IMG/VR virus record: IMGVR_UViG_3300034110_001237
Coordinates: 97,698-161,697 of that record
Origin: a virus
Direction: 5' to 3' (one strand)
Length of the DNA: 64,000 bases
Part shown: piece by piece, positions 1-64,000 of the stretch
Numbering within the stretch: position 1 is the first letter of the stretch
Layout: every line of letters starts with the position of its first letter
The notes under the pieces: model-generated
Database searches by the model: none
Told to the model about the DNA's origin: nothing
Seen by the model: the letters and a program-made list of their open reading frames with translations, nothing else
Made by a program: the position numbers and the translations under genes

Positions 1-1
1 C

Positions 2-29
2 TTGATTTTTCATCCTACTATGTTATAAT
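2..29 (+). promoter_or_regulatory. sigma-70-like promoter
   Basis: TTGATT (2-7), 16 bp, TATAAT (24-29), upstream of the gene at 58. Confidence 0.7.
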
Positions 30-57
30 GGCCTTCTTAATTAGGGAGGTCATTGTC

Positions 58-549
58 ATGTCGAACAATCATGAAATCGAAAATCTTGAAGATAAAATTT
101 TCACGACCTTACGCCGTAATGGGAATTATGCCATTCCTAAAAATGCGGTGAATATTTACGCACCTATCCTTTCATTGCTTACCAAGATGAGCGAAAATGG
201 TTTCGTTGTTCAGACAGAATCTCCTAATAAATTCATTTTTACAGCTACTGATAAATTGTCGCCTACCATTGTGGTTCGTGGTGTGACTGCAGACAAAGTT
301 CGCACTGGTTATCACCTTTGCCGTAAGAAGACCGATGATGTTGTGTCCAAAGTGAATGCTCGTAACCTTGAAGTCTATGCTAAAGATGTAGACTTTCTGG
401 GTGTCGTTTGTTCGGTGGAAACAAAAGAAGTGGCTGCTAATCTATGGGAACGTCTCACCTTTAAGAAAAATGGTGTTAAAACAGTAATTAAGTTCAAATA
501 TAAGACACTGGTTGTAGCACCTGATACCGAATTGATGAAAGTTCGGTAG
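58..549 (+). CDS. hypothetical protein, 163 aa
   Basis: Not recognised. The ATG at 58 was chosen over the upstream in-frame ATG at 28 because a strong AGGGAGGT lies 7 nt before it and the ATG at 28 overlaps the -10 box. It is a soluble, charged protein with an acidic, coiled N-terminus (MSNNHEIENLED) and a mixed alpha/beta body. It forms its own transcription unit between a promoter at 2-29 and a terminator at 588-616. Confidence 0.85.
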   Translation: MSNNHEIENLEDKIFTTLRRNGNYAIPKNAVNIYAPILSLLTKMSENGFVVQTESPNKFIFTATDKLSPTIVVRGVTADKVRTGYHLCRKKTDDVVSKVNARNLEVYAKDVDFLGVVCSVETKEVAANLWERLTFKKNGVKTVIKFKYKTLVVAPDTELMKVR

Positions 550-587
550 ATATCCTACTCATCAACCAACCGTCTATAACATCACTA

Positions 588-616
588 ACAAGCACTTCGG
601 TGCTTGTTTTTTTTGA
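588..616 (+). terminator. intrinsic terminator
   Basis: AACAAGCAC-TTCG-GTGCTTG hairpin with UUCG loop and a run of eight T. Confidence 0.9.
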
Positions 617-655
617 AAGTAGCTTTATACTATTTTTAATTTGTGGAGGTTGCCA

Positions 656-976
656 TTGCTTAAATTTGCTGTATTGTTGAGTTGTTTCACCTTTCTATCT
701 GGTTGTGGTGGTGATACCATCATTAGTGAGAATCCGCGTGAATTTATTGTCTTAGAATATGATAAGCCTTATGGCTTCAGCGTTACACTTGAAGACGTGA
801 TTACTCATGAAATATACAAAGATGTTCCTGTTTCGACATCTTGTGACGACTATCCAAAGTTGAAAATTGACTCCATCTGGTCATTCCCTGTCACCACCTA
901 TGTGGACAACTCAGGAAAATCCTATTCGGTGGTTGATGCTAGTGATTTGTGCGATAAACTAGAAAAAATGCTGTAA
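656..976 (+). CDS. small lipoprotein, TTG start, 106 aa
   Basis: The start is TTG at 656, 6 nt after GGAGG; the in-frame TTG at 641 lies upstream of that SD. The N-terminus (MLKFAVLLSCFTFLSGCGG) is a lipoprotein signal peptide with lipobox LSGC, so the mature protein should be lipidated and envelope-anchored. The remainder is about 88 residues with one further Cys pair region (TSCDDY, DLCDKL). No family recognised. Confidence 0.85.
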   Translation: MLKFAVLLSCFTFLSGCGGDTIISENPREFIVLEYDKPYGFSVTLEDVITHEIYKDVPVSTSCDDYPKLKIDSIWSFPVTTYVDNSGKSYSVVDASDLCDKLEKML

Positions 977-1031
977 AACCTTCTCAATTTCTGTTATACT
1001 TAGGCATTCTTCATGATAAAGGATGTCTATT

Positions 1032-1709
1032 ATGACTTCGCTTGATACAGCATCATTGTTTTCTGTCGCAAGGCTTAAAACTCGGTTAAATCGAGAAAAC
1101 CTTTCAGAATTCATTCCATCTTCGTTCGTTTTTCAATCAGTCTCCATCATTGTCATGGTTCTTGCTTTTATCTATGGTATGAGCATTGATAGTCGTAAAA
1201 TCATAGTATTCAGTGCATTCAATGGGATTGCTTCCATTCTATTGTTCGGTTTGGTGTTATGGATGACTAAAATTAAAACGTTGCCTGATCGCTATTACAG
1301 TTGGTCTACTGCCATCAATTATGTGGGAGCAGTGTTTTCCATTCCTTATCTGATTTTTATTGACTATGAAGCTGTATTGGCATTTTCGACGATCTTCTTT
1401 TTCATCAACATTTTCAACCTTTGTGTTCTTCTTCATATTTTGAATTTTCGGTCTAATCATCACCACAGTTGGAATGCTCTTCGTCAAGTTACCGAATCGA
1501 AGAAAGGCTTCAAATTCAAGCTGACAATGGGGCTACGCCTTCATATGATTATGCCTATTGGTTTGATCAGTATTCATTTTGAAAGTATCACTATCAATCA
1601 TGTCGAACATGATTTGTACTATCTAACTAAACATTTCAAAGAATATGGACTAGACTTGTCTTCGGTTACTGATGATGATTTAAAACTTTGGGAAATGATT
1701 AACTATTGA
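1032..1709 (+). CDS. four-TM membrane protein with C-terminal soluble domain (paralog 1 of 3)
   Basis: The start at 1032 has AAGGA 8 nt upstream. Four hydrophobic segments (roughly residues 25-45, 53-75, 87-108, 115-135) are followed by about 90 soluble residues. The C-terminus (DDLKLWEMINY) matches the same position in the genes at 1727 and 2486 (EDAMVMQMYCV, DDLKVVEMATY), and the three share overall architecture, so they are tandem paralogs. Function unknown; inner-membrane location inferred. A TATACT box at 995-1000 lies upstream. Confidence 0.88.
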   Translation: MTSLDTASLFSVARLKTRLNRENLSEFIPSSFVFQSVSIIVMVLAFIYGMSIDSRKIIVFSAFNGIASILLFGLVLWMTKIKTLPDRYYSWSTAINYVGAVFSIPYLIFIDYEAVLAFSTIFFFINIFNLCVLLHILNFRSNHHHSWNALRQVTESKKGFKFKLTMGLRLHMIMPIGLISIHFESITINHVEHDLYYLTKHFKEYGLDLSSVTDDDLKLWEMINY

Positions 1710-1726
1710 TTAAAATCAGGTGGTTT

Positions 1727-2395
1727 ATGACTAATATTTTATTTTTTACACAACGTATGCTGGTCGCTTACACCTTTGGTTTTATGGGCATTCTGTGCTC
1801 TATTCTTATCGCGGCTTTACAGATAACAAAGATATCTGCTAGCGGTGATGTGCTATGGCTTTTATTGGCGTGTGGTTTTGCAGTGGCTGTATTTGTGGTT
1901 TATCTGGATAGCCGTCCAGTTCTTGACAATATTAATTACTATTCAAAATATGCCATGTTTAATTATGTGTTTAGTTTATATGTTGTGGCTCATTCAGTTA
2001 TCATGATTGGATCAAGTCAATTGTTTATACTGTTACCTGCCATGTTGCTAAGTGTTTTCAATATTTTCTTGTTTTCTAAAATCCATCATGGTCTTTCTGA
2101 ACACTTGATTATTCCAAGACTTCAACAATTATATAAGTTATTGCCAGAAATGCATAATGTTAATATTGATTTTGACTATACTTTTTTACGAAAAACAGAT
2201 CTTTTGATTTTTGAAAGAAGATTCTTTAAAATCATGACAACAATGGGTGAATTGCTTTTTGACGGCCATTATCTTTACTTGAACGGCTATAAGTATGAAG
2301 TCGATGCTTTTGTGGATGGATTTAAAGCTTGCTCTATCGACATTAACAGTTCAACACCAGAAGATGCTATGGTTATGCAAATGTATTGTGTATAA
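1727..2395 (+). CDS. four-TM membrane protein (paralog 2 of 3)
   Basis: Starts 17 nt after the stop of the previous gene; ATG at 1727 is preceded by AGGTGG. Four TM segments, then a soluble C-terminal region with the strand-like GHYLYLNGYKYEVDAF followed by the family tail EDAMVMQMYCV. Same plan as the neighbours at 1032 and 2486. Function unknown. Confidence 0.88.
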   Translation: MTNILFFTQRMLVAYTFGFMGILCSILIAALQITKISASGDVLWLLLACGFAVAVFVVYLDSRPVLDNINYYSKYAMFNYVFSLYVVAHSVIMIGSSQLFILLPAMLLSVFNIFLFSKIHHGLSEHLIIPRLQQLYKLLPEMHNVNIDFDYTFLRKTDLLIFERRFFKIMTTMGELLFDGHYLYLNGYKYEVDAFVDGFKACSIDINSSTPEDAMVMQMYCV

Positions 2396-2485
2396 TTGTA
2401 GCTTAATAAGTCATTTTTAGCTGTCTTATTTCTTTTCAATAGTGTATAATCAACATATATTTGAATCAACGCCATGAGGTGTTTT

Positions 2486-3178
2486 ATGAAAGCATTACAG
2501 TATTTGAAACAAATCACACCCTTGTTTATTATGCGGCAATACAACTTGTCCGCATTTTTGGTTTTGTTATGTTCATGTTTTGGCATGTATCTCACCATGT
2601 CACATATGGAACTTGGTGGTAATAAGTTCTTTATCATTGTTGGAGGTGTAACCTTAGTGACACTGGGGTTCGCTTTTGTCCTTCATGCGATGAATTACTT
2701 TGCTATGCCGCCTGACCGCTTCTATTCAGATTGGTCTTGGATGAATTATATTTTGGCTGGTGTTGTGTTGTTGTCAACTCTCACCATTCCAGAAGAAAGC
2801 CTTGTTAACTATTTGATTATTTTTTCTATTGCTATTCTCAACTTGTGTCTGTTTATGTCAAGCATGCAATTTAGAAGCACATATTCAACTGAAATCACTA
2901 AACTGCGAAAATTGTTTCCTGATGAAAAACAGTTCATGTTTGATTTTGACTTTGATTTTTCACGAGATTTTAAGGGCGTTGTCAATAAGAAAAAAGTAAA
3001 CTTTGGTATTTGTCTCTTAACAAATTCAGGTAAAATTGTTTTGGCGGGTGATAATTTTTATTTTGATGACAAACCTTATTCCGCTGATAAACTGGCAAAG
3101 GATCTTAAAGAATGTGAATTGAGTTTTAACAAGGCCAGTAAAGATGATTTGAAAGTTGTTGAAATGGCAACCTATTAA
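2486..3178 (+). CDS. four-TM membrane protein (paralog 3 of 3)
   Basis: ATG at 2486 with GAGGT 5 nt upstream (the in-frame ATG at 2474 overlaps this SD). Four TM helices, then a soluble domain with an Asp/Phe-rich stretch (FDFDFDFSRDF), the conserved strand GDNFYFDDKPY and the tail DDLKVVEMATY. Third copy of the tandem family at 1.0-3.2 kb. No functional assignment. Confidence 0.88.
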   Translation: MKALQYLKQITPLFIMRQYNLSAFLVLLCSCFGMYLTMSHMELGGNKFFIIVGGVTLVTLGFAFVLHAMNYFAMPPDRFYSDWSWMNYILAGVVLLSTLTIPEESLVNYLIIFSIAILNLCLFMSSMQFRSTYSTEITKLRKLFPDEKQFMFDFDFDFSRDFKGVVNKKKVNFGICLLTNSGKIVLAGDNFYFDDKPYSADKLAKDLKECELSFNKASKDDLKVVEMATY

Positions 3179-3235
3179 TTCGCTAGTTTTATTGCTCTAT
3201 TTACTGTATAATTTAGAAAATTTGGAGAGAGTTAG

Positions 3236-3745
3236 ATGTCAGATAAACCTGCTAAAATTGTTCCTTATGTTCCTCATTATGCTCGTGGTGGCAATGAAGT
3301 GTTGATGGAGCAAGAACGCACCTTTTATGACCGTAGTGGTAATCATGCTTTGGTCACCAGTGTGGTTTATCGAGACAAGAAAGGTGGCATTCATCAAGAA
3401 GATATTCGTGTTAAATGGATTAATATTAAACCAGCCGTTAAGATCGAAAAACCCAAGGTAACGGTTGAACGTGTATTCATTAGCTTAATGGTATGCAGTA
3501 ATGGCTTGTTCTTTTACACAACACTGCAGATGTCTGATGGTCGCCGTGAAACGCCATCACATAGTAAAGAGCTTTATCGTGCTCTTTACGACATTGCCAC
3601 ATGGGCCAATACCTTTGACATTGAACCAGATGTTTACTTGTCAAATGAGTATGTTTCCGAAACTGATGTGCAGGCGGCTTACAAAGAAATTAAACGCATG
3701 GTTGAGCGATTGAAAATGTCTCGCAACCAAAAAAGCTACTTTTAA
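3236..3745 (+). CDS. hypothetical protein, 169 aa
   Basis: Not recognised. ATG is preceded by GGAGAGAG, and a TATAAT box (3207-3212) lies just upstream. Soluble, basic N-half (MSDKPAKIVPYVPHYARGG), with a beta-rich middle and a basic helical C-terminus (IKRMVERLKMSRNQKSYF). It heads a short cluster with the two small paralogs that follow. Confidence 0.85.
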   Translation: MSDKPAKIVPYVPHYARGGNEVLMEQERTFYDRSGNHALVTSVVYRDKKGGIHQEDIRVKWINIKPAVKIEKPKVTVERVFISLMVCSNGLFFYTTLQMSDGRRETPSHSKELYRALYDIATWANTFDIEPDVYLSNEYVSETDVQAAYKEIKRMVERLKMSRNQKSYF

Positions 3746-3759
3746 TTGAGGTTTTAATT

Positions 3760-4038
3760 ATGTCAAAAATCAACGGTTTTATGGAATGGTTTAAAATGTC
3801 GTATCCTACTCGCAATGTAGAATCTCTTCGTCGTCGGGCATCTAGCTTAACTATTCGGTTGAGTGATTACGCTCAAAATAATTATGGCACTCACTCTGCT
3901 GACCGCATGGAGAGTGTTGTAAAAACCAGTTGGAATGTCCTAACAGGGATGAACCTTATTCCTGAGAAGGATAAGGTTTTTCATTTGAAAGGTCTTATCA
4001 AAATTTTGAAAATGAATACTAAGATGAATGGCTGCTGA
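3760..4038 (+). CDS. small helical protein (paralog of next gene)
   Basis: GAGG upstream of the ATG, 14 nt after the previous stop. All-helical, basic, 92 aa. It aligns with the next gene: both have an N-terminal hydrophobic WFK/YFK helix, NVE[SD]L at about residue 20, a long helix, and end in a [FH]LK-x-[LM]IK-x-LK basic helix. Function unknown; tandem duplication is evident. Confidence 0.85.
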   Translation: MSKINGFMEWFKMSYPTRNVESLRRRASSLTIRLSDYAQNNYGTHSADRMESVVKTSWNVLTGMNLIPEKDKVFHLKGLIKILKMNTKMNGC

Positions 4039-4040
4039 TT

Positions 4041-4304
4041 ATGTTTAAATCCTTGTTGAAGTATTTTAAAGCATCCAATAACGTCGAAGACCTTCTTTCA
4101 GAAGCGACACGTCTTATTGGAGCCATTGAGTCGCGTTTGTATTCTCAGGAAACCCGCGAAGGTTACCTCAATTCCATGAAAACATTGAAAACATCAAGGG
4201 AAATGCTGCAAATTCTTAACGAATCGAGTGAAGAACAGCAAGTTATTTTCTTGAAAAAAATGATCAAACGGTTGAAACCGATTAGTAAAATGAAACGGTT
4301 TTGA
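4041..4304 (+). CDS. small helical protein (paralog of previous gene)
   Basis: Begins 2 nt after the previous stop, so probably translationally coupled. 87 aa, helical, with NVEDL near residue 16 and a Lys-rich C-terminus (FLKKMIKRLKPISKMKRF). Clear tandem paralog of the gene at 3760. Function not recognised. Confidence 0.85.
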   Translation: MFKSLLKYFKASNNVEDLLSEATRLIGAIESRLYSQETREGYLNSMKTLKTSREMLQILNESSEEQQVIFLKKMIKRLKPISKMKRF

Positions 4305-4320
4305 CGGATTTTAAAAGTTG

Positions 4321-4349
4321 TTGCATTTTTTCATTTTTTCTGTTATAAT
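4321..4349 (+). promoter_or_regulatory. sigma-70-like promoter
   Basis: TTGCAT (4321-4326), 17 bp, TATAAT (4344-4349). Confidence 0.7.
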
Positions 4350-4392
4350 CCGTCATCACGTTACACCGTTGTACTGCCTGAAGGAACCTTCT

Positions 4393-4923
4393 ATGAAATC
4401 ACCAGAACTAACAAAATTAAAGATTCTCATTGATGTATTGAAAGATAAACATAATGATTACTACGAAAAGTACAGTGGTCATGATTTTCTAGCACATGCC
4501 GATGAAGATGATAATTCTGATACTATTTCTTATTTGATGGAGCATGTCCGAAAACTTAAAGTGACTGACAAGAAATATCCAGCTTATTTACAATATTGTT
4601 ATGCGATCTTTAAAGAATTACAAGCTTCTGTTAGATCAGATCTTGAAATTGCTAAACTTACTTATTCTGATCTCATTTATCAAAGCCTCACTGACAATTC
4701 ATCAGACCGTTTATTTCTTGTTGAGTCTTCGATCCATCAACCTGAAAAACTGGATGAATTGTATTCAGTTATTAAGAATGATACAAATGAAAAGTTGTCC
4801 GATGTTGTTCTTGGTGTTATTGACAATTATAAGATCTTTGAAGAAGATCGAAAACGTAGATTGTCCAATATCAATTCATACTTTAACTATTTTTCTAAGT
4901 GTTTTGATGATTTGAAAAAATGA
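4393..4923 (+). CDS. hypothetical acidic helical protein, 176 aa
   Basis: The start at 4393 follows AAGGAA and lies downstream of the promoter at 4321-4349; the longer reading frame to 4318 runs through the promoter and is rejected. Acidic, Lys/Asp/Tyr-rich, predicted almost all helical. No family recognised. A structured RNA region follows directly after the stop. Confidence 0.85.
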   Translation: MKSPELTKLKILIDVLKDKHNDYYEKYSGHDFLAHADEDDNSDTISYLMEHVRKLKVTDKKYPAYLQYCYAIFKELQASVRSDLEIAKLTYSDLIYQSLTDNSSDRLFLVESSIHQPEKLDELYSVIKNDTNEKLSDVVLGVIDNYKIFEEDRKRRLSNINSYFNYFSKCFDDLKK

Positions 4924-5081
4924 GCTTGATCGCCCGTATCCCTGTATGGTTAAGACGATTAGGTAATAGTCCGGTGGCTACCTCGCCAGTAATGGCTTAA
5001 TAGACGACTGATTGGTGTCGGCAAATCCGGTAAGATGGTGTAAGACTGTCAAAGAAAGAAGACCTTTGGGTCTTTTTTTTT
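4924..5081 (+). ncRNA. putative structured RNA with terminator
   Basis: About 135 nt without an ORF, richer in GC than its surroundings and ending in a good terminator. Local hairpins visible: CCGTA/TATGG, GCCA-GTAA-TGGC (GNRA-like tetraloop) and CGAC/GTCG. The string GGTTAAGACGATTAGGT resembles the conserved junction GATTAAAACG-STTAGGTG of the RNAs at 15.6-16.0 kb. No own promoter seen; it may be a 3' UTR-derived RNA. Confidence 0.5.
5059..5081 (+). terminator. intrinsic terminator
   Basis: AGACC-TTTG-GGTCT hairpin and a long T-run. Confidence 0.85.
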
Positions 5082-5123
5082 ATTTTTTTTGCGTTACAAT
5101 TAAGCAATAACCCCTATATAGAT

Positions 5124-5969
5124 ATGAATAATTACTTAAAAACATCACTGGCTTTTTCTGTTTTCTTAGCTTCGTTGATCACTCATGCTGACTACCAAGT
5201 CAATTACTTTCTTGATAAGAAAGACATCAACTTTACCAATACTCCAGTTGTTGGAGAGTGGTTATCAACCACACCATCTTACAGCGAGTGGACATACGTT
5301 GGTGACTATTTTGACTGTCAGTCAGCCTTGCCAACTATTGAAACGCAAGACGAAGGTGTTCAGTTTACACAAACTCTATCAGATTGCTCCAGAAACAGAA
5401 CACGATCTGTTCAACAACGAGAGCAAAACGATCAAACACATGCCTACCGAAATGTTGGTACTCCTGTTGATGAAAATGAAGATGAAAAAAACTTAACATA
5501 CACTCAACAATTAATAGGAACCAGTCCAGCTTTCACACTTAATTTTGGAGCTGGTCGATATACTGCAACTGGTAGTACATTGGTTGGTTCTTATGCTCGA
5601 ACAAATTCTGGAATATCTATTGGTTCAACTATCTTGAATGAAAATGGTGCCAGAGTGCTTTTATATTTTACCTCTCCTGCTCAATATCCTGCACTTCAAA
5701 GCTGTATACTCAGGTATGGCATCACTTCAACAACAGGTTGGACACCGGGCGGTATCACACCCCCAACAGCCTATGACGATGTTCAAAAATATAACTATAT
5801 TGATCTCTATAATGGAAGCACATTATACAAACGTTATAGCCTTTCAGGTTCCAATATAAACTCAGCCGAGACTGGTTATTACCGTGATATTTCAGCCACT
5901 TGCTCTGATATGTCGGCATTCTACGACAATACTTCATTTTTCAGTAAAGCTGTATTCCGTAAACACTGA
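5124..5969 (+). CDS. secreted surface protein, 281 aa
   Basis: A Sec signal peptide (residues 1-22, ending LITHA) is followed by DYQVNYFLDKKDINF, an N-terminal signature shared by secreted proteins at 11608, 21434, 24350 and 43831. Next come Trp/Cys-rich repeats of the type WxxxGxxxDC and FTQTLSDCSRNRTRSVQQRE; similar motifs are familiar in surface and phage proteins of Vibrio-like bacteria (from memory). Beta-rich throughout. Likely exported or displayed; function unknown. The RBS is weak. Confidence 0.85.
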   Translation: MNNYLKTSLAFSVFLASLITHADYQVNYFLDKKDINFTNTPVVGEWLSTTPSYSEWTYVGDYFDCQSALPTIETQDEGVQFTQTLSDCSRNRTRSVQQREQNDQTHAYRNVGTPVDENEDEKNLTYTQQLIGTSPAFTLNFGAGRYTATGSTLVGSYARTNSGISIGSTILNENGARVLLYFTSPAQYPALQSCILRYGITSTTGWTPGGITPPTAYDDVQKYNYIDLYNGSTLYKRYSLSGSNINSAETGYYRDISATCSDMSAFYDNTSFFSKAVFRKH

Positions 5970-5985
5970 TTAAATTTTGAACAAA

Positions 5986-6012
5986 AAAAAGACCTTCGAA
6001 AAGGTCTTTTTA
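5986..6012. terminator. bidirectional terminator
   Basis: AAAAAGACCTT-CGAA-AAGGTCTTTTT between convergent genes at 5124 (+) and 6026 (-). Confidence 0.88.
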
Positions 6013-6025
6013 ATTAACAATGATT

Positions 6026-6613
6026 TTATTGATTTTGAAACTTGTCCCATTCTTCTTTGATAGTTTCCGAATCAACAAAGACGGCAAGGTTTTCATAGAC
6101 CACATCGTTAATCTTGATATTGCGATCTCGACCCACTGACATACCTAGAATAGCTGACTTGTCTGCAGAGTAGACTGGCCCACCTGACATACCACCAATC
6201 GTTCGAGAATCACTAATCGCATAACGGCCATCTTTAAATTCAACTTCGTCTTGAATGAACTTACCACGCAGTTCAACTGTCAGACCGTTGTCTTTTGGCC
6301 CCACATGAATGACTTCTTCATCGGCTTTTGGATTTCGCCATTCAATCGCTGGATTGAACTTATCGTTGGGCTTGTTCTTGAAGAATACCAGATCAACAGT
6401 ATCACTGACATACTCAGGATCTGCTGGGTATTTGTTATGCTTGGCGGTTACAGCATATTCACTATTCCATTGAATATAGCTTGCACTAATCACTTTACCG
6501 TCTTGTAGATCAGTGATTTTTTTGTAATTGCTGTTAGGGGCAGAACTGCAGGCAGTTACCAGTGCAACACACGCCATCACCAGAATCATTTTCAGCATTT
6601 TCAGCATTTTCAT
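6026..6613 (-). CDS. chymotrypsin-fold serine protease lipoprotein, 195 aa
   Basis: Lipoprotein signal peptide with lipobox VTAC-S, so a membrane-anchored periplasmic or outer-membrane protein. The mature part has the marks of a trypsin-like protease: His in VTAKHNKY, Asp in TVDLVFF, and Ser in GGMSGGPVYS. A full triad is therefore likely. ATG at 6613 is preferred over a TTG two codons upstream (GGAGA at 9 nt). It is the only one of three related lipoproteins here (others at 18355 and 19140) that keeps His, Asp and Ser. Substrate unknown. Confidence 0.82.
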   Translation of the reverse strand: MKMLKMLKMILVMACVALVTACSSAPNSNYKKITDLQDGKVISASYIQWNSEYAVTAKHNKYPADPEYVSDTVDLVFFKNKPNDKFNPAIEWRNPKADEEVIHVGPKDNGLTVELRGKFIQDEVEFKDGRYAISDSRTIGGMSGGPVYSADKSAILGMSVGRDRNIKINDVVYENLAVFVDSETIKEEWDKFQNQ

Positions 6614-6760
6614 GAACAATCGTCTCCGTTTAAATTTCCATTATTATATTATAAATTGAACAAAAACACAATGTTAATGTGATTACATTCCTTAATATTG
6701 ATGTTTTCATAAATGATTATTATTATCAACAAGTTATGTCTTCATAACATTAAAAATAAA

Positions 6761-6789
6761 TTGACTTCTTAGTTTCTATTTGTTATTAT
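6761..6789 (+). promoter_or_regulatory. sigma-70-like promoter for tRNA-like RNA
   Basis: TTGACT (6761-6766), 17 bp, TATTAT (6784-6789). The start predicted about 7 nt downstream coincides with the 5' end of the tRNA-like acceptor stem. Confidence 0.75.
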
Positions 6790-6794
6790 TGAGC

Positions 6795-6890
6795 CACTAG
6801 ATAGAGATGACGATGGAATCGCCTCACAGAAAGGTTAGATCATCTTTAGGTTCAGCGGCGATTGGTTGGGTTCGAGTCCCAGATCTAGTG
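6795..6890 (+). ncRNA. tRNA-like RNA with pseudoknot body
   Basis: The 5' end CACTAGAT (6795-6802) is perfectly complementary to ATCTAGTG (6883-6890), giving an 8-bp acceptor stem. A canonical T-arm TTGGG-TTCGAGT-CCCAG lies at 6866-6882. The body does not give a clean cloverleaf: AGATGA (6805-6810) pairs with TCATCT (6840-6845), and AATCGCC (6817-6823) pairs with GGCGATT (6857-6863). These helices interleave and so form a pseudoknot. CCA is not encoded. A strong promoter and terminator (6893-6924) make this a dedicated RNA gene. An aberrant class II tRNA is the alternative reading. Confidence 0.7.
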
Positions 6891-6892
6891 TG

Positions 6893-6924
6893 AGGACTTA
6901 CAATTATGTGAGTCCTTTTTTTTT
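6893..6924 (+). terminator. intrinsic terminator of tRNA-like RNA
   Basis: AGGACT...AGTCCT hairpin followed by eight or more T. Confidence 0.85.
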
Positions 6925-6935
6925 GGAGATTTTCT

Positions 6936-7562
6936 ATGGAATCATTAAATAAACAGTATTGCAAAGCGTCTTTGGTCGTTTTGCTAATTGTTTTGATTTC
7001 TTTTTGTATTAATTCTATGGTGCTCAATCCTTTCGAAGAAGCTCCCTATATCTTTCGCATTCTATATGCTGTCACTGCAGCTCTGGTAGTGTTGGTTCTT
7101 TTCAAGTCAAGAACATTACTGGTGCAGCTTGATTTTTTTAGTCTTACAAAATATCTCTTCTCATTTGTATTCGCCATTACCTTTTTCTCAGGAATCATGA
7201 CAATCTTCAACCCACAAATAACGCAACTTATTGTGGCTAAAAAATATGACGACTATTCCGTGCAGATTAAAACCGAAGATCGTTATCAACCCATTTATTA
7301 CTATTTTGCAGTCGCTCAACAAAAAAATAATGTCAAATATTTAGTCAATTTTGAAAAAAATGGGGTAATTGATAATTTTATTTATCTGGATGATAAAGGG
7401 CTTGATGCTTTAACCAATATCATGAAAGTCTCCAAAGATAAAAATCTTATTGAACTGTATGATACGCTCAATAAAGATGGTAAGATTAGTAAGAAAGAGG
7501 CTAAACAGATATTGCTTTACCTTACGACCTTTGGAGTGACCTATGAAAAACAACCTTTTTAA
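6936..7562 (+). CDS. membrane protein, three TM plus soluble C-domain, 208 aa
   Basis: TTGGAG precedes the ATG. Three hydrophobic helices (about 10-32, 40-57, 68-90) are followed by a soluble domain of about 110 residues ending in LNKDGKISKKEAKQILLYL, which superficially resembles an EF-hand loop but lacks the full ligand pattern. Overlaps the next gene by 20 nt, suggesting coupling. No family recognised. Confidence 0.85.
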   Translation: MESLNKQYCKASLVVLLIVLISFCINSMVLNPFEEAPYIFRILYAVTAALVVLVLFKSRTLLVQLDFFSLTKYLFSFVFAITFFSGIMTIFNPQITQLIVAKKYDDYSVQIKTEDRYQPIYYYFAVAQQKNNVKYLVNFEKNGVIDNFIYLDDKGLDALTNIMKVSKDKNLIELYDTLNKDGKISKKEAKQILLYLTTFGVTYEKQPF

Positions 7563-7827
7563 GCGGTTTTACAAAAGATTTGAGCATTACTTTACAACTG
7601 ATGAAGAACGCGACCCTTGCCCATCTTGTGGTGGTTGTATGCGTCATCGTTTACATGAAGACAGTGGTATGTCGGCAGAAGCTAAGTTTGGTTGTCTCAA
7701 ATGTGGTTACACTGAGTTTCGTGGTGGCACTGGCAGTGAAATATGGTTGGAAAAAATTTATTTTGCAAGACAAAAAAATTTATATTTGAGAAAAAAGTAT
7801 TCAATTATTGTAAAATATGATGTATAG
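7543..7827 (+). CDS. zinc-ribbon protein, 94 aa
   Basis: Overlaps the end of the preceding gene by 20 nt, with its GGAG inside that gene. Two Cys pairs, CPSCGG (about residues 26-31) and CLKCGY (about 51-56), form a zinc ribbon between a basic N-terminus and a basic, aromatic C-terminus. This fold is common in small phage nucleic-acid-binding or adaptor proteins. The exact role cannot be read from sequence. Confidence 0.85.
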   Translation: MKNNLFKRFYKRFEHYFTTDEERDPCPSCGGCMRHRLHEDSGMSAEAKFGCLKCGYTEFRGGTGSEIWLEKIYFARQKNLYLRKKYSIIVKYDV

Positions 7828-7863
7828 TAACAATCACACATACTTGTCAATGGAGATTTAATC

Positions 7864-8208
7864 ATGGGTAATAAAAATAAACCACAACGTTTTGAAGGCT
7901 TCTGGTGGTCAGAACGTGAACCGCACTTCCCAAAGCCTGTTAGTTCCGATGTAGCGTTTGAAGGCAAAGCCGCTGTGGTTGAAGCACTCGAAAAACTGGA
8001 AAAAAATATTTATACTCATAAAGATCGTGCTGGCACTTGTGTTTACTTTAAGGGTTGGTCTAACTGCCGGTGTTGTGGTGCAGAAAATGGTTCAGCAGAG
8101 TTTTCTTATAAGAACTGGAAATGGCCTGATGGGTTGTCTCATTATGTTAAAGTGCATAATGTGAAACCTTCTGATGACTTCTTGAAAGATGTGTTGCATA
8201 TTGGTTAA
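7864..8208 (+). CDS. conserved-type phage protein with CxxC/HxxxH motif, 114 aa
   Basis: ATG follows GGAG. It begins with an aromatic FEGFWWSEREPHFPKP block. Further on GWSNCRCCG, WKWPDGLSHYVKVHNVKP and a PSDDF end resemble a small metal-binding protein family seen in many large phages (recalled, not searched). Cys and His residues (CRCC, HYVKVH) could bind zinc. Function unknown. Confidence 0.85.
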   Translation: MGNKNKPQRFEGFWWSEREPHFPKPVSSDVAFEGKAAVVEALEKLEKNIYTHKDRAGTCVYFKGWSNCRCCGAENGSAEFSYKNWKWPDGLSHYVKVHNVKPSDDFLKDVLHIG

Positions 8209-8226
8209 GTTTTGTTCCTGACAATC

Positions 8227-8255
8227 TTGATTGTTTGTTCTCAAAATGGTATAAT
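8227..8255 (+). promoter_or_regulatory. sigma-70-like promoter
   Basis: TTGATT (8227-8232), 17 bp, TATAAT (8250-8255). Confidence 0.75.
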
Positions 8256-8279
8256 ATCTTATCATTTTGAGGATAGACC

Positions 8280-9077
8280 ATGACCAAAAAATCGTATGAA
8301 CTCATTGTCAATACTAACCGAGACATTAGCGAACTGTACAAAATGTTGGGTGCTTATATTACCAGCCATATTGAAAAGAAAAGCTCTTGTGAAGGTGATT
8401 ATCCTTTTGACTGTGACGATGTTATTGAAGCATACACTGAAAGTAATTGTGATACTTATCCAGACTATTTGTGGTGGCATAACAATACTGAATTCAAGGG
8501 GCGAAATAATGAAGACCCTTACCTTTTAACTTCTGGTAAAGGTTCGTTCTGTGACAAAAACTTCCCTGACATTATCTTTTCGGTAGGCGATACTGATGAG
8601 TATGTTCGTTCTCAAATCAAAGCCGAAATCTTTAAAAAATTTAATACCATCGTTGATCCAGTTGATAATTCGACATTGATTGATGAAGTCAAAGTGTTGA
8701 TTGAATCTGATGTTTTTACTACCAAGTTTACAGAAGAATATTGCCATGCTGTTGTTGAAGATTATAACACGATGGAGAAAGTGTTTTCTGGTTATGTCAT
8801 TGAGAAGGTTGAAGTCCCATCTGAAATCAGTGATACATCCTCAATGGTGATCTTTCTTAAACAAGAACCCACCAAAGAACTTGTTGAGAACATGATTGCT
8901 CGTATTCATCAATTCGTTGACAACTATGAAGCTATTTTGGCTGAGACGGATATGGAAAATAAATGTTTTTGTGACACCACCATTGAAGAAGTCATCACCG
9001 ATCCTGCTAACTTTAAAGTAGTGTTTGTTGAATTGGTGGAACATGTAACAGAATCAACAACTAAAAAAATTGTGTAA
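8280..9077 (+). CDS. hypothetical acidic protein, 265 aa
   Basis: ATG follows TGAGGATAGACC. Strongly acidic, soluble, with a Cys-rich early segment (SSCEGDYPFDCDD, ESNCDTYPDYLWWHNN). The middle and C-terminus are mixed helix/strand. No recognised domain. Single-gene unit between the promoter at 8227-8255 and the terminator at 9094. Confidence 0.85.
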   Translation: MTKKSYELIVNTNRDISELYKMLGAYITSHIEKKSSCEGDYPFDCDDVIEAYTESNCDTYPDYLWWHNNTEFKGRNNEDPYLLTSGKGSFCDKNFPDIIFSVGDTDEYVRSQIKAEIFKKFNTIVDPVDNSTLIDEVKVLIESDVFTTKFTEEYCHAVVEDYNTMEKVFSGYVIEKVEVPSEISDTSSMVIFLKQEPTKELVENMIARIHQFVDNYEAILAETDMENKCFCDTTIEEVITDPANFKVVFVELVEHVTESTTKKIV

Positions 9078-9093
9078 TATTTGTTACAAAATT

Positions 9094-9116
9094 AACCCAG
9101 CCTTGTGTTGGGTTTT
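9094..9116 (+). terminator. intrinsic terminator
   Basis: AACCCA...TGGGTTTT hairpin. Confidence 0.75.
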
Positions 9117-9119
9117 CGA

Positions 9120-9148
9120 TTGAATGTTCATTTTTTCGATGATATACT
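9120..9148 (+). promoter_or_regulatory. sigma-70-like promoter
   Basis: TTGAAT (9120-9125), 17 bp, TATACT (9143-9148); drives the leader peptide and methylase-like gene. Confidence 0.7.
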
Positions 9149-9170
9149 GTAATTCATTTTGGAGAATTAC

Positions 9171-9224
9171 ATGTTTCACATGCAGGAAGCCAACAACATT
9201 GTTGAGTTACTTCGATCTATTTAA
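9171..9224 (+). CDS. putative leader peptide, 17 aa
   Basis: A strong GGAG lies 8 nt before the ATG and the frame reads MFHMQEANNIVELLRSI. It sits between the promoter and the methylase-like gene at 9293 and is followed by 68 untranslated nt containing complementary tracts (CTTTTAAATAG and its surroundings). It may be a regulatory leader. It could also be an accidental mini-ORF, though the RBS argues for translation. Confidence 0.5.
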   Translation: MFHMQEANNIVELLRSI

Positions 9225-9292
9225 GGTGACGAGCAACAAGTCTTTTAAATAGACAAGTACATTTTTTTAACAATTAATAATAGGCGATTACC

Positions 9293-10312
9293 ATGACTTT
9301 CGAACGCGACCTTGATCAATTTTACACCAACAGTGACATCGCTCTTAAATGCTATGACTTACTGCAAGGTGTACTGGCACAAAACAATATCAAACCTACC
9401 ATATGGTTAGAACCATCAGCCGGTTCAGGGGCGTTCTTTTCTATTGTGTCTGGTAGTAAGCTAGGTATTGATATTGATCCTAAAATTGATAAAGTGGTCA
9501 AAGCAGACTTTTTGGAATACCCTTTGAAAGATGAAGGTTATATCACTATTGGTAATCCCCCTTTTGGCAAGAATTCCAGTTTAGCCATCAAGTTTTTTAA
9601 CAAATGTGCAGAAGTCTCCAAAGTGGTCGCCTTTATTGTGCCGAAGACCTTTAAGAAAGACAGTGTGCAAAAGAAGCTGAATAACCATATGCACCTTGCT
9701 TTTGAATGGGATGTTCCCAGCGACTCGTTCAACATAAAAAAAGAAATTGTGGACGTGCCTTGTGTCTTTCAAGTTTGGATTAAACAAGACATCGTTCGTC
9801 AAAACACTAACAAAAGCTCTCTGGTAGAAGATTTTATCTTCACTAATAGAACCACGGCGAACATCGCTTTTCAACGAGTGGGTGTAAGGGCTGGAACGAT
9901 TAAAGGGTGTGCAGCATTCCCTGAAATTGCTGATGCGTCACATTTGTTTATTAATACCTTACAACCTGATGTCGTGAAGATTTTGAAAGTTATTGACTGG
10001 TCAGCGATTAAATTTAATACTGCAGGAAATCCAAGCATTTCAAAACGCGAATTGATTAGCGAATACACTCGATACAAAGCGAACCTTGTTGGTATTATTG
10101 ATGACTATCTGTTGTTTAATTTTGATGACGTTATCTCGATTGTGTTCTTGGTGAATGGTAATGTGTTCAACATAAAAGTTGAAGAAGGTAATCTTGTGTT
10201 CCATGATGCTATTTTTAAAATTCAAGTGGGTAATGTTGACTTTAATTTGGTGAAAGCTGCCTATCTTGATTTCAAAAAAACATTGAATGAAAACCTCACT
10301 AAAAAAAGTTAA
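9293..10312 (+). CDS. N6-adenine DNA methyltransferase-like protein, 339 aa
   Basis: Class I SAM-dependent methyltransferase marks in order: motif I WLEPSAGSGAFF (residues ~43-54), GIDIDP (motif II, ~64-69), and the catalytic GNPPFG (motif IV, ~86-91). NPPF is typical of N6-adenine or N4-cytosine DNA methylases. The C-terminal half carries no recognisable restriction domain, so this looks like an orphan methylase, plausibly protecting phage DNA or modifying another nucleic acid. The start has a weak AGGCG RBS. Confidence 0.82.
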   Translation: MTFERDLDQFYTNSDIALKCYDLLQGVLAQNNIKPTIWLEPSAGSGAFFSIVSGSKLGIDIDPKIDKVVKADFLEYPLKDEGYITIGNPPFGKNSSLAIKFFNKCAEVSKVVAFIVPKTFKKDSVQKKLNNHMHLAFEWDVPSDSFNIKKEIVDVPCVFQVWIKQDIVRQNTNKSSLVEDFIFTNRTTANIAFQRVGVRAGTIKGCAAFPEIADASHLFINTLQPDVVKILKVIDWSAIKFNTAGNPSISKRELISEYTRYKANLVGIIDDYLLFNFDDVISIVFLVNGNVFNIKVEEGNLVFHDAIFKIQVGNVDFNLVKAAYLDFKKTLNENLTKKS

Positions 10313-10330
10313 AATATTTGAAAAAAAAGG

Positions 10331-10359
10331 TTGCCTTACCGATAAAGTTTTGATAGAAT
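10331..10359 (+). promoter_or_regulatory. sigma-70-like promoter for tRNA-Cys
   Basis: TTGCCT (10331-10336), 17 bp, TAGAAT (10354-10359). Confidence 0.7.
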
Positions 10360-10405
10360 ATCTACATTGAATGAGCAAAGCAATACGCTCTCAATGCCTT
10401 AAAAT

Positions 10406-10479
10406 GGCTGCTTGGCAGAATGGTCATGTACCGGATTGCAAATCCGAGTATGGGGGTTCGATTCCCTCAGCAGCCTCCA
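10406..10479 (+). tRNA. tRNA-Cys (GCA)
   Basis: 74 nt with acceptor GGCTGCT/AGCAGCC, discriminator U and encoded CCA. Anticodon loop TTGCAAA (GCA) lies in a GGA/TCC-type stem, and the T-arm contains GGTTCGATTCC. U73 and GCA are cysteine identity elements. The outermost anticodon-stem pair is C-A, a small irregularity. This is the only ordinary tRNA seen in the window. Confidence 0.95.
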
Positions 10480-10491
10480 ACTTTAAAACAT

Positions 10492-10518
10492 AAAAAGACA
10501 TCTTAGGATGTCTTTTTT
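10492..10518. terminator. bidirectional terminator
   Basis: AAAAAGACATC-TTAG-GATGTCTTTTTT between tRNA-Cys (+) and the gene at 10532 (-). Confidence 0.88.
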
Positions 10519-10531
10519 ATTGTCTTCATTC

Positions 10532-11065
10532 TTAATTATTTGTGGTTTGTTCTATTTCTGGTGTGTCGATTGCCATTGTTGTTTTTTCGTCACTGCTTTT
10601 AAGGTTAATTGTTTTTACTGCATATTCTGGCTTGTTCATTTCTTCGTATAGATAGTAAGCGACATTACCTGTTATTCCCATATATTTTTTCATGTCATAT
10701 TCGATTACATGTTTTGCATTAACAATGGCTTGATGATTTATATCTGGAAACAAATCTTCTAGTTTTCCTTTGTAAACCATTTTGTCGAACATAATAGCTT
10801 TCATGTTTCTTAAATCATGAATAACCATAATCAATATGACCAATGGAATGCTAACTGCAGCATAACCAGCCATTAAGTAATAGTACCAATCTGGCATTAT
10901 TGATAATGGAGCCAATAACAAAATCATCATTCCCACGAGTGGCACCATCAAAAAGAGAGTTAATTTAAATAATTTAGGATCTCTTTTTTTATCATACTCT
11001 ACCTTATTTTTTTTGAAGTATTCAAAATTTTTTATAAATTCTTTTTTTGCTAATTTTTCTTTCAT
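10532..11065 (-). CDS. two-TM membrane protein (paralog of 14761 gene), 177 aa
   Basis: Two adjacent TM helices (about residues 40-62 and 65-90) separate a short basic N-terminus (F-x-K-N-F-E-Y-F-K-K-N) from a soluble C-terminal domain with MVYKGKLEDLFPDI and GITGNVAYYLYEEM. The same blocks occur in the gene at 14761-15285, which fixes the homologous start at MKEK (11065). The upstream ATG at 11077 abuts its SD and is unlikely. Function unknown; inner-membrane location inferred. Confidence 0.83.
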   Translation of the reverse strand: MKEKLAKKEFIKNFEYFKKNKVEYDKKRDPKLFKLTLFLMVPLVGMMILLLAPLSIMPDWYYYLMAGYAAVSIPLVILIMVIHDLRNMKAIMFDKMVYKGKLEDLFPDINHQAIVNAKHVIEYDMKKYMGITGNVAYYLYEEMNKPEYAVKTINLKSSDEKTTMAIDTPEIEQTTNN

Positions 11066-11160
11066 ATTATTCACCATTCCTTTAAATTATCCTATTATTT
11101 TATTGATGAATGTCAAATATCAAAGAACTATCCATTTGAATATATTTATGTTAAATAAAC

Positions 11161-11189
11161 TTGACATTATATATTTTTTTGAATATAAT
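11161..11189 (+). promoter_or_regulatory. consensus sigma-70 promoter
   Basis: TTGACA (11161-11166), exactly 17 bp, TATAAT (11184-11189): a perfect consensus. Confidence 0.85.
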
Positions 11190-11217
11190 ACAGACTCAAC
11201 TTATTGGAGAATCGAAA

Positions 11218-11553
11218 ATGAAAAAAATGTCTATTTTGGCCGCTATTAGTATGTCGCTTGCATTTGTTATTGGTTCGCAAGCTATTGCGTCAGAAACTGT
11301 TGTTCAAAGTCAACCTGTAACCTCTGTTACGCCTCTTATTGTTGAAGCCACTCCATTTATGGATGTAAAACAGGTGATTTCTGATAGTCCATTGGTTGCA
11401 CATACAGCCGAATATATTGCACATGTTCGTTGTCAAGATGAAGCCCGTGTAATGGTATTTAAAGATAGCCAAGGCGTATTGAAGTCGGTTCAATATACTG
11501 CCAGTAATATGAATGGTTGCACTGATGGTGATGGTGGAGTCAATTATCTTTAA
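11218..11553 (+). CDS. small secreted protein, 111 aa
   Basis: TTGGAG precedes the ATG at 11218. A Sec signal peptide (MKKMSILAAISMSLAFVIG, cleavage near AIAS-E) is followed by about 85 periplasmic or secreted residues with two Cys (VRCQDE and NGCTDG) that could form a disulfide. Expressed from the perfect consensus promoter at 11161-11189, so probably abundant. No family recognised. Confidence 0.86.
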   Translation: MKKMSILAAISMSLAFVIGSQAIASETVVQSQPVTSVTPLIVEATPFMDVKQVISDSPLVAHTAEYIAHVRCQDEARVMVFKDSQGVLKSVQYTASNMNGCTDGDGGVNYL

Positions 11554-11565
11554 CTAGAATACAAG

Positions 11566-11595
11566 AAAAAAGGTTAGCATGTTCTAACCTTTTTT
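11566..11595. terminator. bidirectional terminator
   Basis: AAAAAGGTTAG...CTAACCTTTTTT between convergent genes at 11218 and 11608. Confidence 0.88.
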
Positions 11596-11607
11596 ATTTT
11601 AGATTTT

Positions 11608-13431
11608 TTACTGTCTACATATTCTATACATTTCTTCCGAAGATCCTACTTCATCTATTATAGCAGAACCTACATAAGTGCTTCTTGTATAGGTATATCC
11701 ACCGGCAGCTACAGAAGCTGCGTTCGATCTTAATGTAGCTACAGTTACTCCACCATATCTCCAAGTTTGATATCGGCTTGAACCATTATATATTACTCCA
11801 TTTGATGAGCTATATGCTGGACAAATAATACTGCTTGTTGTGGTTACTGATACAGATTTTACTGGACTATATCTTGTAACTCCATTTAAAGATTTCTTAG
11901 CACTTGCATAATATGTAGTGGTTGTTACAGCAGATGATGCGGTTGATGGTAAGTTTGATTCTGCTGTTCCTGCACTATTCATTCCCTGTAACGTAGCTCC
12001 AGTGCTATATCCAGATCCAGAAAACGTAATTGCAGTGGATTGCACAACCGATGTGCTTACAGCTCCATTTACAGTAAACGTTGTAAATGTTGGGTTGCTT
12101 TCAACAACAACAGTTTTAGTTGATTCAGTTTCGACATTGGCTTCATTTATAGCTATTACGGTGTAAACATATGTGCCTGCTGCTGTTGGTGTTATTGCTG
12201 TTGATGTCAAAACACCTAAATCAACATTATTCGTAGAAATACCTGAATTAGCATTATTTGATTTTATCTTATAGCTTGTAGCACCGCTTGATGAGAATGA
12301 TAATGTGAATGGTGCATTTGCAAACACTGTAGATGGGGCTGTAATTGAAGGTGAAGTTGCGGGCTGTATCACATTGACTGTAATTTTTTCTTGTATGGAT
12401 TTTCCAGCTCCATTTTTGTTTATATATACATAATCTTTCGAACCTGTTAATGGTGCTACTAATGTTTTACTTTGACCAGTTACATTTACATTATCTAGTA
12501 ACTGTTCTTCAAAACCACTTCCAACCCAATTAAAATTAAGGTTGCTGTTTGGCCCTACTTTAATAGTAGTTGGTACACCATTTACAGTAAATGAACTAAT
12601 TATTGGCTCTGGGTACACTGTTATACTTTTCTTTTTATTAATTTTAGTCCCGCTAAAATTTGTCGATTCCAATGTATAGTCAAAATTTCCGACTGTTGTT
12701 GTTAAAATTGATTTTGTGCCTGATGGCAAGTTTACTTGTGAACCATCAAAAGTTAACAATTCAGATCCTTCAACATTCCAATTGAAAATAGCGGTATCAC
12801 CAACAGTTAATTTTTCTTTATCCACATTGAAAGAATTTATTATGGAGTCAGGAACAACTTCAATTGATAATGATTTTGATAAATCTGATATTCCAGTGTA
12901 ACCTTTTGCTGTTAATGTATATGTTGTAGTTGATTGTGGATGAACAGTTGTATTGCTATTCAATGACACATTACCAATTCCATTATTAATGCTTACAGCA
13001 TTTGAATTGAGCACATTCCAGTTTAATTTAGCTGATTGACCCATACCGATTCTTTGAATATCGCTTGTAAAAGTAATTTCTTGTTCAGGTTGAATGACAT
13101 TCAATGTGAGTTTTTCTTGTCTATTATTTTTACCATTACTTATTGTAATTAAATATTCTGTTGTTTCGAGAGGGGCTACATCTGCAAGTCCTTTTTTTGA
13201 GTTATAAGAACCAATATTTTCTATGTTAATGTTATTAGCATATTTATAATCCCAAACAATACTGGTTTCTTCACCTCTTTTTATTATTGGCTTTTTTAGC
13301 TTTATTTCTCCGTTAACTTCGCTATCTTTTATAATTATTTTGTTACCATCCAATGGAACATAAACATTATAGTCTGCAAAACTGTTTCCGCTTAATAAAG
13401 CAATAATTATTAGATATTTATTTTTATTCAT
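11608..13431 (-). CDS. secreted protein with repeated Ig-like domains, 607 aa
   Basis: A signal peptide (ending NSFA) is followed by the shared N-terminal signature DYNVYVPLDGNKIIIK. There are then about six tandem beta-sandwich modules of 80-90 residues, recognisable by recurring [LF]xWxV, TTTYTLTAKG-like edges and linkers such as VIQPEQEITF, VVPDSIINSFNV and VYPEPIISSFTV. The C-terminal 80 residues are Ser/Tyr/Gly-rich and contain two Cys. Likely a surface or adhesion protein. No SD is seen before the ATG; an A-rich start only. Confidence 0.85.
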   Translation of the reverse strand: MNKNKYLIIIALLSGNSFADYNVYVPLDGNKIIIKDSEVNGEIKLKKPIIKRGEETSIVWDYKYANNINIENIGSYNSKKGLADVAPLETTEYLITISNGKNNRQEKLTLNVIQPEQEITFTSDIQRIGMGQSAKLNWNVLNSNAVSINNGIGNVSLNSNTTVHPQSTTTYTLTAKGYTGISDLSKSLSIEVVPDSIINSFNVDKEKLTVGDTAIFNWNVEGSELLTFDGSQVNLPSGTKSILTTTVGNFDYTLESTNFSGTKINKKKSITVYPEPIISSFTVNGVPTTIKVGPNSNLNFNWVGSGFEEQLLDNVNVTGQSKTLVAPLTGSKDYVYINKNGAGKSIQEKITVNVIQPATSPSITAPSTVFANAPFTLSFSSSGATSYKIKSNNANSGISTNNVDLGVLTSTAITPTAAGTYVYTVIAINEANVETESTKTVVVESNPTFTTFTVNGAVSTSVVQSTAITFSGSGYSTGATLQGMNSAGTAESNLPSTASSAVTTTTYYASAKKSLNGVTRYSPVKSVSVTTTSSIICPAYSSSNGVIYNGSSRYQTWRYGGVTVATLRSNAASVAAGGYTYTRSTYVGSAIIDEVGSSEEMYRICRQ

Positions 13432-13617
13432 TTTATTAATCTATTATAGTTATTTATAAATATTATTGTATAACATATTTAACACATAACAATATCTTTA
13501 TTCTATTTTTCTTAATTTTTAACTTGCTCATTGTAAATTTAGAAACTATCCATTTGCATATAGGTTTGTATATCGTATACTCTTTATAAATTATTTTTAT
13601 AATATATGGAGATTATT

Positions 13618-14160
13618 ATGATCAATACAACAACCATTGAGATGGTTAACCATCCTTTTTCTATTACCGCACTTAATTTGTTGCAAAAAGACTTAGAAAT
13701 TTGTGCAAAAAAAATGAAAAAAGTTGGACATGTTTCACTTTTGTTCTTTGCTATTTTGACTTATTTTGGACTTTCTTATATATGGACCTCTGACTTTGTT
13801 ATTCACTTTTATTTAGGTGATAGAGTGATGCCAACAGAGACTGTTGGCAAAATGTTAGTGGATTATCGTCTTTACAAAACGAAAATGGGTTTTTCATTCA
13901 TTTATCTGTTGTTTACTGTCGGAATATCACTTTTGGCTTTAATGGGGGTAGATCGTCTTTTAGTAAAACATGTTGACATGACGATTGATGGAGAAGCCAT
14001 ATTCTTAAACCGAAAAGATTTAGAACCTGTCAAGAAAATTGAGCAGAAAATGATTGCTAAGAATAATGATGTTAGCATCATGTATCAAAACATCTTGAAT
14101 CAAGGTCGTGAGGTTCGAAAATTTGAATATACCTTTATGAAAAAGCTTGCAAAAAAATAA
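13618..14160 (+). CDS. two-TM membrane protein, 180 aa
   Basis: ATG at 13618 follows TGGAG by 6 nt; the in-frame ATG at 13606 overlaps it. A soluble N-terminus of about 35 residues is followed by TM helix 1 (~42-60), a loop of about 45 residues, TM helix 2 (~96-115) and a charged C-terminal tail of about 65 residues ending KKLAKK. No recognisable family. Confidence 0.84.
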   Translation: MINTTTIEMVNHPFSITALNLLQKDLEICAKKMKKVGHVSLLFFAILTYFGLSYIWTSDFVIHFYLGDRVMPTETVGKMLVDYRLYKTKMGFSFIYLLFTVGISLLALMGVDRLLVKHVDMTIDGEAIFLNRKDLEPVKKIEQKMIAKNNDVSIMYQNILNQGREVRKFEYTFMKKLAKK

Positions 14161-14225
14161 TTGCGAGCACATCTATTTTGTGTTAAAATCATATAATTAA
14201 AAGCAGTTTCAGTTAGGAGAATGTT

Positions 14226-14375
14226 ATGCCTAAGATTTCAATTGAACAGATCCGAACAGCCAACCAAAAGCTTATGGCGGGTAAAGGTGGTTCTGTTAAA
14301 AGCTATGCTTCCAAACTTTCTCAATATGACATCAATGAGATGTTGAAGAAAGCTTTTCATTCCTTGCCACAATAA
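14226..14375 (+). CDS. small basic protein, 49 aa
   Basis: Short ORF with AGGAG before the ATG, reading MPKISIEQIRTANQKLMAGK at its start. Basic N-half with a Gly/Ser linker (GKGGSVKS), then an amphipathic helix. Eleven nt separate it from the next gene. Function unknown; the RBS and spacing support a real gene. Confidence 0.75.
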   Translation: MPKISIEQIRTANQKLMAGKGGSVKSYASKLSQYDINEMLKKAFHSLPQ

Positions 14376-14386
14376 TTGGAGGTCAC

Positions 14387-14713
14387 ATGACCAAGAAAAA
14401 AGTATTTGAACCTATCTTTAATGCTGATGGTAATTTCGTGGTGCTTGGTTATGATCCATTTTATTGTCAGTGGGATAATCCGGCACATCGTGCTATTCAT
14501 GATTTATTGTTTGATTCGGATGGTAATCTAAATGAGAAATTTGATGGTAATTTGACTGATGATATTCAAGATCTTGAAGAGTTCATTCAGGAATTGTTTA
14601 AGAAAAATCCGTCAGTATCTCCATTGTGTGATGCGGTTCATTTGTATTTCGCGGAACTGGCGTCCAGTGCAACCAATCAGCAGTATTCAGTTGCCAGTAT
14701 GTTCAAGCGGTAG
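14387..14713 (+). CDS. hypothetical acidic protein, 108 aa
   Basis: ATG follows TTGGAGG. Acidic, with an aromatic N-half (GYDPFYCQWDNPAHRAIHDL) and a helical C-half. Probably co-transcribed with the 49-aa gene before it and ended by the terminator at 14732. Not recognised. Confidence 0.85.
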   Translation: MTKKKVFEPIFNADGNFVVLGYDPFYCQWDNPAHRAIHDLLFDSDGNLNEKFDGNLTDDIQDLEEFIQELFKKNPSVSPLCDAVHLYFAELASSATNQQYSVASMFKR

Positions 14714-14731
14714 TATTTTAGCAAACTAAAT

Positions 14732-14759
14732 AAAAAAGACATCTAGGATGTCTTTTTTT
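14732..14759. terminator. bidirectional terminator
   Basis: AAAAAAGACATC...GATGTCTTTTTTT between convergent genes. Confidence 0.88.
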
Positions 14760-14760
14760 G

Positions 14761-15285
14761 TTAATCAATTTCTAATCGTTTTAAACCATGTACTCTGGCA
14801 ATTTCATCAATGGCTTGTTGTTCAATAGAAGGTGTTGTTGCGTTATGGATAATCTCCTTATCCGTAAATCCATGATGAATTTTGTACGCAGTTTCTCCTG
14901 TAATTCCACCTTTATAGAGAATGTCTGCTCTTATTTGTTCTTTGTAATAATTTATGACAGGATGTTCGATGTTGGAAAATAGATCGGATATTAAACCTTT
15001 GTAAATCATGTTATTAAATTTTGTTATTTTTCGGTTTAAAAAAGATTCAAGAAATGATATGGCAAATGTGAACAAACCACCAAAAACAAAAAATGTCCAT
15101 AAATAGTTCATATAAAGATTATATTCTTCATCATCTAATATTGTTGCTACTTTTGTCCCAAATCCTATTGTCATCACTAAAAATAGCATCAGTATAACGA
15201 GTCCATATGATTTAATTTTATATTTGTAATCGTTAGGATTTTTTTTGTAAAATTCAAATCTTTCTAAAAATTCTTTGTTTTTCAT
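14761..15285 (-). CDS. two-TM membrane protein (paralog of 10532 gene), 174 aa
   Basis: ATG at 15285 has AAAGGAG upstream; the ORF can extend to 15336 but without an RBS. It shares with the gene at 10532 an FEFYKKN N-terminus, two TM helices, MIYKGLISDLFSNIEH and GITGETAYKIHHG. The C-terminal 35 residues diverge. Function unknown. Confidence 0.84.
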   Translation of the reverse strand: MKNKEFLERFEFYKKNPNDYKYKIKSYGLVILMLFLVMTIGFGTKVATILDDEEYNLYMNYLWTFFVFGGLFTFAISFLESFLNRKITKFNNMIYKGLISDLFSNIEHPVINYYKEQIRADILYKGGITGETAYKIHHGFTDKEIIHNATTPSIEQQAIDEIARVHGLKRLEID

Positions 15286-15364
15286 GATACACTCCTTTAT
15301 TATTTTACAGTTTATTAGTAAAAAAAAATTAATCAAATTTATTCAAAAAACTCCTTGAAAGGTA

Positions 15365-15393
15365 TTGATTGCTTCGTTTCTTTTTGCTAGAAT
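15365..15393 (+). promoter_or_regulatory. sigma-70-like promoter of RNA island
   Basis: TTGATT (15365-15370), 17 bp, TAGAAT (15388-15393); the -10 matches that of tRNA-Cys. Confidence 0.72.
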
Positions 15394-15440
15394 GGCTACA
15401 TTGATGAGATGACAACTCAAAAGTCACTCAGAATTGTAAC

Positions 15441-15543
15441 GCGGATGTGTGAGCGTAATAGGAGAGTTGGCCGTCCGTCCTTGAATAAAGGTTGCTCTAC
15501 TGTTGTATTGGTAACGTAGGTTCAAATCCTACCATCTGCACCA
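15441..15543 (+). ncRNA. tRNA-like RNA with non-cloverleaf body, CCA encoded
   Basis: Acceptor GCGGATG (15441-15447) pairs with CATCTGC, discriminator A and encoded CCA end at 15543. T-arm GTAGG-TTCAAAT-CCTAC is canonical. The 65-70 nt between are not a cloverleaf: GAGC (15451-15454) can pair with GCTC (15494-15497), enclosing a large loop with hairpin CCTT-GAATA-AAGG. A D-arm-like hairpin GTTG-TATTGG-TAAC sits immediately before the T-stem, where an anticodon or variable arm would be expected. No anticodon can be assigned. Confidence 0.65.
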
Positions 15544-15549
15544 AATTTC

Positions 15550-15578
15550 TTGATTGTTGTGATGGCTTGTGGTATAAT
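15550..15578 (+). promoter_or_regulatory. sigma-70-like promoter of structured RNA 1
   Basis: TTGATT (15550-15555), 17 bp, TATAAT (15573-15578), beginning 6 nt after the tRNA-like CCA end. Confidence 0.8.
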
Positions 15579-15584
15579 CATCAC

Positions 15585-15838
15585 ATCAAACGAATTAGGA
15601 GCCTTCGTCAAAGAAGGTTGGATAGCAGCGGTGTCGCGGGCAAGCTATCAAGAAAGGTGAGAAATACTCCCTTTCATAGTAACAAAGTCCATCAGGGTGC
15701 TGTTTGCCTTGATTAAAACGCTTAGGTGAAGCGGTTCTTTGTTACGAACTTATTTGTCAATTAGCGAAGGAATTATAGTCCTAGTGGCTATGATTAAAAC
15801 GGTTAGGTGGACTGGCCTTCGTTAAGACCAATTTTAAA
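15585..15838 (+). ncRNA. structured RNA 1 (paralog of RNA 2), with two three-way-junction domains
   Basis: Non-coding transcript from the promoter at 15550-15578. In order: conserved AACGAATTAGGAGC, hairpin CCTTC/GAAGG, hairpin GATAGC/GCTATC carrying AGCGGTGTCGCGGGC, and hairpin AAAGG/CCTTT. Next is a three-way junction closed by GTAACAAAG (15679-15687) with CTTTGTTAC (15737-15745). A second junction is closed by TTAGCGAAGG (15761-15770) with CCTTCGTTAA (15816-15825). Each junction holds GATTAAAA followed by a 5-bp hairpin with loop AGGTG. The first four elements and the first junction recur in RNA 2 with compensatory changes. Not a family I recognise. Confidence 0.78.
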
Positions 15839-15840
15839 GG

Positions 15841-15869
15841 TTGTTATTTACAGGTAATTGATGTATAAT
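15841..15869 (+). promoter_or_regulatory. sigma-70-like promoter of structured RNA 2
   Basis: TTGTTA (15841-15846), 17 bp, TATAAT (15864-15869). Confidence 0.75.
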
Positions 15870-15875
15870 AACTTC

Positions 15876-16081
15876 CAGTTAAACGAATACGGAGCAGCAG
15901 TTAAATGTTGCTGAATGGTAGCGGTGGTCGGGCGAGCCATTGTGTGAAGGGGAGGTGATTTCTTAGTCCCTCTCTTAGCAACAAGGGAATTAAGATGTTG
16001 TTTGTCTTGATTAACACGGTTGGGTGAACCGGCCCTTGTTGCAAACCTTATTCCAAAGAGTTGTCGATGACAGCTTTTTTT
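15876..16081 (+). ncRNA. structured RNA 2 (paralog of RNA 1)
   Basis: Same order of elements as RNA 1: AACGAATACGGAGC, hairpin CAGCA/TGCTG, hairpin AATGG/CCATT carrying AGCGGTGGTCGGGCG, hairpin GGAGG/CCTCT, then one three-way junction. The junction is closed by GCAACAAGGG (15978-15987) with CCCTTGTTGC (16033-16042) and contains hairpin AAGAT/GTCTT, GATTAACA, and hairpin CGGTT-GGGTG-AACCG. Helix sequences differ from RNA 1 while pairing is kept. It ends in its own terminator. Confidence 0.8.
16059..16081 (+). terminator. intrinsic terminator of RNA 2
   Basis: AGTTGTC-GAT-GACAGCT hairpin and seven T. Confidence 0.85.
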
Positions 16082-16088
16082 GTTTTAT

Positions 16089-16263
16089 GCCCTATAGTCT
16101 AATGGATAATCATTGACAGACTGACAAATTAGTCAGAATCATTCAGGTTAAACTGAATGTGAAGTTGAAAATGGTAACTTTTCGGTTCATGCAAAACCGA
16201 AAAGGAGGACGCCACGTATGTATGTTGGTGGAGATGCAGGTTCGATTCCTGCTTAGGGTACCA
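16089..16263 (+). ncRNA. oversized tRNA-like RNA (175 nt), CCA encoded
   Basis: The 5' end GCCCTAT-AG-TCTAATGGATAA looks like a normal tRNA 5' half; the 3' end has T-arm GCAGG-TTCGATT-CCTGC, TTAGGGT, discriminator A and CCA. About 100 nt more than a tRNA lie between. Internal hairpins: CTGAC-AAATTA-GTCAG (16121-16136), CATTCAG-GTTAAA-CTGAATG (16140-16159), a D-arm-like GTTGAAAATGGTAAC, and a 10-bp hairpin CTTTTCGGTT/AACCGAAAAG. The insert is far shorter than a group I intron. No anticodon is assignable with confidence. Confidence 0.65.
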
Positions 16264-16286
16264 ATTTAATGAATGTGGAGATTATC

Positions 16287-16499
16287 ATGATTAAGAATAA
16301 CGAATTTGCAAGTGATTATGCTAAACAACTTGTATCTAACATGACTCTTGAACAACGCCAAATGGCATTTAAACACCTTGAAAGTTTTTTTGATGAAGTT
16401 ACAATTGCAACCATGAAATATGATGCACAATACATTGGTGAAGAGCGAGCAGCGATGGACCGTGCCCTTGCTGAGTTGGATGCTAAACCTTCTGTTTAA
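16287..16499 (+). CDS. small helical protein, 70 aa
   Basis: ATG at 16287 follows GTGGAG by 6 nt, 23 nt after the CCA of the tRNA-like RNA, so it probably shares that transcript. All-helical, mildly acidic, with MTLEQRQMAFKHLESFFDEV and EERAAMDRALAELDAK. Unrecognised. Its location inside the RNA island raises the possibility that it binds one of the RNAs. Confidence 0.8.
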   Translation: MIKNNEFASDYAKQLVSNMTLEQRQMAFKHLESFFDEVTIATMKYDAQYIGEERAAMDRALAELDAKPSV

Positions 16500-16700
16500 T
16501 GGGATACCTTTTTATTGGTGAATACTCAATTTATTGAGGTCGTAGGCTAATCCCTTCTTCACCAGCCAGATTTGCTGTAGGCTCTTGTAGCCTGTCCGAC
16601 CGGGTTGTGACCGGGCAGTACCAGACGGTACCCATTTAGGTGGAGTCAATAAGGCGTAGGTAACTGGTTCCTATTGCAGCAATGATATTATTAACACTAT
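16500..16700 (+). ncRNA. putative structured RNA
   Basis: 200 nt without an ORF. Closing complementarity TGGG(A)TACC (16500-16508) with GGTACCCA; nested TGGTGAA with TTCACCA, hairpin CTCAAT-TT-ATTGAG, hairpin AGGCT-CTTGT-AGCCT, and a CCGGG-rich hairpin. The downstream string TTTAGGTGGAGTC recalls the AGGTG loop of the RNAs at 15.6-16.0 kb. It lies between two small ORFs, probably in one transcript. It could be a 5' UTR element of the 53-aa gene. Confidence 0.6.
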
Positions 16701-16712
16701 TGAGAGAATATT

Positions 16713-16748
16713 ATGCCGACATATGAAAAAATCTGGACACGATTATAA
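16713..16748 (+). CDS. possible mini-ORF, 11 aa
   Basis: Reads MPTYEKIWTRL with GAGAGA upstream, just before the 53-aa gene. Possibly a translated leader; weakly supported. Confidence 0.3.
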   Translation: MPTYEKIWTRL

Positions 16749-16773
16749 AATGTTAACCCTAGGAGGGTAAATT

Positions 16774-16935
16774 ATGTCCAGAAGTGTAAAAGGCAGTAAA
16801 GGTTGTGGTTATGAATATTGGTCTAAACGTCCTATGTGCTATTCTTCTCCCGGTCGTTGGGCAAAGCAGAAATGCCATAGAATTGAAAGACAACATGATA
16901 AAGAGTTAATCAGAACTGAACTCAAAGATCTTTGA
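16774..16935 (+). CDS. small basic phage protein, 53 aa
   Basis: ATG at 16774 with AGGAGGG 6 nt upstream. It starts MSRSVKGSKGCGYEYWSKRP and has two further Cys and a basic C-terminal helix. Small proteins with a KGSKGxGYEYWS[KR]RP core are familiar as uncharacterised genes in many T4-like and other large phages (recalled). Possibly RNA-binding from charge and setting. Embedded in the RNA island, immediately followed by another structured RNA. Confidence 0.82.
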   Translation: MSRSVKGSKGCGYEYWSKRPMCYSSPGRWAKQKCHRIERQHDKELIRTELKDL

Positions 16936-17131
16936 GTGGTTCTTACAGAGCAAGACCTGCATTAAGTGAAGACTGGCAGCTTGATACGGGAATTATACCG
17001 GCCCAGCGGAATAGTGGAGCGAGAGGTGTAAACCTTGACCTTAGAAGCGATGATTTCCGGTGACTTGGTGGTGGAATTAGAACCACATAGTACATAGTAC
17101 GGGAAAAGACTTCTTATGAAGTCTTTTTTTT
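16936..17131 (+). ncRNA. putative structured RNA with closing stem and terminator
   Basis: Begins at the stop codon of the 53-aa gene. GTGGTTCT (16936-16943) pairs perfectly with AGAACCAC (17079-17086), closing about 150 nt. Inside are CTGC/GCAG, GC-rich CCGG segments and hairpin AGGT-GTAA-ACCT with a GNRA tetraloop. A terminator follows at 17104. No ORF of note. Family unknown. Confidence 0.68.
17104..17131. terminator. bidirectional terminator
   Basis: AAAAGACTTC-TTAT-GAAGTCTTTTTTTT. Confidence 0.88.
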
Positions 17132-17147
17132 ATTCTTTTTTAAGCTG

Positions 17148-17780
17148 TTACATTTTTAAGCGTCTTTTTGTTTCTAGTTTTGGTTTTGGCGTTTCTCTAT
17201 TTGCTGCCAAATTAATCCATTGAGTGTCTTCTCTACCTTGTTTATCTATACTATGAGATAATTTTACATTTCCAAAAAGTTTTGATTCGTCAATTATTTT
17301 TGTTAATTCTGGTATGGTATAATAACTGAAAAATCTTCCTTTTGGATCGCTTGATTCACCTTCACCTGCCTTAAAGCTTGCATATATTTTTGCCCCTTCT
17401 CGCATGCTTTCAGCAATATTTTTTAAAGCATCTTTTAATTCATTTTTGTTCAAATGAAGTAATGAAGCCATACACCAGACACCATCAAATTCATTTTTCC
17501 AATTTATTTCTGAAAATGTTTTATTTTCAACAACAACACCAGAATTGTGTTTAGCAATTTCAACCAATTCTTTTGAGGCATCTATACCTTGCACATTAAA
17601 TCCTAAATTTTTGAACGCCAGTAAATCACGACCTGAACCGCAACCCGCATCCAATATTTTTGCACCTACTGGTAAGTTCTTTGTAAATTCCTTGTGAAGA
17701 TCGGAAATGTCCAAGTTTATAGTGCTTTGAGCGTACTCATCAGCATTCTTATTGTAATAATCTATCGTCTCTTTATTCAT
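17148..17780 (-). CDS. class I SAM-dependent methyltransferase, 210 aa
   Basis: Motif I ILDAGCGSGRDLLAF (residues ~42-56), motif II VQGIDASKELV (~64-74), a post-motif FDGVWCMASLLHL (~99-111) and an aromatic SYYTIPEL region. This is the TehB/UbiE-like layout of small-molecule or protein methylases rather than a DNA methylase (no NPPY/NPPF). Substrate unknown. It has a basic C-terminal tail (ETPKPKLETKRRLKM) and a weak RBS; monocistronic. Confidence 0.85.
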   Translation of the reverse strand: MNKETIDYYNKNADEYAQSTINLDISDLHKEFTKNLPVGAKILDAGCGSGRDLLAFKNLGFNVQGIDASKELVEIAKHNSGVVVENKTFSEINWKNEFDGVWCMASLLHLNKNELKDALKNIAESMREGAKIYASFKAGEGESSDPKGRFFSYYTIPELTKIIDESKLFGNVKLSHSIDKQGREDTQWINLAANRETPKPKLETKRRLKM

Positions 17781-17886
17781 AATATTCTTTTCTGTTGATT
17801 ATTTACATTGTACCACATTTTTTTGTTGTTTAAAGCTTGAAGAAGTGCTATAATCTTTCCATACAAACACACAAAGGTGCTTTACC

Positions 17887-18153
17887 ATGATCAGTGAACG
17901 AGTTTCGGTTAATAACTATGTTGTTCGTTTCTACACCAAAGTAGAAGACGCCCGTGATGCGGCTAAATACGAACATATGCAAGTCTGCCAGTATGGTAAA
18001 GATAATCGGTTTATCATCACACCAAACAAAGATGCTGAGCACCCTGAGTTGATTGATACCACTGGCGTTATTTTCAGTAAGCGTTCGCAGGAAAATGACA
18101 GCACTGTTAAGGTTTGGGTGACTGAGTTTGTGGCTGAACTCACCGTTGTCTAA
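17887..18153 (+). CDS. hypothetical protein, 88 aa
   Basis: AAAGGTG precedes the ATG, and a TATAAT box lies about 35 nt upstream. Small soluble beta-rich protein with no recognised motif. The overlapping minus-strand frame (17848-18213) has no RBS and is taken as a shadow. Confidence 0.8.
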   Translation: MISERVSVNNYVVRFYTKVEDARDAAKYEHMQVCQYGKDNRFIITPNKDAEHPELIDTTGVIFSKRSQENDSTVKVWVTEFVAELTVV

Positions 18154-18155
18154 GT

Positions 18156-18233
18156 AAGAACTGCTGGGGAGCAGCGTAAGACCATTAGGAGCAGTTGTAA
18201 CAACCTCGCACATGAGAATGTCCGAGGTTTTTT
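18156..18233 (+). promoter_or_regulatory. attenuator-like alternative hairpins with terminator
   Basis: CTGCT-GGGG-AGCAG can form a local hairpin, or AACTGCT (18156-18162) can pair with the later AGCAGTT (~18190-18196). An AACCTCG...CGAGGTTTTTT terminator follows at 18202-18233. The mutually exclusive pairing may be functional or simply a 3' UTR. Confidence 0.45.
18202..18233 (+). terminator. intrinsic terminator
   Basis: AACCTCG...CGAGGTTTTTT. Confidence 0.8.
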
Positions 18234-18265
18234 GTTATCTATCAAAAAAAATAGATGACACATTT

Positions 18266-18292
18266 AAAGAGCCGACGAATGGCTCTTTTTTT
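18266..18292 (+). terminator. intrinsic terminator
   Basis: AAAGAGCC-GACGAAT-GGCTCTTTTTTT. Confidence 0.85.
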
Positions 18293-18354
18293 GTTTAACT
18301 CTTTCATTTTTTACAATTTAAGCTATAATGGAGGTGCAAACTAAGGAGCTTACT

Positions 18355-19038
18355 ATGTTTAAACTAATGTGTATTGTATTTTCTGGCTTATTGATGACTG
18401 GGTGTGCTATTAACAACATTGGTAACACAGTGAATCGAAAAATGGATAATTATTCAATTATTGACACCATTACGGAACCACAAAACAAGCTGGATTACAT
18501 TCGTTTTGAATCACGTAAAACGGAAGCTGCAGACACCTATTTCTCAGTATCGAGTGGTGTTCAGTGGAATGATGATTATGTAGTGGCTTTAAAAACCACT
18601 GAAAGTGCAAATGATAAGTTTGCTTGTCTTAATGAATGTGGTGTTGTGTTTATTAAGAAACATAAACAAGAACCAGTACCGGAATGGCGTCATCGTATCA
18701 GTAATGAACCTGTCATTTTGCTGGGGGCTTCTGATAATATTGATGAAACCTTTGTTTATAAATCAATGGATATAGATGTTTCTGCTATCAGTGCAGACAT
18801 AACACCATATCCAGTATATGCGGTACCAACCACCATTGTAGAAAATAATGCAGAAGGTGGCCCAGTCTATGGCACTGATGGTAAAGTGATTGGTATCATT
18901 TCTGGTTTTGTGAATACTGTTGATGATACAGGTGAACGTTTGACTTATCTGGATGGTTTTGATTCTGGTTATTTTGCTTTGTATATTCCTTACAGTGAAT
19001 TGATTAGAGCTTGGGATTTAGTCAAGCCAACTAAGTAA
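18355..19038 (+). CDS. degenerate protease-like lipoprotein, 227 aa
   Basis: AAGGAG precedes the ATG at 18355. Lipoprotein signal with lipobox MTGC-A. The body aligns with the gene at 19140 (GVQWN[DE]DYVV, P[VE]WR, V[IV]GI) and with the protease at 6026, but the His region reads VVALKT and the active-site loop reads NAEGGPVYG, so both catalytic His and Ser are missing. Likely a non-catalytic, envelope-anchored relative. Two Cys (FACLNECG) may form a disulfide. Confidence 0.83.
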   Translation: MFKLMCIVFSGLLMTGCAINNIGNTVNRKMDNYSIIDTITEPQNKLDYIRFESRKTEAADTYFSVSSGVQWNDDYVVALKTTESANDKFACLNECGVVFIKKHKQEPVPEWRHRISNEPVILLGASDNIDETFVYKSMDIDVSAISADITPYPVYAVPTTIVENNAEGGPVYGTDGKVIGIISGFVNTVDDTGERLTYLDGFDSGYFALYIPYSELIRAWDLVKPTK

Positions 19039-19057
19039 ATATATTCTTATTAATATT

Positions 19058-19079
19058 AAGGACTTTTTAGTCCTTTTTT
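19058..19079 (+). terminator. intrinsic terminator
   Basis: AAGGACT-TTTT-AGTCCTTTTTT. Confidence 0.85.
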
Positions 19080-19139
19080 GTTGCTTAAAACTCAATAATT
19101 TGGTATAATAGCACTTCACTATTCCATCGAGTAAAATCA

Positions 19140-19865
19140 ATGTTTAGACACGTCATTCTTGTTGCCATTACAAGCCTTATTATAGGTTGTTCGTTTAATG
19201 CTTCCAATTATGAAGCAGAGCAAGCTAAACAGCCTGTTAATGGTCTTAAAAACTACAATGTGGTTCAAGACGCCAGTGTCAACATGGGTGGACGCGATTT
19301 GACTTTCGTTACCTTTGAAAAAATGGTTGAAGTTCATATTGTTCAAAATGGTAAAACCATCACCGATACACAATCTCAGTATGGCAGCGGTGTTCAATGG
19401 AATGAAGATTATGTGGTGACAACTAAAACTGTCAATTTTGTAGATAGGTCTGATCAGCCATGTATCAAAGATTGTGAAATTCAATTTATCAAACGAAAAG
19501 CAACCGCTCCAGTTCCTGATTGGCGTTCTCATGTTGCCAATGAACGAATCACCTTTGTGGGAATTGAAAGCGAAGCTCGTTTTCGTGCTGAATTTGGTAT
19601 GGATTTGAACGTTAAGACCTATACCGAAACCAACACAAGCACATTGTTCAATATAGCAGACAATCAAATTGTTAATAGCATGTCAGGTGGGCCAGCTTAT
19701 GGTCTGGATGGTAAAGTGGTTGGCATCTTGACGGGTTCTACTGAGACAGCTAACCTCCGTAATTCAAATAATCGTAATTTGAGTAGCCGTGGCGAACGTT
19801 TGTCAGTCTATCTGTCCTATGAAGATGTGCAGAAAGAATGGGTTAAGTTTCAACAATCGCATTAA
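19140..19865 (+). CDS. protease-like lipoprotein retaining Ser only, 241 aa
   Basis: Signal peptide with lipobox IIGC-S. Tandem paralog of the preceding gene (shared GVQWNEDYVV, PVPDWRSHV, GKVVGIL). The serine loop NSMSGGPAYG is intact as in the protease at 6026, but the expected His position reads VVTTKT. Catalysis is therefore doubtful. Cys pair CIKDC. Cell-envelope location inferred. RBS weak; a TATAAT box sits upstream near 19103. Confidence 0.83.
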   Translation: MFRHVILVAITSLIIGCSFNASNYEAEQAKQPVNGLKNYNVVQDASVNMGGRDLTFVTFEKMVEVHIVQNGKTITDTQSQYGSGVQWNEDYVVTTKTVNFVDRSDQPCIKDCEIQFIKRKATAPVPDWRSHVANERITFVGIESEARFRAEFGMDLNVKTYTETNTSTLFNIADNQIVNSMSGGPAYGLDGKVVGILTGSTETANLRNSNNRNLSSRGERLSVYLSYEDVQKEWVKFQQSH

Positions 19866-19889
19866 TTATTTTAATATTAGGAGAATACA

Positions 19890-20099
19890 ATGGAAGCAAA
19901 ACTTAAAGAATTTCAAGTAATGACTGAACGTTTTCGTATATTGGAAACTGAAATCCTGACTGCCATTCAAACCGTAGGTAAAGCAAAAGGCTTTAACTGG
20001 CCGATTCATGCTATTTCGAATTTGTTTGTGGGTGATAACTATGTTTCATTTAAAGTCAACGGCCTTCCAAAACGTCTTGAAATGCACGAAGTCGTTTAA
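19890..20099 (+). CDS. small hypothetical protein, 69 aa
   Basis: AGGAG precedes the ATG, 25 nt after the previous gene. An N-terminal helix (MEAKLKEFQVMTERFRILET) is followed by a short beta hairpin (YVSFKVNGLPKRLEM). Unrecognised; probably co-transcribed with 19140. Confidence 0.82.
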   Translation: MEAKLKEFQVMTERFRILETEILTAIQTVGKAKGFNWPIHAISNLFVGDNYVSFKVNGLPKRLEMHEVV

Positions 20100-20184
20100 T
20101 ATTAATCATTTTAATTAAATGTTTTGACCATGAAAAATATTATCACACATCATTTAAAGCAATATCAACATAGATAAAAAAAAC

Positions 20185-20213
20185 AAACCCCATTGTTCTC
20201 AGTGGGTTTTTTG
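20185..20213 (+). terminator. intrinsic terminator
   Basis: AAACCCC...GTGGGTTTTTT hairpin. Confidence 0.8.
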
Positions 20214-20275
20214 TTGTTTTAATAAATAAAATAGTGTATAATCCATCTATTAAATTTAATGAAGGTCAAAAAATT

Positions 20276-20812
20276 ATGAAAAACAGTTTTCGCATTCTTC
20301 TGTCAATTTTGGCAATCACTTCAACAATGGTTTCAGCGGATGAAACTTTTGAAAAAGTTCGTCAGCTTGATAAATTCAGCTATCATGGCGTTGGCTTCAA
20401 GTCGAGTAAAGCAGATTTGGAAGGTCAACGATTCACCTGTAATCAAATGCGTTGCTCTCGTAATGAAAAAGACACTCAGATTGATGTCGTGTTTACTGGT
20501 GATCAAATTCAAAAAATTGACGCACGAACACGATACAATAGCCGTATTGATTGTCTTGACAATCAGAAAGAAATTAAAAACTTTTTGGCAGACACCTATG
20601 ATTTTGAATATGTCAATCAAGACTACAAAGTGCTTGGCATGAATGTTAAGAGTGAGGATTTGGGTGGTAACATTAAAACGAAGGATGGTTCTATTTGGGT
20701 GAATGTCTCTTGCATGAATGATCCTAAGATCAATATGAGCTATGTCAGCACTCGTTTTGACCTAAAAGATATTTCCTACCAGAACTTTAAGGACGCCTTC
20801 AAATATGAATAA
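20276..20812 (+). CDS. secreted/periplasmic protein, 178 aa
   Basis: ATG at 20276 with GAAGGT 9 nt upstream; the longer frame from 20234 runs over the TATAAT box (20237-20242). A signal peptide (ending MVSA-DET) is followed by a periplasmic domain with four Cys (FTCNQMRCSR, IDCLDN, VSCMND), suggesting two disulfides. Overlaps the next gene by 8 nt. Function unknown. Confidence 0.85.
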   Translation: MKNSFRILLSILAITSTMVSADETFEKVRQLDKFSYHGVGFKSSKADLEGQRFTCNQMRCSRNEKDTQIDVVFTGDQIQKIDARTRYNSRIDCLDNQKEIKNFLADTYDFEYVNQDYKVLGMNVKSEDLGGNIKTKDGSIWVNVSCMNDPKINMSYVSTRFDLKDISYQNFKDAFKYE

Positions 20813-21344
20813 AATTGTTAGCAATGGTTCAGTGCATCATCTAATTGATTTGAAATCAAGGGAAGCTATGCACCTTTATTACGGTTTAAAAAACAGGTTT
20901 GAATACACTGTCGAGAATCGTGAAGAAGTCATTAAAACCATTGCTGATGATATTCGTTCTTTTATCTTGCAGTATGACTTTGTGGTGTATCCAGAAAGCA
21001 GTGCATCGTTTATCAGTGATGTATTATCTCAGATTAATATTCCACAATACCAAGTGGTCAAAAATTCAATTGATAATGTGAGGAAATTCTCTAACACGCT
21101 CAATTTGCAAAAGAAAGAACGTGAAAGCCATGAGGAACGTTTTGCTCTTATGGGGCCAAAGTTTAAAATCAACCAGATGAAATCAACACAACGTGTAAAA
21201 TACGAAAATGTTATTTTTGACAAGATTGAATTACCATCCGGTCGAGGTCTTGTAGTTGATGATAGTCATTTCTCAGGGACTACATACAGAGCATTAGTCA
21301 GCGTGACAGGTGTTGATGAATTCTTGGCTATATTTTCAAAATGA
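20805..21344 (+). CDS. phosphoribosyltransferase-fold protein, 179 aa
   Basis: GRGLVVDDSHFSGTTYRAL (residues ~144-162) is a type I PRPP-binding loop (hydrophobic-DD-x3-[ST]GTT), and YPESSASFISDVL may form the upstream strand/loop. That places it in the phosphoribosyltransferase fold, although the substrate-binding hood is not identifiable. Overlapping start within a gene for a secreted protein is odd for an intracellular enzyme. Substrate unknown; nucleobase salvage or a modified-base role is possible. Confidence 0.75.
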   Translation: MNKIVSNGSVHHLIDLKSREAMHLYYGLKNRFEYTVENREEVIKTIADDIRSFILQYDFVVYPESSASFISDVLSQINIPQYQVVKNSIDNVRKFSNTLNLQKKERESHEERFALMGPKFKINQMKSTQRVKYENVIFDKIELPSGRGLVVDDSHFSGTTYRALVSVTGVDEFLAIFSK

Positions 21345-21433
21345 TAAAACACTATAATATCAATTTAACCTCCATTTGACAGTATTTTTAAGTAGTGATA
21401 GCATGATATTAATATAATATTAGAAGTATAATC

Positions 21434-22027
21434 ATGACTAAGTTTCTGTGTTTTTCTGCTTTAATGGCTTTCATAGTATTTCCATCAGTTCATGCTGAAT
21501 ATAGAATGGTAGTCGGTCTTGAAGGGACTTCTGGTGGTAGTCTTCCAAAAAATTCGATTGTTTTTACAAACACAGGCACTGTTCCCACTCAACCAGAAGG
21601 TGATGATTATTCTATTTTTGGTAGCTATGCGGCGGTTGCACGAGCAATTGTCGCTGAGAAAAATCCTGTCACTGTTATGACGTATGAAAACGTTCGAGAT
21701 GTTTTTAATGCTGGTTACAATTTAAACGATTATCGCACGCTGCAGATGGATGGTTATGGATATGGTTTGTTAGCGACTTATGTATGGTCTACTGATTTTA
21801 CATTGAGTAATCTTATTTCTTTACACAATGAAGGATATAATTTGTTAACGGTGGCTCAAGCTGGGAACTATATGTTCGCTGTATACAATATTCCTACCAA
21901 TATTGGTATTCATAAGATTACAGAAAGCTATAAGGCCAGTTGTTTTCCTTCTTTAGTTTCTGTTTTCCCTCAAATAGATATTTCCCAATGGGACGCTTAT
22001 GCTGGACAACAAAACTGTTTAAAATAA
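21434..22027 (+). CDS. secreted protein of the DYxV family, 197 aa
   Basis: A signal peptide ends at SVHA and is followed by EYRMVVGLEGTSGGSLPKNS, a variant of the N-terminal signature shared with genes at 5124, 11608, 24350 and 43831. The middle has helical repeats resembling short ankyrin-like or Ig-unrelated units (NVRDVFNAGYNLNDYRTL, NLISLHNEGYNLLTV). Two Cys near the C-terminus. Surface or secreted; function unknown. Confidence 0.83.
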   Translation: MTKFLCFSALMAFIVFPSVHAEYRMVVGLEGTSGGSLPKNSIVFTNTGTVPTQPEGDDYSIFGSYAAVARAIVAEKNPVTVMTYENVRDVFNAGYNLNDYRTLQMDGYGYGLLATYVWSTDFTLSNLISLHNEGYNLLTVAQAGNYMFAVYNIPTNIGIHKITESYKASCFPSLVSVFPQIDISQWDAYAGQQNCLK

Positions 22028-22073
22028 TCTAGGTATGTGGTATAATAGCTTACACTTACAGAGGATGATGATT

Positions 22074-22223
22074 ATGTTGAAATGTCTTTTTGGTTTGAAC
22101 TGCAATATGGTTTATTTTAAAGATGTTGTGATTAGTCATGGGATCTTGGATGGTAGCACTGTCATGTCTGTTTACAAATGCACGGTCTGCAATCGAGAAA
22201 AAAACGAAGAATATTCACGTTAA
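22074..22223 (+). CDS. small zinc-ribbon-like protein, 49 aa
   Basis: ATG at 22074 (GAGG 9 nt upstream) chosen over ATGs at 22065 and 22068 that crowd the SD. C-x4-C near the N-terminus (CLFGLNC) and CTVC near the C-terminus make a compact metal-binding knuckle. A TATAAT box lies at 22041-22046. Possibly a nucleic-acid-binding or adaptor miniprotein. Confidence 0.75.
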   Translation: MLKCLFGLNCNMVYFKDVVISHGILDGSTVMSVYKCTVCNREKNEEYSR

Positions 22224-22226
22224 AAA

Positions 22227-22250
22227 AAGGTAGCCTAGGCTACCTTCTTT
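22227..22250. terminator. bidirectional terminator
   Basis: AAGGTAGCC-TA-GGCTACCTT. Confidence 0.85.
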
Positions 22251-22259
22251 ATTTTATTG

Positions 22260-22562
22260 TTACTCTTTTTTCATGTCTTCGACATTATCTCTGAGATAAC
22301 TCTCTTTTCTGCTGGCTTTTAATTCATCCCATTTTTTGTTTTGCTCTGGGGTGAGTACGCCTTGTATGTCTTTATCTTCTGCGAGACGGTGTTTTTCATG
22401 AATGTCTCTTAATTGTGTTTTTTGTGTATCGTTAAGTTTTAAATCTTGATAATACTTACCAAAGAATCCTTCAAACCAGTTGTCATTTGTACTTGGGCCA
22501 GCGAAAGCAACTGATGATGTAAGTAATGCAGCTCCCATAATTGCGATTAATGATTTGTTCAT
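22260..22562 (-). CDS. Spy/CpxP-like periplasmic protein, 100 aa
   Basis: AGGAGG RBS. Signal peptide ends at AFA-GPS. The mature part is a small helical protein with LNDTQKTQL and LTPEQNKKW, i.e. two LTxxQ-type motifs as in the Spy/CpxP family of periplasmic chaperones and stress regulators. Related small proteins lie at 46753 and 47096. Probably a holdase-type or regulatory helper in the periplasm. Confidence 0.78.
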   Translation of the reverse strand: MNKSLIAIMGAALLTSSVAFAGPSTNDNWFEGFFGKYYQDLKLNDTQKTQLRDIHEKHRLAEDKDIQGVLTPEQNKKWDELKASRKESYLRDNVEDMKKE

Positions 22563-22731
22563 AAAACATCCTCCTAATTATTGGTCTTACTAATATTAGC
22601 ATAGAAAAACCAAAAGTCAATAGCAACCATTCGCATTTACTTGTCTCTATTTCCTTTTAAACATGTAAAAACGTTTAACTTTTCCATATTCTTTGGTATA
22701 ATACAAACACTTAAAATAGTGGAGAAAAAAT

Positions 22732-23058
22732 ATGGTCAGTTTCTTGAAATACGCATTCACCATTAAACCAGAGTTCGTTCCAGATCTGAAAGAAGCCTTG
22801 GTTGAATTTGAGTGGATGTCTAATTTTGTTTCGGTTGATGATACGGGTGTTGTTTCTTTATTTGACGTTCAAGATGGCCTTACAGAAGATGCTATTACGC
22901 AAGTTATGGGTTCGTTGTCACCAGAAGGTGTTGCCAGCATTCAATGTGATATCATTTCTTGCGAGTTCAATCAAGTAGTTCGTTGCCGTGTTAAAAATGG
23001 TCGAGTTGTCAAAAATTATGCTTGCGATTTTGTTTGGAGTGCTACTGAGCAAGTTTGA
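22732..23058 (+). CDS. hypothetical protein, 108 aa
   Basis: GTGGAG precedes the ATG, with a TATAAT box near 22697. Acidic, beta-rich soluble protein with four Cys (QCDIISCEF, RCRV, YACDF). Unrecognised. Monocistronic, ended at 23085. Confidence 0.84.
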   Translation: MVSFLKYAFTIKPEFVPDLKEALVEFEWMSNFVSVDDTGVVSLFDVQDGLTEDAITQVMGSLSPEGVASIQCDIISCEFNQVVRCRVKNGRVVKNYACDFVWSATEQV

Positions 23059-23084
23059 TATTAATTTCTTAAATCCTCGAATAC

Positions 23085-23107
23085 AAAACACTCTTCGGAG
23101 TGTTTTT
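23085..23107 (+). terminator. intrinsic terminator
   Basis: AAAACACTC-TTCG-GAGTGTTTTT. Confidence 0.88.
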
Positions 23108-23163
23108 CTATTGCAAAAACAAATTGATATGATATTTTATTGATTTAAAATGAGGATTTTTTA

Positions 23164-23532
23164 ATGGCGTTAATATTATACAGCAATGGTGAAGCTTCAT
23201 TCATCAAGAAAGACATTAATCCAGATTATTTTGATGACAGTGGTCGATTAAATATTGAGTATGTACAGTTCACATTGGATTCAGAAGACATCCATACCAT
23301 CTTCATAGATGATCCAGAAACTGTTTTGACCATTGGTGAAGGTGAGTTTCAAGGCCATTACACCATGTTCCTTTACAACAGTGAGGCTGAATTTAAAAAA
23401 TTACCTGTCAATGAATTTATGACTGATGTTGCATTGCAAGTGGGAATGATACCTCCTGACACTAATATCAGAGGCACTGTCATTTGTTTGGAAATTGATG
23501 AGCTAGGTATGCCAGACATGTCTGAGACATGA
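23164..23532 (+). CDS. acidic hypothetical protein (paralog of next gene), 122 aa
   Basis: MAL[IV]-x-[YF]-x-[ND]G at the start, PDYFDDSGRLN, IFIDDPE, a central strand, and a 'GTVICLEIDELG' end all match the following gene, so the two are tandem duplicates. Strongly acidic and soluble. Function unknown. Confidence 0.84.
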   Translation: MALILYSNGEASFIKKDINPDYFDDSGRLNIEYVQFTLDSEDIHTIFIDDPETVLTIGEGEFQGHYTMFLYNSEAEFKKLPVNEFMTDVALQVGMIPPDTNIRGTVICLEIDELGMPDMSET

Positions 23533-23603
23533 TAAATTGTCTATTGTTTATTGAATTAACTTTACATCATGTTAATCTTTAATTAACAACATGGAGTTAT
23601 TCA

Positions 23604-23948
23604 ATGGCATTAGTCATTTTTGAGGATGGCACAGCGAACAGTGCAAATGCAGTAGATCAACCAGAATTTTATGATGAACTAGGTAGGCCCAACACCATGT
23701 TCATGCAAAGTGTTTTAGAAACAACCAACATAGGAGCTATCTATTTTGAAGATCCAGAAGATGTCATTAGTTATAAAGGTGTTGATTATTCGTTAATTCT
23801 TGTCGATAACGATGCAGAAGACAAAGGGCTTTCTGTCAACAAATTTGCTACTGAAGTCACTCGACGCATGGGATTGATTGAAGATGATGAAGTCCTTAAA
23901 GGAGCTGTTATGTTTGTGGCAGTTACAGAATTAGGGTCAATGGAATAA
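23604..23948 (+). CDS. acidic hypothetical protein (paralog of previous gene), 114 aa
   Basis: TGGAG precedes the ATG. Aligns with the gene at 23164 (PEFYDELGRPN, YFEDPEDVI, GAVMFVAVTELG). Acidic, soluble. No recognised family. Confidence 0.84.
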   Translation: MALVIFEDGTANSANAVDQPEFYDELGRPNTMFMQSVLETTNIGAIYFEDPEDVISYKGVDYSLILVDNDAEDKGLSVNKFATEVTRRMGLIEDDEVLKGAVMFVAVTELGSME

Positions 23949-23969
23949 TTTTTTTAATAGGAGATGTAT

Positions 23970-24224
23970 ATGAGTGTATTTAAGATTGAAGCTGATGGTA
24001 AGATGCATGTGTTTAATTTGGTAAAATTTAACTTGTATGACAATCGTGGTAATGGCTACGTACTACAAACCGATCAGGCAAAAAATTTATCTGTTTTAAC
24101 TGTTGGTCAGAGTATTGACAGGTTAGATATTTTAGAAGGCGTTGGTCAAGTTGCTCGTGGACTTATTGTTAAAGAAATAAATGATACAATACTAACACTT
24201 GTTCATCATTATGTTTTAAAATAA
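23970..24224 (+). CDS. hypothetical beta-rich protein, 84 aa
   Basis: ATG at 23970 lies 6 nt after AGGAG (an in-frame ATG at 23964 touches the SD). Beta-strand-rich small protein (SVFKIEADGKMHVFNLVKF at the start). Co-transcribed with the two acidic paralogs upstream. Unrecognised. Confidence 0.82.
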   Translation: MSVFKIEADGKMHVFNLVKFNLYDNRGNGYVLQTDQAKNLSVLTVGQSIDRLDILEGVGQVARGLIVKEINDTILTLVHHYVLK

Positions 24225-24249
24225 AAAATCATTAATGACAGCTTTTAAT

Positions 24250-24273
24250 AAAAAGACCTTTCTGGTCTTTTTT
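24250..24273 (+). terminator. intrinsic terminator
   Basis: AAAAAGACC...GGTCTTTTTT. Confidence 0.88.
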
Positions 24274-24292
24274 ACTTTAAATATAACATTAT

Positions 24293-24320
24293 TTGACAAT
24301 GATTTGACTTGCATTATAAT
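24293..24320 (+). promoter_or_regulatory. sigma-70-like promoter
   Basis: TTGACA (24293-24298), 16 bp, TATAAT (24315-24320). Confidence 0.75.
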
Positions 24321-24349
24321 ATGAGTATATAACAGTTATTGTGGCTATC

Positions 24350-24910
24350 ATGAATAATAAACTTTTTTTATTTGCACTTTTTGGATTAATTCCTGTCACT
24401 TCTATGGCTGATTATAGAATGCATATTAATTTCTCTGATCCATCCAGTATTTCTTTTGGATCAAACACCAGTGAACCGGGTGAAGGTACACCAGAAGAAC
24501 CTACCGATCCAGTTGATACTTGTCCGACAAATTTTCCTGCACCCACCTTTTTAACTGGGTTTCCCTATGTGCAAAAAAGTGGGCTTGATGTTATTTATAA
24601 TGTTCAAATTACAGCAGTGGGTGGTTATTCTTCATATGAAGAATTGTCTACATATAATGAAGCTAATTCTGGTGGTAAACGTTATTTTAAGATGTTAACT
24701 ACTCGAGCTGATGATGGCATACTTTCTAATTTAGATGGTGGATTATATGTTGGGACTACTCAATCGTGGATGGTTAAAAATGGCAATTATTTAAAAGTTA
24801 CGGTTACTCCAATTGCTTTTGATATGAAAGAAGGCACTGTCTGTGCAACTGGAACGCCTTTTATTTTGGTAAATAAGACACATACACAGCTATATTCAGA
24901 AGCACATTAA
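24350..24910 (+). CDS. secreted protein of the DYxV family, 186 aa
   Basis: Signal peptide ending SMA, then DYRMHINFSDPSSISFGSN: the same D/E-Y-x-V/M-x-hydrophobic start as the secreted proteins at 5124, 11608, 21434 and 43831. A Pro/Glu/Thr linker (EPGEGTPEEPTDPVD) follows, then a beta-rich domain with two Cys. Surface or secreted; function unknown. No clear SD. Confidence 0.82.
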   Translation: MNNKLFLFALFGLIPVTSMADYRMHINFSDPSSISFGSNTSEPGEGTPEEPTDPVDTCPTNFPAPTFLTGFPYVQKSGLDVIYNVQITAVGGYSSYEELSTYNEANSGGKRYFKMLTTRADDGILSNLDGGLYVGTTQSWMVKNGNYLKVTVTPIAFDMKEGTVCATGTPFILVNKTHTQLYSEAH

Positions 24911-24925
24911 TTTAAATTATAATTT

Positions 24926-24951
24926 TAAAGAACCTTTCAAGGTTCTTTTTT
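24926..24951 (+). terminator. intrinsic terminator
   Basis: AAAGAACCTT-TC-AAGGTTCTTTTTT. Confidence 0.88.
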
Positions 24952-25016
24952 AATACTTGATATTTTTCTAAGTGTTTGGTAAAATAGAGCCATATTTGAT
25001 AAAGAGAGTATTGCCA

Positions 25017-25355
25017 ATGACTACGACCATCTTGACTGTTGAACAACAACGTAATCGTTTTGTAAAGCACCACAAAAACGCAGCACCTGTTGAATTTGAC
25101 TACACCTTTGAAGGTAATGGTTTTAAAGACGTTATGCTTAATGGTATCTTTTTGGGATGGTTGTTGGCTGTTGAAGCACAGACCAAAGACGAAGTGAATC
25201 TCTATTACAGCCGAACCTATGGTTGGAAACTTGAATCTGCTGATAGTGGTTTCACTGTCCCTTCGCCAGAATTCATGCGGCGGTCGGATGAAGATAAAGT
25301 CATTGAATGGGCTAAAGAACATGGTTTTTTGGTGATTAAAGTTGATGATGAATAA
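25017..25355 (+). CDS. hypothetical protein, 112 aa
   Basis: The ATG at 25017 (MTTTILTVEQ) is the most plausible start; AGAGAG lies upstream. Soluble, mixed alpha/beta, with a long central strand-helix (GIFLGWLLAVEAQTKDEV). No recognised family. Ended by the terminator at 25373. Confidence 0.8.
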   Translation: MTTTILTVEQQRNRFVKHHKNAAPVEFDYTFEGNGFKDVMLNGIFLGWLLAVEAQTKDEVNLYYSRTYGWKLESADSGFTVPSPEFMRRSDEDKVIEWAKEHGFLVIKVDDE

Positions 25356-25372
25356 TCTTTGACTGCATAAAA

Positions 25373-25395
25373 AAGCCCAGCTAATGCTGGGTTTT
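25373..25395. terminator. bidirectional terminator
   Basis: AAGCCCAGC-TAAT-GCTGGGTTTT. Confidence 0.82.
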
Positions 25396-25397
25396 CT

Positions 25398-25907
25398 TTA
25401 TTTCTTATTCCATTTTTCTTGACAGACAAATCTAATGCGTTCTATTTCATCCAAGAACCATTGATAATCAGTAGCAAGATAGATTTTGTATTTACCATTC
25501 TTGCCATACCAGTTGAAATGGATAAATGGTAATGTGGACGCTACCAACATATTAAGTAAATCTCTGTTTTGACGCAGCTTACATCGCAATCCTTCCAAAA
25601 TATCTTCGACTTCTTCACTGGTCAACTCAGTAGTTCTTGGATTTAACTTATCCAGTTCATCCCCTTTTTGTTTGGCTTCGTAACCATACAGTGATCTCAA
25701 CTCATCATGTTGCTGACCTGACCAAAGCCATGCCCAGTAGCCTTCCATACTTTCGAAGTGGCCGTGTTTGGGATGATTGAATGGATAGTGTGCGAAGTTG
25801 CTTAATGCTTTTCCAATTTTAGTTTTTCCTTTGGACGCCGCATTGATAAATAGAATGCCATCGTTGTCTGGCGAAATGTCTTCTTCTTGCAGAATGGTAA
25901 TTGTCAT
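25398..25907 (-). CDS. NADAR/YbiA-like protein, 169 aa
   Basis: RBS AGGAG. ALSNFAHYPF (residues ~34-43), FESMEGYWAWL (~51-61), YGYEAKQKGDEL (~75-86) and a WF..EIERIR end match my recollection of the NADAR (YbiA) fold: L-S-N-F, an acidic E-x-Y/W block and a K-x-G-D helix. NADAR proteins act on ADP-ribose or ADP-ribosylated guanine; some reverse DarT-type DNA ADP-ribosylation. A counter-defence role is plausible but inferred. The assignment rests on motif spacing only. Confidence 0.65.
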   Translation of the reverse strand: MTITILQEEDISPDNDGILFINAASKGKTKIGKALSNFAHYPFNHPKHGHFESMEGYWAWLWSGQQHDELRSLYGYEAKQKGDELDKLNPRTTELTSEEVEDILEGLRCKLRQNRDLLNMLVASTLPFIHFNWYGKNGKYKIYLATDYQWFLDEIERIRFVCQEKWNKK

Positions 25908-25980
25908 TGTTAATAACTCCTAAGATCTCTATTAACAATAACATGTTTTTTAATCTTTTCAATTTATGGTTAAGAAGCTT

Positions 25981-26427
25981 TTAGTCCTTTTTGGATTCCT
26001 TGGTCAGTCTTGCTTCAAAATCTTTGTAGTTTTTGATAGCCACTCGCATTTCAGATTCGAGCTTTTCTTTCTTTTGTTCATCAACAATTCTTTGATCTAA
26101 AGTGACTTTTGGTTTTTCATTGAGATCTTGAATGCAATCGGTAATCCAAGGAATAAAAACACCATGTCGAATCGCTTTCACAGCTTTATAAAGAAACAAT
26201 AGTGTCATGATACCCACACCAATGCAGCCGATGGTAAACATCACTGTCGAAATAAGGAAATACAATGGAAAGAAAAAGTCAGATTCCGCCACGTAGCTGA
26301 TACGGATAATGAACTGCAGCATAAACCCAAGCACCATCATTGCCATTGATAGACAGAAAACGGAACTCTTCACAGAGTTATCTACCAACATCCAGCTTGG
26401 TATTTTTGATTTTAGGTCTATGCTCAT
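25981..26427 (-). CDS. two-TM membrane protein, 148 aa
   Basis: GAGG lies upstream. TM helices at about residues 22-45 and 55-80 are followed by a charged, helical, coiled-coil-like tail (DEQKKEKLESEMRVAIKNYK). Unrecognised. It shares the general two-TM plus soluble C-tail plan with 10532 and 14761, without clear sequence identity. Confidence 0.83.
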   Translation of the reverse strand: MSIDLKSKIPSWMLVDNSVKSSVFCLSMAMMVLGFMLQFIIRISYVAESDFFFPLYFLISTVMFTIGCIGVGIMTLLFLYKAVKAIRHGVFIPWITDCIQDLNEKPKVTLDQRIVDEQKKEKLESEMRVAIKNYKDFEARLTKESKKD

Positions 26428-26491
26428 TCTTTAAATCCTCATTAATTACTGCAATTGTATCAAACGTAAGCAGATATTGCAATACATTATA

Positions 26492-27019
26492 TTATATCGT
26501 TAACATATTAGCGACTGTCAGCCTTTGATTAAATTCGACACTTGTAAAATTGTAGACACCGACTGTATACATTTCTGGCAACAGCTCTTTAAGTTCCGGC
26601 CCTTTGTAGTGTTTGGACATCATGAGTAATTTCAATAACTTCTCATCTAAACCCACATTAAAGTTACAGATGACTTTTTCATTGATATTACGTTGATAAC
26701 GATAAACAATATCATTCAGTTCAAGATGGTTTTCACCCTTGACATCTTCATAGAAAATCCAGAGCATCGAGCCATTGGCTTTGTTGTAAAAGGAGAATCG
26801 TAATCGTTTGAACTTACCATCATCAAAAATGGCATCGCAGTCTTCTAGCATCCCCGGAAAGGAAATGCCTAATGTTATAGTATCAAAGTTAAGTGTTGTC
26901 TTATAGATTAAGCCACAAGTTCCTTTGATAGCGGCGTCTTCGCACAGCACTTCGAAATAGCTGGGAAGCCCCCATTTATTTTTATCTTTGAAGTCAGTTA
27001 GGACAAATTTTTCATACAT
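26492..27019 (-). CDS. group-A paralog with phi-x-x-M tail, 175 aa
   Basis: Tandem paralog of the next gene upstream (27021): both have an alpha/beta body, a LMMSKH..ELKELLPEMY or LMSSKT..FVEETFPEFY helix, VYNF/VYDF, and end N[QF][RK]xR[LI]..ANM[LV]x-I. This C-terminal block recurs in genes at 37347-40041. Soluble; role unknown. Starts 2 nt after the stop of its neighbour. Confidence 0.85.
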   Translation of the reverse strand: MYEKFVLTDFKDKNKWGLPSYFEVLCEDAAIKGTCGLIYKTTLNFDTITLGISFPGMLEDCDAIFDDGKFKRLRFSFYNKANGSMLWIFYEDVKGENHLELNDIVYRYQRNINEKVICNFNVGLDEKLLKLLMMSKHYKGPELKELLPEMYTVGVYNFTSVEFNQRLTVANMLTI

Positions 27020-27020
27020 A

Positions 27021-27533
27021 TTAAATTAACACCATATTAGCGAGATCTATTCTTTGTTTGAAATTATCACTATTGAAATCATACACTCCTTTCTGATAAA
27101 ATTCTGGGAATGTTTCTTCTACGAATTCTTGCTGACCAGTCTTGCTACTCATCAATATTTTGATCAGATCTTCGTCAAAAATAGCTCCAAATCTATATTT
27201 TTGGTGATCTTCAATATGTCCACCAGATGGGTTGTATCCAAAGGCTGTTCTAACAAAATTCAAATCCTTATCAACTGTAATGCTTAGTATTTTATTATAT
27301 ATTCTGCTATTAAAAGCAAAATGAATGTTTTTAAAACGACCTTCATCTGTAAAGTATGCTCGACACGATTCTTCCATACCATCAAATTCCATGCCCGTTT
27401 TGACATTAGAAAGATCGAGACTTTTATTGTTTGCATAGCGATGAATTTCTTTTTCAACAATAGCTTCTAAAAGATCGATGAAACCTGTTTTATCAGCTTT
27501 AAAAAAATTCGAAATTGTTGGATATTCTAACAT
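27021..27533 (-). CDS. group-A paralog with phi-x-x-M tail, 170 aa
   Basis: First gene of a minus-strand pair with 26492. It starts MLEYPTISNFFKADKTGF, and its long helix ends in EIHRYANN. The C-terminal block is FPEFYQKGVYDF followed by FKQRIDLANMVLI, typical of group A. Function unknown. Confidence 0.85.
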   Translation of the reverse strand: MLEYPTISNFFKADKTGFIDLLEAIVEKEIHRYANNKSLDLSNVKTGMEFDGMEESCRAYFTDEGRFKNIHFAFNSRIYNKILSITVDKDLNFVRTAFGYNPSGGHIEDHQKYRFGAIFDEDLIKILMSSKTGQQEFVEETFPEFYQKGVYDFNSDNFKQRIDLANMVLI

Positions 27534-27648
27534 TAGATAGCTCCAGTGAAAAATAGAACGTTATTATAACATATTGGTAACAGAAAAATCAAATGTTATA
27601 AAATTCCGTATTAAAACTTATACTATTGCTATTGTTTAAAAAAAATCT

Positions 27649-27677
27649 TTGCTCTATGACAATAAATAGTGTATAAT
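27649..27677 (+). promoter_or_regulatory. sigma-70-like promoter
   Basis: TTGCTC (27649-27654), 17 bp, TATAAT (27672-27677). Confidence 0.72.
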
Positions 27678-27704
27678 TCTAATATCATTTAAGGTACCTA
27701 AATT

Positions 27705-28703
27705 ATGCACAACTTCCATTCTCATCATGCTCACGACGACCATGCTCATGATCCCGTTAACGTCGCCAATCATGATCATTGTCCAAGCCTTCATATTCAT
27801 GACATCAATAAACAGAAATCAAGTGGGCGTAAAAAGCTAGGCATGATCATGACGATCACCTTTGCTTTTGCCATTGTTGAAATGGTGGGTGGGTGGTTTT
27901 CAGGTTCGTTAGCCCTCATTTCAGACGCTTTCCATATGCTAACAGACTCATCGTCTCTTATGCTTGCTTTAATCATGGCAATTCTTGCTCAAAGACCGGC
28001 AGATGATAAGTATTCCTATGGTCATGGTCGTTGGGAGATTATCGGGGCATTACTGAATGGTATTTTCATGATTGCTGTGATTGTCTTCTTGATTTATGAA
28101 GGCATCGACAGGATCTTGAATCCAAGACCCGTTGAGTCTACGACTATTATCTGGATTGCCACTATTGGTTTGTTGATCAATATTTTTGCGGCATGGTTAC
28201 TTCATTCACACAGCCATTCATTAAACACCCGTGGGGCGTTTCTTCACGTCTTGGGTGATTTACTGGGTAGTGTCGCGGCAATTGCGGCTGGTGTGCTTAT
28301 CTACTTTACTGGCATGACCATCTTTGATCCAATCATTTCTATCGTTGTGGCTCTTATTTTGGTTGCACCTACTTACAATTTGTTGAAACAAACGTCTCGT
28401 ATTATCTTGGAAGGTGTTCCAGAACATATTAATTATGTCGAAGTAGGTAAAAGCTTAAATGAAGTAGAAAATGTACTTTCAGTTCATGATCTTCACATTT
28501 GGTCAATGACATCCGAACATATTTCATTGTCAGCACACGTTGAAATTGCCAGCATTGATCAGTGGGAACAAGTATTAGCTGATATTCAGCTTATGTTGTC
28601 TAACAAATTCCAGATTAACCACATCACCCTTCAACCCGAAGTCCATAAAGAACACAAAGATGATCCTTTTGAAGATAATCATCTGGTTGAAGATGCTAAT
28701 TAA
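27705..28703 (+). CDS. cation diffusion facilitator (CzcD/ZitB-type zinc exporter), 332 aa
   Basis: A His-rich N-terminus (HNFHSHHAHDDHAHD) is followed by six TM helices. Helix 2 carries DAFHMLTD (H-x3-D) and helix 5 carries HVLGDLLGS (H-x3-D), the two halves of the four-ligand transport site of CDF proteins. The C-terminal domain has VHDLHIWSMTSEHISLSAHV, the cytosolic ferredoxin-like domain. It is full length for the family and should export Zn2+ or Cd2+ across the inner membrane. A metal exporter is unusual cargo for a phage. Confidence 0.93.
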   Translation: MHNFHSHHAHDDHAHDPVNVANHDHCPSLHIHDINKQKSSGRKKLGMIMTITFAFAIVEMVGGWFSGSLALISDAFHMLTDSSSLMLALIMAILAQRPADDKYSYGHGRWEIIGALLNGIFMIAVIVFLIYEGIDRILNPRPVESTTIIWIATIGLLINIFAAWLLHSHSHSLNTRGAFLHVLGDLLGSVAAIAAGVLIYFTGMTIFDPIISIVVALILVAPTYNLLKQTSRIILEGVPEHINYVEVGKSLNEVENVLSVHDLHIWSMTSEHISLSAHVEIASIDQWEQVLADIQLMLSNKFQINHITLQPEVHKEHKDDPFEDNHLVEDAN

Positions 28704-28768
28704 ATACTTCTATCTATCGTCCGTTATCTGTGATATACTCTATGTATTCTCAATAACGGACTTTTAAC

Positions 28769-29038
28769 ATGCACTATTTGAAATACCTGTTTGATTGGAA
28801 CAACCACCCTATTCGAACACTCTACGTCTTAATTCCTATTGTTATCCTTAAATTTGGCTATTTGTTGGCATATTCTGTTGCACAGATAACGGTTAATCAA
28901 TACTGGGTTCCCTTGATTATTACGGTGCTTGGATTTATTCTCTTTGTGGTTTGTGTCTGGCCCCTATATCGCATTATTCGTGATAAGGAAGCCGCAAACA
29001 AAACTCAAAAAAAACAACAATTTGATGAAAAACATTAA
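28769..29038 (+). CDS. two-TM membrane protein, 89 aa
   Basis: Two TM helices (about 17-40 and 48-70) with a charged C-terminal tail (KEAANKTQKKQQFDEKH). Follows the cation exporter by 65 nt with its own TATACT-like box, so possibly a separate unit. No family. Confidence 0.82.
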   Translation: MHYLKYLFDWNNHPIRTLYVLIPIVILKFGYLLAYSVAQITVNQYWVPLIITVLGFILFVVCVWPLYRIIRDKEAANKTQKKQQFDEKH

Positions 29039-29161
29039 ATTATTGACCATTTTTAATTTTAGTGTTATAATTTAACTCTAAATTAGACACCAGCTAATGC
29101 CACCCCATTAGTTTGGATAGAAACATTGATAATAATATTTTACAATTTTTGGAGTCCTACA

Positions 29162-29494
29162 ATGACTAACGCTACTATTAAGATCGACAATAAAGAAATT
29201 TCTACTCTAGCTGCTGAATGGCTGGATGCTATTGAAACCATTCCTAACGAAAGCATTTACTCTAAAATGAAAGTACGAGAAGAGTCAATGAACTTGTGGA
29301 ACATGTTCCGAACCAACTGCGATGTGCTGGTTAATGGTGATGTTTCTATTGTTGTGGCCGAAACTGACATCATGGCAAAGTCGAAGGCATATGCGGTGTT
29401 TGTGCATTCCCTACCAGAAGATATTCGTGAGTTGTTTAATCACAAGTTTGAAAATTTTTGGGAAGCGGTTTGTTCCCATATGGTTCTCAGATAA
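29162..29494 (+). CDS. hypothetical protein, 110 aa
   Basis: TTGGAG precedes the ATG at 29162. All-helical, soluble. The 5' UTR (about 29060-29150) holds the hairpin CTAATG-CCACCC-CATTAG. The annotated frame can start at 29126, but that lacks an SD. Unrecognised. Confidence 0.84.
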   Translation: MTNATIKIDNKEISTLAAEWLDAIETIPNESIYSKMKVREESMNLWNMFRTNCDVLVNGDVSIVVAETDIMAKSKAYAVFVHSLPEDIRELFNHKFENFWEAVCSHMVLR

Positions 29495-29503
29495 GCAGAC
29501 ATG

Positions 29504-29533
29504 AATAAAGCCTCTTCGGAGGCTTTATTTTTT
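29504..29533. terminator. bidirectional terminator
   Basis: AATAAAGCCTC-TTCG-GAGGCTTTATTTTTT. Confidence 0.9.
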
Positions 29534-30427
29534 GAATATTACATCGAGTTTGCCAACATAGTCGTTGATGTTAGGTAGTCCATCACATAGGTAATCTGCG
29601 TTAAAACTACTGCCAATATTTGAAAAATATCTTCTTTCCATTGTACACATATAATCTTTTGGTGATTTTTCAGTCCTAACGATGACTTCATTTGGCACAT
29701 CCAGTAATGTGGTCGATTGAACACCATCCATTCTTATCTTTAAGCTTTGTTCTAGGCTTGGAATGATATAGTTTTCTGGATACACATCATTTTCTTGGCT
29801 TCTCATTGAACCATTGACTTCATAAATATCTCGTTGTGCCTTATAGACATCATCGCTGTAATCAAATGTAATCAACACATTCAAATTACCCAATGAATTT
29901 TGCAATGATGTTGTATTTTCTATTAGTTGAATATCTTTATTATTCGCAAGCCCTGCATACTCTATATTGTATCTTTTATGATTCCCACTTGGAACCAATT
30001 GTGGATTTCTTTTTAATTCAATAGAAATCATGGGAAATGAATAGGATGGTTTATTTTCATTCATTTCATAATTTTCATTAGGTAATAATGATTTTAAAGC
30101 TGCATTAGTCGTTTGTTTTTCAATGTCAGACACAATAACTCTTCTCAATGGAATTTTAAAACTATTATCAATAGTATAACGTCTACCCTGTAAAAGCATT
30201 TGTTCTTTTTTTCTGTATAATTCTGGATCGATTTTGTCTATGGCAGTATTTAATTCTTCATCTTCAATACCTACAAACGAATCTTTTTTAACGGTTTGAA
30301 CGGTTTCTACTGTTTCTGCATGGTTAATGCCTTCTACTTCAACCACTTTGTCTTCTTTTACGTTGTAATACAAAATACCACTAATTGCTATTACTGGTAT
30401 CCATATCAGTACATCTTTTTTAGCCAT
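29525..30427 (-). CDS. N-anchored periplasmic protein, 300 aa
   Basis: ATG at 30427 (AAAGGA upstream) is chosen over the longer frame to 30463, which lacks an RBS. A short basic N-terminus and one hydrophobic helix (VLIWIPVIAISGILYYNV) are followed by about 270 soluble residues, so a signal-anchored type II topology is likely. The body is beta-rich with two late Cys (YMCTME, YLCDGL). No family recognised. Confidence 0.84.
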   Translation of the reverse strand: MAKKDVLIWIPVIAISGILYYNVKEDKVVEVEGINHAETVETVQTVKKDSFVGIEDEELNTAIDKIDPELYRKKEQMLLQGRRYTIDNSFKIPLRRVIVSDIEKQTTNAALKSLLPNENYEMNENKPSYSFPMISIELKRNPQLVPSGNHKRYNIEYAGLANNKDIQLIENTTSLQNSLGNLNVLITFDYSDDVYKAQRDIYEVNGSMRSQENDVYPENYIIPSLEQSLKIRMDGVQSTTLLDVPNEVIVRTEKSPKDYMCTMERRYFSNIGSSFNADYLCDGLPNINDYVGKLDVIFKK

Positions 30428-30706
30428 CTTAAATTCCTTTAGGTATTCTTTAAATAAGACCATATAATCATTATAATGTCAATATATTCCTTTTTATATA
30501 ATGTTATTTTTAATCATTAGAGTGTTCATTTAATTTGAATAATTGCAACAAAAATGTCATGTTAAAATTTTAACTTTTCTTATTTAATTGAGGATTAACC
30601 TTATATTTTGTTTTCAAATCAATTAACTGATTACTTATTGAAAATATTTTAAAATTTATTTTTATTCTTTATTTTCGTTTTTGCAATATTAAATTTGAAT
30701 CAAAAA
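30428..30706. other. AT-rich gap without genes
   Basis: About 280 bases, very AT-rich, with no ORF carrying an RBS. I see no clear hairpin or repeat. It probably holds the promoter for the minus-strand gene at 29525. Confidence 0.6.
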
Positions 30707-30726
30707 AAAGAGCCGCTAGGCTCTTT
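30707..30726 (-). terminator. intrinsic terminator
   Basis: AAAGAGCC-GCTA-GGCTCTTT, the 3' end of the gene at 30730 (minus strand). Confidence 0.82.
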
Positions 30727-30729
30727 GTC

Positions 30730-30987
30730 TTATTGTTTTGGTACATACACTGGTGTTGGTAATGTCTTACCATCAAAACAACGATGTGGTCCAGCTAAAT
30801 GCCAGACTTTCTCATCATCTTGCGTTCCGATGTATTCACAATTTTCTATCTGGAATTTCTTGTAGCTGAAACCATAACCTGTTGTTTGTAACTTGGTGTC
30901 GCTGAAACTGTTGTCATTGACCGCGTTCGCACAACCAGTTAACAGAACAGCACCTGCTAACAACACTCCATACATTAACTTATTCAT
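30730..30987 (-). CDS. small lipoprotein, 85 aa
   Basis: AAGGAG RBS. Signal peptide with lipobox LTGC-A. The mature part is about 65 residues with a Cys pair (IENCEYIG, HRCFDG). Envelope lipoprotein of unknown role; one of four or more lipoproteins in the window. Confidence 0.85.
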   Translation of the reverse strand: MNKLMYGVLLAGAVLLTGCANAVNDNSFSDTKLQTTGYGFSYKKFQIENCEYIGTQDDEKVWHLAGPHRCFDGKTLPTPVYVPKQ

Positions 30988-31097
30988 TCAAACTCCTTTT
31001 AGTCATTAACCACTTTATAGAATAAATAAAGCTTTAAGTCAACTACTAATAAGATTTTTAATTAAATTAATCAATATTATATAACTTATAAAATCAA

Positions 31098-31544
31098 TTA
31101 AACATTCAATTTTTTAACTTTTCGAATCTCTTTCAATTTGTGTTCAATCTTGCCTTTTTCGAAATTGCAGTCCATACACATAGTCTGGGTGTTTGTAATG
31201 CTGTCAGCCCCGCCCAACGAACGAGCCAGAATATGGTCGTGGGTCATGAGTACCTGTTGACCATTTTCACGAATAGCCCATAGGTTAAGGTGGTAGTTTT
31301 CATCAATAGCGTGACGTTCCATTGCAAAGAAGGCTGCTTTCACACCACAGTCAACACATTCAGTGCCATGCACAACAAATGTCAGTAGACGCAATGAACT
31401 CAATTTAACTTGTTGACCAGAAAATTCAACTCGTTTGGATTTGTTCTTTTCTTTATTCGTTGGGGGATTGTCATTGTAATCTTTGATTGCTTTTAGAGTT
31501 TCATTAAGATCGCACTCTTTCAGCCGGACGTAATTAGTAGCCAT
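31098..31544 (-). CDS. HNH endonuclease, 148 aa
   Basis: CVDCG (residues ~61-65) and CMDCNFEKG (~124-132) form the zinc knuckles. LMTHDHILARSLGG (~100-113) carries the HNH Asp-His, and SITNTQTMC provides the N. That is the typical free-standing phage HNH arrangement. Such genes may be homing endonucleases or packaging helpers; no intron or split gene is seen next to it, so the target is unknown. A basic C-terminal tail follows. Confidence 0.9.
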   Translation of the reverse strand: MATNYVRLKECDLNETLKAIKDYNDNPPTNKEKNKSKRVEFSGQQVKLSSLRLLTFVVHGTECVDCGVKAAFFAMERHAIDENYHLNLWAIRENGQQVLMTHDHILARSLGGADSITNTQTMCMDCNFEKGKIEHKLKEIRKVKKLNV

Positions 31545-31644
31545 GATGTTTTGTTCCTTGCCTTTGTTCGATTAACCTAAGTATACCAAAATAACTTCGA
31601 AAAATCCAGTATTTAGACAATAAAAAATCGCCATTAGGCGACTT

Positions 31645-31992
31645 TTAAGGTTTTGATGGTTTCCATCTTGGGTTTATGTCAGCAAGCTTGCTTTCAGTGA
31701 TAGTCGTAGGTTTTAAGGATGATGTAATAAATGCTCCTATTTCTCTCTCATTAACTTTGTAACTGGTTTTGTTGTCTGATTTTTCAGCTTCAACTTTGTA
31801 TTCCTGACCTCTGAATTCTACTCTTACTGCTGTCACTGGACTTGCTTCGTTGATTTTCAATCCTTCAATTCTTGGTTTACCGACTTCGATTTCACCTGTT
31901 TGAAGGTTGACTAAACATTCTTTTTGAATGCTTTTACCATCTGCTCTTGTTTCTACAAAGGACGCTTTCTTTTTAACATCAGTTTCTTTCAT
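31645..31992 (-). CDS. hypothetical protein, 115 aa
   Basis: Soluble, basic, beta-rich (VRVEFRGQEYKVEAEKS and YKVNEREIGAF). A terminator-like AAATCGCC-ATTA-GGCGACTTT follows at 31624-31648. Unrecognised. Confidence 0.83.
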   Translation of the reverse strand: MKETDVKKKASFVETRADGKSIQKECLVNLQTGEIEVGKPRIEGLKINEASPVTAVRVEFRGQEYKVEAEKSDNKTSYKVNEREIGAFITSSLKPTTITESKLADINPRWKPSKP

Positions 31993-32051
31993 AATTAAAT
32001 CTCGTGTTTTTTATTATTATATCATATTTAAAATATTCCTCAAATTTCTTG

Positions 32052-32080
32052 TTGCCGATGGTTTCGTAATCTGTTATAAT
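32052..32080 (+). promoter_or_regulatory. sigma-70-like promoter
   Basis: TTGCCG (32052-32057), 17 bp, TATAAT (32075-32080). Confidence 0.72.
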
Positions 32081-32110
32081 CCATCCATTATTCATTATTG
32101 AGGATTCATC

Positions 32111-32599
32111 ATGAACACTGTTCGCCTTACCACCATCGTCAATGCTTACAAGGGTCATCCAGAATTTGATATTAAAAGTCTTGATGATGTAGATAGTCTC
32201 TTGGATTTTGTTGCTCATAAACACTTTGATTCAGCAGCCCAGGCTCTCAAATCACTTACTTCTGGCTTTGGGTTCTATCCAGAATCACATAAGACTGAGG
32301 AAGAATTTTGTAAGGCTATTCGGGTTGAGTTAATGGCTGTTGGTAAAGCTCATTACCATCAAGAAATGGCTAATCGTATTGACTTTATTATGGACAGTCC
32401 ACATTTTAATCTGTTCATGCCTGTTCTGTTGCCAGCTCTTAGCACGGAACGTCATATTGTTTTAAACAGTGAAAAATTGGATGAGGCCATTAAGTTTTAT
32501 TCGGAACGTGGTGAAGTTTTTGACCTTGTGATTGCAGGGCTTTTGGTTCAAATTGGTAAACTGAGTAAACAAATGAATACTTATTGCGAAGGGCATTAA
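32111..32599 (+). CDS. hypothetical helical protein, 162 aa
   Basis: TGAGGA precedes the ATG. Soluble, helical. First of three closely packed genes (32111, 32601, 33062) with 1-nt gap and 4-nt overlap, i.e. an operon. Function unknown. The antisense frame at 31979-32224 is rejected. Confidence 0.84.
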   Translation: MNTVRLTTIVNAYKGHPEFDIKSLDDVDSLLDFVAHKHFDSAAQALKSLTSGFGFYPESHKTEEEFCKAIRVELMAVGKAHYHQEMANRIDFIMDSPHFNLFMPVLLPALSTERHIVLNSEKLDEAIKFYSERGEVFDLVIAGLLVQIGKLSKQMNTYCEGH

Positions 32600-32600
32600 A

Positions 32601-33065
32601 ATGAAAAAAACAGAAGTGCAGAAGCCACAATTGCAAAAACTCAAAGCTCAACATCTGAAAAGCTTTCAAGAAGCAATTGTTGTCGCTGAATCTATTGCGA
32701 AAGAGCGAGCCGCTAACATTTGTTTTTACGCTGGTTCGAATAGAGTTGAAATGAATCGTATGATTGCAGCTAATAACTCAGAATGTGCTCAGTTTACGGC
32801 TGTCTATGAAAAGTTTTATGATCATTTTGAAGCTCAGTTCCTAACTGATTTGGACATTGAACCTTTTTCTGATACAGATGTGTCGATTATGGAACAATTG
32901 TTCAAAATTAAAACAGACAGCATGAGCAAAGCAAAAGACGACCTGTTGCGTTATAGCACTGACAATATGGTATCGTTTAGTATTACGGCTGAAATCAGTC
33001 GAGTAAGCTTTGTTTATCAAGACATCATTGACATTGTTAAAGAACATTATATGTTGAAGAAATGA
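32601..33065 (+). CDS. hypothetical helical protein, 154 aa
   Basis: Starts 1 nt after the previous stop and overlaps the next gene by 4 nt (ATGA). Basic N-terminus (MKKTEVQKPQLQKLKAQHLK), otherwise mixed-charge helical. No family. Confidence 0.84.
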   Translation: MKKTEVQKPQLQKLKAQHLKSFQEAIVVAESIAKERAANICFYAGSNRVEMNRMIAANNSECAQFTAVYEKFYDHFEAQFLTDLDIEPFSDTDVSIMEQLFKIKTDSMSKAKDDLLRYSTDNMVSFSITAEISRVSFVYQDIIDIVKEHYMLKK

Positions 33066-33610
33066 ATAAAAATATTGAAAAAATAAAACGCCAACTGAAT
33101 AAACCCTTAGCGAGTAATGGTGTGTCCCTTGTTCGCTGGGGTGGGTTGTCTATGGTTCGCCAGAAAGGTAACTATGGTCGAGATACATTCCATGCAGCAC
33201 CCGAACGTTACGGCTTCTATGCCTTTCTTTTTCCTTTCATTGATTTGTTCCTCATTAGTTCAACTAAAAAAACTGAATTTGACGCAGGTGTTCGTAAAGA
33301 ATTTCATGCCATTGATGGTTTTATCTGGACACACCTTAAACCTTACGATTCATCTATGATTGTTGATGTCCGAGGGGACTGGTTCAAAGTTCATGTAAAA
33401 CATCTTAACAAAATGGTTCAAAAAGCATTTGCGGTTGAGAGTTCTGTTATCCAAGCCGACTACTTTTTTGAAAACCCAGAAAAAAGGGTACCGTGGAAGT
33501 GCAATCAAGACAAGGAATTGAAAGTTCAACGAGTGAATGCTTATGGTGGTTATGGTCGTATGATTGACAATTTAGAAGTCTTTGTGTGCCGTGACACCAA
33601 AATTTCGTAA
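33062..33610 (+). CDS. conserved-type phage protein, 182 aa
   Basis: Coupled to the previous gene through an ATGA overlap. Segments RWGGLSMVRQKGNYGRDTFH, RYGFYAFLFPFIDLFLI and DFKPYD-like blocks resemble an uncharacterised family met in several large phages (recalled only). No enzyme motif. Basic. Confidence 0.83.
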   Translation: MNKNIEKIKRQLNKPLASNGVSLVRWGGLSMVRQKGNYGRDTFHAAPERYGFYAFLFPFIDLFLISSTKKTEFDAGVRKEFHAIDGFIWTHLKPYDSSMIVDVRGDWFKVHVKHLNKMVQKAFAVESSVIQADYFFENPEKRVPWKCNQDKELKVQRVNAYGGYGRMIDNLEVFVCRDTKIS

Positions 33611-33637
33611 TTTCTATTGGTCAACTGACAAAAGCTC

Positions 33638-33666
33638 TTGTTTATTACCTCTTTTCTTGCTATACT
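33638..33666 (+). promoter_or_regulatory. sigma-70-like promoter
   Basis: TTGTTT (33638-33643), 17 bp, TATACT (33661-33666). Confidence 0.7.
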
Positions 33667-33697
33667 ACACTCAATCAAACAGAAAAGAGAGTTTATT

Positions 33698-33997
33698 ATG
33701 AACGGTTTACATGTTTTTGATCTAACATCGGCACTCTTTGATACACCTACTCCACAACCTGAACAATATGTTGAAGTTCGCTTACAATTTAATGATAGTC
33801 AAGTTGTAGAAACTGTTAATTTTCAAAGTCTCAATGTTTTTAACTTTATTTCCGACTCCGTAACTGTTCTTCGTTGGAAGCACATTTCCGAAATTGATGG
33901 TGAGAAAGATGTGTTGAGTGATGGCACCAGCTTGGACAGTATGACCACCTACTTTGCCCAATTAGAAAAAAACGCTAAAAAACAAATCAAACGCTAA
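33698..33997 (+). CDS. hypothetical protein, 99 aa
   Basis: ATG at 33698 with AAGAGAG upstream. The longer frame from 33638 overlaps the promoter and is rejected. Soluble, acidic beta-rich. Unrecognised. Confidence 0.82.
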   Translation: MNGLHVFDLTSALFDTPTPQPEQYVEVRLQFNDSQVVETVNFQSLNVFNFISDSVTVLRWKHISEIDGEKDVLSDGTSLDSMTTYFAQLEKNAKKQIKR

Positions 33998-34010
33998 TAA
34001 GGACTATATT

Positions 34011-34205
34011 ATGACTCCTGAACAACGTATTTTGCACGGCCAACGCGAAAGCGACGATGATGGTTTTACTTATGTGGCTGGTAAGCACAAAGCTGGTCGT
34101 GTTAAACGCACCCGTAACAAGCAAGCTACTGCTCGTTGCATCCGTAACGATAAACGCTCTGTCAAAGCCGCTGAAACCCAGCGTATGCTTAAAGAGTCTG
34201 TCTAA
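34011..34205 (+). CDS. small basic protein, 64 aa
   Basis: AAGGAC precedes the ATG. Very basic (about one third Arg/Lys; KHKAGRVKRTRNKQATARC), consistent with nucleic-acid binding. Follows 33698 by 13 nt and ends in a terminator at 34209. Confidence 0.82.
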   Translation: MTPEQRILHGQRESDDDGFTYVAGKHKAGRVKRTRNKQATARCIRNDKRSVKAAETQRMLKESV

Positions 34206-34208
34206 ATC

Positions 34209-34233
34209 AACAAGGATTTTGAGCCTTGTTTTT
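34209..34233 (+). terminator. intrinsic terminator
   Basis: AACAAGG...CCTTGTTTTT. Confidence 0.78.
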
Positions 34234-34262
34234 AATTCCCTAATTGTGTATCGAGGTTTATC

Positions 34263-34760
34263 ATGGAAAACACCATCACTGCTATTCCAGTTGTATCGAA
34301 AGAAGTCAACTATTTCCGTTCTTCTACGATTAAAGTCATTCCAGAAACTGACCGAGCTGGCATTGAACAATTGGCTTCGATTGAAATTAAAGAACCGATG
34401 TTTGCGGTTAGTGAAGGCGAGCGGAATTATATTTATTCCTTTTCAAAAGTCTTTGATGGCATTGACAAGGAGATTTTAAAAATTAAGGAAAATAGATATA
34501 CTACTATTTTAATGAGTGCTGTTTCTCTTGTTATCGCTTTATTCTGTTTTGGCTTATTAAAAGGTATGGGTAGCATGACGCCAATGATTGGTTTTTTTTC
34601 CATTATTTTCTTTGTGTTTTCTTTGTGGTGTATGTTTACTACTAATTATAAACAGATGATTAAAAATCTTGAAGTTAAAAAGTCCTATGTATTGAATGAA
34701 AGTCAGAACTATTTGAAAAATCTTGAACAAGAAGTCAGAAAGCCTGTTGTTGTTGTCTAA
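34263..34760 (+). CDS. membrane protein with two central TM helices, 165 aa
   Basis: GAGGT lies upstream. A soluble N-terminus of about 80 residues is followed by two TM helices (about 81-103 and 108-128) and a charged coiled-coil-like C-terminus (KNLEVKKSYVLNESQNYLK). Unrecognised. Confidence 0.83.
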   Translation: MENTITAIPVVSKEVNYFRSSTIKVIPETDRAGIEQLASIEIKEPMFAVSEGERNYIYSFSKVFDGIDKEILKIKENRYTTILMSAVSLVIALFCFGLLKGMGSMTPMIGFFSIIFFVFSLWCMFTTNYKQMIKNLEVKKSYVLNESQNYLKNLEQEVRKPVVVV

Positions 34761-34778
34761 CCTTGCTTTGATTTGAAC

Positions 34779-34799
34779 AGCCACTTCGGTGGCTTTTTT
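34779..34799 (+). terminator. intrinsic terminator
   Basis: AGCCAC-TTCG-GTGGCTTTTTT. Confidence 0.85.
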
Positions 34800-34903
34800 G
34801 TTATCTGAATTTTATCTATTTTATAAAAATCTCAACCCTTATACCTTTGTGGTTGATTTTTTTAACAATTAGTGTTAAACTCAAAAAATATTGGAGATTT
34901 CTT

Positions 34904-36406
34904 ATGTCTAAAATAACAACAGAAGATTGTAAATCATTCCTTTTGGATCTATATAACGATAAAAAAGTGACTGATTGGAAGCGAATTCGTAAATTTAAAG
35001 ACGAAAATGGCGACTCATGCCGAGATTTTTCTCATTCTGATGGAACTTCTCTTACTTTGATTGAAAAAAATGGTCAATTATCCGTTCTGCCATTAGCAGT
35101 ATTAACCAATTTTATTGAAAATGACAAACCGCCAGTAGCATCCACAAAAAATGTAAAATCAAAAGGTATTTCAATTTTGCCATTGATTCTTGAAGATAAC
35201 AATGAATTGATAAAAAAAGCTCAATTTACAGTATTTTATGAAACACAACTGAAATCAGCCAAACGATTGGTGAATGCGTTCGCCAAACCAAAAGAAGACC
35301 CAATCACACCCAATTCCGATGCCAAAGGTTTTGATGCCATTCCCAACCTTATTTATTTCTCATTTCTTGAAGACGCGAACTGCGATGAAATCGAATATTT
35401 AGAAACGATTGCTAAGGACATGAACTTCAATGCTTTAATGAATGACATTGTTGTTTTCTTTATCCCATCGACTGTTTCATCCATGTGTGATCACCTTTCT
35501 CCATTGATTGAACCACTGTTGCCAGTCCCACTGCAGGAAGTTGAAGAAATGTCGTTCAAGTTGAATGACAGCACCTTGACTGTTACTGATGTATTTGAAC
35601 AACTCACCAAGGCTGGCTTTGTCTATAATCCAGATGGTTGTGCTTTGAAGTCTCTGTTTACTCAATACCAGTTGATTGCCATTGATCCTGTTATCAATCC
35701 AAATGACAAAACGGCTGAATATAAAAAGGCTTTCTTGTCTGCATTGAAAAAAGATGATGCAATCAAAATGAAAGCATTGATTGATTCTGGTTTGCCGTTG
35801 ACGTTTAAGATCAGTGGACAGTCGCTATTAGGCAAAACGATGTATGAGTGTAAATTCGAGTGCTTTAAATATTTGTCGTCCCTTTACACCAACACTGCTA
35901 ACATAGGTAATGGTATTGCTGATGAAGTGTGGGAACATGTTTGGTGGAAAACTGACTGTTCATCTTATTTTATGGCTAATTGTCATTATGACTTCACACA
36001 TTCCAACAAAAATGCTCATCGTCATTTAGTGAGTACGCTGGTGCATCATACCACTTATTTCGATAAGGTTAAACATAATGTGAACCCTGAGTTCTTTGCA
36101 GTTTCCTGTCTTGAATGCACCTTAACACATGATAGGGCTTATGAGTTGTTTAAAGAGTTTGTAAAAAAAGCCATTGATGAATATCCAGAAGCGGTTTCTT
36201 CAAACAAGCAACTGGCTGAAGATCTTGTTCATGGCTTTATCATTCCACCTGTTTTAGAGCTTTTGGCTGGAAGTTCTTGCACTTTTAAGGGAAAGACTGT
36301 ATTTGAAGTTGTGCAGGCTAAAATTGATGAAATAGGCCATGATCCAAAAGGATATATCAACAAGATTAATTATTACAAAGCTTTTTTGAGAAAGCATGCT
36401 CGATAA
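34904..36406 (+). CDS. large soluble protein with ankyrin-like segment, 500 aa
   Basis: TTGGAG precedes the ATG at 34904. Helix-rich and soluble throughout. One block (FLSALKKDDAIKMKALIDSG, then TFKISGQSLLGKTMYECK) resembles a single ankyrin repeat, but I see no array. Seven or more His sit in FDxxHSNKNAHRHLVSTLVHHT. Possibly a scaffold or effector; no enzyme motif. One of the longest genes here. Confidence 0.83.
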   Translation: MSKITTEDCKSFLLDLYNDKKVTDWKRIRKFKDENGDSCRDFSHSDGTSLTLIEKNGQLSVLPLAVLTNFIENDKPPVASTKNVKSKGISILPLILEDNNELIKKAQFTVFYETQLKSAKRLVNAFAKPKEDPITPNSDAKGFDAIPNLIYFSFLEDANCDEIEYLETIAKDMNFNALMNDIVVFFIPSTVSSMCDHLSPLIEPLLPVPLQEVEEMSFKLNDSTLTVTDVFEQLTKAGFVYNPDGCALKSLFTQYQLIAIDPVINPNDKTAEYKKAFLSALKKDDAIKMKALIDSGLPLTFKISGQSLLGKTMYECKFECFKYLSSLYTNTANIGNGIADEVWEHVWWKTDCSSYFMANCHYDFTHSNKNAHRHLVSTLVHHTTYFDKVKHNVNPEFFAVSCLECTLTHDRAYELFKEFVKKAIDEYPEAVSSNKQLAEDLVHGFIIPPVLELLAGSSCTFKGKTVFEVVQAKIDEIGHDPKGYINKINYYKAFLRKHAR

Positions 36407-36414
36407 TATTGAAT

Positions 36415-36436
36415 AAACCACTTCGGTGGTTTTTTT
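36415..36436 (+). terminator. intrinsic terminator
   Basis: AAACCAC-TTCG-GTGGTTTTTTT. Confidence 0.88.
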
Positions 36437-36460
36437 GTGACTGTTTAAAAGACAACAAAA

Positions 36461-36482
36461 AGCCCCACATCAGTGAGGCTTA
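36461..36482 (-). terminator. intrinsic terminator (minus strand)
   Basis: On the minus strand GCCTCAC-TGAT-GTGGGGC then T-run, after the gene at 36500. Confidence 0.8.
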
Positions 36483-36499
36483 GTCATTTTTTAAATTGA

Positions 36500-37216
36500 T
36501 TACAGGAAATGAGCGTTGCTTTTAGGCGTTAACTCATAACCAAACGACTGCAGAAATTTTTTGTCGAAGGCGATGATTTTGTCACGGTGTTTCTCACATT
36601 CTTCCGGTTCTTCAATTTTATTGGCTTCAATGGCCGAAGCAGTGAACAAATTACCGTAGATTTCTACCAGTGCCATTTGGTCAGCATCAATAGTACCAAT
36701 CTTGTGAATAGGCGTATGTCCGATTTTATCTTCCCAACCACGAATAACGGTTTGTTCGTTAATCAGTCCCGGCATGGAATCCATTGCAGCGACCATCAAA
36801 GTAAACGAATTATCTGGCATAGAGCTTGTTTCGTCTGTGATGTAACCAAACAATGACACTTTCACACCATCATTAGGCACCAGTGCAACTTTTTTACGCG
36901 ATTTGGCAACACTGCCATAACGGTATTTGCGGTAACCAGACAGCATATTCTTTTTAGCATCCGTTGGCTTGCCATCCCGAGCATCTTGAAAGAGTTCAAG
37001 GTAGACAGGTAAGCTTACCATCATCTTGTTGGTGACACCCAAGCAGATATGATCCGAAGCGTGATGATAATGGGACACAATGATATTGTCAGAAGGGCTA
37101 TAATGTTTTGGGAGGCGTTCAGGGTCATGAAGCCCTAGACGGTATTGCTCTTCAAACAGAGGAATGTTATCACGGTCAATGTCGTGACGGATAGCGATGA
37201 CGACTTGGTTGCCCAT
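36500..37216 (-). CDS. hypothetical protein, 238 aa
   Basis: TTGGAG RBS. Starts MGNQVVIAIRHDIDRDNIPL; contains HYHHASDH, a His cluster that could bind metal, and several Asp/Glu-rich stretches. Soluble, alpha/beta. No family recognised. Flanked by plus-strand genes on both sides. Confidence 0.83.
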   Translation of the reverse strand: MGNQVVIAIRHDIDRDNIPLFEEQYRLGLHDPERLPKHYSPSDNIIVSHYHHASDHICLGVTNKMMVSLPVYLELFQDARDGKPTDAKKNMLSGYRKYRYGSVAKSRKKVALVPNDGVKVSLFGYITDETSSMPDNSFTLMVAAMDSMPGLINEQTVIRGWEDKIGHTPIHKIGTIDADQMALVEIYGNLFTASAIEANKIEEPEECEKHRDKIIAFDKKFLQSFGYELTPKSNAHFL

Positions 37217-37346
37217 TTTTGAATCTCCAATAGTGTTGATGGGCCTATTTTACTCAAAATTCATTGGAATGTACAGGTTTTTTATTCATTTTTTTTATGT
37301 TGTTACTTAGACATTATTGTGCTATAATAACGATTAATTCAAAATT

Positions 37347-37970
37347 ATGAAGGCATTTTTTATTATGAGAGAAACGGTTTATTCATTAATTGATATCCCC
37401 ATTACTATTATTGATAATTATAAAGCACCTGCAAGTCAATTTCAGCATCAGCCTAGGGTTTTTCATTACAATCAAAATTTTTCAACATATGGTTGTAAAT
37501 TATCTCGTTACCAAAAACATGGTAAAAAGATTTTTAGATTTGAAGGTGATAAAACAATAAAACTAAGATCACAAGCATTTATTTTTGATATTCCACAATC
37601 AAATTCTGCTATTTTTTATATAAATTTTGATGCCTTCTTTAACATAGAGTCTGTTCTTTTTGAATCCAATTCAAAAGATATGGGAAAATTTTCATTTACA
37701 AAGATAAAGCTTAATTTTGACAAAAATTTAACTTTGATAGATTATGATTATTCATATGTTGAATTGAGAAATAAGATTGATATTTCTATAAAGAAAGATT
37801 TGAATAAATTAATGTCATTTGATGATGAAGTTATTTTGTGGCAGTTATTTAATCATCAATCTGATGAAGTTAAGTATTTGATTCCTGAGTATCATATTCC
37901 TTCTGCTTATAATTTTAAACATCCCGAATTCATAGATCGTTTGAATGTTCTGTCCATGTTAATTCTTTAA
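37347..37970 (+). CDS. group-A paralog with phi-x-x-M tail, 207 aa
   Basis: First of four consecutive group-A genes (37347, 38005, 38710, 39382). Architecture: a variable N-terminal domain, a strand FYINFDAFFNIESVLF, a strand LNFDKNLTLIDYD, then DDEVILWQL, IPEYHIPSAYNF, FIDRLNVLSM and LIL at the end. No SD is evident except a weak GAAGG. Soluble. Function unknown. Confidence 0.84.
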   Translation: MKAFFIMRETVYSLIDIPITIIDNYKAPASQFQHQPRVFHYNQNFSTYGCKLSRYQKHGKKIFRFEGDKTIKLRSQAFIFDIPQSNSAIFYINFDAFFNIESVLFESNSKDMGKFSFTKIKLNFDKNLTLIDYDYSYVELRNKIDISIKKDLNKLMSFDDEVILWQLFNHQSDEVKYLIPEYHIPSAYNFKHPEFIDRLNVLSMLIL

Positions 37971-38004
37971 TTATAATAATTTAACTCTGAAATTAGGTGT
38001 AATA

Positions 38005-38697
38005 ATGCTAACTTTAACTAAAACACATATAGAAACAGAAGTCTTTAAAAAGACTATCTTGATTACGCCTGAGCATGGTTCCTATGAACAGTTTGTAAGC
38101 GAATATAAAAAAGATATTTTTAAAAAAGTTCAAGCGGTCATGGAATTCATCAGTCTTAAAATGGACGCAGAGTTACGATTTCAAGTCAATGACTTTGATA
38201 ATATCTATGAAATTGCTTTGATGAAATTTAATTTTAGAAAAGTTACAGAAGGTCGATATACCACTTGCATTATTACCTTTGATGGGTATCTAACCTTTGA
38301 GTGCAATTCATTTGCTTTTAAATTCGACAATGCTTATTCTTATTTTTACGCAACTTTGGATAAACAGTTAGATCTTGTTCATTTTGAATACTCATCAGTT
38401 CAATATGATAAACATAATGTTGATCGTAGCATCAACTTGAAGTTTGACAAAGACACTGATATGACAGAATATTATTACACAGTTCGCTCTACTTTTTTTG
38501 GATGGGAGATTGGTCGGTTAAAAAGCAAAGACATGCTTTGCCCTTATGCGGATGAATTGTTTTTACACGCTACCATTACAAAAAGAACACCTTTGATGGA
38601 TGATTTATTTCCAGAACTGTCTGTTGATGGAGTTTATGATTTTGCCTCAGATGACTTTAAACGTCGATTCACTTTATTTGAAATGTCATTAATCTAA
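38005..38697 (+). CDS. group-A paralog with phi-x-x-M tail, 230 aa
   Basis: The ATG follows TTAGGTG. Same strand order as 37347 (FYATLDKQLDLVHFEY, LKFDKDTDMTEYY), then LFPELSVDGVYDF, FKRRFTLFEMSLI. It differs by an extended N-terminal helix region (YKKDIFKKVQAVMEFI). Function unknown. Confidence 0.84.
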   Translation: MLTLTKTHIETEVFKKTILITPEHGSYEQFVSEYKKDIFKKVQAVMEFISLKMDAELRFQVNDFDNIYEIALMKFNFRKVTEGRYTTCIITFDGYLTFECNSFAFKFDNAYSYFYATLDKQLDLVHFEYSSVQYDKHNVDRSINLKFDKDTDMTEYYYTVRSTFFGWEIGRLKSKDMLCPYADELFLHATITKRTPLMDDLFPELSVDGVYDFASDDFKRRFTLFEMSLI

Positions 38698-38709
38698 TTA
38701 GGAGTTATT

Positions 38710-39360
38710 ATGTCAACTGCATTAAAACAAGTCGATCCAGCCACTGGTGTAACTGAATTAGGTTATAATCGCTATATCGTTGAAAAAGTGATTGAAAAAG
38801 TTCATAGAATTTTTGGTCAAATTGAAAACAGGTTACAACTTAAATTTGAGTACAAACTTGTCTTGACTGATCATGGTCATTTATCTATTAATGGCGTTAA
38901 TAATCATGTCATTTCAAGTGATCCTTGGATAACCAGCAAAGGAATTCAAGAAATGAACTTCAGATGTTCTGGCTTTCCATTTACTTTGCGGGGTGGTGAT
39001 CGATCTAAACTTTCAATTAGTTTTAATAAATATTTTGATATTGAAGTTATTCATTTTACATGTATGTCAAAAAAAGCGAATCATTATGAAAAAATTGATG
39101 TTAGATTTGACAAAAATATAGAATTAGAATCTATCAACTTTAATCCCAATTATCCACAAACTGATACTGAGGTTTTTAAGTCCGTAAAACATAATAATCT
39201 TTTGTCATTTGATGATGAAGTTATTTTGTTTCAGTTATCACAAAATACAAGTGTTGAAATCAAAGAATTGATTCCAGAATATCACATTCCAGCAGCTTAT
39301 GACTTTTCATCACAAGATTTTGCTGACCGATTTAAAGTATTTTCGATGTTGACACTTTAA
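38710..39360 (+). CDS. group-A paralog with phi-x-x-M tail, 216 aa
   Basis: TTAGGAG lies upstream. Close to 37347 in its C-terminal half (DDEVILFQL, IPEYHIPAAYDF, FADRFKVFSMLTL). N-terminal domain: IENRLQLKFEYKLVLTDHGH and SINGVNNHV. This N-terminal domain alone recurs in the gene at 46271. Role unknown. Confidence 0.84.
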   Translation: MSTALKQVDPATGVTELGYNRYIVEKVIEKVHRIFGQIENRLQLKFEYKLVLTDHGHLSINGVNNHVISSDPWITSKGIQEMNFRCSGFPFTLRGGDRSKLSISFNKYFDIEVIHFTCMSKKANHYEKIDVRFDKNIELESINFNPNYPQTDTEVFKSVKHNNLLSFDDEVILFQLSQNTSVEIKELIPEYHIPAAYDFSSQDFADRFKVFSMLTL

Positions 39361-39381
39361 CCTATTTGAGAGTAATTCATT

Positions 39382-40041
39382 ATGACCAATAAAATTAATG
39401 TTTCTTTTAAAATTGATAATATAGATATTTGTGATACTGGTTTTATTCAGGCTTCACAATTTATTAGAGATAAAATTCTGTCTGTTGTAAAATATCTTGA
39501 AAATCACTTTCATGTTTTAATAGATTTCACTTTCAATAATGGCAACCCTTTGACTATTAATGGAATGGCTCCTGTTGATATTACACTTAAAAAAGATTAT
39601 GTTAATGGACAAAATTCATTTTTAGCGGAATTTTCAAATCACTCAATTAAATTTAAAGCTAAGTTTTATGATTTTTCTTTAAGTAATGAATCTCAATTCA
39701 TTATTCATTTTAATTCCAATTTAGAATTAGAAAATTTAACTGTCATGTCAACTCGAAAAGATTTCAGTAAAAAAGAGCTTCAATTTTTAGTTTTAACCTT
39801 CGATAAAAATTTGAAATTGTTAAGTGTTCATCATACGAATAACTTTCAACAAAATTTAATAGAAAAACATGATTCCATGCTACTACCTTATTCTGATGAA
39901 TTACAATTGTTCCGTATTAGGGAATCCGATAAAAATGAACTTGTTGATGATTTTCCTGAATTCTATATTCCATCAGCATATAATTTCGAATCAGAAGATT
40001 TCAAAAATAGGTTAGCAGTTTATGAGATGATGATTACTTAA
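39382..40041 (+). CDS. group-A paralog with phi-x-x-M tail, 219 aa
   Basis: GAGAGT lies upstream. Same fold: IHFNSNLELENLTV, LTFDKNLKLLSVHH, then PYSDELQLF, FPEFYIPSAYNF, FKNRLAVYEMMIT. Followed after about 80 nt by a truncated relative with an AUU start. Confidence 0.84.
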   Translation: MTNKINVSFKIDNIDICDTGFIQASQFIRDKILSVVKYLENHFHVLIDFTFNNGNPLTINGMAPVDITLKKDYVNGQNSFLAEFSNHSIKFKAKFYDFSLSNESQFIIHFNSNLELENLTVMSTRKDFSKKELQFLVLTFDKNLKLLSVHHTNNFQQNLIEKHDSMLLPYSDELQLFRIRESDKNELVDDFPEFYIPSAYNFESEDFKNRLAVYEMMIT

Positions 40042-40121
40042 ATAGATTGACTTTTGAAAATTGTTATTATATATTTGGCGATTGCTTTAAATATTGTTTA
40101 TTAATTTAACTGAGGTGGGAT

Positions 40122-40655
40122 ATTAATAGAGATTTTGTTATATCTGGTAATGCTAAATTTTTTGCAACTGCAGAAGATTTCAAAATGTATGTTTACGATA
40201 AATTTGAAAAAGCAAAACCTGCTATATTTGATAGGGTTGGTAGATCCTTTGACATGAACCTTGACGATCTTGTTCCAACTGTTAGACCTGTTGCTATTAA
40301 AAAAGATCCCAACCTGCCAAGAATGGAATGGACTTACGAGTTAACCTTTAAATACGTACTTAATTTTGAAGTTAAATTAGATGTCGCACCTAATGCAAAA
40401 TTGATTATCAACCTTGATGATGAATTTAACGCTTCTGGTGCTCTTGTTTTCTTTTCGACTATTAATGGTGTGTCAGAAGATTTTAAATCAACCAAGATTT
40501 ATTTTGGTTATGACGAGCCATCGTGTCGTATTGAAATTCGATATAAAGAGAATAAAGAATCGAAAATTGTTAATATTAGTCAACTAGTTAATGGAACAGT
40601 TATTGAAGCTATCAGTAAAGCTAATCATTTTTTTGAGGAATCTTTAATTTCTTAA
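40122..40655 (+). CDS. truncated group-A relative, apparent AUU start, 177 aa
   Basis: The first ATG (40185) has no RBS. The frame is open from 40110; a clear GAGGTGG (40112-40118) sits 5 nt before an in-frame ATT at 40122, and the 21 residues so added (NRDFVISGNAKFFATAEDFK) continue the helix expected of the group-A N-terminus. The body has INLDDEFNASGALVFF and IYFGYDE strands, as in the group, but the C-terminal tail is missing. Non-AUG start, or a lost start codon in a decaying gene, are the two readings. Confidence 0.6.
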   Translation: MNRDFVISGNAKFFATAEDFKMYVYDKFEKAKPAIFDRVGRSFDMNLDDLVPTVRPVAIKKDPNLPRMEWTYELTFKYVLNFEVKLDVAPNAKLIINLDDEFNASGALVFFSTINGVSEDFKSTKIYFGYDEPSCRIEIRYKENKESKIVNISQLVNGTVIEAISKANHFFEESLIS

Positions 40656-40710
40656 TATTTGAAAAATATTATACTGTGTTATAATATAAAAAATAACTAA
40701 GAGATTTAGT

Positions 40711-41388
40711 ATGATACACAAAAGAATATTTATGGATAAGTTTGTAGAGACAGGAATGGCATTGAAGGATGATTTAGTCAATTTAAAAAAAGATGCTAGT
40801 CTCGATGAATTCAAACAAACTTTCCATAAATTTGGTATAGTCGTTGATGATGGTCAACATGAACTTTTTACTTTGTATCACAAAGCTTTCATATTTCCAT
40901 CTATGGCAGAAGGCATGGTGCTCACCACACTCAATATCAGTAATCTTCATTATGAAAACTTGAATAACCCACCAGAATTATTGAGCTATCAACCTATTAC
41001 TGATGGCTCATCTTCGGCTGTATTGAAAGAAGATATTTTAAAAAGACTAGAAGTCTATCAGTCCGATTTTCAAGATATTAAAAAGATACCAAAGTCCAGT
41101 GTTATGGGAAAAATGAAAGACAACATGTTTGTAGACGCTTATGAATCTGTCCAAAAAGACATTTCTAAATTGTTTAATAAACATGGTGTAACTACCAATT
41201 ATGAAGCTAACAAAGGCATTATCAAAGCTTCTAAACAAATGCAAAAATTCCCTATTGAAACTTCTGTCGTTGTTTCTAATCTTGTTTCTCGTAGAATTCA
41301 AGAAGGACTCGCACTAGAAACGGAAGTGGCTGTTAAAAATATAAAATCTACTCCATCTGATAGACAGAAAGGCATATTCATCGCTTAA
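40711..41388 (+). CDS. hypothetical helical protein, 225 aa
   Basis: AAGAGA lies upstream and a TATAAT box near 40680. Mostly helical and soluble, with Lys/Asp-rich helices. It ends with a basic segment (STPSDRQKGIFIA). No family. Confidence 0.83.
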   Translation: MIHKRIFMDKFVETGMALKDDLVNLKKDASLDEFKQTFHKFGIVVDDGQHELFTLYHKAFIFPSMAEGMVLTTLNISNLHYENLNNPPELLSYQPITDGSSSAVLKEDILKRLEVYQSDFQDIKKIPKSSVMGKMKDNMFVDAYESVQKDISKLFNKHGVTTNYEANKGIIKASKQMQKFPIETSVVVSNLVSRRIQEGLALETEVAVKNIKSTPSDRQKGIFIA

Positions 41389-41390
41389 TT

Positions 41391-41417
41391 AAAAAAGCCC
41401 ATTACGATGGGTCTTTT
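41391..41417 (+). terminator. intrinsic terminator
   Basis: AAGCCCAT-TACG-ATGGGTCTTTTTT. Confidence 0.85.
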
Positions 41418-41506
41418 TTATTATCTAAAACAATCCAGTGTTACATATTGAAACATTATTGACTTCAATATATAATGAGACTACTTAATTAACAATTGGA
41501 AAGATA

Positions 41507-41749
41507 ATGCACACTCGTAACACGCTTCATTTGAATGACCAACAACTTGACCTTATTGAAAATATTCTTTCAACCACTCAACTCCATATCACTGATGATT
41601 TTGTTGTCGCACAACTGGTCAATAACGGCATTATGCGTTATCCAGCCGAGAAAGTGATGCAGTATCGTTCTTTTTACTTTGAACATAAAAATAAAGCGAT
41701 TAAAACACCACTTCGTCATGGATTATCAGCATCCAATCAAGTTATCTAA
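41507..41749 (+). CDS. hypothetical protein, 80 aa
   Basis: TTGGAA lies upstream. Small, basic, helical, with a hint of a winged-helix-like pattern (LHLNDQQLDLIENIL, IMRYPAEKVM). No secure assignment. Two imperfect terminator-like hairpins follow. Confidence 0.82.
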   Translation: MHTRNTLHLNDQQLDLIENILSTTQLHITDDFVVAQLVNNGIMRYPAEKVMQYRSFYFEHKNKAIKTPLRHGLSASNQVI

Positions 41750-41767
41750 CCTTTTATATTATTGTAA

Positions 41768-41842
41768 ACCTCACGTTTGTGGGGATTTTTCATTTTCTAT
41801 TGATTATTTGTTGTAAATCCTCACATTTGTAAGGATTTTGTT
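41768..41842 (+). terminator. two tandem terminator-like hairpins
   Basis: AAACCTCAC-GTTT-GTGGGGATTTTT and AAATCCTCAC-ATTT-GTAAGGATTTT; similar sequence, duplicated. The 41867 ORF begins about 25 nt later. Confidence 0.65.
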
Positions 41843-41866
41843 ATTGAAAATATTATTTTTAGTGTT

Positions 41867-42484
41867 ATGTTGAAAAGAAGTAAACGTAACTATTATAATA
41901 TTATGGATCAATTAGCTGAGTTATTTTCAAAGCAAACCTATCAAGAAGATGGCATTACACAAGGACAGATTACGAGTCTTGCCAAGCATCATAAAAAAAC
42001 ACATTCACAAATCATTGTAAGCCTTTCTAAAATAGAAGGCTTAAATTTGATTACATCTGTCGATTCTTTCGCTAAACGAAGAGTTAACAGCAGACAACAA
42101 GAAGGTTATCTTTTTAAAGATGGATCGGTTCTTGTTAAATCTGAAGGTGAGTTCGTCGCCTTTACGATTGATGAAAGCTCTCAATGGCTGAGAGGTTTAG
42201 GGACTAAGCCATTCGATTTAAATGCATTTCAAGCTGGTGAAGTATTTACCCTTCGATCTGGTGTTGGATTTTCTATCGTTGAAATTGATTATCAAAAAGA
42301 TTTACCGTTGACTATAAAATTAGATAATGATCAATCGATCATTGTATACAAAAAAGATGGCAAATCAGACCAATATCAATTCGCTGCTTATGATTTGTTA
42401 ATGGTTACTCCAACCGAAAATCTATTCCCAGTAGACAATGGTAACAAGAAGAGTACGAATATTTTATCAATGCTGTTGAAATAA
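41867..42484 (+). CDS. hypothetical protein, 205 aa
   Basis: No SD is evident at the ATG, so the true start is uncertain (an internal ATG occurs at codon 13, MDQLAELF). N-terminal helix-turn-helix-like region (QGQITSLAKHHKKTHSQII, VSLSKIEGL), then a beta-rich domain. Possibly DNA-binding; weakly supported. Confidence 0.75.
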   Translation: MLKRSKRNYYNIMDQLAELFSKQTYQEDGITQGQITSLAKHHKKTHSQIIVSLSKIEGLNLITSVDSFAKRRVNSRQQEGYLFKDGSVLVKSEGEFVAFTIDESSQWLRGLGTKPFDLNAFQAGEVFTLRSGVGFSIVEIDYQKDLPLTIKLDNDQSIIVYKKDGKSDQYQFAAYDLLMVTPTENLFPVDNGNKKSTNILSMLLK

Positions 42485-42526
42485 GTAACACATCATGCTA
42501 TAATTGAGAAAAATTCGGAGATGATC

Positions 42527-42883
42527 ATGTTAAAAATGCTAAGTAAATTGTTTAGTACAGAAAAACGTGTGTTGGCGGTTGTTTTTGATGATGGCAGAGT
42601 GTTGATCTTCAACGAGAAGAACTTTGAGAGAAATTCTCATCTTGCTTCTTATGTGACTGATGACTTTGAAATTATTGGTAAACAAGTTGATGGTGTTCAA
42701 TCGGCTAAAATTGATTACTATGATGGAATGGTTCACATGCCAGAACAAACGTTGTATTCAATCCCTTATGACCAAGAGAAACGCCCTGATACTTCACCAT
42801 CACTACCTAAGTCTGTTCGTAATGCTGTCTGGAACTATCTGGAAGGTGCAGAAGATAAGGTTCAAATTAAAATGGCGTCCTAG
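42527..42883 (+). CDS. hypothetical protein, 118 aa
   Basis: ATG at 42527 follows GGAG by 6 nt; a TATAAT box lies near 42499. Small beta-rich protein with an LAVVFDDGRVLIF strand pair. Unrecognised. Confidence 0.83.
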   Translation: MLKMLSKLFSTEKRVLAVVFDDGRVLIFNEKNFERNSHLASYVTDDFEIIGKQVDGVQSAKIDYYDGMVHMPEQTLYSIPYDQEKRPDTSPSLPKSVRNAVWNYLEGAEDKVQIKMAS

Positions 42884-43013
42884 TGGCGTCTTTTTTTGCT
42901 TTCAATTTCCCTATCAATCATCAATTTAAAGCCGTATTTGGTATTTAAAACTTGTTTTAGACACTGTTTTTTGATATAATAACTTACTTTCAAAGAGCCT
43001 AGGAGCTTTTACA

Positions 43014-43541
43014 ATGCCAACTAAATACATTCGTCATCAGTCTCGATTTGTTGTGTTCCATGAAAAGATTGTTCACAGTGAAATGGCTCACCGTCTGTTT
43101 GGTCATGACAAGCTGATTCATGGAGCTGGTTTTATCAATCTTTTTCTTGAAGATGGTAAAATTCAAGCCAAATGCTATGGCAAAAGCGAATCGTTGCGTG
43201 TAGGGACTCGTCGTGATGACCATACTCAGATCTTGGATGCCATTGGCGTTGAGAATGAAGATGAGGTTGAACATGCTAAATACGTCATCTGGCGTGGTAA
43301 GGCTGTTGTATTCCCTAATGATCTTGAACACAAAGCTGTCGCGGAGGCTGCGTTCTTGGGTAGTTCCGATTGTGAAAGTGCTGGTTTCATCAAGTTCATT
43401 TTTACAGCGGCTGGTAAGGTCAAAGTTCATTGCTATGGTGAAAGTATGAGTCTTGGTGTTTCATCTCAGCCAAAGGACTTCAGAACCATTGCAGACTTGA
43501 TGGGAATTCCAGAAGCCAATCTGCATTTTAGTAAACATTGA
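43014..43541 (+). CDS. protein with internal duplication, 175 aa
   Basis: AGGAG precedes the ATG. The N-half and C-half are repeats: YIRHQSRFVVF versus YVIWRGKAVVF; GAGFINLFLEDGKIQAKCYG versus SAGFIKFIFTAAGKVKVHCYG; KSESLRVGTRR versus ESMSLGVSSQ; ILDAIGV versus IADLMGI. Two copies of a compact beta/alpha domain of about 85 residues in one chain. Function unknown. Confidence 0.84.
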   Translation: MPTKYIRHQSRFVVFHEKIVHSEMAHRLFGHDKLIHGAGFINLFLEDGKIQAKCYGKSESLRVGTRRDDHTQILDAIGVENEDEVEHAKYVIWRGKAVVFPNDLEHKAVAEAAFLGSSDCESAGFIKFIFTAAGKVKVHCYGESMSLGVSSQPKDFRTIADLMGIPEANLHFSKH

Positions 43542-43572
43542 TAAGTAATTCAGTTAATACGGAGTTTTGACC

Positions 43573-43788
43573 ATGAATAAACCATTGAATAAAAATGTGC
43601 AGTTTGTAAAAGTTAAACAAGAAGGTGTTGGGATTGATATTCCTTACCGTGTAAAAACATTTGGTGATAAAGAATGCGTTGTGGTTGTTGATAAAAAAGG
43701 AACTACGTTTAGTAATGATCGACTTTATCAAGACATGGACTGCTACAAAGTGGATCAGCAAGTAAAACTGCAAAAATTTAAAAAGTAA
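43573..43788 (+). CDS. hypothetical protein, 71 aa
   Basis: ATG at 43573 with GGAG 8 nt upstream; a TTG frame start at 43567 is unlikely. Small basic beta-rich protein with two Cys (KECVVVVD, MDCYKVD). Co-transcribed with 43014. Confidence 0.82.
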   Translation: MNKPLNKNVQFVKVKQEGVGIDIPYRVKTFGDKECVVVVDKKGTTFSNDRLYQDMDCYKVDQQVKLQKFKK

Positions 43789-43807
43789 TTGAAATATGGA
43801 TAACAAG

Positions 43808-43832
43808 AAAGGTAGCCTGAGCTACCTTTTTT
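43808..43832. terminator. bidirectional terminator
   Basis: AAAGGTAGC-CTGA-GCTACCTTTTTT between convergent genes. Confidence 0.88.
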
Positions 43833-44994
43833 ATTTTCCGTCATAATGAACTTTTACATCAGTATAATAGCCAGTTGATGTGCCAGATCTTGAGGTTGGT
43901 GTTACATAATTTGATATGCCAGCCGGTGTTTTTGTGAATTTATAAAAAACAGGTGCGTAACTTGCTGTACCATTTTTTACTATTGATATTTTATAATCTA
44001 TTTTACCATTAGTAGGTAAATATAATTTTTCATTCAATGTAAACACGTTAAATTTGTTATCAAGCATTTTAAGAGTGTCATAAGCAGGAGATGATACACA
44101 CTTACCATCTACACAAGCTGTTAATGTAAGCTTATAAGTAGATTTATTTACATAGTTAGCAAATACTATTGATAATGCTGTTACATCCCCTGCTGGGATA
44201 TTGGTTATACTGGCTGAGAAATCACCTGTATTCGGCCAAATGAGTAAATCGGTGGTTGTTGCCGGAATATTTTGTGACAAGGTAAAGACTCCACTAAACT
44301 TTACAGGAACGACCACAACCGATCTTGTTTCCTCAACACTTTCACCTTTACTGTTAACTGCTTTTATTGTAAAGGTATAAGTTCCTTCTGTTGTAGGCGT
44401 TATAGAAATTAGGTTTCCTGTTACTTTGGTGAATTCTGTTGAAATGTTTGTTGTTGCAATATTGCTTTTAATGAAAACTTCTTTTGCATCAGTAATTGAC
44501 CAATTAAGATTGAAACTACTATTTGCTGTGACTTCAGTGAAATTTGAATTAAATGATTCTATTTTAGGAATTGGCTCTATCTTTTCAGATTGCACATTTA
44601 GTGTTGATTCTACACTTTTCCCATCTTTGTTTATCGCTTTAATTGTAAAGACATAAAATCCAACTTCAGTTGGATATACAACCAAACTATTGCTGTTTAT
44701 TTTTACAAAGGTGTTTGTTGTTTTATCAGTATTTAAATTACTTTTAATGAAAATGTCGTTTGCATTAGTTGTTTCCCAATCAAGTGTTATTTGACTGTTA
44801 ACATCTAGTCTGCTTATGTTTGATTTAAAATGAATAATGTTAGGTTCTAGTTCTACTGGGGCTGGTATTTCGTTTTCTGTTTTGTTTATAAATTTTATAC
44901 TGGGTTGAGCATAATATCTCACTTCATAACCAGCGTAGGAAATTGATAATGTCAGAGTTGCTAATATTGATAAGGTTAGATAACTTTTTTTCAT
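43831..44994 (-). CDS. secreted Ig-like/PKD-like protein, 387 aa
   Basis: Signal peptide ending SYA, followed by GYEVRYYAQPSIKFINK, the DYxV-type signature seen at 5124, 11608, 21434 and 24350. Two tandem Ig-like modules of about 90 residues (linker PKIESFNSNFTEVTAN; strands LDWETTNANDIFIKS and LNWSITDAKEVFIKS), then a beta-rich C-terminal domain with two Cys. Likely surface-exposed or secreted, adhesive. Functionally unassigned. Confidence 0.85.
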   Translation of the reverse strand: MKKSYLTLSILATLTLSISYAGYEVRYYAQPSIKFINKTENEIPAPVELEPNIIHFKSNISRLDVNSQITLDWETTNANDIFIKSNLNTDKTTNTFVKINSNSLVVYPTEVGFYVFTIKAINKDGKSVESTLNVQSEKIEPIPKIESFNSNFTEVTANSSFNLNWSITDAKEVFIKSNIATTNISTEFTKVTGNLISITPTTEGTYTFTIKAVNSKGESVEETRSVVVVPVKFSGVFTLSQNIPATTTDLLIWPNTGDFSASITNIPAGDVTALSIVFANYVNKSTYKLTLTACVDGKCVSSPAYDTLKMLDNKFNVFTLNEKLYLPTNGKIDYKISIVKNGTASYAPVFYKFTKTPAGISNYVTPTSRSGTSTGYYTDVKVHYDGK

Positions 44995-45111
44995 TGTATT
45001 TTTTTGTTGTTATTTTATTATCATTGTAATATTATAATGCTTGAAGTCAATTATTATTCATTATTTTTTGAATTTTAAAAACAAACCCACGATTTTTTAA
45101 ATATTTAAATC

Positions 45112-45140
45112 TTGCCTTTTTTGTCATTATTTACTATAAT
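45112..45140 (+). promoter_or_regulatory. sigma-70-like promoter of trpS
   Basis: TTGCCT (45112-45117), 17 bp, TATAAT (45135-45140). Confidence 0.75.
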
Positions 45141-45166
45141 AATTATTATTTTTTAGGAGTTGTATC

Positions 45167-46162
45167 ATGTCAAAAATCTTGACCGGCGATAGACCAACAG
45201 GTTCACTTCATCTGGGGCATTTTGTAGGTTCCTTACACAACCGTGTGAAACTTCAGCACTTGCACCAGCAAACTATTTTGATTGCTGATAATCAGGCGTT
45301 AACTGACAATATGGGAAATCCTACGAAAGTCCGTGATAACGTCATTGAAGTTGCTAAAGACTATCTGGCTTGTGGGATTGATCCTAGTAAGACCACTATT
45401 TGTGTTCAATCACACCTTCCGGCTATTGCCGAATTGACATTGCTGTATCTTAACCTTGTAACTGTCTCCCGTTTAGAACGGAATCCTACCATTCGTGATG
45501 AGATTAAAGCCAAGAACTTTGAGCGAAGTATTCCAGCCGGTTTCTTAGCTTATCCAGTAGCACAAGCCGCAGACATTACTGCATTCAAGGCCGATCTTGT
45601 TCCAGTCGGTGAAGACCAGCTTCCATTGATTGAGCAAGCGAATGAAATCGTCCACAAATTAAACACTCAGCTAGGCTTCGAAATTGTTCCATCCATAAAA
45701 GCTCTTACTTCAACAGTGGCACGACTACCAAGCCTTGATGGTAAGTCTAAAATGAGCAAATCGCTTGGTAATACTATCAATCTATACGCAAGCATGAAAG
45801 ACATTCAAAAGGCCGTCAATTTGATGTTTACTGACAGTAATCATCTTCGCGTTGAAGATCCCGGTAAAGTAGAAGGCAACGTGGTGTTTACTTACCTTGA
45901 TGCGTTTGATCCCGATGTGAATGAGGTGGCTAACCTGAAAGAGTTTTATCAGCGTGGTGGTTTAGGTGATGGCACTTTAAAAAAACGTCTGGTTGGTGTT
46001 TTAGAAACGGTTATTGCTCCTATCCGAGAACAAAGACTAATACTCAATACTCAGCATGATTTTGTACTTGATGTGTTGAAGCAAGGTACGTTTCAAGCAA
46101 AAGCTGAAACTGATCAAAACGTCAATGAGATTAAAGATGCTTTTGGTTTTTTTAAATTTTAA
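45167..46162 (+). CDS. trpS: tryptophanyl-tRNA synthetase
   Basis: PTGSLHLGHFVG near the N-terminus (residues ~11-22) carries the class I HIGH motif and SKMSKSLGN (~198-206) the KMSKS motif. Length of 331 aa is normal for the bacterial enzyme. QAADI and PVGEDQ are the usual tryptophan and adenylate elements. AGGAG RBS, own promoter. It charges tRNA-Trp in the cytoplasm. No tRNA-Trp gene is seen in the window. Phage-borne full-length TrpRS is uncommon. Confidence 0.97.
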   Translation: MSKILTGDRPTGSLHLGHFVGSLHNRVKLQHLHQQTILIADNQALTDNMGNPTKVRDNVIEVAKDYLACGIDPSKTTICVQSHLPAIAELTLLYLNLVTVSRLERNPTIRDEIKAKNFERSIPAGFLAYPVAQAADITAFKADLVPVGEDQLPLIEQANEIVHKLNTQLGFEIVPSIKALTSTVARLPSLDGKSKMSKSLGNTINLYASMKDIQKAVNLMFTDSNHLRVEDPGKVEGNVVFTYLDAFDPDVNEVANLKEFYQRGGLGDGTLKKRLVGVLETVIAPIREQRLILNTQHDFVLDVLKQGTFQAKAETDQNVNEIKDAFGFFKF

Positions 46163-46270
46163 ATCAATGGCAATTTTGAATAATTCTTGCTTATTTTAAC
46201 GATTTGCTGTATTATTGCGAAAACTATATTCATTCTATTTTTTTTCCACCTACTAATAAAGGAAGTAACT

Positions 46271-46603
46271 ATGTCTAACAACACTGAATTAAACGCTTAT
46301 ATCAAATCTAAAAAAGATCTTTTCATTGATAAAATGAAAGATAATATTGTAAAGATTGAAACTGACTTAAATGTTAAAATTGATTATTTGATTACTGAAA
46401 ATGATCATTCTGTTTTCATTAAAGGTGTTGACACTTATTCTTATTTTGCCTCGAAATGGTTTCCTGCAAAAATTAATCCAGACGTTAAGATGTGTTTCCG
46501 TTTGAAAGACAATCCTTCACTTGTTTCGAATAATAATAAATCGTTGCTATCATTTTCTATAAATGAAGATTTTGAAGTTTTAAATGTTCGTCTTAGAAAC
46601 TAA
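46271..46603 (+). CDS. short group-A relative (N-terminal domain only), 110 aa
   Basis: ATG at 46271 follows AAAGGAAG. It aligns with the N-terminal half of 38710: IETDLNVKIDYLITENDH / IENRLQLKFEYKLVLTDHG, then LLSFSINEDFEVLNV / LSISFNKYFDIEVI, and stops before the C-terminal block and tail. This shows the group-A fold has two separable parts. Terminator follows. Confidence 0.82.
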   Translation: MSNNTELNAYIKSKKDLFIDKMKDNIVKIETDLNVKIDYLITENDHSVFIKGVDTYSYFASKWFPAKINPDVKMCFRLKDNPSLVSNNNKSLLSFSINEDFEVLNVRLRN

Positions 46604-46614
46604 TTTTCACAAGT

Positions 46615-46644
46615 AAAAAAGACCTATTAAAAGGTCTTTTTTTT
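46615..46644 (+). terminator. intrinsic terminator
   Basis: AAAAAAGACCT...AGGTCTTTTTTTT. Confidence 0.88.
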
Positions 46645-46752
46645 GCTTTTTAGTTTTAAAAAAACAGTCATATTATATTTAATTTATTAGCAAGCTCTTT
46701 ACTTTTTGTATTTTTATAGTAAGATGATGAAGACAAACAGTAAGGAGGACTT

Positions 46753-47037
46753 ATGAAAAGAAGTACAGTTCCGATTGCTATTGCCGCGTTATTGCCAATG
46801 GTTTATGGGGTTAGAAAACTCGTTGAAACAAAGGCACATGAAAAGAATGAAATGAATCAACTTCTCGGGGATCATTTCAAGGATGATTACAAAAATTTGA
46901 AATTGACTTCCCACCAAAGAAAAGAGATTTGTTCAGTTCTTAAAAATAAGGCTGCTGATGCTAATCACGACATTAAACATATACTTAATACAACACAGCT
47001 TAGTCTATACGAAAAAATTCGTAATAAACTTCATTAA
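46753..47037 (+). CDS. Spy/CpxP-like small protein, 94 aa
   Basis: AAGGAGG RBS. A hydrophobic N-terminus (VPIAIAALLPMVYGV) is followed by a helical body with LKLTSHQRKEICSVLK, a LTxxQ-type motif, and a helical C-terminus (LNTTQLSLYEKIRNKL). Resembles the genes at 22260 and 47096; signal cleavage site unclear, so it may remain membrane-anchored. Periplasmic role inferred. Confidence 0.75.
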   Translation: MKRSTVPIAIAALLPMVYGVRKLVETKAHEKNEMNQLLGDHFKDDYKNLKLTSHQRKEICSVLKNKAADANHDIKHILNTTQLSLYEKIRNKLH

Positions 47038-47095
47038 TTTAAAGCTATTATATTAAACATTTAATTAACTAAACTAACTTTGGAGGCTACAACCT

Positions 47096-47440
47096 ATGAA
47101 AAAATTAATCATGACTACCGCACTTACATCATTAATCGCTTTATCATCAACTGCATTTGCAACAGATACAGCACCAACTAGCAATAATGCTCCCGGCGTC
47201 AATACAACTGCTGAGCAGGTTAAAAGCCATGCTACTGGTAGAATGGTTCGTGATCAAATGGAAGCAGATGCTGCTCGTTTGAATCTAACAGCAGAGCAAA
47301 AAACAAAAATTGCTGATCTTGTAAAAGAAAGTAAAAAAGACCTCGATAAAGACATTAGAGATGAATTAGATGACAAACAAAAAGTAGAGTTTGATAAAAT
47401 TCAAGCTGAGCATAAGGCGGCATGGTCAAAATCTAAGTAA
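47096..47440 (+). CDS. Spy/CpxP-like periplasmic protein, 114 aa
   Basis: TTTGGAGG RBS. Signal peptide ending AFA-TDT. Helical mature protein with LNLTAEQKTKI and LDDKQKVEFDK, the paired LTxxQ-type motifs of the Spy/CpxP family. 58 nt after the related gene at 46753, probably one operon. Terminator follows. Confidence 0.8.
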   Translation: MKKLIMTTALTSLIALSSTAFATDTAPTSNNAPGVNTTAEQVKSHATGRMVRDQMEADAARLNLTAEQKTKIADLVKESKKDLDKDIRDELDDKQKVEFDKIQAEHKAAWSKSK

Positions 47441-47456
47441 TTCATTTATACTTTCA

Positions 47457-47486
47457 AAAAAAGACTTAGCGATAGGTCTTTTTTTT
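47457..47486 (+). terminator. intrinsic terminator
   Basis: AAAAAGAC-CTTAGCGATAG-GTCTTTTTTT type hairpin. Confidence 0.8.
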
Positions 47487-47496
47487 ATTAAAAATA

Positions 47497-47525
47497 TTGT
47501 TATTTTCTGGGTGTTTTGGTATAAT
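47497..47525 (+). promoter_or_regulatory. sigma-70-like promoter
   Basis: TTGTTA (47497-47502), 17 bp, TATAAT (47520-47525). Confidence 0.75.
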
Positions 47526-47558
47526 TAGTCTTATCTATTATTCCATTGGAGCACTGCA

Positions 47559-48059
47559 ATGAACGAATTCTTGACCCTTCTGAACACTTTTTCATCCCTG
47601 AAATTGACTGAGCACTCTAACCTCACGCCGATGATGGATATTAAGTTCAACGTGGCTAGTGAACAATATTCCTTGGCTGCAAGTCAGATTCGGCAAAATA
47701 TTCAAAAAATGCAACAACGTACTCCTAGTCTTACTTATGAGCATGCTGGTATTCAGTTTCTTGAAATGATCCACAATAGTATTCTTGATATGGATCACAA
47801 ATACCACAACGAATACATGATTGGCTTGTTTGAATTGATTAAAAAGAACCTTTCAATGGCTGATTTAAAAAATGAACTTCTCTCTTTTCAAGCTTATAGT
47901 CAAGATCTGAATAAACAAGAATCAAAAGATTCTTTGATTCAGCTTATGAAGAAGCTTAATGAAAAAGATTTTAAACATAAACAAGCGGTAATCCTTTTTA
48001 TCGCTCAAATGTTGTCTACTCATGACTATTTGGTGTCATTGAAGGCGAAATATTTCTGA
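47559..48059 (+). CDS. helical protein (paralog of next gene), 166 aa
   Basis: TTGGAG RBS. Helical, soluble; aligns over full length with the gene at 48181: MN[EQ][FL]x-[TS]LL, x-FLEMIHN[SL], FEL[IL]x-x-N, and THD[YE]x-x-SLK[AS][KQ]YF at the end. Tandem duplicates. Function unknown. Confidence 0.85.
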   Translation: MNEFLTLLNTFSSLKLTEHSNLTPMMDIKFNVASEQYSLAASQIRQNIQKMQQRTPSLTYEHAGIQFLEMIHNSILDMDHKYHNEYMIGLFELIKKNLSMADLKNELLSFQAYSQDLNKQESKDSLIQLMKKLNEKDFKHKQAVILFIAQMLSTHDYLVSLKAKYF

Positions 48060-48180
48060 GTATAGAGACGGAATACAACAGAAATCGTTCAGCTTTTTAC
48101 GATTATTTGTCAACAAAACAAATTGTTGTTTTCTCAGATTTATGTTATACTTTGAACCTTATTTTAATGGAGATTTTGCT

Positions 48181-48675
48181 ATGAACCAACTAGTTTCTTT
48201 GCTGAAAACGTTGAAAGCTTTGAAGTTGAATGTTCGCACTGAAATGCCATCAGTGGACGATTTTCAGTTGTTGATTGCAACAGACAGTTGCCGTCTTGCT
48301 GCTCATCATATTCGTAAAGAAATTCAATATCACCTTGAATTTAATAAGCTGACCGACGACACACATCAAATCCAGCTTCTCAAAATGATTCATAATTTGG
48401 TTATTGATAAAAACATTGAGCAACAGCGAGAATATTTCGATAGCCTTTTCGACCTTATCCAATCAAATGATGAGTTGAAACCTATCTTGGTTTTTCACGA
48501 ATTTAAAAATAGTGGTTACAAGCTGACTGATCCAGAACATTACGAAAAGTTTGTTAAGAAAGTTCGAAGCTTGAACAACAAGGAATTTCAAAACAAAGAG
48601 CTTATCATTTTCTTTTGCTCGAAAATTCTGGAAACCCATGATGAGATTCAAAAACTTAAATCTCAATATTTTTAA
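48181..48675 (+). CDS. helical protein (paralog of previous gene), 164 aa
   Basis: TGGAG precedes the ATG at 48181; the in-frame start at 48142 lacks an SD. Conserved ends MNQLVSLLKTLKAL and THDEIQKLKSQYF match 47559. Function unknown. Confidence 0.85.
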   Translation: MNQLVSLLKTLKALKLNVRTEMPSVDDFQLLIATDSCRLAAHHIRKEIQYHLEFNKLTDDTHQIQLLKMIHNLVIDKNIEQQREYFDSLFDLIQSNDELKPILVFHEFKNSGYKLTDPEHYEKFVKKVRSLNNKEFQNKELIIFFCSKILETHDEIQKLKSQYF

Positions 48676-48776
48676 ATTTTCTTAAAAAACACTTGCCATA
48701 ATGTCTAAAATTAGGTATTATGGCTATCTCAACAACGTATACATATTTTATTAATTATCTTAAAAGGAGAATGCCC

Positions 48777-48791
48777 ATGTCTATTATTTAA
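48777..48791 (+). CDS. minigene MSII (4 codons)
   Basis: AAGGAGA lies 7 nt before ATG TCT ATT ATT TAA, and the next gene starts 22 nt later. Strong RBS and extremely short frame suggest a translated leader or a translational-coupling site. It could be fortuitous. Confidence 0.4.
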   Translation: MSII

Positions 48792-48812
48792 ACTTAATAG
48801 AGGATATTAAAT

Positions 48813-49148
48813 ATGAGCAGAACAATCCGTCGCAAAAACGACAAATCAAAATACAATTTCGTCAAAACCTTCTTGTTCGATGAGAAAGATTTGGATGAAA
48901 ATGGACTGATCGATTGGTATTGGAATAAAGGTTTCGTCGGTTTAACCTTAGAGCAGGCTAACAAAAAGAAAACGCGGTGGTTCCACTCCTGCAGCGGCCC
49001 ACGCTTCGATTACTGCCCCGGTAAGGCTTACCGTCAGGAATACCGGGCGAAAAGCAAGCAGCAACTCAGGGAGCAATTGAACGTACTCGATGATTACGAA
49101 GCCGTAGCCATCGACAAGATCTGCAACGATTGGCGTTACTGGATGTAA
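48813..49148 (+). CDS. hypothetical protein with GC-rich 3' half, 111 aa
   Basis: GAGGA RBS. Basic N-terminus (MSRTIRRKNDKSKYNFVKTF), with WFHSCSGPRFDYCPGK (Cys pair) in the centre and a basic helical end. From about 48961 the base composition is much more GC-rich and codons differ from the AT-rich window; this suggests recent transfer or a gene from another phage lineage. Function unknown. Confidence 0.83.
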   Translation: MSRTIRRKNDKSKYNFVKTFLFDEKDLDENGLIDWYWNKGFVGLTLEQANKKKTRWFHSCSGPRFDYCPGKAYRQEYRAKSKQQLREQLNVLDDYEAVAIDKICNDWRYWM

Positions 49149-49152
49149 ATTA

Positions 49153-49181
49153 AGAAGACCTTTCTTGTAAAGGTCTTTTTT
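49153..49181 (+). terminator. intrinsic terminator
   Basis: AGACCTTT-CTTGT-AAAGGTCTTTTTT. Confidence 0.85.
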
Positions 49182-49202
49182 CTTTTCTAATAGGAATATA
49201 TT

Positions 49203-49604
49203 ATGAAGAAAATGATTGTATATCGGCTTGAAAACAGCCAAGGTGTTGGCCCGTTTCGTGGTGGTCATCGTGATGAAGCTGAATTGTTGAAAGGTCATCT
49301 TGGAATTCGTCAGTGTCTTGTTGAACGTGGACGTATGAAGCCAAGGGCTTTTAAAAAGCTGTCTAATTCTGGTTGGAGTTGTGCTTGGAGTTCGGAAGCT
49401 GATTTTAATGAGTGGATGAACAATAAAACCGAGTTTTTTTGCGAACTTGGTTATTTCAAAGTTGTCTATGAGGTTGACCAGTATAAATTGTGTGATGAAC
49501 AGCAGCTTTGCCAGTATGATGAAGGCTTGGAAGACTATGTATCTTCTGATATTGATGGTTTTCAGGTTTTTTTCAATCCAAAACGTGCAGTAAAGCTCAA
49601 ATAG
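49203..49604 (+). CDS. conserved-type phage protein, 133 aa
   Basis: AATAGGAATATATT precedes the ATG. The N-terminus MKKMIVYRLENSQGVGPFRG resembles phage proteins of unknown role that begin with a VYR[IL]EN...G-x-GP[FY] pattern (recalled). Four Cys. No catalytic motif assigned. Confidence 0.82.
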   Translation: MKKMIVYRLENSQGVGPFRGGHRDEAELLKGHLGIRQCLVERGRMKPRAFKKLSNSGWSCAWSSEADFNEWMNNKTEFFCELGYFKVVYEVDQYKLCDEQQLCQYDEGLEDYVSSDIDGFQVFFNPKRAVKLK

Positions 49605-49617
49605 TTGATAAAAAAGC

Positions 49618-49646
49618 TTGTGATAGGTCATTGATTGTCGTATAAT
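49618..49646 (+). promoter_or_regulatory. sigma-70-like promoter of structured RNA
   Basis: TTGTGA (49618-49623), 17 bp, TATAAT (49641-49646). Confidence 0.78.
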
Positions 49647-49652
49647 GACCTC

Positions 49653-50060
49653 ATTGAAAAAGATGAAGAAATAAAAAAGATTATAGGAAAAAAGAAGACG
49701 AAAAAAGCTTGTTCAGGTTTCAAAACGATGGTAAGATAAGCTTCCTTAGACAAACAACTAGCACACTAATGAAGGCCCGAGAGGTGAGCCAAAAATGTAA
49801 AATCTAGACTTAAATTAGATAACCATATTATAGAATTTGATAAGATTAAAACAAACATTAACCGCTAGATATATTAGATTAAGTGCCCGAGGTGAACTAC
49901 CGATGCAGAACTAATTCAAATTATAGATAATCTAATATTGAATGAGTATAATGATGTATAGGAATAGATCAACACGGTGTGGTTTTTTTAAGTGGCAATT
50001 TAACGCCCTCCACCAAATTGATAAGCAGGATAAAAAGACCTCGTTTTGAGGTCTTTTTTT
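49653..50060 (+). ncRNA. long structured RNA, about 400 nt
   Basis: No ORF with an RBS between the promoter and a strong terminator (50032-50060). Helices include AAGCTT with AAGCTT (49706/49737), hairpin ATCTA/TAGAT, an 11-bp stem ATATTAGATTA (49871-49881) with TAATCTAATAT (49928-49938), and hairpin CAATTT (49996-50001) with AAATTG (50015-50020). The last has a loop holding CCCTCCACC, complementary to SD-like GGAGG. Two similar CCCGAG(AG)GTGA segments occur at ~49776 and ~49885. Not tmRNA or RNase P RNA by inspection. Confidence 0.72.
50032..50060 (+). terminator. intrinsic terminator
   Basis: AAAAAGACCTC-GTTTT-GAGGTCTTTTTTT. Confidence 0.9.
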
Positions 50061-50136
50061 ATGCCTTTAAAAAAAGTTGGCGATTTGACAAATATATTAA
50101 AAGGTATATTTGTACGATCAAACATTGGAGCGATAT

Positions 50137-50244
50137 ATGATCTTACATTTCTTTCGTCATACTAAAAATCATCTTGTACTTAAATTGATTTTTTCGGCCT
50201 ACTGTTTATTGCACTGGTTTGCAAATGTTATTTACCCTGTTTAA
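50137..50244 (+). CDS. small hydrophobic protein, 35 aa
   Basis: TTGGAG precedes the ATG. Reads MILHFFRHTKNHLVLKLIFS then a hydrophobic end (AYCLLHWFANVIYPV): a possible single-TM mini-protein. The only short ORF with a good RBS in this gap. Confidence 0.5.
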   Translation: MILHFFRHTKNHLVLKLIFSAYCLLHWFANVIYPV

Positions 50245-50314
50245 ATGGTTGTAATTCAGATAATTTTTGGTTATTATGTAGATGTAAAAACTATTTTAAA
50301 CTAAGGAGGTTCCT

Positions 50315-50335
50315 ATGTCTAGCGATGCGTCTTAA
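50315..50335 (+). CDS. minigene MSSDAS (6 codons) with full-length SD
   Basis: TAAGGAGGT (50302-50310), a nine-base match to the anti-SD of 16S rRNA, is followed after 4 nt by ATG and five codons to TAA. A strong terminator follows. A short transcript with maximal ribosome binding and almost no coding content is noteworthy. Confidence 0.45.
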   Translation: MSSDAS

Positions 50336-50362
50336 TTCATAATTTTTTATGCAAAAAATCTT

Positions 50363-50392
50363 GCACTGAATAGCTATCTATTCGGTGCTTTT
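50363..50392 (+). terminator. intrinsic terminator
   Basis: GCACTGAATAG-CTAT-CTATTCGGTGC, an 11-bp hairpin, then TTTT. Confidence 0.88.
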
Positions 50393-50417
50393 CTTATTTC
50401 AATAATAAAAGGATATC

Positions 50418-50975
50418 ATGATGACTAATTTCAAAAAAGAAACTCAAAAGGAATTGGCTAAAGCGGTTGGATCTTTGAAAATAACCATTGCCAAAATCAG
50501 AACAGGTCGAGCACATCCTAGTCTATTAGATTCTGTAATGGTTGATCATCTCAATACCAAGACACCGATTAAACAAATGGCAAGCATTGTTGTTGAAGAC
50601 GCTCGCACACTCAAAGTGGTGGCCTTTGATAATAAGTTGATGGGTGCGGTAACCAAATCAATCTTGAATGCTGGCTTAGGACTAAACCCCTCCAATACTG
50701 GTGCGGCCATCTATGTTCCTTTGCCTATTATGACGGAAGATACTCGAAAGATGTATATCAAGCAGTTGCGACAAAGCATTGAAAATTCCAGAATTGTAGT
50801 TCGCAATCTCCGTCGAGATGCGTTCTCTATTTACAAAAAGCAATTGAAAAATAAAGAAATCAATGAAAATGATGAGCGACGACTCAGTAACTCGATTCAG
50901 AAAGAAATTGACGCGACTATGGCGATTATTGATGGACTTTTGGAACAAAAAGAAACAGAAATTATGGCGATTTGA
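50418..50975 (+). CDS. frr: ribosome recycling factor
   Basis: AAAGGA precedes the ATG. 185 aa, the usual RRF length. KIRTGRAHPSLLD (residues ~27-39), LNPSNTGAAIYVPLP (~94-108) and MTEDTRKMYIKQL (~110-122) are RRF hallmarks of the head and tail domains. The protein frees ribosomes from mRNA with EF-G after termination. An RRF in a phage is rare. It may ensure recycling, or favour phage messages. Confidence 0.97.
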   Translation: MMTNFKKETQKELAKAVGSLKITIAKIRTGRAHPSLLDSVMVDHLNTKTPIKQMASIVVEDARTLKVVAFDNKLMGAVTKSILNAGLGLNPSNTGAAIYVPLPIMTEDTRKMYIKQLRQSIENSRIVVRNLRRDAFSIYKKQLKNKEINENDERRLSNSIQKEIDATMAIIDGLLEQKETEIMAI

Positions 50976-50977
50976 TG

Positions 50978-51006
50978 TTGATTTTATAAGCTATATTTGC
51001 TATAAT
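50978..51006 (+). promoter_or_regulatory. sigma-70-like promoter of structured RNA
   Basis: TTGATT (50978-50983), 17 bp, TATAAT (51001-51006), starting just after the frr stop. Confidence 0.82.
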
Positions 51007-51012
51007 AGCTTT

Positions 51013-51411
51013 GTTGTAAAAATTCGAGACAGCCTTCTTATTAGAGGTGTTTCGATGTGGAAAGCAGGTGATCAACCATAGTTTAGCCTTGAGTTCTAGG
51101 TTACTTGCTTAAAAAAATCAAAGGTGATGTCGCTGCTTAGGGATCTTTTGTGGATGACATGAAGTAACAAAATGAGAGGCTGTCCAGAGAGAGGCAAAAT
51201 CAAAAAAAGAAACAGCAACATGCGGCTAGTCCAGACGAATGTTGTGCTACCACCCCCGACGCTTCCAACGAAAAGAAGGTCAAACTGGATAATACAACTT
51301 GATTGCTTCCACCATGAGAGATTGTGTGTCAGGTCTTTATTAAATGGCATTCATCGCCGCCTGATTTTTTATTTCTAAGAAGACCACTAAATTCGTTAGT
51401 GGTCTTTTTTA
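51013..51411 (+). ncRNA. long structured RNA, about 400 nt
   Basis: No plausible coding frame between promoter and terminator. Helices: CGAGACA with TGTTTCG plus CCT/AGG (about 51024-51054), AAGCAGGT with ACTTGCTT plus AACC/GGTT (about 51061-51110), and further GC-rich sections (ACCACCCCCGACGC region). Composition is richer in GC than the neighbours. Unrecognised; not tmRNA, 6S or RNase P RNA by inspection. Confidence 0.72.
51381..51411 (+). terminator. intrinsic terminator
   Basis: AGACCACTAA-ATTCG-TTAGTGGTCT, 10 bp, then T6. Confidence 0.9.
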
Positions 51412-51440
51412 TTGCTAAAAAAAACTATTTATGGTATTAT
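51412..51440 (+). promoter_or_regulatory. sigma-70-like promoter of seven-gene array
   Basis: TTGCTA (51412-51417), 17 bp, TATTAT (51435-51440). Confidence 0.72.
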
Positions 51441-51463
51441 TGCAATAATTTATTGGAGAGATT

Positions 51464-52246
51464 ATGAGTTTTAAAGCAGATATACAGAAATTTAGTTATC
51501 ATGAATGGAGCCAGTTTCCGGCAGAATTTCATGTAGCTATTAAAATGAAATTACTTACGTTGCTTAAAACTGTCTGCAACATCGATCTATCCACAATATC
51601 TTATGATGATGCAAATTATTTTCAATTCGACAGTGATTATAAACAACATCAGAAAATTAAATATCATTTTAATTATACAGGAACAGATGCTGGTGAAGCG
51701 GAAGCTCTTGTTATATTGAGTGGAGAACGATTTTTAGTCACTTTTCAGTTTTACAAAAAGGAAAAGCACCCTAACCTTCCAGCCGGAGCCTATTGTGTCG
51801 ATATCGACGTAGATGAATGGTTAAGATATATTCGTGCAGAATTTGAGACTCGCTATGATTTTGGCTGGAAATTGAGTAATCCGAAACATCGTGCGACTTT
51901 CTTTTTTTATAAAGTTCTTGATAAAAATCTTAAACTAAGCACAGTTATCAATTGTATCAATAGAAATAGTCGTAAAACACATACTTTGCTTAAACCAAAA
52001 GATCTTCCATTCTTGTTTTTTGAAAACAATCATCACTTTTATGACACGTTGAAAGAAATGTTAGAGTGTTGCGAGATGCAACCGAATCTATTCTATTCTG
52101 TATTTGCAGAATACCCAGATCATGTAGAATTAGCATCAAGCAGTGAATCTGTAAAAAAATTTCTGACCTTATACCATGACCAATTTACAAGGGATTCTTC
52201 GATTGTTGAATCAAGGCTTCTTTTACTCGAAATGCAGGCTATTTAA
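51464..52246 (+). CDS. group-B paralog 1 of 7, 260 aa
   Basis: TTGGAGAG RBS. First of a tandem array of about 250-268-residue soluble proteins. Common plan: N-terminal helix, helix with LL[KQ]xx[CY]xIDL, strand, V-x-[VI]D-x-[DN]-[LW] block, helix near the end with F[AP]EYP and a final VESRLLLLEMQAI. This copy is the most divergent and lacks the usual DHDLNF string. Function unknown. Confidence 0.85.
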   Translation: MSFKADIQKFSYHEWSQFPAEFHVAIKMKLLTLLKTVCNIDLSTISYDDANYFQFDSDYKQHQKIKYHFNYTGTDAGEAEALVILSGERFLVTFQFYKKEKHPNLPAGAYCVDIDVDEWLRYIRAEFETRYDFGWKLSNPKHRATFFFYKVLDKNLKLSTVINCINRNSRKTHTLLKPKDLPFLFFENNHHFYDTLKEMLECCEMQPNLFYSVFAEYPDHVELASSSESVKKFLTLYHDQFTRDSSIVESRLLLLEMQAI

Positions 52247-52247
52247 T

Positions 52248-53045
52248 ATGACCACTATTCACACACAATTACTGATGAGCAAAAACATTCATAAGTTTGA
52301 TGATGATCTTAACAATCAAATCATTGAAAAGCTTTTACACATATTACAGTCTATTTTTGATGTCGATTTAATGATTGAATATAAAGATTTCATGTTAAAA
52401 CCAGTTTCATTTGGTATGGCTATTCATGTTGAATACTCGTTTAAATATGGAATGGTGTCTGTGTTAGCAAAAAATAATGAGATGACTGTTTCTTTTGTTT
52501 TTGATCGAGATAAATGCAATAATCTTTATATTCCATTTAACTGCACACGGTGCGAAGTTCTTGTTGATGATGATCTAAACTTTGAAAAAGCTGTTTTTAA
52601 TTTCTATTCAACCATTAATAAACCTAAAATTGAAACTAAATACGCTTCAAAATATGTCGGTTCAGTTTTGGTATCAGATCCTCATCATGCGACTATTGAT
52701 ATTCGTCGGACGATAGATAAACAAGGGAAATTTTCTACATGGATTACTTATGACAATTTTTATTCAAAACTGGGTGATTATACAGAATTAAATATTTCAG
52801 AATTGCATAAAGTATTCTTTACACCAGATAAGCATTTTGAAGAGTTCTTTGTTAAAATAATGATGACATTAAAGACACGGCCTCAAGAGTTTTCTTCTGT
52901 CTTTACTGATTACCCAACCCATACTCAAATTATGCACAATAAAACATTAGCGGTTAACTTTTTGAATTTGTTAGGCGATGACTATTTTAATCGTTTTCAT
53001 GTGTTGGAAGCTAACCTGTTATTACTTGATATGCAGGTCATATGA
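52248..53045 (+). CDS. group-B paralog 2 of 7, 265 aa
   Basis: The ATG follows the previous stop by 1 nt; the SD is AGG in ATGCAGG, the Met-Gln codons of the previous gene. Contains VLVDDDLNFEKAVFNFYS, FSSVFTDYP and the tail EANLLLLDMQVI. Function unknown. Confidence 0.85.
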   Translation: MTTIHTQLLMSKNIHKFDDDLNNQIIEKLLHILQSIFDVDLMIEYKDFMLKPVSFGMAIHVEYSFKYGMVSVLAKNNEMTVSFVFDRDKCNNLYIPFNCTRCEVLVDDDLNFEKAVFNFYSTINKPKIETKYASKYVGSVLVSDPHHATIDIRRTIDKQGKFSTWITYDNFYSKLGDYTELNISELHKVFFTPDKHFEEFFVKIMMTLKTRPQEFSSVFTDYPTHTQIMHNKTLAVNFLNLLGDDYFNRFHVLEANLLLLDMQVI

Positions 53046-53046
53046 C

Positions 53047-53832
53047 ATGACTACACTCTTAGATAGAATTTCAATCATACAAAAAGAACAGCTTCCTGAT
53101 GATCTTGATTTTGACATTTCAAGTAAATTAAAAACATTGTTGAAAATTACTTTTAATGAAAACTTGTCAGACCCATATGATCTGAATTGTATTGAGCTTT
53201 TAGAGGTTTTTATTTATGACAACAATAAAAAAATAGACATTTCGTATTTTTTCAAATTTGGTATAGCTTTAATTTATTTTCATCGTGATCTTGGTATGTT
53301 GAAAGTTTTATTTCTATGTAATCAAAATAATAATAATTTATATAATTGTGATGTCAATTATGAAGTAGTTGTTGATGACGACCTTAATTTTCAAAGTTTC
53401 TCATTCTGGCGATTATTTGAATTCTCGAAGGACTTTAGAGACAATAAAAAATATACGGCGGCATGGTCAAACTTATTATTTCATATTGAAATGGATAATT
53501 TTTTCAATTTTAGTAAAAATTTTCTATATCGTAATGAAGAAAGTTATAATATATCACCAGATGATAAAAAAAATCTTTTTGATTATGGACTAAATCCTGT
53601 TTTTTATCTTTCTAGCCGTCATTTTGATGAGTTGTTGTTAAAATTTTTAAAATATTGCATAGTAAATACTCAACATTTTTATGTTATGTTTCCTCATTAT
53701 CCAAATCATATTTGCTGTATGCAATCACTCAGTAAAACAGTTGACTTGTTAAATATTTTTTGTGAAGAATATAGAGACAATTTGACAATTTTGGAGTATA
53801 ATCTCTTATTACTTGATATGCAGGGCATTTAA
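53047..53832 (+). CDS. group-B paralog 3 of 7, 261 aa
   Basis: Starts 1 nt after the stop of paralog 2 (TGAC then ATG). VVVDDDLNFQSFSFW, FYVMFPHYPNHI, then EYNLLLLDMQGI. More divergent, with Asn-rich segments. Function unknown. Confidence 0.85.
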   Translation: MTTLLDRISIIQKEQLPDDLDFDISSKLKTLLKITFNENLSDPYDLNCIELLEVFIYDNNKKIDISYFFKFGIALIYFHRDLGMLKVLFLCNQNNNNLYNCDVNYEVVVDDDLNFQSFSFWRLFEFSKDFRDNKKYTAAWSNLLFHIEMDNFFNFSKNFLYRNEESYNISPDDKKNLFDYGLNPVFYLSSRHFDELLLKFLKYCIVNTQHFYVMFPHYPNHICCMQSLSKTVDLLNIFCEEYRDNLTILEYNLLLLDMQGI

Positions 53833-53833
53833 A

Positions 53834-54598
53834 ATGACTAACATCTATGACGCAATGGTACACTTTAAAAAGACCAAAGAATCTCTATGGGGGATTAGTC
53901 CATTGGTTAGCTCTAAACTTGTGCCCTTATTTCAACAGGCTACTGGCATAGAGCTTCTGGGTGATGAACAGCATTTCACCAACAATATCAGCGTCTGTGG
54001 TTTGGAAGTCGCTATGGATTACTTCTTTAAATACGGCTCAGCCACATTAAGTTTGAAAAATGATGAGCTAGAAGTAGGTTTTTATTTTATTAATAAACCA
54101 GATGATGTTTATCCGACTCCCTTTGATGCCAAACAATGTAGGGTTTATATTGATCGTGATTTTAACTTTAAACAGGCTATTTTCAATTATCATGTTAGTT
54201 TTTCCAAAGCTCTTCTAAATAATTATGACAAAAGTGCTGTATATGCAGCCATTAAAATTCAAAAAATCATTGAACAGGAATCAACAAGAACTACTTTTGG
54301 CTATCAAAATCTACTTTCTAAAGCAAAAGAGTATACGTCACTTCATGATAAAGGGCTTGATGAGGATTTCTTTGAAACTGATGTGAAATTTGAATTGTTT
54401 TTTGTTAAGTTCATGGAAACTTGTGCTAAAAGACCTTACGAGTTCTATGAATTATTTCCAGAATATCCAAGCTATATTGATTTCATGGAAAAGATGTACA
54501 AAGCAGTTGAATTCTTGAACCTATTTAACTTCCAATACATTAATCAGTTTGAGGTGTTAGAATCTAAACTTATCTTACTTGATATGCAGGTTATTTAA
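53834..54598 (+). CDS. group-B paralog 4 of 7, 254 aa
   Basis: Stop-to-start distance 1 nt, SD in the preceding ATGCAGG. VYIDRDFNFKQAIFNYHVSFS, FYELFPEYPSYIDFM and ESKLILLDMQVI. Function unknown. Confidence 0.85.
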   Translation: MTNIYDAMVHFKKTKESLWGISPLVSSKLVPLFQQATGIELLGDEQHFTNNISVCGLEVAMDYFFKYGSATLSLKNDELEVGFYFINKPDDVYPTPFDAKQCRVYIDRDFNFKQAIFNYHVSFSKALLNNYDKSAVYAAIKIQKIIEQESTRTTFGYQNLLSKAKEYTSLHDKGLDEDFFETDVKFELFFVKFMETCAKRPYEFYELFPEYPSYIDFMEKMYKAVEFLNLFNFQYINQFEVLESKLILLDMQVI

Positions 54599-54599
54599 T

Positions 54600-55406
54600 A
54601 TGAAAACAATTTATGAGCAATTGATGGAATTGAAAGATGTAAAAAGTCTTCATAGATCGGAGACAACTTTATTTTTAGGTGCCGATTGTATTGTTGGTGA
54701 CGATGTTATTGATGATATTTTAGTTAACGAGAAACTTATAGAGTTGTTTTACAAAGCTTACAGTATTCAAGAACCCCTTGAACAAATTTTTTTTGAGAGG
54801 AATATATCATCTATTGGCCTTCGAATAAGTGTCGCTTATAATTTTCAGTATGGTTCAGTTCACCTTGCAGTTGAAAACAACAAACTATTAGTGACTTTTT
54901 ATCATAAAGATGACTGGTTTAAAGCTCCATTTGGAGCAGATCGTTGTATGGTTTCTGTAGATCATAATTTGAATTTTATTCAATCTGAATATTCTACTTA
55001 TTTTGCATTTTTAAACAGTGTTCTGCATAACAATGGTGGGTATGCTGGATATAACCATATGCAGATTAAACAATTTACTGATTCTGCTGGTACACGCAAT
55101 CAACTTGCTTTTTGTCACCCTGATGACAATGACGATTTATTTAAAGCAGCACCAGAAGGCAAGCTGGATAAACGTTTTTCTATACCCAATGTTCAATTTG
55201 AGAATACATTTCTTCAAATTATTGATTTTGTGACAGATAGACCGCATGAATTTTATGCTATTTTTCCTGAGTATCCAAGTTTTTCTGAATGCGTAGATAG
55301 TGCAGATGGAATTATTAACTTTGTTAACTTATTTGTTGAACAGTATTTTAATGACAATGAACGCTTACAACAACACTTGTTATTACTTGATATGCAGGCG
55401 ATTTAA
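54600..55406 (+). CDS. group-B paralog 5 of 7, 268 aa
   Basis: Starts 1 nt after the previous stop. VSVDHNLNFIQSEYSTYFAF, FYAIFPEYPSFSECV and QQHLLLLDMQAI. Function unknown. Confidence 0.85.
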   Translation: MKTIYEQLMELKDVKSLHRSETTLFLGADCIVGDDVIDDILVNEKLIELFYKAYSIQEPLEQIFFERNISSIGLRISVAYNFQYGSVHLAVENNKLLVTFYHKDDWFKAPFGADRCMVSVDHNLNFIQSEYSTYFAFLNSVLHNNGGYAGYNHMQIKQFTDSAGTRNQLAFCHPDDNDDLFKAAPEGKLDKRFSIPNVQFENTFLQIIDFVTDRPHEFYAIFPEYPSFSECVDSADGIINFVNLFVEQYFNDNERLQQHLLLLDMQAI

Positions 55407-55407
55407 T

Positions 55408-56163
55408 ATGATGACACTTTATGAACAGTTTACTGCAGTTAGAACAGCCGAGAAAAACTGGATGTATAAACCTGATGTTCAACAAAAATTGATTGATATA
55501 TTTAAAATCGTTTGTAACATCGATCTTTCTAGTGAAGAGATTCCATTTAAACCAGATGGTGGATCTTTTGGAATGGAAATTGTGTATAACTATAAATTTA
55601 AATATGGTAGAGTCTATGTTCAAACTGAAAAACAAGAAATGCAAGTTATGTTTATTTTTGATAACCCTCATGAATTAAATATTCCTTTTACGAATCATTC
55701 ACGATCAAACCGTTGTACAGTTAAGGTTGATCATAATTTGAACTTTATAGAAGCTCGTTTTGGTTTTTACAGGTCTTTTTCCAATAGAACATTGGTTAAA
55801 GATGTCTCTGGTTACGTTTTATTTCGTTTTGAAACCATAAACGATGGTACTAACATCTTTAATAGTGTTTCTTACAGTTACAGCATGGAATCGGATGACT
55901 ATATAGATTTAATTCCCTATGGTCTTATCGATTATTCAATACCTAATAATGACTTTGAACAAATATTAATGGATTTTATGACTTTTTGTTCCGAAGAACC
56001 AGAAGATTTCTATAACGTTTTTGTTGAATATCCGAATTACGATGATCTTATGACCAGCGTTGACAACTTGGTTATATTCTTAAACCTTCTAAAACAACAA
56101 TACATTGAAAACAGAGAAATTTTGCAATCACGTATATTGTTATTAACCATGCAGGCAATCTAA
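55408..56163 (+). CDS. group-B paralog 6 of 7, 251 aa
   Basis: ATG ATG at 55408, 1 nt after the previous stop. VKVDHNLNFIEARFGFYRSFS, FYNVFVEYPNYDDLM and QSRILLLTMQAI. Function unknown. Confidence 0.85.
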   Translation: MMTLYEQFTAVRTAEKNWMYKPDVQQKLIDIFKIVCNIDLSSEEIPFKPDGGSFGMEIVYNYKFKYGRVYVQTEKQEMQVMFIFDNPHELNIPFTNHSRSNRCTVKVDHNLNFIEARFGFYRSFSNRTLVKDVSGYVLFRFETINDGTNIFNSVSYSYSMESDDYIDLIPYGLIDYSIPNNDFEQILMDFMTFCSEEPEDFYNVFVEYPNYDDLMTSVDNLVIFLNLLKQQYIENREILQSRILLLTMQAI

Positions 56164-56165
56164 TT

Positions 56166-56930
56166 ATGACCACTTTCTATGATAGACTTTTATTTGCAAA
56201 AGATTCAACTGACTTACTTTCCGATATTTTAGATGAAATCAGTCAAAAATTACTGCAATTATTGTATGAGTCTTGTCATATTGATTTATCTCATATTGAT
56301 GAACCATTCGTGATGGCTCATCTCGGTACAGATAAAGACTTACATATTCAATACAATACTGTTTTTGGTGGAGCTAACTTTTCATTATTATCTTCTACAC
56401 ATGAGCTAGAGGTTGAATTTGATTTTTCAAAGGAATACCCTACAGACTACTATTACAAGTCAAAATATTGTTACCTAGAAATTGATAATGATATGAACTT
56501 AAAAAAAACTAGATTCAACAACGCTTTTCCATTTTCAAAAGCTGTTTTGGACGGTGCGTATGCTAGTCATGTTTTTTCTTCTCTTCGTATTGATACTTAT
56601 GTTGACTATCTATCAAATGTGTCGAAACATTTTAGTTATGAAAACTACCTCTATCATACATTTCCAAAAGATATGCGAGCTTATGGATTGAGTGCTTATT
56701 TTTATTTTACGAATAAAGATTTTGAAGATCTGTTAGCCACTTTCCTATTTCTTGCGGGTAATCATCCTTTTATCTTTTATGAGTTCTTTAAAGAATATCC
56801 AAGCTATATTGACTTAATGAACAGTATTGATCATATGATTCAATTTTTGGAACTTTTCAAAAACCAATATATTAATGATCCTGATTTATTAAAATCAAAC
56901 ATATTGTTAATTGAAATGAAGTTAATTTAA
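56166..56930 (+). CDS. group-B paralog 7 of 7, 254 aa
   Basis: 2 nt after the previous stop. LEIDNDMNLKKTRFNNAFPFS, FYEFFKEYPSYIDLM and KSNILLIEMKLI: the tail keeps Met but has lost Gln. Last of the array; 63 nt then separate it from the sirtuin. Function unknown. Confidence 0.85.
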   Translation: MTTFYDRLLFAKDSTDLLSDILDEISQKLLQLLYESCHIDLSHIDEPFVMAHLGTDKDLHIQYNTVFGGANFSLLSSTHELEVEFDFSKEYPTDYYYKSKYCYLEIDNDMNLKKTRFNNAFPFSKAVLDGAYASHVFSSLRIDTYVDYLSNVSKHFSYENYLYHTFPKDMRAYGLSAYFYFTNKDFEDLLATFLFLAGNHPFIFYEFFKEYPSYIDLMNSIDHMIQFLELFKNQYINDPDLLKSNILLIEMKLI

Positions 56931-56993
56931 TTGACAAAATTGACATCAAAGTCATTTTAAATTAAACTTTCAAAACAACTATGAGGTGTTTGA

Positions 56994-57812
56994 ATGCTGG
57001 AGCGTATATTTAAAGCAAAAACTGATTATGACAAAGCTATTTTGGATAAAGTCGATGTGGCTGATTATAAACCCAAGATCACCTTCTTTACTGGCTCAGG
57101 CATCTCTCAAGAGAGTGGTTTGGAGACGTTTCGTTCCAGTGATGGTCTATGGTGTAATCACCGCGTCGATGAAGTAGCCACGGCCAAAGCTCTTCAAAAA
57201 GACTTTAAGAAAGTAAACAACTTTTTCAATGACAGACGTAAAGAAGTGTTGGCTGCTCAGCCTAATCGATCTCATCACATCCTAAAAGAACTAGAACAAT
57301 ACTTTGAAGTCATTGTAGTCACCCAAAACGTGGATGATTTGCATGAGCGAGCTGGTAGTTCAAAGATCTATCATTTACATGGTGAAATCATGCGTTCTCG
57401 CCCGGTCGGCAACTCAAACGTGTTCTACGACCAGAAGAAAGATATTAAGGTTGGTGACAAGTGCATGTTAACTAGATCACAAATTAGACCGCACATTGTT
57501 TTATTTGATGAGATGTTGGACGATGGGATCTTGTCAAACGCTCGAAAGCATATCAGAGAGTCCGATGTGTTTGTGGTAGTGGGTAGCAGTTTACAAGTTG
57601 AACCTGCAGCTTCTCTGGTGGTTGAGGGCTTTGGTTTGCGTGATTTTGTTTTGGTCGATCCAAACACTGTCTTTATGAAGTACAATGCCAACTATGTGCA
57701 TGTTAAAGAAAATGCCTCAGTAGGACTTGAAATGATGTTGCCTCAGTTAATTATTAAAGCTGGCTTGCTTCAAGCAGATTTCAAAGCAAACAAAGAACGA
57801 TTGAAACCATAG
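56994..57812 (+). CDS. CobB-type sirtuin (NAD-dependent deacylase), 272 aa
   Basis: GSGISQESGLETFR (residues ~34-47), FFNDRRKEV (~76-84), TQNVDDLHERAG (~110-121), YHLHGE (catalytic His, ~127-132) and GSSLQVEPAASLV (~205-217) follow the order of CobB. ETFRSSDGLW matches the class III bacterial type, but the Y-x-x-R deacylase specificity motif reads F-x-x-R. The four zinc-ligand Cys are absent, so it lacks a structural zinc. Likely removes acyl groups from lysines using NAD+, in the cytoplasm. Target unknown. Confidence 0.92.
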   Translation: MLERIFKAKTDYDKAILDKVDVADYKPKITFFTGSGISQESGLETFRSSDGLWCNHRVDEVATAKALQKDFKKVNNFFNDRRKEVLAAQPNRSHHILKELEQYFEVIVVTQNVDDLHERAGSSKIYHLHGEIMRSRPVGNSNVFYDQKKDIKVGDKCMLTRSQIRPHIVLFDEMLDDGILSNARKHIRESDVFVVVGSSLQVEPAASLVVEGFGLRDFVLVDPNTVFMKYNANYVHVKENASVGLEMMLPQLIIKAGLLQADFKANKERLKP

Positions 57813-57822
57813 GAATTTTATT

Positions 57823-58923
57823 TTGTTTAATTTATTTAAGCGTTTTAAATCAAAGCTATACCCTGCTGGTTTCTGGTGTGGTGCTATCTTTGTGAGTAAG
57901 AACAATATTAATGTCGATAGTGGTATTAAAACTATTTATTCTTGTGCTTTTTTTGATTTTAACATTGAGCTTGAATATGATATATATGATTATACGACTA
58001 ACATATTAGGTGTAAGCACAATTTCTTTTAAAAATACCATTATCAACAAAGAAAATCATAATTTAAAATTAACAAAATTGTCGCCTATTGAATATGCTAA
58101 AAAATATTTTAACAATACCATTAAATATATTCAAACACTTAATACAGATTCTTTAACTGTTTCATTACCATTTTTTCAAACAGAAGCATTGAGACAATCA
58201 AAAAGTATTTGTCTCAATTTGGCTTCTATCTACACTTATGGAAGTATTTATAACGTTATGGTTAGGCAAGATGAAACAGCTAGCTATAATTCTTATTTAA
58301 ATAGACACAAAAAACTGCTTTTAAATACTTTTCAAATTATTACTTTTAATAATATGGTATTTAATTATATTTATACAACTGAATATAATCACCTTTCAAA
58401 AATATATAAAAATAGATTTGAACAAATTGAAAAAATTAATATTGAATTAACAATTGTCCTAAAAAACAATCTTTTTACATTACAAGAATATAATTCCAAA
58501 GATCCATCTGTTCTTGTTAATCATGATAAAAATGCTTTCTTGTTATATCAGGTTATTAAATCTGAAAAATACTATTTTGGTTCTCATTTTGAACATGTCG
58601 ATGAGTTATTTAATAATATTTCAATAGGTTTATTCTGGCATGTTGATTTTCAGCATAAGCAAAGCTCCTTACATATTTTAATTTATGATGATGATAAATT
58701 TATTCAAGAATACAACCATTCAATGGAGACTAAATTTAACGATGACTTGTTAGATGTTAATTATTATTCAGGCTATATCAATAATATTGTGGATAAACTA
58801 ATTCATTGTTATTATCCAAGACGAAAAATGATTGAGTTAATGGACAGTGAATCATTGCTTGACACCTTTGATGGAACATTGAATGAAGATGAATATTATT
58901 TATTTAAAATGATTAATATCTAA
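57823..58923 (+). CDS. group-C paralog with phi-x-x-M tail, TTG start, 366 aa
   Basis: TTG at 57823 (AGGAA 8 nt upstream) starts a frame reading MFNLFKRFKSKLYPAGFWCG; no upstream ATG fits. Helical-strand mix with ISIGLFWHVD, HILIYDDDKFIQEYNHSME and a DEYYLFKMINI end. Full-length paralog of 58990. Function unknown. Confidence 0.83.
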   Translation: MFNLFKRFKSKLYPAGFWCGAIFVSKNNINVDSGIKTIYSCAFFDFNIELEYDIYDYTTNILGVSTISFKNTIINKENHNLKLTKLSPIEYAKKYFNNTIKYIQTLNTDSLTVSLPFFQTEALRQSKSICLNLASIYTYGSIYNVMVRQDETASYNSYLNRHKKLLLNTFQIITFNNMVFNYIYTTEYNHLSKIYKNRFEQIEKINIELTIVLKNNLFTLQEYNSKDPSVLVNHDKNAFLLYQVIKSEKYYFGSHFEHVDELFNNISIGLFWHVDFQHKQSSLHILIYDDDKFIQEYNHSMETKFNDDLLDVNYYSGYINNIVDKLIHCYYPRRKMIELMDSESLLDTFDGTLNEDEYYLFKMINI

Positions 58924-58989
58924 AAAAAACAATGATTTTGACATTTTATTTTAAGTTGGTAGACTTTTTAAAGCATTAAGGAGTCTTCT

Positions 58990-60066
58990 TTGCTTAAACT
59001 AATTAATTTTTTCAAAATAAAACAAAAAAAATCTGGCTTCTATGCTAATGATTTGTTTGTTGATGAGATTAAAACCCCTATTTACGATGGCGTTTCTTGG
59101 TTGTGGACGTGTTCTTTTTCTGGTTTCACTCTTCGATTTGAGTACAACGAATACAATTATACAATCAATGAATTTGGCACATTTACGGTTCTTTATAAAG
59201 AAACAGTTGTCTATCAAGATATACCAAATTTGTCTTTAAATGGTGTACCACTCCTAGTTTACTTAAAAAAATATTTTGAGTCATTGATTGCTCATGTCCA
59301 AAAAATTGATTCTAATCATTTAGATATCATACTTCCATTACTCAAAACAAAAGTCTTTACACATACTAGGACTCTTGAATTGCAATGCTTATTGCAGTAT
59401 CCTACTGGATTTTTTTATAAAGTGCTATTTTCATTGACTGTAGATGCGGATTATAATGCAGTTCTTCGTAGCCATTCTGGCTGGACTGATTTTAAAATTG
59501 TAAGTTATGACAATAAAATATTCAGCTATTTGTATAATGAAGAACATAATTATTCTAATACGACTTTGATTAATCGCCTTCGATTAATAACTCAAGAAAT
59601 CTATTATTTACTTTATGATACTGGTTATACTTTACATCAATACAGAACCACAAATACGGATATTTTTTATGATACTTATTCTCAATCGGTACTTTTGTAT
59701 ACTGTAATAGATTGTAGACCTTCTTATTTCCCATCTGAAACCAAACCAGAATTTTTTAATAACATATCAATTCATCTTTTTTGGCAAGTTAATGAGAACG
59801 AACAATCAACAGAATTGACTATTTTTATTTATAATAAAAATGTATTAATTGAAGAATATAGGCATTCAATGGAAAAAATATTTACAAAGAATACAATTGA
59901 CATTCAGTATTATTTGAGCTTTTTTAATGACACACTAGAAAAATTAGTTCTTTCTTATTTTCCCAGCCGAAAACTTCTTCAATTATTAGAAATTGATCCA
60001 AATGATAATTTCAATGGAAGACTGACCGAAGACCAATATTATTTATTTAAAATGATTCATATTTGA
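58990..60066 (+). CDS. group-C paralog with phi-x-x-M tail, TTG start, 358 aa
   Basis: TTG at 58990 with AAGGAG 6 nt upstream. Aligns end to end with 57823: N-terminus LINFFKIKQKKSGFYAN, ISIHLFWQV, TIFIYNKNVLIEEYRHSME, DQYYLFKMIHI. Function unknown. Confidence 0.84.
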   Translation: MLKLINFFKIKQKKSGFYANDLFVDEIKTPIYDGVSWLWTCSFSGFTLRFEYNEYNYTINEFGTFTVLYKETVVYQDIPNLSLNGVPLLVYLKKYFESLIAHVQKIDSNHLDIILPLLKTKVFTHTRTLELQCLLQYPTGFFYKVLFSLTVDADYNAVLRSHSGWTDFKIVSYDNKIFSYLYNEEHNYSNTTLINRLRLITQEIYYLLYDTGYTLHQYRTTNTDIFYDTYSQSVLLYTVIDCRPSYFPSETKPEFFNNISIHLFWQVNENEQSTELTIFIYNKNVLIEEYRHSMEKIFTKNTIDIQYYLSFFNDTLEKLVLSYFPSRKLLQLLEIDPNDNFNGRLTEDQYYLFKMIHI

Positions 60067-60194
60067 TATTTTTTTTACATTAATCGTTAACGAGTTAAAC
60101 AACTTTTTCATGTATTTTCTTTAACTTAATTTATTTTTTAATAATTCATGGTAATATATGAGTATTAGCTTATTAAAATAAGGAGTTTTAAGCA

Positions 60195-60575
60195 ATGCCA
60201 GTACAACATATTTCTTCAAATTATTCAGTAGAGGTCACACTTCAACAGTTTACAGACATTGAACATCGTGACAAAGAAGGATCTAACATTCATGTTCGCT
60301 GGTTTGGTCTAAGCACACTTCTTGAAGAAACCCTTAACTTTTACAACATCAAATATAATATTCATTTTGGCACTACTGTCTTTTTTTATGTATTGGTTGA
60401 AGATTTATCTAATGTTCAGTTTGTAGAAGAAGTCATTACTCAATACGCTAACAATATCGCTCTATTAGACATCCTTGAATATGTAGACTCTAAAATAGGA
60501 ATCAAAGAAAATTGTATCTCTCGCCTTGTTGCTGACAATGAATTTCTGGTCGGTTTGAACGAAAGTTTTGATTAA
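60195..60575 (+). CDS. hypothetical protein, 126 aa
   Basis: AAGGAG precedes the ATG. Soluble, acidic, mixed alpha/beta, with no recognised motif (NIHVRWFGLSTLLEETLNF in the centre). Function unknown. Confidence 0.83.
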   Translation: MPVQHISSNYSVEVTLQQFTDIEHRDKEGSNIHVRWFGLSTLLEETLNFYNIKYNIHFGTTVFFYVLVEDLSNVQFVEEVITQYANNIALLDILEYVDSKIGIKENCISRLVADNEFLVGLNESFD

Positions 60576-60585
60576 TATATTCTTC

Positions 60586-60614
60586 TTTACACATTCCTCT
60601 TTTCTTGGTATAAT
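60586..60614 (+). promoter_or_regulatory. sigma-70-like promoter of structured RNA
   Basis: TTTACA (60586-60591), 17 bp, TATAAT (60609-60614). Confidence 0.75.
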
Positions 60615-60620
60615 TGCGAC

Positions 60621-60781
60621 ATGGAACCAACGATCCACAAGTGGGTGGGCACTCGTCTCCTAGGTTGTAATTACCTGCCGTTCTCAATTTGGTAAAAATT
60701 ATGTTTCAACATGCTGTCCCGCCTTATGCACTCTAATCAGTCGCATAGCAAAGGTAACGAGAACAACTGACCATATATGCA
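60621..60781 (+). ncRNA. putative structured leader RNA
   Basis: About 160 nt between the promoter and the gene at 60805, GC-richer than its surroundings. GTTCTC (about 60680) pairs with GAGAAC (about 60759), enclosing hairpin TATGC/GCATA extended by CCTT/AAGG. Upstream AACCAACG...AGGTTGTAA and CAAGTGGGTGGGC segments may form another helix. It may be a regulatory 5' leader (riboswitch-like) or a stable RNA; no terminator precedes the gene. Confidence 0.55.
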
Positions 60782-60804
60782 TTATTACTTATTGGAGATC
60801 GACT

Positions 60805-61191
60805 ATGTTCTATAACTACGCTCAATTTAAAAAAGCTACTAAAATCCTTCGTGAAGAAATGCTCGCTAGCTCGTTCAAGCTGAATGAATTTCGTCTTCGT
60901 TTGGTTCAATTGATGGGTTTTAGCAGTGTAGAAGCCTATGAGGCGACTTTTAATCGTGAAGCCCCAAAGACAATTACGGTTGTCACTATTGGCCCGCAAA
61001 TGAATGTTTCCAAGAAAGATTTTACGGCTAACGATGAAGGAGATAAGAAAGCAGAAGCTTATTTTGTCTCTAAGATTCTTGAAATTGAACCTAATATGGC
61101 CGAAAGTGAAATTGAATGTTTTCTTGAAGATGGCTTCTATGCCAAAGGTCATACTGAATATCAATTCTATATCGTTCATAATGATGATTAA
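60805..61191 (+). CDS. hypothetical protein, 128 aa
   Basis: TTGGAG precedes the ATG. Helical N-half (FYNYAQFKKATKILREEM), then beta/alpha region with ITVVTIGPQMNV. Acidic C-terminus. Function unknown; expressed behind the structured leader at 60621. Confidence 0.84.
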   Translation: MFYNYAQFKKATKILREEMLASSFKLNEFRLRLVQLMGFSSVEAYEATFNREAPKTITVVTIGPQMNVSKKDFTANDEGDKKAEAYFVSKILEIEPNMAESEIECFLEDGFYAKGHTEYQFYIVHNDD

Positions 61192-61224
61192 TTAACTACG
61201 ACACACAAAAATGCTTCAAATTAA

Positions 61225-61254
61225 AAAGAACTGCCTTAAAACAGTTCTTTTTTT
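61225..61254. terminator. bidirectional terminator
   Basis: AAAGAACTG...CAGTTCTTTTTTT between convergent genes at 60805 and 61259. Confidence 0.85.
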
Positions 61255-61258
61255 GCTT

Positions 61259-62299
61259 TTAAATAAATAGTGCTTCGACAACCAATAATTCATCACCAGA
61301 CAATGGGCCTTCTAATTTCAAGCCTAATTCTTTTCGGGATTTCACACTTACACATTCCTTGCACATTTCAGACAGCCACCATTTACGAATGATATCATTT
61401 TCCATGAAATGAGTTCTTAACATTGCATACATTACAAAGCTTGTTAACATATTAGTCGATTCAATCATGATTATTTTTTGAAATCTTGTATTGTCATGCA
61501 TGATTCTAGAAAACGAAAATTTTGACATATCTGCGTTTACAAGGTTTTTAAAAACTATAATGTTTGTTTTTGGATTGTCTTGATCATATTGGCGAACTTT
61601 AACATAAAAGAATGCTTTATTATTGAAATTTACCTCCATGACACTTTCTTTTTGTTGGGATTCATCGTCTAGGTGTGTTAGCCAGAATGTCTGAGCATTT
61701 TCGAACTCAATATCACTTTCATCAAAATTTAATCCTAATGGGTTCATGCCAGCATCTTGCACTCTGTATAAATGATTACCAATAATTTTAACTAATTTAC
61801 TATCTAGCTGTCCATGATGAGTTAAATGATAAGTATCTTTTAATCTTACGTGTGTATTAATAATGAAATAACCTTTATCATAATTAATATTTTTTAGTTC
61901 ATTGATATAAAAACCTATTCTTGCTAATGCTTTTTTATCCATTTTTTGGTAAGCTGCTAAGTTTTTATTGAATTCAGGTAAAAGGTTAACAACTGACATG
62001 TATTGTTGTCCGTTTGTTGTTTTTTTTGATTCGTAAGTCATTCGATATACCATTAAATCATCAATAAAAATCATGTGTACAATTTTTTCTTGATTGATAA
62101 ACAAACAATCGTTGAATTCTTTTTCATTTTCTTTTGTGAAGATGAGATAAGAGGATCTTGGATTAACCTCACTTTTGACAATCCCGATATCTTGAAGGTA
62201 TGATTCCTTAAAAAAATCTGGCTGCACTTGAACATAACCTACATCATCCAATGTCAGATAATTCGGTTTTATGAGTGCGTTTACAAAGGTGGTTAACAT
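61259..62299 (-). CDS. hypothetical protein with hydrophobic C-tail, 346 aa
   Basis: GAGGA precedes the ATG. Soluble, alpha/beta with YLTLDDVGYVQVQ near the N-terminus. It ends GDELLVVEALFI, a hydrophobic tail with the position and spacing of the phi-x-x-M tails, but with Ala for Met; it may belong to the same superfamily (group C by length). Function unknown. Confidence 0.82.
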   Translation of the reverse strand: MLTTFVNALIKPNYLTLDDVGYVQVQPDFFKESYLQDIGIVKSEVNPRSSYLIFTKENEKEFNDCLFINQEKIVHMIFIDDLMVYRMTYESKKTTNGQQYMSVVNLLPEFNKNLAAYQKMDKKALARIGFYINELKNINYDKGYFIINTHVRLKDTYHLTHHGQLDSKLVKIIGNHLYRVQDAGMNPLGLNFDESDIEFENAQTFWLTHLDDESQQKESVMEVNFNNKAFFYVKVRQYDQDNPKTNIIVFKNLVNADMSKFSFSRIMHDNTRFQKIIMIESTNMLTSFVMYAMLRTHFMENDIIRKWWLSEMCKECVSVKSRKELGLKLEGPLSGDELLVVEALFI

Positions 62300-62447
62300 A
62301 ATATTCCTCTTTTTTTAAAAATAACCCACATTGTATCAAAAAACCGTTAAATTGTCTATTTCTATTATTTTTTTTTGTGATTGACATTGAACACCTTCTT
62401 TGTGATAATAATTGACTATTTTAAACCAAATAAAAAAGGTGATTACT

Positions 62448-62801
62448 ATGATTTTGAATAAATATGAGTTGGCACAAGCTGGCGACAAAATTACATTTCA
62501 AGTACTTGTTAATATTAAAGACGGATATAATTATCAGTACGGTAAGATCTATTATGGTCATGTTATTAAGAACTACGATTCTGCCACTGATGTCGAGTTT
62601 ATTGGTGATGATGGATCTTTGGTTAAGACCACTGTTGATCATAAACATGATCCAGAAAAAATTGAACTCATTATGAGTGATGATGAGTTTAAGAAACGTA
62701 AAGAAGAATGGCTTGAAAAAGCTATTGAAACAGCTAAAGTTAATGCAGAAGAAGCATTTGTGAAACAGGTTAACTATCTTAAATCTATTGAATTCCGTTA
62801 A
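62448..62801 (+). CDS. hypothetical protein, 117 aa
   Basis: AAAGGTG precedes the ATG at 62448. Beta-rich N-half (GDKITFQVLVNIKDGYNYQY), then a charged long helix. Function unknown. Confidence 0.83.
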   Translation: MILNKYELAQAGDKITFQVLVNIKDGYNYQYGKIYYGHVIKNYDSATDVEFIGDDGSLVKTTVDHKHDPEKIELIMSDDEFKKRKEEWLEKAIETAKVNAEEAFVKQVNYLKSIEFR

Positions 62802-62876
62802 TTAAAATTAGTGTTGACCTCATTTTGTCATTTTGGTATAATCAAGTTGTCAAAATAATTTAATGAGGTTATCACA

Positions 62877-63251
62877 ATGCCTTCAAAAATTACGGTCAAT
62901 CCTGTTTACAGCAGCAAAAAAGAAGCCGAAATTGTTAAATTATGCAAATACCATTTTATTGACCGATTGAACTTCTCAGGTGTTCAATATGACGCCATTC
63001 TCTTTGTTTCTACTGTCTTGAACGAAGGCATTAAACGTCTAGACACATCCATCACTGTCCACTTGTCACTTCCTGAACACTGCAAACCGACTTCATTTGA
63101 TATCTCCACGATTGAAACGTATTCAAAAGAATTCTTACACCATTTGAAAGAACGTCAGGTATCAGGTATGTTGTTTGACTATATTCAGGGACTGATTAAT
63201 TCAGCTATTTCAGCTCTCGATAAGACATTGATTATTAAAATTAAACCTTGA
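62877..63251 (+). CDS. hypothetical protein, 124 aa
   Basis: ATGAGG then TTATCACA before the ATG; a TATAAT-like box lies upstream (near 62838). Basic, helical. Function unknown. Confidence 0.83.
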   Translation: MPSKITVNPVYSSKKEAEIVKLCKYHFIDRLNFSGVQYDAILFVSTVLNEGIKRLDTSITVHLSLPEHCKPTSFDISTIETYSKEFLHHLKERQVSGMLFDYIQGLINSAISALDKTLIIKIKP

Positions 63252-63298
63252 ATTAAACCTCGTTTTAAGGTATAATCCGTTTATTTGGAGAATACCTT

Positions 63299-63568
63299 AT
63301 GCGAACATCAAACCTTGTTGAATTTACCGAACTTCTTGAACATGCTGAAACTCTCGGCCATGACTGGAACGACGCTTGTACCTTTCTTGATGATTTTCGC
63401 CCCAAGGACGAAGCTAACATTTTCTCCTTGAAGCTCAATCAGTTGAATAAAAAAGAAGGCACACCAGAATTCGACAATATTATGGATGTTGAATATCCAG
63501 ATAAAGTGAATCAAGTCCTAACCAGTTTCTTCCAAAAACATGCGGTCGTTGACATTGATATTTATTGA
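63299..63568 (+). CDS. hypothetical protein, 89 aa
   Basis: TTGGAG precedes the ATG. Small, acidic and helical. Followed after 12 nt by the phosphatase, probably the same operon. Function unknown. Confidence 0.84.
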   Translation: MRTSNLVEFTELLEHAETLGHDWNDACTFLDDFRPKDEANIFSLKLNQLNKKEGTPEFDNIMDVEYPDKVNQVLTSFFQKHAVVDIDIY

Positions 63569-63580
63569 GAGCAAATAACA

Positions 63581-64000
63581 ATGGAAAAGACAACTCGATT
63601 TTACAACCGGCAAGTGGCTGAAAGCTTATCTACACCGCATCACATCATCAGTATTGGCGAACAAGGTGATGGTTGGAAGCTTCAAAACTGCCATACCCAT
63701 GTACTTCGTTTGTTGTTTGATGATGTTGAAGAATTTCTGGATGATGGCTACTCGATGTTTTCAAATGACCAGGCTCAAGCCATTCTTGACTGGCTCGCTA
63801 CTATTCCTGATGATTCGCTGGTGATTGTTCATTGCGAGGGTGGTGTGGCTCGTTCTGCCGCTGTAGTTAAATTCATGGTAGACAAGTTAGGTTACGAATT
63901 TGAAGCTGACTGCTATTGTAAAGGCAATTACTCATTGATGAATCTCTTGGTTTATGATACACTAGTAACTCAATATGAGTCTATGGAGAAATCACCTTGA
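63581..64000 (+). CDS. dual-specificity protein phosphatase-like, 139 aa
   Basis: VIVHCEGGVARSAAVVKFM (residues ~82-100) contains the HC-x5-R-[ST] P-loop of cysteine-based phosphatases. Upstream FDDVEEF may hold the general-acid Asp. Short form typical of phage DSP-like proteins. The frame ends exactly at the last base of the window (TGA), so it is complete. Substrate unknown; Ser/Thr/Tyr or non-protein phosphates are possible. Confidence 0.88.
   Translation: MEKTTRFYNRQVAESLSTPHHIISIGEQGDGWKLQNCHTHVLRLLFDDVEEFLDDGYSMFSNDQAQAILDWLATIPDDSLVIVHCEGGVARSAAVVKFMVDKLGYEFEADCYCKGNYSLMNLLVYDTLVTQYESMEKSP

What the first reader, a model, noticed from the sequence alone, without database searches (positions are those of the whole stretch)
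15585..16081. Two paralogous structured RNAs with covarying helices
RNA 1 (15585-15838) and RNA 2 (15876-16081) have their own promoters and share the same ordered elements. Helix sequences change but pairing persists (CCTTC/GAAGG versus CAGCA/TGCTG; GATAGC/GCTATC versus AATGG/CCATT; AAAGG/CCTTT versus GGAGG/CCTCT; GTAACAAAG/CTTTGTTAC versus GCAACAAGGG/CCCTTGTTGC). Compensatory change within one genome is good evidence for a selected RNA structure. I do not recognise the family.
Basis: seen in the sequence. Interest (0 to 1): 0.9.

Follow-up and report, generated by a model that had tools for sequence, protein, structure and literature searches.

The report
New structured RNA family, giant phages
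Two neighbouring stretches of a giant bacterial virus encode a kind of folded RNA that matches no catalogued family, is kept in shape by paired changes in related viruses, and often lies beside transfer-RNA genes; what it does is still unknown.

Summary
RNA 1 and RNA 2 fold alike: closing helix P0, hairpins P1, P2 and P3 (bulged U), and P4, which opens into a three-way junction (P5, linker UAAAAC, P6 with loop RGGYG). I found 13 full copies (two in each of five records, three in a 437-kb record) and three part copies, all in one lineage of giant phages (7 records); RNA 1 carries a second junction. On a plain MAFFT alignment of 11 copies 90.5% of cells pair, against 33-50% when partners are slid. 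Summed covariation is 3.6 to 4.1 times the largest value of a tree-based null. A model trained only on RNA 1-type copies finds RNA 2 and every other known copy. No Rfam family matches. Of 14 starts tested, 11 lie 6-27 nt behind a sigma-70-like promoter. Copies or halves stand upstream of tRNA-Cys, tRNA-Asn and tRNA-Arg; two kinds of copy end at a terminator. Best reading: a stand-alone phage RNA acting in trans through the junction (0.5); main rival: a cis-acting 5' element of stable-RNA transcripts (0.32). Function is inferred, not shown.

The parts
15550..15578 (+). sigma-70-like promoter of RNA 1 (TTGATT-17-TATAAT, TG before the -10)
15592..15758 (+). RNA 1 core: P0 to P0', five-way junction with P1, P2, P3 and P4
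   Evidence: R1 E=1.2e-40 (it is a training row)
15600..15619 (+). RNA 1 P1 hairpin AGCCTTC/GAAGGTT
15621..15649 (+). RNA 1 P2 hairpin GATAGC/GCTATC with loop AGCGGTGTCGCGGGCAA
15652..15675 (+). RNA 1 P3 hairpin with bulged U (GAAAGG-U-GAG / CUC-CCUUUC)
15679..15745 (+). RNA 1 three-way junction: P4 GTAACAAAG/CTTTGTTAC, P5, linker TAAAAC, P6 15719-15733
15761..15825 (+). second, free copy of the three-way junction in RNA 1 (TTAGCGAAGG/CCTTCGTTAA)
   Evidence: R2 E=1.1e-16 (a training row)
15841..15869 (+). sigma-70-like promoter of RNA 2 (TTGTTA-17-TATAAT)
15885..16055 (+). RNA 2 core; P0 15885-15892 with 16046-16053
   Evidence: held-out model R3 E=2.1e-25
15893..15912 (+). RNA 2 P1 hairpin AGCAGCA/TGTTGCT (register corrected)
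15914..15941 (+). RNA 2 P2 hairpin AATGGT/GCCATT, loop AGCGGTGGTCGGGCGA
15948..15976 (+). RNA 2 P3 hairpin with bulged U
15978..16042 (+). RNA 2 three-way junction: P4 GCAACAAGGG/CCCTTGTTGC, P5, linker TAACAC, P6 16017-16031 (loop GGGTG)
16055..16079 (+). terminator-like hairpin directly behind RNA 2, followed by a T run
   Evidence: the same hairpin and T run stand behind the RNA 2 copies of L008, L009, L011 and L012

Best explanation
It is a new family of structured non-coding RNAs, 140-170 nt, of one lineage of giant phages. Each RNA is transcribed from its own or a shared sigma-70-like promoter and released either by an intrinsic terminator (RNA 2, the L013 copy) or, I infer, by RNase P cutting at the 5' end of a tRNA right behind it (the second of the two copies before tRNA-Cys). 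The folded RNA then works in trans. The five-way junction is a scaffold, and the P4-P5-P6 three-way junction, with its nearly invariant linker UAAAAC and its RGGYG hairpin loop, is the contact surface for a protein or ribonucleoprotein of the host's or phage's tRNA, translation or transcription machinery. Tandem copies and extra junctions raise the number of binding sites. Shown: the fold, selection on the fold, copy number, promoters and terminators as sequence matches, tRNA adjacency. Inferred: that the RNAs are made, that they are stable, that they act in trans, and what they bind.
For: Structure conserved through paired changes. A model from RNA 1-type copies alone finds the RNA 2-type copies (E 2e-25 to 5e-23), the three full copies of the 437-kb phage (E 9e-29 to 4e-19) and the part copies (E 2e-7, 1.7e-4, 0.007; E-values rough). 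Two kinds of copy end in a terminator-like hairpin directly behind the fold: RNA 2 in the window and its four relatives, and the L013 copy. Copies are duplicated: RNA 1/RNA 2, two copies before tRNA-Cys of which only the first has a promoter match, and a second junction in RNA 1. Only 1 of 11 tRNA clusters of the 437-kb phage has the RNA in front, so it is not a general tRNA leader. GOLLD and ROOL show that phages keep other structured RNAs beside tRNA islands (passages of PMC12286853).
Against: No transcript, partner or phenotype is known. In a divergent phage contig the two halves are split, P1-P3 before tRNA-Arg and P4-P6 before tRNA-Asn, which fits a cis role with each tRNA at least as well. 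In several transcripts the RNA comes first and has no terminator before the next element (L010a/b, L010c, L034). In the four relatives the ORF behind RNA 2 starts 52-53 nt after the start of the terminator hairpin, leaving little room for a promoter of its own, so read-through may matter; a 180-nt 5'-UTR-derived RNA of phage phiKZ has this very layout (PMC8545117, section 12). The sample is small: 7 records, L008 and L011 identical over both RNAs.
Confidence: 0.5

Rival explanations
1. Cis-acting 5' element of phage stable-RNA transcripts: the nascent RNA folds just behind the promoter and recruits a factor, or touches RNA polymerase, so that transcription passes terminators, or so that the transcript is protected or correctly processed. 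It would work like HK022 put RNA or a 5' stabiliser.
For: The RNA is the first element behind a promoter-like match in five independent starts (W1, W2, L010a, L010c, L034), -10 to fold 6-27 nt, score reached by 2.8% of random positions. Cargo is non-coding: tRNA-Cys, tRNA-Asn and a CTA tRNA, tRNA-Arg, RNA X. Modules are split between two tRNA transcripts in one phage. A terminator stands between RNA 2 and the next genes.
Against: A terminator ends the unit directly behind RNA 2 and behind the L013 copy. The transcripts look short, about 0.3-0.5 kb as far as read by eye, hardly in need of an element of 140-170 nt. Tandem copies under one promoter are redundant in cis. 10 of 11 tRNA clusters of the 437-kb phage lack it.
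Confidence: 0.32
2. Attenuator-like leader of the ORF behind RNA 2 (window 16269-16499): the fold, or something bound to it, decides whether the terminator at 16055-16079 stops transcription; the released leader may be an RNA in its own right.
For: Promoter, structured RNA, terminator and ORF in this order in the four close relatives; in the window a tRNA-like RNA lies before the ORF.
Against: The ORF has no relative in the 437-kb phage, and other copies precede tRNAs or RNA X, or end in a terminator. By eye no strand of the fold competes with the terminator arm.
Confidence: 0.08
3. RNA decoy or mimic of a host system (CRISPR-repeat-like RNA anti-CRISPR, antitoxin RNA, RNase decoy): a hairpin followed by AUUAAAAC looks like a crRNA 5' handle (recalled).
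For: The nearly invariant AUUAAAAC after a hairpin of free sequence, and the repeated modules.
Against: No Rfam family matches the folds at E up to 5; that Rfam holds CRISPR repeat families is recalled. The conserved P6 hairpin behind the 'handle' has no counterpart in a spacer.
Confidence: 0.05
4. Sequence kept for another reason (protein-coding, or DNA-level elements), with folding incidental.
For: A 74-aa TTG-start ORF overlaps RNA 1.
Against: Length differences of one or two bases between close relatives (RNA 1 type 167, 168, 169; RNA 2 type 171, 172), and paired changes far beyond a tree null.
Confidence: 0.02

Closest known systems
GOLLD and ROOL RNAs (phage and prophage RNAs beside tRNA islands)
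   Same: Phage-encoded structured RNAs of unknown function, often beside tRNA genes (passages of PMC12286853).
   Different: Many GOLLD members exceed 800 nt and the ROOL studied there is 659 nt; here 140-170 nt. No match to any Rfam model. Assembly into cages not testable here.
phiKZ ncRNA candidates, above all the 5'-UTR-p40 RNA
   Same: A jumbo-phage RNA of about 180 nt from the 5' end of a transcript, whose last hairpin may stop transcription before the next ORF (PMC8545117, section 12 read).
   Different: Described there as two stem-loops. Models R3 and R2 find nothing credible in phiKZ; the best R2 match (E 0.0067) lies inside the PHIKZ039 coding region and lacks the linker.
HK022 put RNA (cis-acting antiterminator)
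   Same: Phage RNA copies behind early promoters, two per genome (passages of PMC9378689).
   Different: put is about 70 nt with two stem-loops; this RNA has a five-way and a three-way junction. Antitermination not tested.
Stable RNAs C and D of the phage T4 tRNA cluster (recalled)
   Same: Non-tRNA stable RNAs from a phage tRNA region, function unknown (recalled).
   Different: No sequence comparison beyond Rfam; a literature search found no paper with all its terms.
phi29 packaging RNA (recalled)
   Same: A phage RNA built around a three-way junction (recalled).
   Different: No Rfam match; several diverged copies per genome here.

Membership tests
Any Rfam 15 family | covariance-model match at the gathering score | tested here: not met
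   Window at gathering score: only tRNA at 10406-10476. 15200-16800 at E up to 5: two tRNA fragments and Plastid-ycf2 on the flanking tRNA-like RNAs, mir-67 at 15556-15587 on the minus strand, all below cut-off, none on the folds. L010 with three further copies at E up to 1: none on the copies.
GOLLD / ROOL | encoded by phages beside tRNA genes | tested here: met
   Copies or halves beside tRNA-Cys, tRNA-Asn, tRNA-Arg and two tRNA-like RNAs.
GOLLD / ROOL | sequence and secondary structure of the family | tested here: not met
   No Rfam match; 140-170 nt. That Rfam 15 holds both models is supported by PMC12286853, which took them from Rfam.
GOLLD / ROOL | homo-oligomeric RNA cage | not testable with these tools
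   needs native gel or cryo-EM
HK022 put RNA | about 70 nt, two stem-loops | tested here: not met
   Five helices plus a three-way junction.
HK022 put RNA | promoter-proximal | tested here: met
   11 of 14 starts tested (five independent) lie 6-27 nt behind a -10 match; not so L010b, the second junction of RNA 1, and L013 at its model boundary.
HK022 put RNA | antitermination through the RNA polymerase beta' zinc-binding domain | not testable with these tools
   needs a transcription assay
mRNA leader / riboswitch of one gene | consistent downstream gene | tested here: not met
   Consistent in the four close relatives, but the ORF has no relative in the 437-kb phage or the MAG contig and downstream features differ there.
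General tRNA-operon leader | present before tRNA clusters as a rule | tested here: not met
   1 of 11 tRNA clusters of the 437-kb record; none of three ARAGORN tRNA genes of the window's record.
CRISPR-repeat-like RNA anti-CRISPR | match to a CRISPR repeat family | tested here: inconclusive
   No Rfam match on the folds at E up to 5; repeat collections not searched.

The most novel reading that the evidence does not exclude
A modular RNA whose P4-P5-P6 junction (and separately P1-P3) is a portable binding site that giant phages attach to chosen tRNA and non-coding transcripts, or deploy alone, to bring the tRNA, ribosome or RNA-polymerase machinery under phage control: an RNA-based counterpart of the phages' own tRNA synthetases, with one and the same module used both in cis and in trans.
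Probability: 0.25. Interest if true: 0.85.

Novelty: new variant of a known kind. Interest (0 to 1): 0.62.

Why it matters
Few structured RNAs of giant phages seem to be described, and those beside tRNA islands (GOLLD, ROOL) have no known function. This family is small enough for chemical probing and pull-down, has a detachable module of about 65 nt with nearly invariant loop residues, and exists in paralogues and split halves that give natural variants. It makes the question 'what do phage tRNA-island RNAs bind?' directly testable.

Tried and rejected
Distant relatives were sought without result. Blastn against 50,697 phage records: of 164 records with a match 20 were listed, all over the tRNA-like flanks; for L010, 15 of 97 listed, all over tRNA-Cys; for L034, 15 of 4161 listed, all over the tRNAs. 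R1 (E up to 1) and R2 (E up to 0.1) rang in 0 of 11 named phage records of 143-490 kb (strict filters, no positive control in those calls). R2 in 8 huge-phage records: best E 0.22, three matches not inspected; the 437-kb record, searched beside them, rang. R1 and R3 rang in 0 of 3 (XacN1, LR745206, LR756502). In phiKZ R3 found nothing, and the best R2 match (E 0.0067) is inside a coding region without the linker, so R2 E-values near 0.01 can be chance.

Pattern scans: all 8 scans of viral contigs and the one of genome contigs were used; 6 stretches, all real, 5 contigs; 7 stretches, 5 real; L014 and L015 judged chance; 1 stretch, judged chance, from a pattern I wrote wrongly; 8 stretches, 5 real, 3 judged chance; 5, all real. 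(protein): 29 stretches, 1 relative; 23 stretches from a pattern with one base too many; 58 stretches, 6 real; the other 52 and the 23 have no R2 match at E up to 1. L014 lies behind a tRNA-Thr and reaches R1 E 0.16; I left it out but cannot exclude it. (genomes): 1 stretch, real.

Considered and dropped, by eye or memory only: anti-Shine-Dalgarno pairing of GGUGA motifs (not kept in the L010c P3), CsrA-type sponge (GGA motifs few and mostly in helices), complementarity of the P2 loop to 16S rRNA (short), T-box-like pairing with tRNA ends.

Against the reading: the P1-P3 half copy before tRNA-Arg folds little better than shuffles (z -1.01, 29 of 200 as good), although its minimum-energy fold is the family's. 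Searched against the whole 3.6-Mb assembly the lone L034 junction reaches only E 0.043 with the held-out model R3, the half copy 1.2e-6. Only 1 of 50 pairs is significant in the 11-row test, at E 0.049. P0 has 8 unpaired cells of 77. 4, 5, 6 and 7 of the 10, 20, 30 and 40 best-covarying column pairs are in the structure, few, because unpaired differences between the three lineages covary too.

Full report
What is there. RNA 1 and RNA 2 are two copies of one RNA. The core runs from 15592 to 15758 and from 15885 to 16055. Helix P0 closes a five-way junction that carries P1, P2 (loop with AGCGGUGUCGCGGGC or AGCGGUGGUCGGGCG), P3 (hairpin with a bulged U) and P4; P4 opens into a three-way junction with P5 and P6. 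P5 starts AUY and ends GAU, then comes the linker UAAAAC, then P6 with the loop RGGYG. Behind its core RNA 1 has a second, free copy of the three-way junction. Both RNAs fold better than all 200 shuffles. RNA 2 is followed directly by a terminator-like hairpin.

Relatives. A pattern from P6 hit five further IMG/VR contigs in a scan of the viral collection and one contig of a bacterial MAG in a scan of the genome collection. Records very near the window's may be left out of such scans, by the tool's own note. Model R1 finds 2 copies each in the window's record and in four relatives, and 4 in a 437-kb record, one of them partial. Model R2, for the junction, gives 20 matches with E below 1e-11 in the seven records; the next has E 0.029, and the six weaker places that I looked at did not show the motif. 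On the MAG contig (DJWL01000096.1) 15 of 122 ORFs of 60 aa or more match ORFs of the window's record or of the part of the 437-kb record then held, at E up to 1e-3 (counts), so I take it for a phage contig in a bacterial bin. The family therefore sits, as far as seen, in one lineage. By one 777-aa protein the nearest named phage is Xanthomonas phage XacN1 (45.3% identity over 92%). L008 and L011 are identical over both RNAs, so the independent sample is smaller than the count of records.

Selection on the fold. On a MAFFT alignment of 11 copies, with the structure taken from RNA 2 alone, 90.5% of 597 cells pair; 24 pairs show changes on both sides against 13.9 (sd 2.0) in shuffles, and sliding the partners drops pairing to 33-50%. 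On my hand alignment, which leans to the structure, 523 of 532 cells pair (454 of 455 outside P0). A null that replays the substitutions of a FastTree tree at random places gives a summed covariation of 2.1 (sd 9.1, largest of 150: 32.7) against 118.8 observed, but only 1 of 50 pairs is significant on its own, at E 0.049. For the junction with 15 hand-aligned rows, 283 of 285 cells pair, 13 of 19 pairs change on both sides, the sum is 132.4 against a largest null of 31.9 in 300, and 6 of 19 pairs are significant. As a held-out test, model R3 was built from four RNA 1-type copies with the structure of RNA 1 alone. It finds the RNA 2-type copies at E 2e-25 to 5e-23, the three full copies of the 437-kb phage at E 9e-29 to 4e-19, the lone junctions at E 1.7e-4 and 0.007, and a new half copy at E 2e-7. 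E-values of these models are rough, by the tool's own note.

The new half copy. In the MAG contig P1-P2-P3 stand alone, with 9 nt between P3 and a tRNA-Arg, while P4-P5-P6 stand alone about 80 nt before a tRNA-Asn and a CTA tRNA on the same contig. In the 3.6-Mb assembly both R3 matches at E up to 0.5 fall on this one contig. So the RNA is modular and both halves go with tRNAs. In the 437-kb phage two full copies lie in tandem behind one promoter-like match, the second ending at the base before tRNA-Cys; a third is followed by another conserved non-coding RNA, RNA X; a fourth, degenerate, has a promoter-like match about 100 nt upstream of its junction and ends in a terminator-like hairpin.

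Context. Of 14 starts tested, 11 have a promoter-like match of score 10 or 11 ending 6-27 nt upstream of the fold; these stand for five independent starts (W1, W2, L010a, L010c, L034). 2.8% of random positions of these phages reach score 10. L010b has 8, the second junction of RNA 1 has 4 and L013 at the model boundary has 5. The 437-kb phage has 26 ARAGORN tRNA genes in 11 clusters; one cluster, tRNA-Cys, has the RNA in front.

How it may work. Trans model: discrete ends (terminators, or RNase P at the tRNA behind), tandem dosage and absence from most tRNA clusters. Cis model: first place in stable-RNA transcripts, repeated pairing with different tRNAs, split halves. I give trans 0.5 and cis 0.32. 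Neither has direct evidence. The contact surface is most likely the junction, because its unpaired residues are nearly invariant (linker UAAAA in 14 of 15 rows, loop RGGYG in 15 of 15) while its helices are free to change. In the four close relatives promoter, RNA 2, terminator and a short ORF follow each other, which is also the layout of the phiKZ 5'-UTR-p40 RNA (PMC8545117, section 12 read); an attenuator reading gets 0.08.

Known or new. No Rfam family matches the folds. I searched the held papers for jumbo-phage non-coding RNAs, huge-phage RNAs, covarying phage RNAs and phage RNAs with three-way junctions; seen were 7 of 7, 12 of 1,859, 8 of 8 and 10 of 23 listings. One of them, PMC8545117, reports two phiKZ ncRNA candidates, each described as two stem-loops. 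No listing named an RNA like this one, but most papers were seen only as title and start of abstract, and subscription journals are mostly missing. Of PMC9378689 and PMC12286853 passages were read. GOLLD and ROOL are alike in place and in being unexplained, not in sequence, size or fold. The family is new to these searches; the kind, phage tRNA-island RNA, is known.

Noticed in passing
window 15441-15543: A 103-nt tRNA-like RNA (acceptor GCGGATG/CATCTGC, T-arm, CCA end) without recognisable D or anticodon arms; 122 nt in L012 and 125 nt in L008. ARAGORN calls something there only at a lowered threshold.
   Followed up: partly
window 16089-16263: A tRNA-like RNA of about 175 nt: acceptor stem, T-arm and CCA end around five further hairpins (z -4.63 for 16088-16264). 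It lies between the RNA 2 terminator and ORF 16269; in L008, L009, L011 and L012 the ORF follows the terminator without it.
   Followed up: partly
window 16945-17100, terminator-like hairpin to about 17130: RNA X, a second conserved non-coding RNA: 88-89% identical in two relatives and 78% over 93 nt in the 437-kb phage (L040 401-491), where it follows a copy of the RNA of this report. No Rfam match of note.
   Followed up: partly
window 16535-16715: Stretch conserved at 88% in two relatives, without an obvious ORF; a single-sequence fold of 16500-16775 is no better than shuffles.
   Followed up: no
L172, L174, L175, L176, window 45167-46162, L162 3239-4414: The lineage encodes SerRS, TyrRS, a GatB subunit and a TrpRS/TyrRS-type class I synthetase, an Hsp70 and, by eye, a CysRS next to the junction RNA in the MAG contig.
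   Followed up: partly
Genome contigs DJWL01000096.1 (G006:C124): A contig of a Flavobacteriaceae MAG looks like a giant-phage contig by shared proteins and tRNA genes, probably misbinned.
   Followed up: partly
window 51464-56930: Tandem array of seven paralogous proteins of 254-289 aa ending in variants of LLLDMQ-I; a relative lies on the MAG contig.
   Followed up: no
L010 7866-7941; L034 3096-3171; L041 5948-6021: A tRNA with a predicted four-base anticodon (agaa) and tRNAs with anticodon CTA, possible frameshift and amber suppressors.
   Followed up: no
L014 7230-7275: A weak junction-like match (R1 E 0.16) right behind a tRNA-Thr on an unrelated-looking viral contig; undecided.
   Followed up: no

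Follow-up and report, generated by a model that had tools for sequence, protein, structure and literature searches.

Lambda bar is a natural minigene that lies outside an array, whereas RNA1, one of the two phage RNAs considered here, arrays 2–3 minigenes in a dedicated transcript. Minigene expression depletes tRNA and inhibits translation through peptidyl-tRNA accumulation and tRNA starvation, and the drop-off of peptidyl-tRNA is promoted by RRF, EF-G and RF3, among others (PMC8012679). The RNA1 units, which consist of a Shine-Dalgarno sequence (SD), AUG, 0–2 codons and a stop, should act like lambda bar and the synthetic two-codon minigenes, with RRF as the known drop-off factor (PMC8012679), while RNA2, the main subject of this study, is itself not a conserved minigene. 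Huge phages carry RRF together with further translation genes (PMC7162821). GOLLD and ROOL (Rfam; PMC12286853) occur in phages, and their function is unknown; like RNA2, they are large, structured and expressed on their own, which for RNA2 is a prediction. GOLLD combines a conserved 3' region with a variable 5' region, and RNA2 partly does likewise. In addition, tmRNA and bacterial RNase P RNA are similar to RNA2 in length; tmRNA shares the translation context, and in RNase P RNA the body is closed by a long-range helix as in RNA2.

The window, by which we mean the whole stretch of 64,000 nucleotides analysed, belongs to a viral record of 161.7 kb. The 488-base gap between frr, encoding a ribosome recycling factor, and the next gene at 51464 holds a promoter, a folded region and a terminator (Table 1). 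An earlier note, made from the sequence alone, had described this gap as a second long structured RNA with a near-consensus promoter, a 10-bp terminator, two stable hairpins at the 5' end and a GC-rich body. Much of this description was borne out. The predicted promoter is of the sigma-70 type, with a transcription start expected near 51013. A single site of this type is near chance level (35 found versus 26.6 expected), and the −35 element, the spacing and the extended −10 element recur in 5/5 homologs (in the most divergent one, L107 of contig G004, the spacer is 16 and the promoter reads TTGAAA-16-TATAAT with ATGC before the −10 element). The terminator is present, with a U tract and with G-C/A-U changes between phages, but its stem is longer than stated, having 14 pairs in the fold. 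Both 5' hairpins, P1 and P3, are supported by compensatory changes. The body is GC-rich relative to the genome only (40.7% versus 33.7%; 92.5th percentile among stretches of the window). The first long RNA implied by the word "second" is real and conserved, and is RNA1.

Table 1 Features of the RNA1–frr–RNA2 region (window positions unless a contig is named)
Feature	Position	Strand	Evidence or remark
RNA1, minigene array with P10-like 3' hairpin	49653-50062	+	conserved in 5/5 phages
RNA1 minigene unit 1, GAGGUG-N8-AUG-UAA	49780-49800	+	
RNA1 minigene unit 2, GAGGUG-N8-AUG-CAG-AAC-UAA	49889-49914	+	
RNA1 P10-like 3' hairpin	49978-50014	+	
RNA1 copies elsewhere	L002 3030-3615; L105 1700-2260; L103 2280-2790; L115 6170-6650		
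frr-leader minigene, AAGGAGG...AUG UCU AGC GAU GCG UCU UAA	50315-50335	+	MS[SG]DAS-stop kept in 4/4 frr phages
Terminator after frr-leader minigene	50363-50388	+	
frr, ribosome recycling factor, 185 aa	50418-50975	+	Pfam RRF E=3.6e-49
RNA2 predicted promoter, −35 TTGATT, 17-nt spacer, extended −10 TGC-TATAAT	50978-51006	+	10/12 matches
RNA2, structured non-coding RNA, ~395 nt	51013-51408	+	fold; homologs L002, L003, L004, L107/L115
Hairpin P1	51025-51054	+	3 compensatory pairs, four phages; in L107 new sequence, hairpin retained
P2 5' strand GUGGA, partner of 51308-51312, closing the multi-helix body	51057-51061	+	predicted
Hairpin P3, 12+3 bp, conserved loop UUURGCCUUGARUU	51062-51110	+	5 compensatory pairs
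Hairpin P5, internal loop, U-rich apical loop	51127-51160	+	1 compensatory, 2 one-sided changes
Short hairpin P6 (weak)	51181-51196	+	1 compensatory, 3 one-sided changes
Hairpin P7	51216-51244	+	3/5 pairs compensatory; GAUAGC/GCUAUC in L107
Hairpin P8	51262-51278	+	2 compensatory pairs
Hairpin P9, loop ACUGGAUAAUACAAC invariant in four close relatives	51280-51302	+	2 compensatory pairs
P2 3' strand UCCAC, then CA	51308-51312	+	invariant in 5/5
3' hairpin P10 (GUCAGGUCUUUAUUAAAUGGC...GCCGCCUGAU), most conserved RNA2 element	51328-51365	+	resembles hairpin ending RNA1
RNA2 intrinsic terminator, 11-bp core stem 51380-51406 and U tract	51380-51410	+	covariation between phages

A protein search with RRF yielded three related viral contigs, L002, L003 and L004, all of which carry RNA2 directly after frr. 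The window and L002 (frr protein 91% identical) form clade A, L003 and L004 form clade B. Within clade A, RNA2 is 95.7% identical and frr DNA 85.0%; the corresponding values in clade B are 97.3% and 92.6%. As RNA2 is thus more identical than frr DNA within the clades, it is under stronger constraint than the adjacent gene at short range. Between the clades the identity of RNA2 drops to 66–69%, and this divergence proceeded in a structured way. The four sequences were aligned by hand and the rows checked against the sequences, because MAFFT misplaced P1 and P3. The count covers ten helices: P1, P2, P3, the inner portion of P3 as a helix of its own, and P5 to P10. In this alignment, which the earlier note had proposed as a check, all 16 doubly changed paired positions between the window and L003 in clade B still pair, and the RNAalifold consensus of the four sequences reaches −63.9 kcal/mol compared with −33.4 ± 5.1 when its columns were shuffled 200 times (z = −6.0); both values are somewhat flattering, since the same sequences in part guided the choice of helices and the alignment of the rows. 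Pairing is also kept at 9/10 singly changed paired positions, and clade B has lost one pair of P9. With RNAalifold, 16 compensatory pairs were already apparent in the plain MAFFT alignment. Folding of RNA2 as a single sequence is moderately better than that of shuffles (z = −2.5). P2, both strands of which are invariant in 5/5 phages, and P10 hardly vary, so that covariation gives no test of these two helices.

The fifth homolog, which is independent of the four-sequence alignment, is found in the 437-kb viral contig G004 and was reached by searching with a small protein encoded nearby. A covariance model of the other four phages matches this homolog over its full length (34.1 bits, E ~3e-9). 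In G004 the sequences of P1, P3 and P7 differ strongly (P3 is replaced in L107 by CCAUAGGA/UCCUAUGG), with order and places unchanged; the layout of P5 is unchanged in L107, and P2 and P10 are nearly letter for letter identical to those of the other RNA2s. The record of G004 gave no RRF match and its RNA2 is flanked by unrelated genes, from which we conclude that adjacency to frr is not a fixed feature of the RNA2 family. The sample of five homologs amounts to one deep split and one distant member, in records which IMG/VR labels as viral and which may be fragmentary; none of those with RNA2 matched terminase (PF03237). The gene located 3' of RNA2 is not conserved either: it encodes a member of a paralog family in the window and its relatives, and an unrelated 139-aa protein in G004. 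This speaks against RNA2 as a cis-acting leader, a riboswitch or an attenuator, of the downstream gene. The succession of promoter, structured region, terminator and same-strand gene has the layout of an attenuated leader; however, no conserved alternative pairing with the RNA2 terminator was seen, and we regard such a leader as improbable. In the window, paralogous proteins of ~250 aa with ends LLLLDMQAI or similar stand in tandem at 51464–56930; the first of them had no match in Pfam, PHROGs or named phages, and the order and number in the array vary among the relatives. A Sir2-family protein is encoded at 56994–57812.

Coding evidence had been named in the earlier note as an argument against an RNA, and no open reading frame common to clades A and B was found in RNA2 on either strand. 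RNA2 could nevertheless be a messenger for short reading frames: in the window GAGGUG-N5-AUG starts MWKAGDQP-stop, with the same SD as the RNA1 units (the phage record has only five sites of this kind), and P10 holds AUG GCN UUC AUC GCC GCC UGA. L003 and L004 have lost this SD, and in L107 the AUG stands in another frame. The P10 reading frame is shifted in L107, and in the window its extension in the upstream direction is broken; we consider a messenger very improbable. A minigene RNA of the lambda bar type was rejected for RNA2 as well, since the SD-AUG, followed through for 8 codons, occurs only in the window and L002 and is absent from L003, L004 and L107. Considered as a tmRNA, RNA2 has an internal UUCCACCA and, in some members, a short reading frame near the 3' end (MAFIAA-stop in P10). 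In contrast to tmRNA it lacks a T-loop and a conserved tag reading frame, the extended frame being interrupted in the window and lost or shifted in L107, and ARAGORN and Rfam were negative. ARAGORN reported only a tRNA-Cys in the window.

The Rfam search recommended in the earlier note gave no match for the RNA2 region at gathering thresholds. At E ≤ 10, searches of Rfam 15 with the window, L002, L003 and L107 returned only terminator-like chance matches. RNase P RNA, group I intron and 6S were rejected as they had no match at this threshold, and no conserved-region motif of RNase P RNA was recognised by eye. The same searches cover GOLLD, ROOL and OLE and thereby bear on the idea that RNA2 is a structural or scaffold RNA of their kind, acting via its own fold or as a scaffold for protein or RNA and not tied in particular to minigenes or RRF. 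RNA2 is phage-borne, multi-helical and strongly constrained, it has a predicted promoter and terminator and its function is not obvious, all of which would suit such a role. On the other hand, it is unrelated to GOLLD and ROOL by covariance models, it had no match to GOLLD, ROOL or OLE even at E = 10, it is clearly shorter with ~395 nt compared to >800 nt for many GOLLD and ~660 for ROOL, and it lies outside a tRNA island, the only tRNA of the window being 40 kb away. We consider a scaffold role less likely than not, though only slightly behind the translation-control role preferred below.

Outside the known relatives, RNA2 was not encountered. A DNA similarity search against named phages and plasmids gave no match beyond the terminator. 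Pattern scans of viral contigs returned only the three known relatives and the 437-kb contig, the remaining matches being chance, as were all 41 matches in genome contigs. In 274 genomes of the class to which an Acinetobacter genome belongs, the RNA2 model gave two weak matches, partial or gapped, of 19–21 bits, which we take as chance. Because the fold recurs and covaries, conservation exceeds that of frr DNA, and both a conserved reading frame and an Rfam match are lacking, RNA2 represents a new family of structured non-coding RNA. With compensatory changes in conserved helices, a promoter with a terminator and no conserved coding capacity, RNA2 is an independent transcription unit as far as predicted signals can tell. 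The comparative analysis, in which the folding is decisive, makes it almost certain that RNA2 is real and structured, as the earlier note had it.

RNA1 lies ~1–4.5 kb from RNA2 in 5/5 phages and has a predicted terminator of its own. It comprises 14 units across the five phages, each built as GAGGUG-N7/8-AUG-(0–2 codons)-stop, with the types AUG-UAA, AUG-CAG-UAA, AUG-CAG-AAC-UAA, AUG-CAG-AUU-UAA, AUG-GAG-UAA, AUG-CCG-UAA and AUG-CCG-UAG. Additions are of whole codons and preserve the frame, and a stop follows within 3 codons in all units as compared with 13–17% of the ATGs in the window phage. RNA1 is therefore best read as an array of putative minigenes, possibly a more surprising finding than RNA2. 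Its 3' hairpin resembles P10 of RNA2 (GGUCUUACCAAAUGAC..GUC in G004 versus GGUCUUUACCAAAUGGC..GCC in L003). In itself this likeness is weak, as an RNA2-only model scores the RNA1 hairpin sites at just E 2 to 8 per genome, and its force comes only from the position at the exact 3' end of RNA1: in G004 the chance of a P10-like match there is ~2e-4 by rough arithmetic (E = 2.1, ~0.87 Mb on both strands, ~100 bases allowed). The inner stem of the RNA1 hairpin shows a paired change from GGC/GCC to GAC/GUC in L002 and G004; single-sequence folding prefers a somewhat different inner pairing. Prediction of an RNA1–RNA2 duplex gave nothing better than shuffles, in a crude test in which the tool produced near full-length duplexes.

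The constant company of RNA1 in 5/5 phages also argues against RNA2 as a trans-acting regulator unrelated to translation, a protein sponge or an antisense RNA to host or phage mRNAs. Conserved unpaired stretches, AAAAAAUCAAAGGU and the loops of P3 and P9, would be available for binding. No target was found, though, and the structure is conserved far beyond the needs of a simple antisense RNA, so that we judge such a regulator unlikely.

The frr gene is present in 4/5 phages with RNA2 and absent from G004. Its leader holds a minigene of 6 codons with a perfect SD, and the order of minigene and terminator is conserved in 4/4 frr phages; judged from its sequence, this leader looks like an attenuator or a sensor of ribosome recycling. 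In the 437-kb phage, a short SD minigene (AAAGGAG, AUG CUA AGG UUU UAA; L115 6761–6788) precedes a paralog of a 111-aa protein. Matches to frr in named "phage" records look like pieces of bacterial chromosomes. A small conserved Cys-containing protein (WFHSC..YCPGK..YRQEYRAKSKQQLREQL; window 48813–49148, L106 5001–5324, L107 276–605) had no Pfam match and is always encoded a few kb from RNA1 and RNA2. A relative with 37% occurs in Pseudomonas phage Cygsa01, where the neighbourhood is gene-packed as annotated and gave no match to the RNA2 model. The window also encodes a phage-borne tryptophanyl-tRNA synthetase (trpS, 45167–46162), the nearest among the named records searched being from Acinetobacter (67–68%). 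Two RNA ligases, one of them T4 Rnl1-like, are encoded in the same record outside the window (L016 14223–15305, L017 7764–9047), which suggests a possible tRNA repair against host anticodon nucleases and fits a phage origin without proving it.

We hypothesize that RNA2 is a trans-acting RNA in phage translation control alongside RNA1, a reading to which we assign a probability of roughly 0.35. The earlier note had seen RNA2 as translation-related because of its position beside frr. That argument is weakened, as G004 has RNA2 and gave no RRF match, and a carrier without frr counts against a translation module. A relevance to translation is still indicated, circumstantially, by the minigene array as neighbour in 5/5 phages, the P10-like end of that array, trpS and the minigene in the frr leader. 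In the proposed mechanism, the minigenes of RNA1 would load ribosomes, abort at once and release ribosomes and peptidyl-tRNAs. The P10-like 3' hairpin just before the terminator in both RNAs could be a docking site for one shared factor, either a protein of the phage or a factor associated with the ribosome. By using or titrating this factor, RNA2 might set the activity or the lifetime of RNA1, and the phage RRF, where present, would free the minigenes of ribosomes and peptidyl-tRNAs. The complete two-RNA module, in which RNA1 would capture ribosomes and tRNAs of the host and RNA2, sharing the 3' docking hairpin of RNA1, would control it, mostly together with a minigene-led phage RRF, is a speculative extension that we think unlikely to hold in full.

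In conclusion, RNA2 gives large phages a well-supported family of structured RNA that Rfam 15 does not contain. RNA2 is the first described member of this family, which is so far confined to a single group of large phages that are uncultured, with no cultured representative to date among the named records searched. Should the link to minigenes and RRF hold, these phages would attack or steer translation by means of an RNA that offers only start and stop codons, and the known biochemistry of minigenes and drop-off would become testable in a natural setting. The complete two-RNA module, if true, would represent a new RNA-based route for the takeover of translation by a virus.
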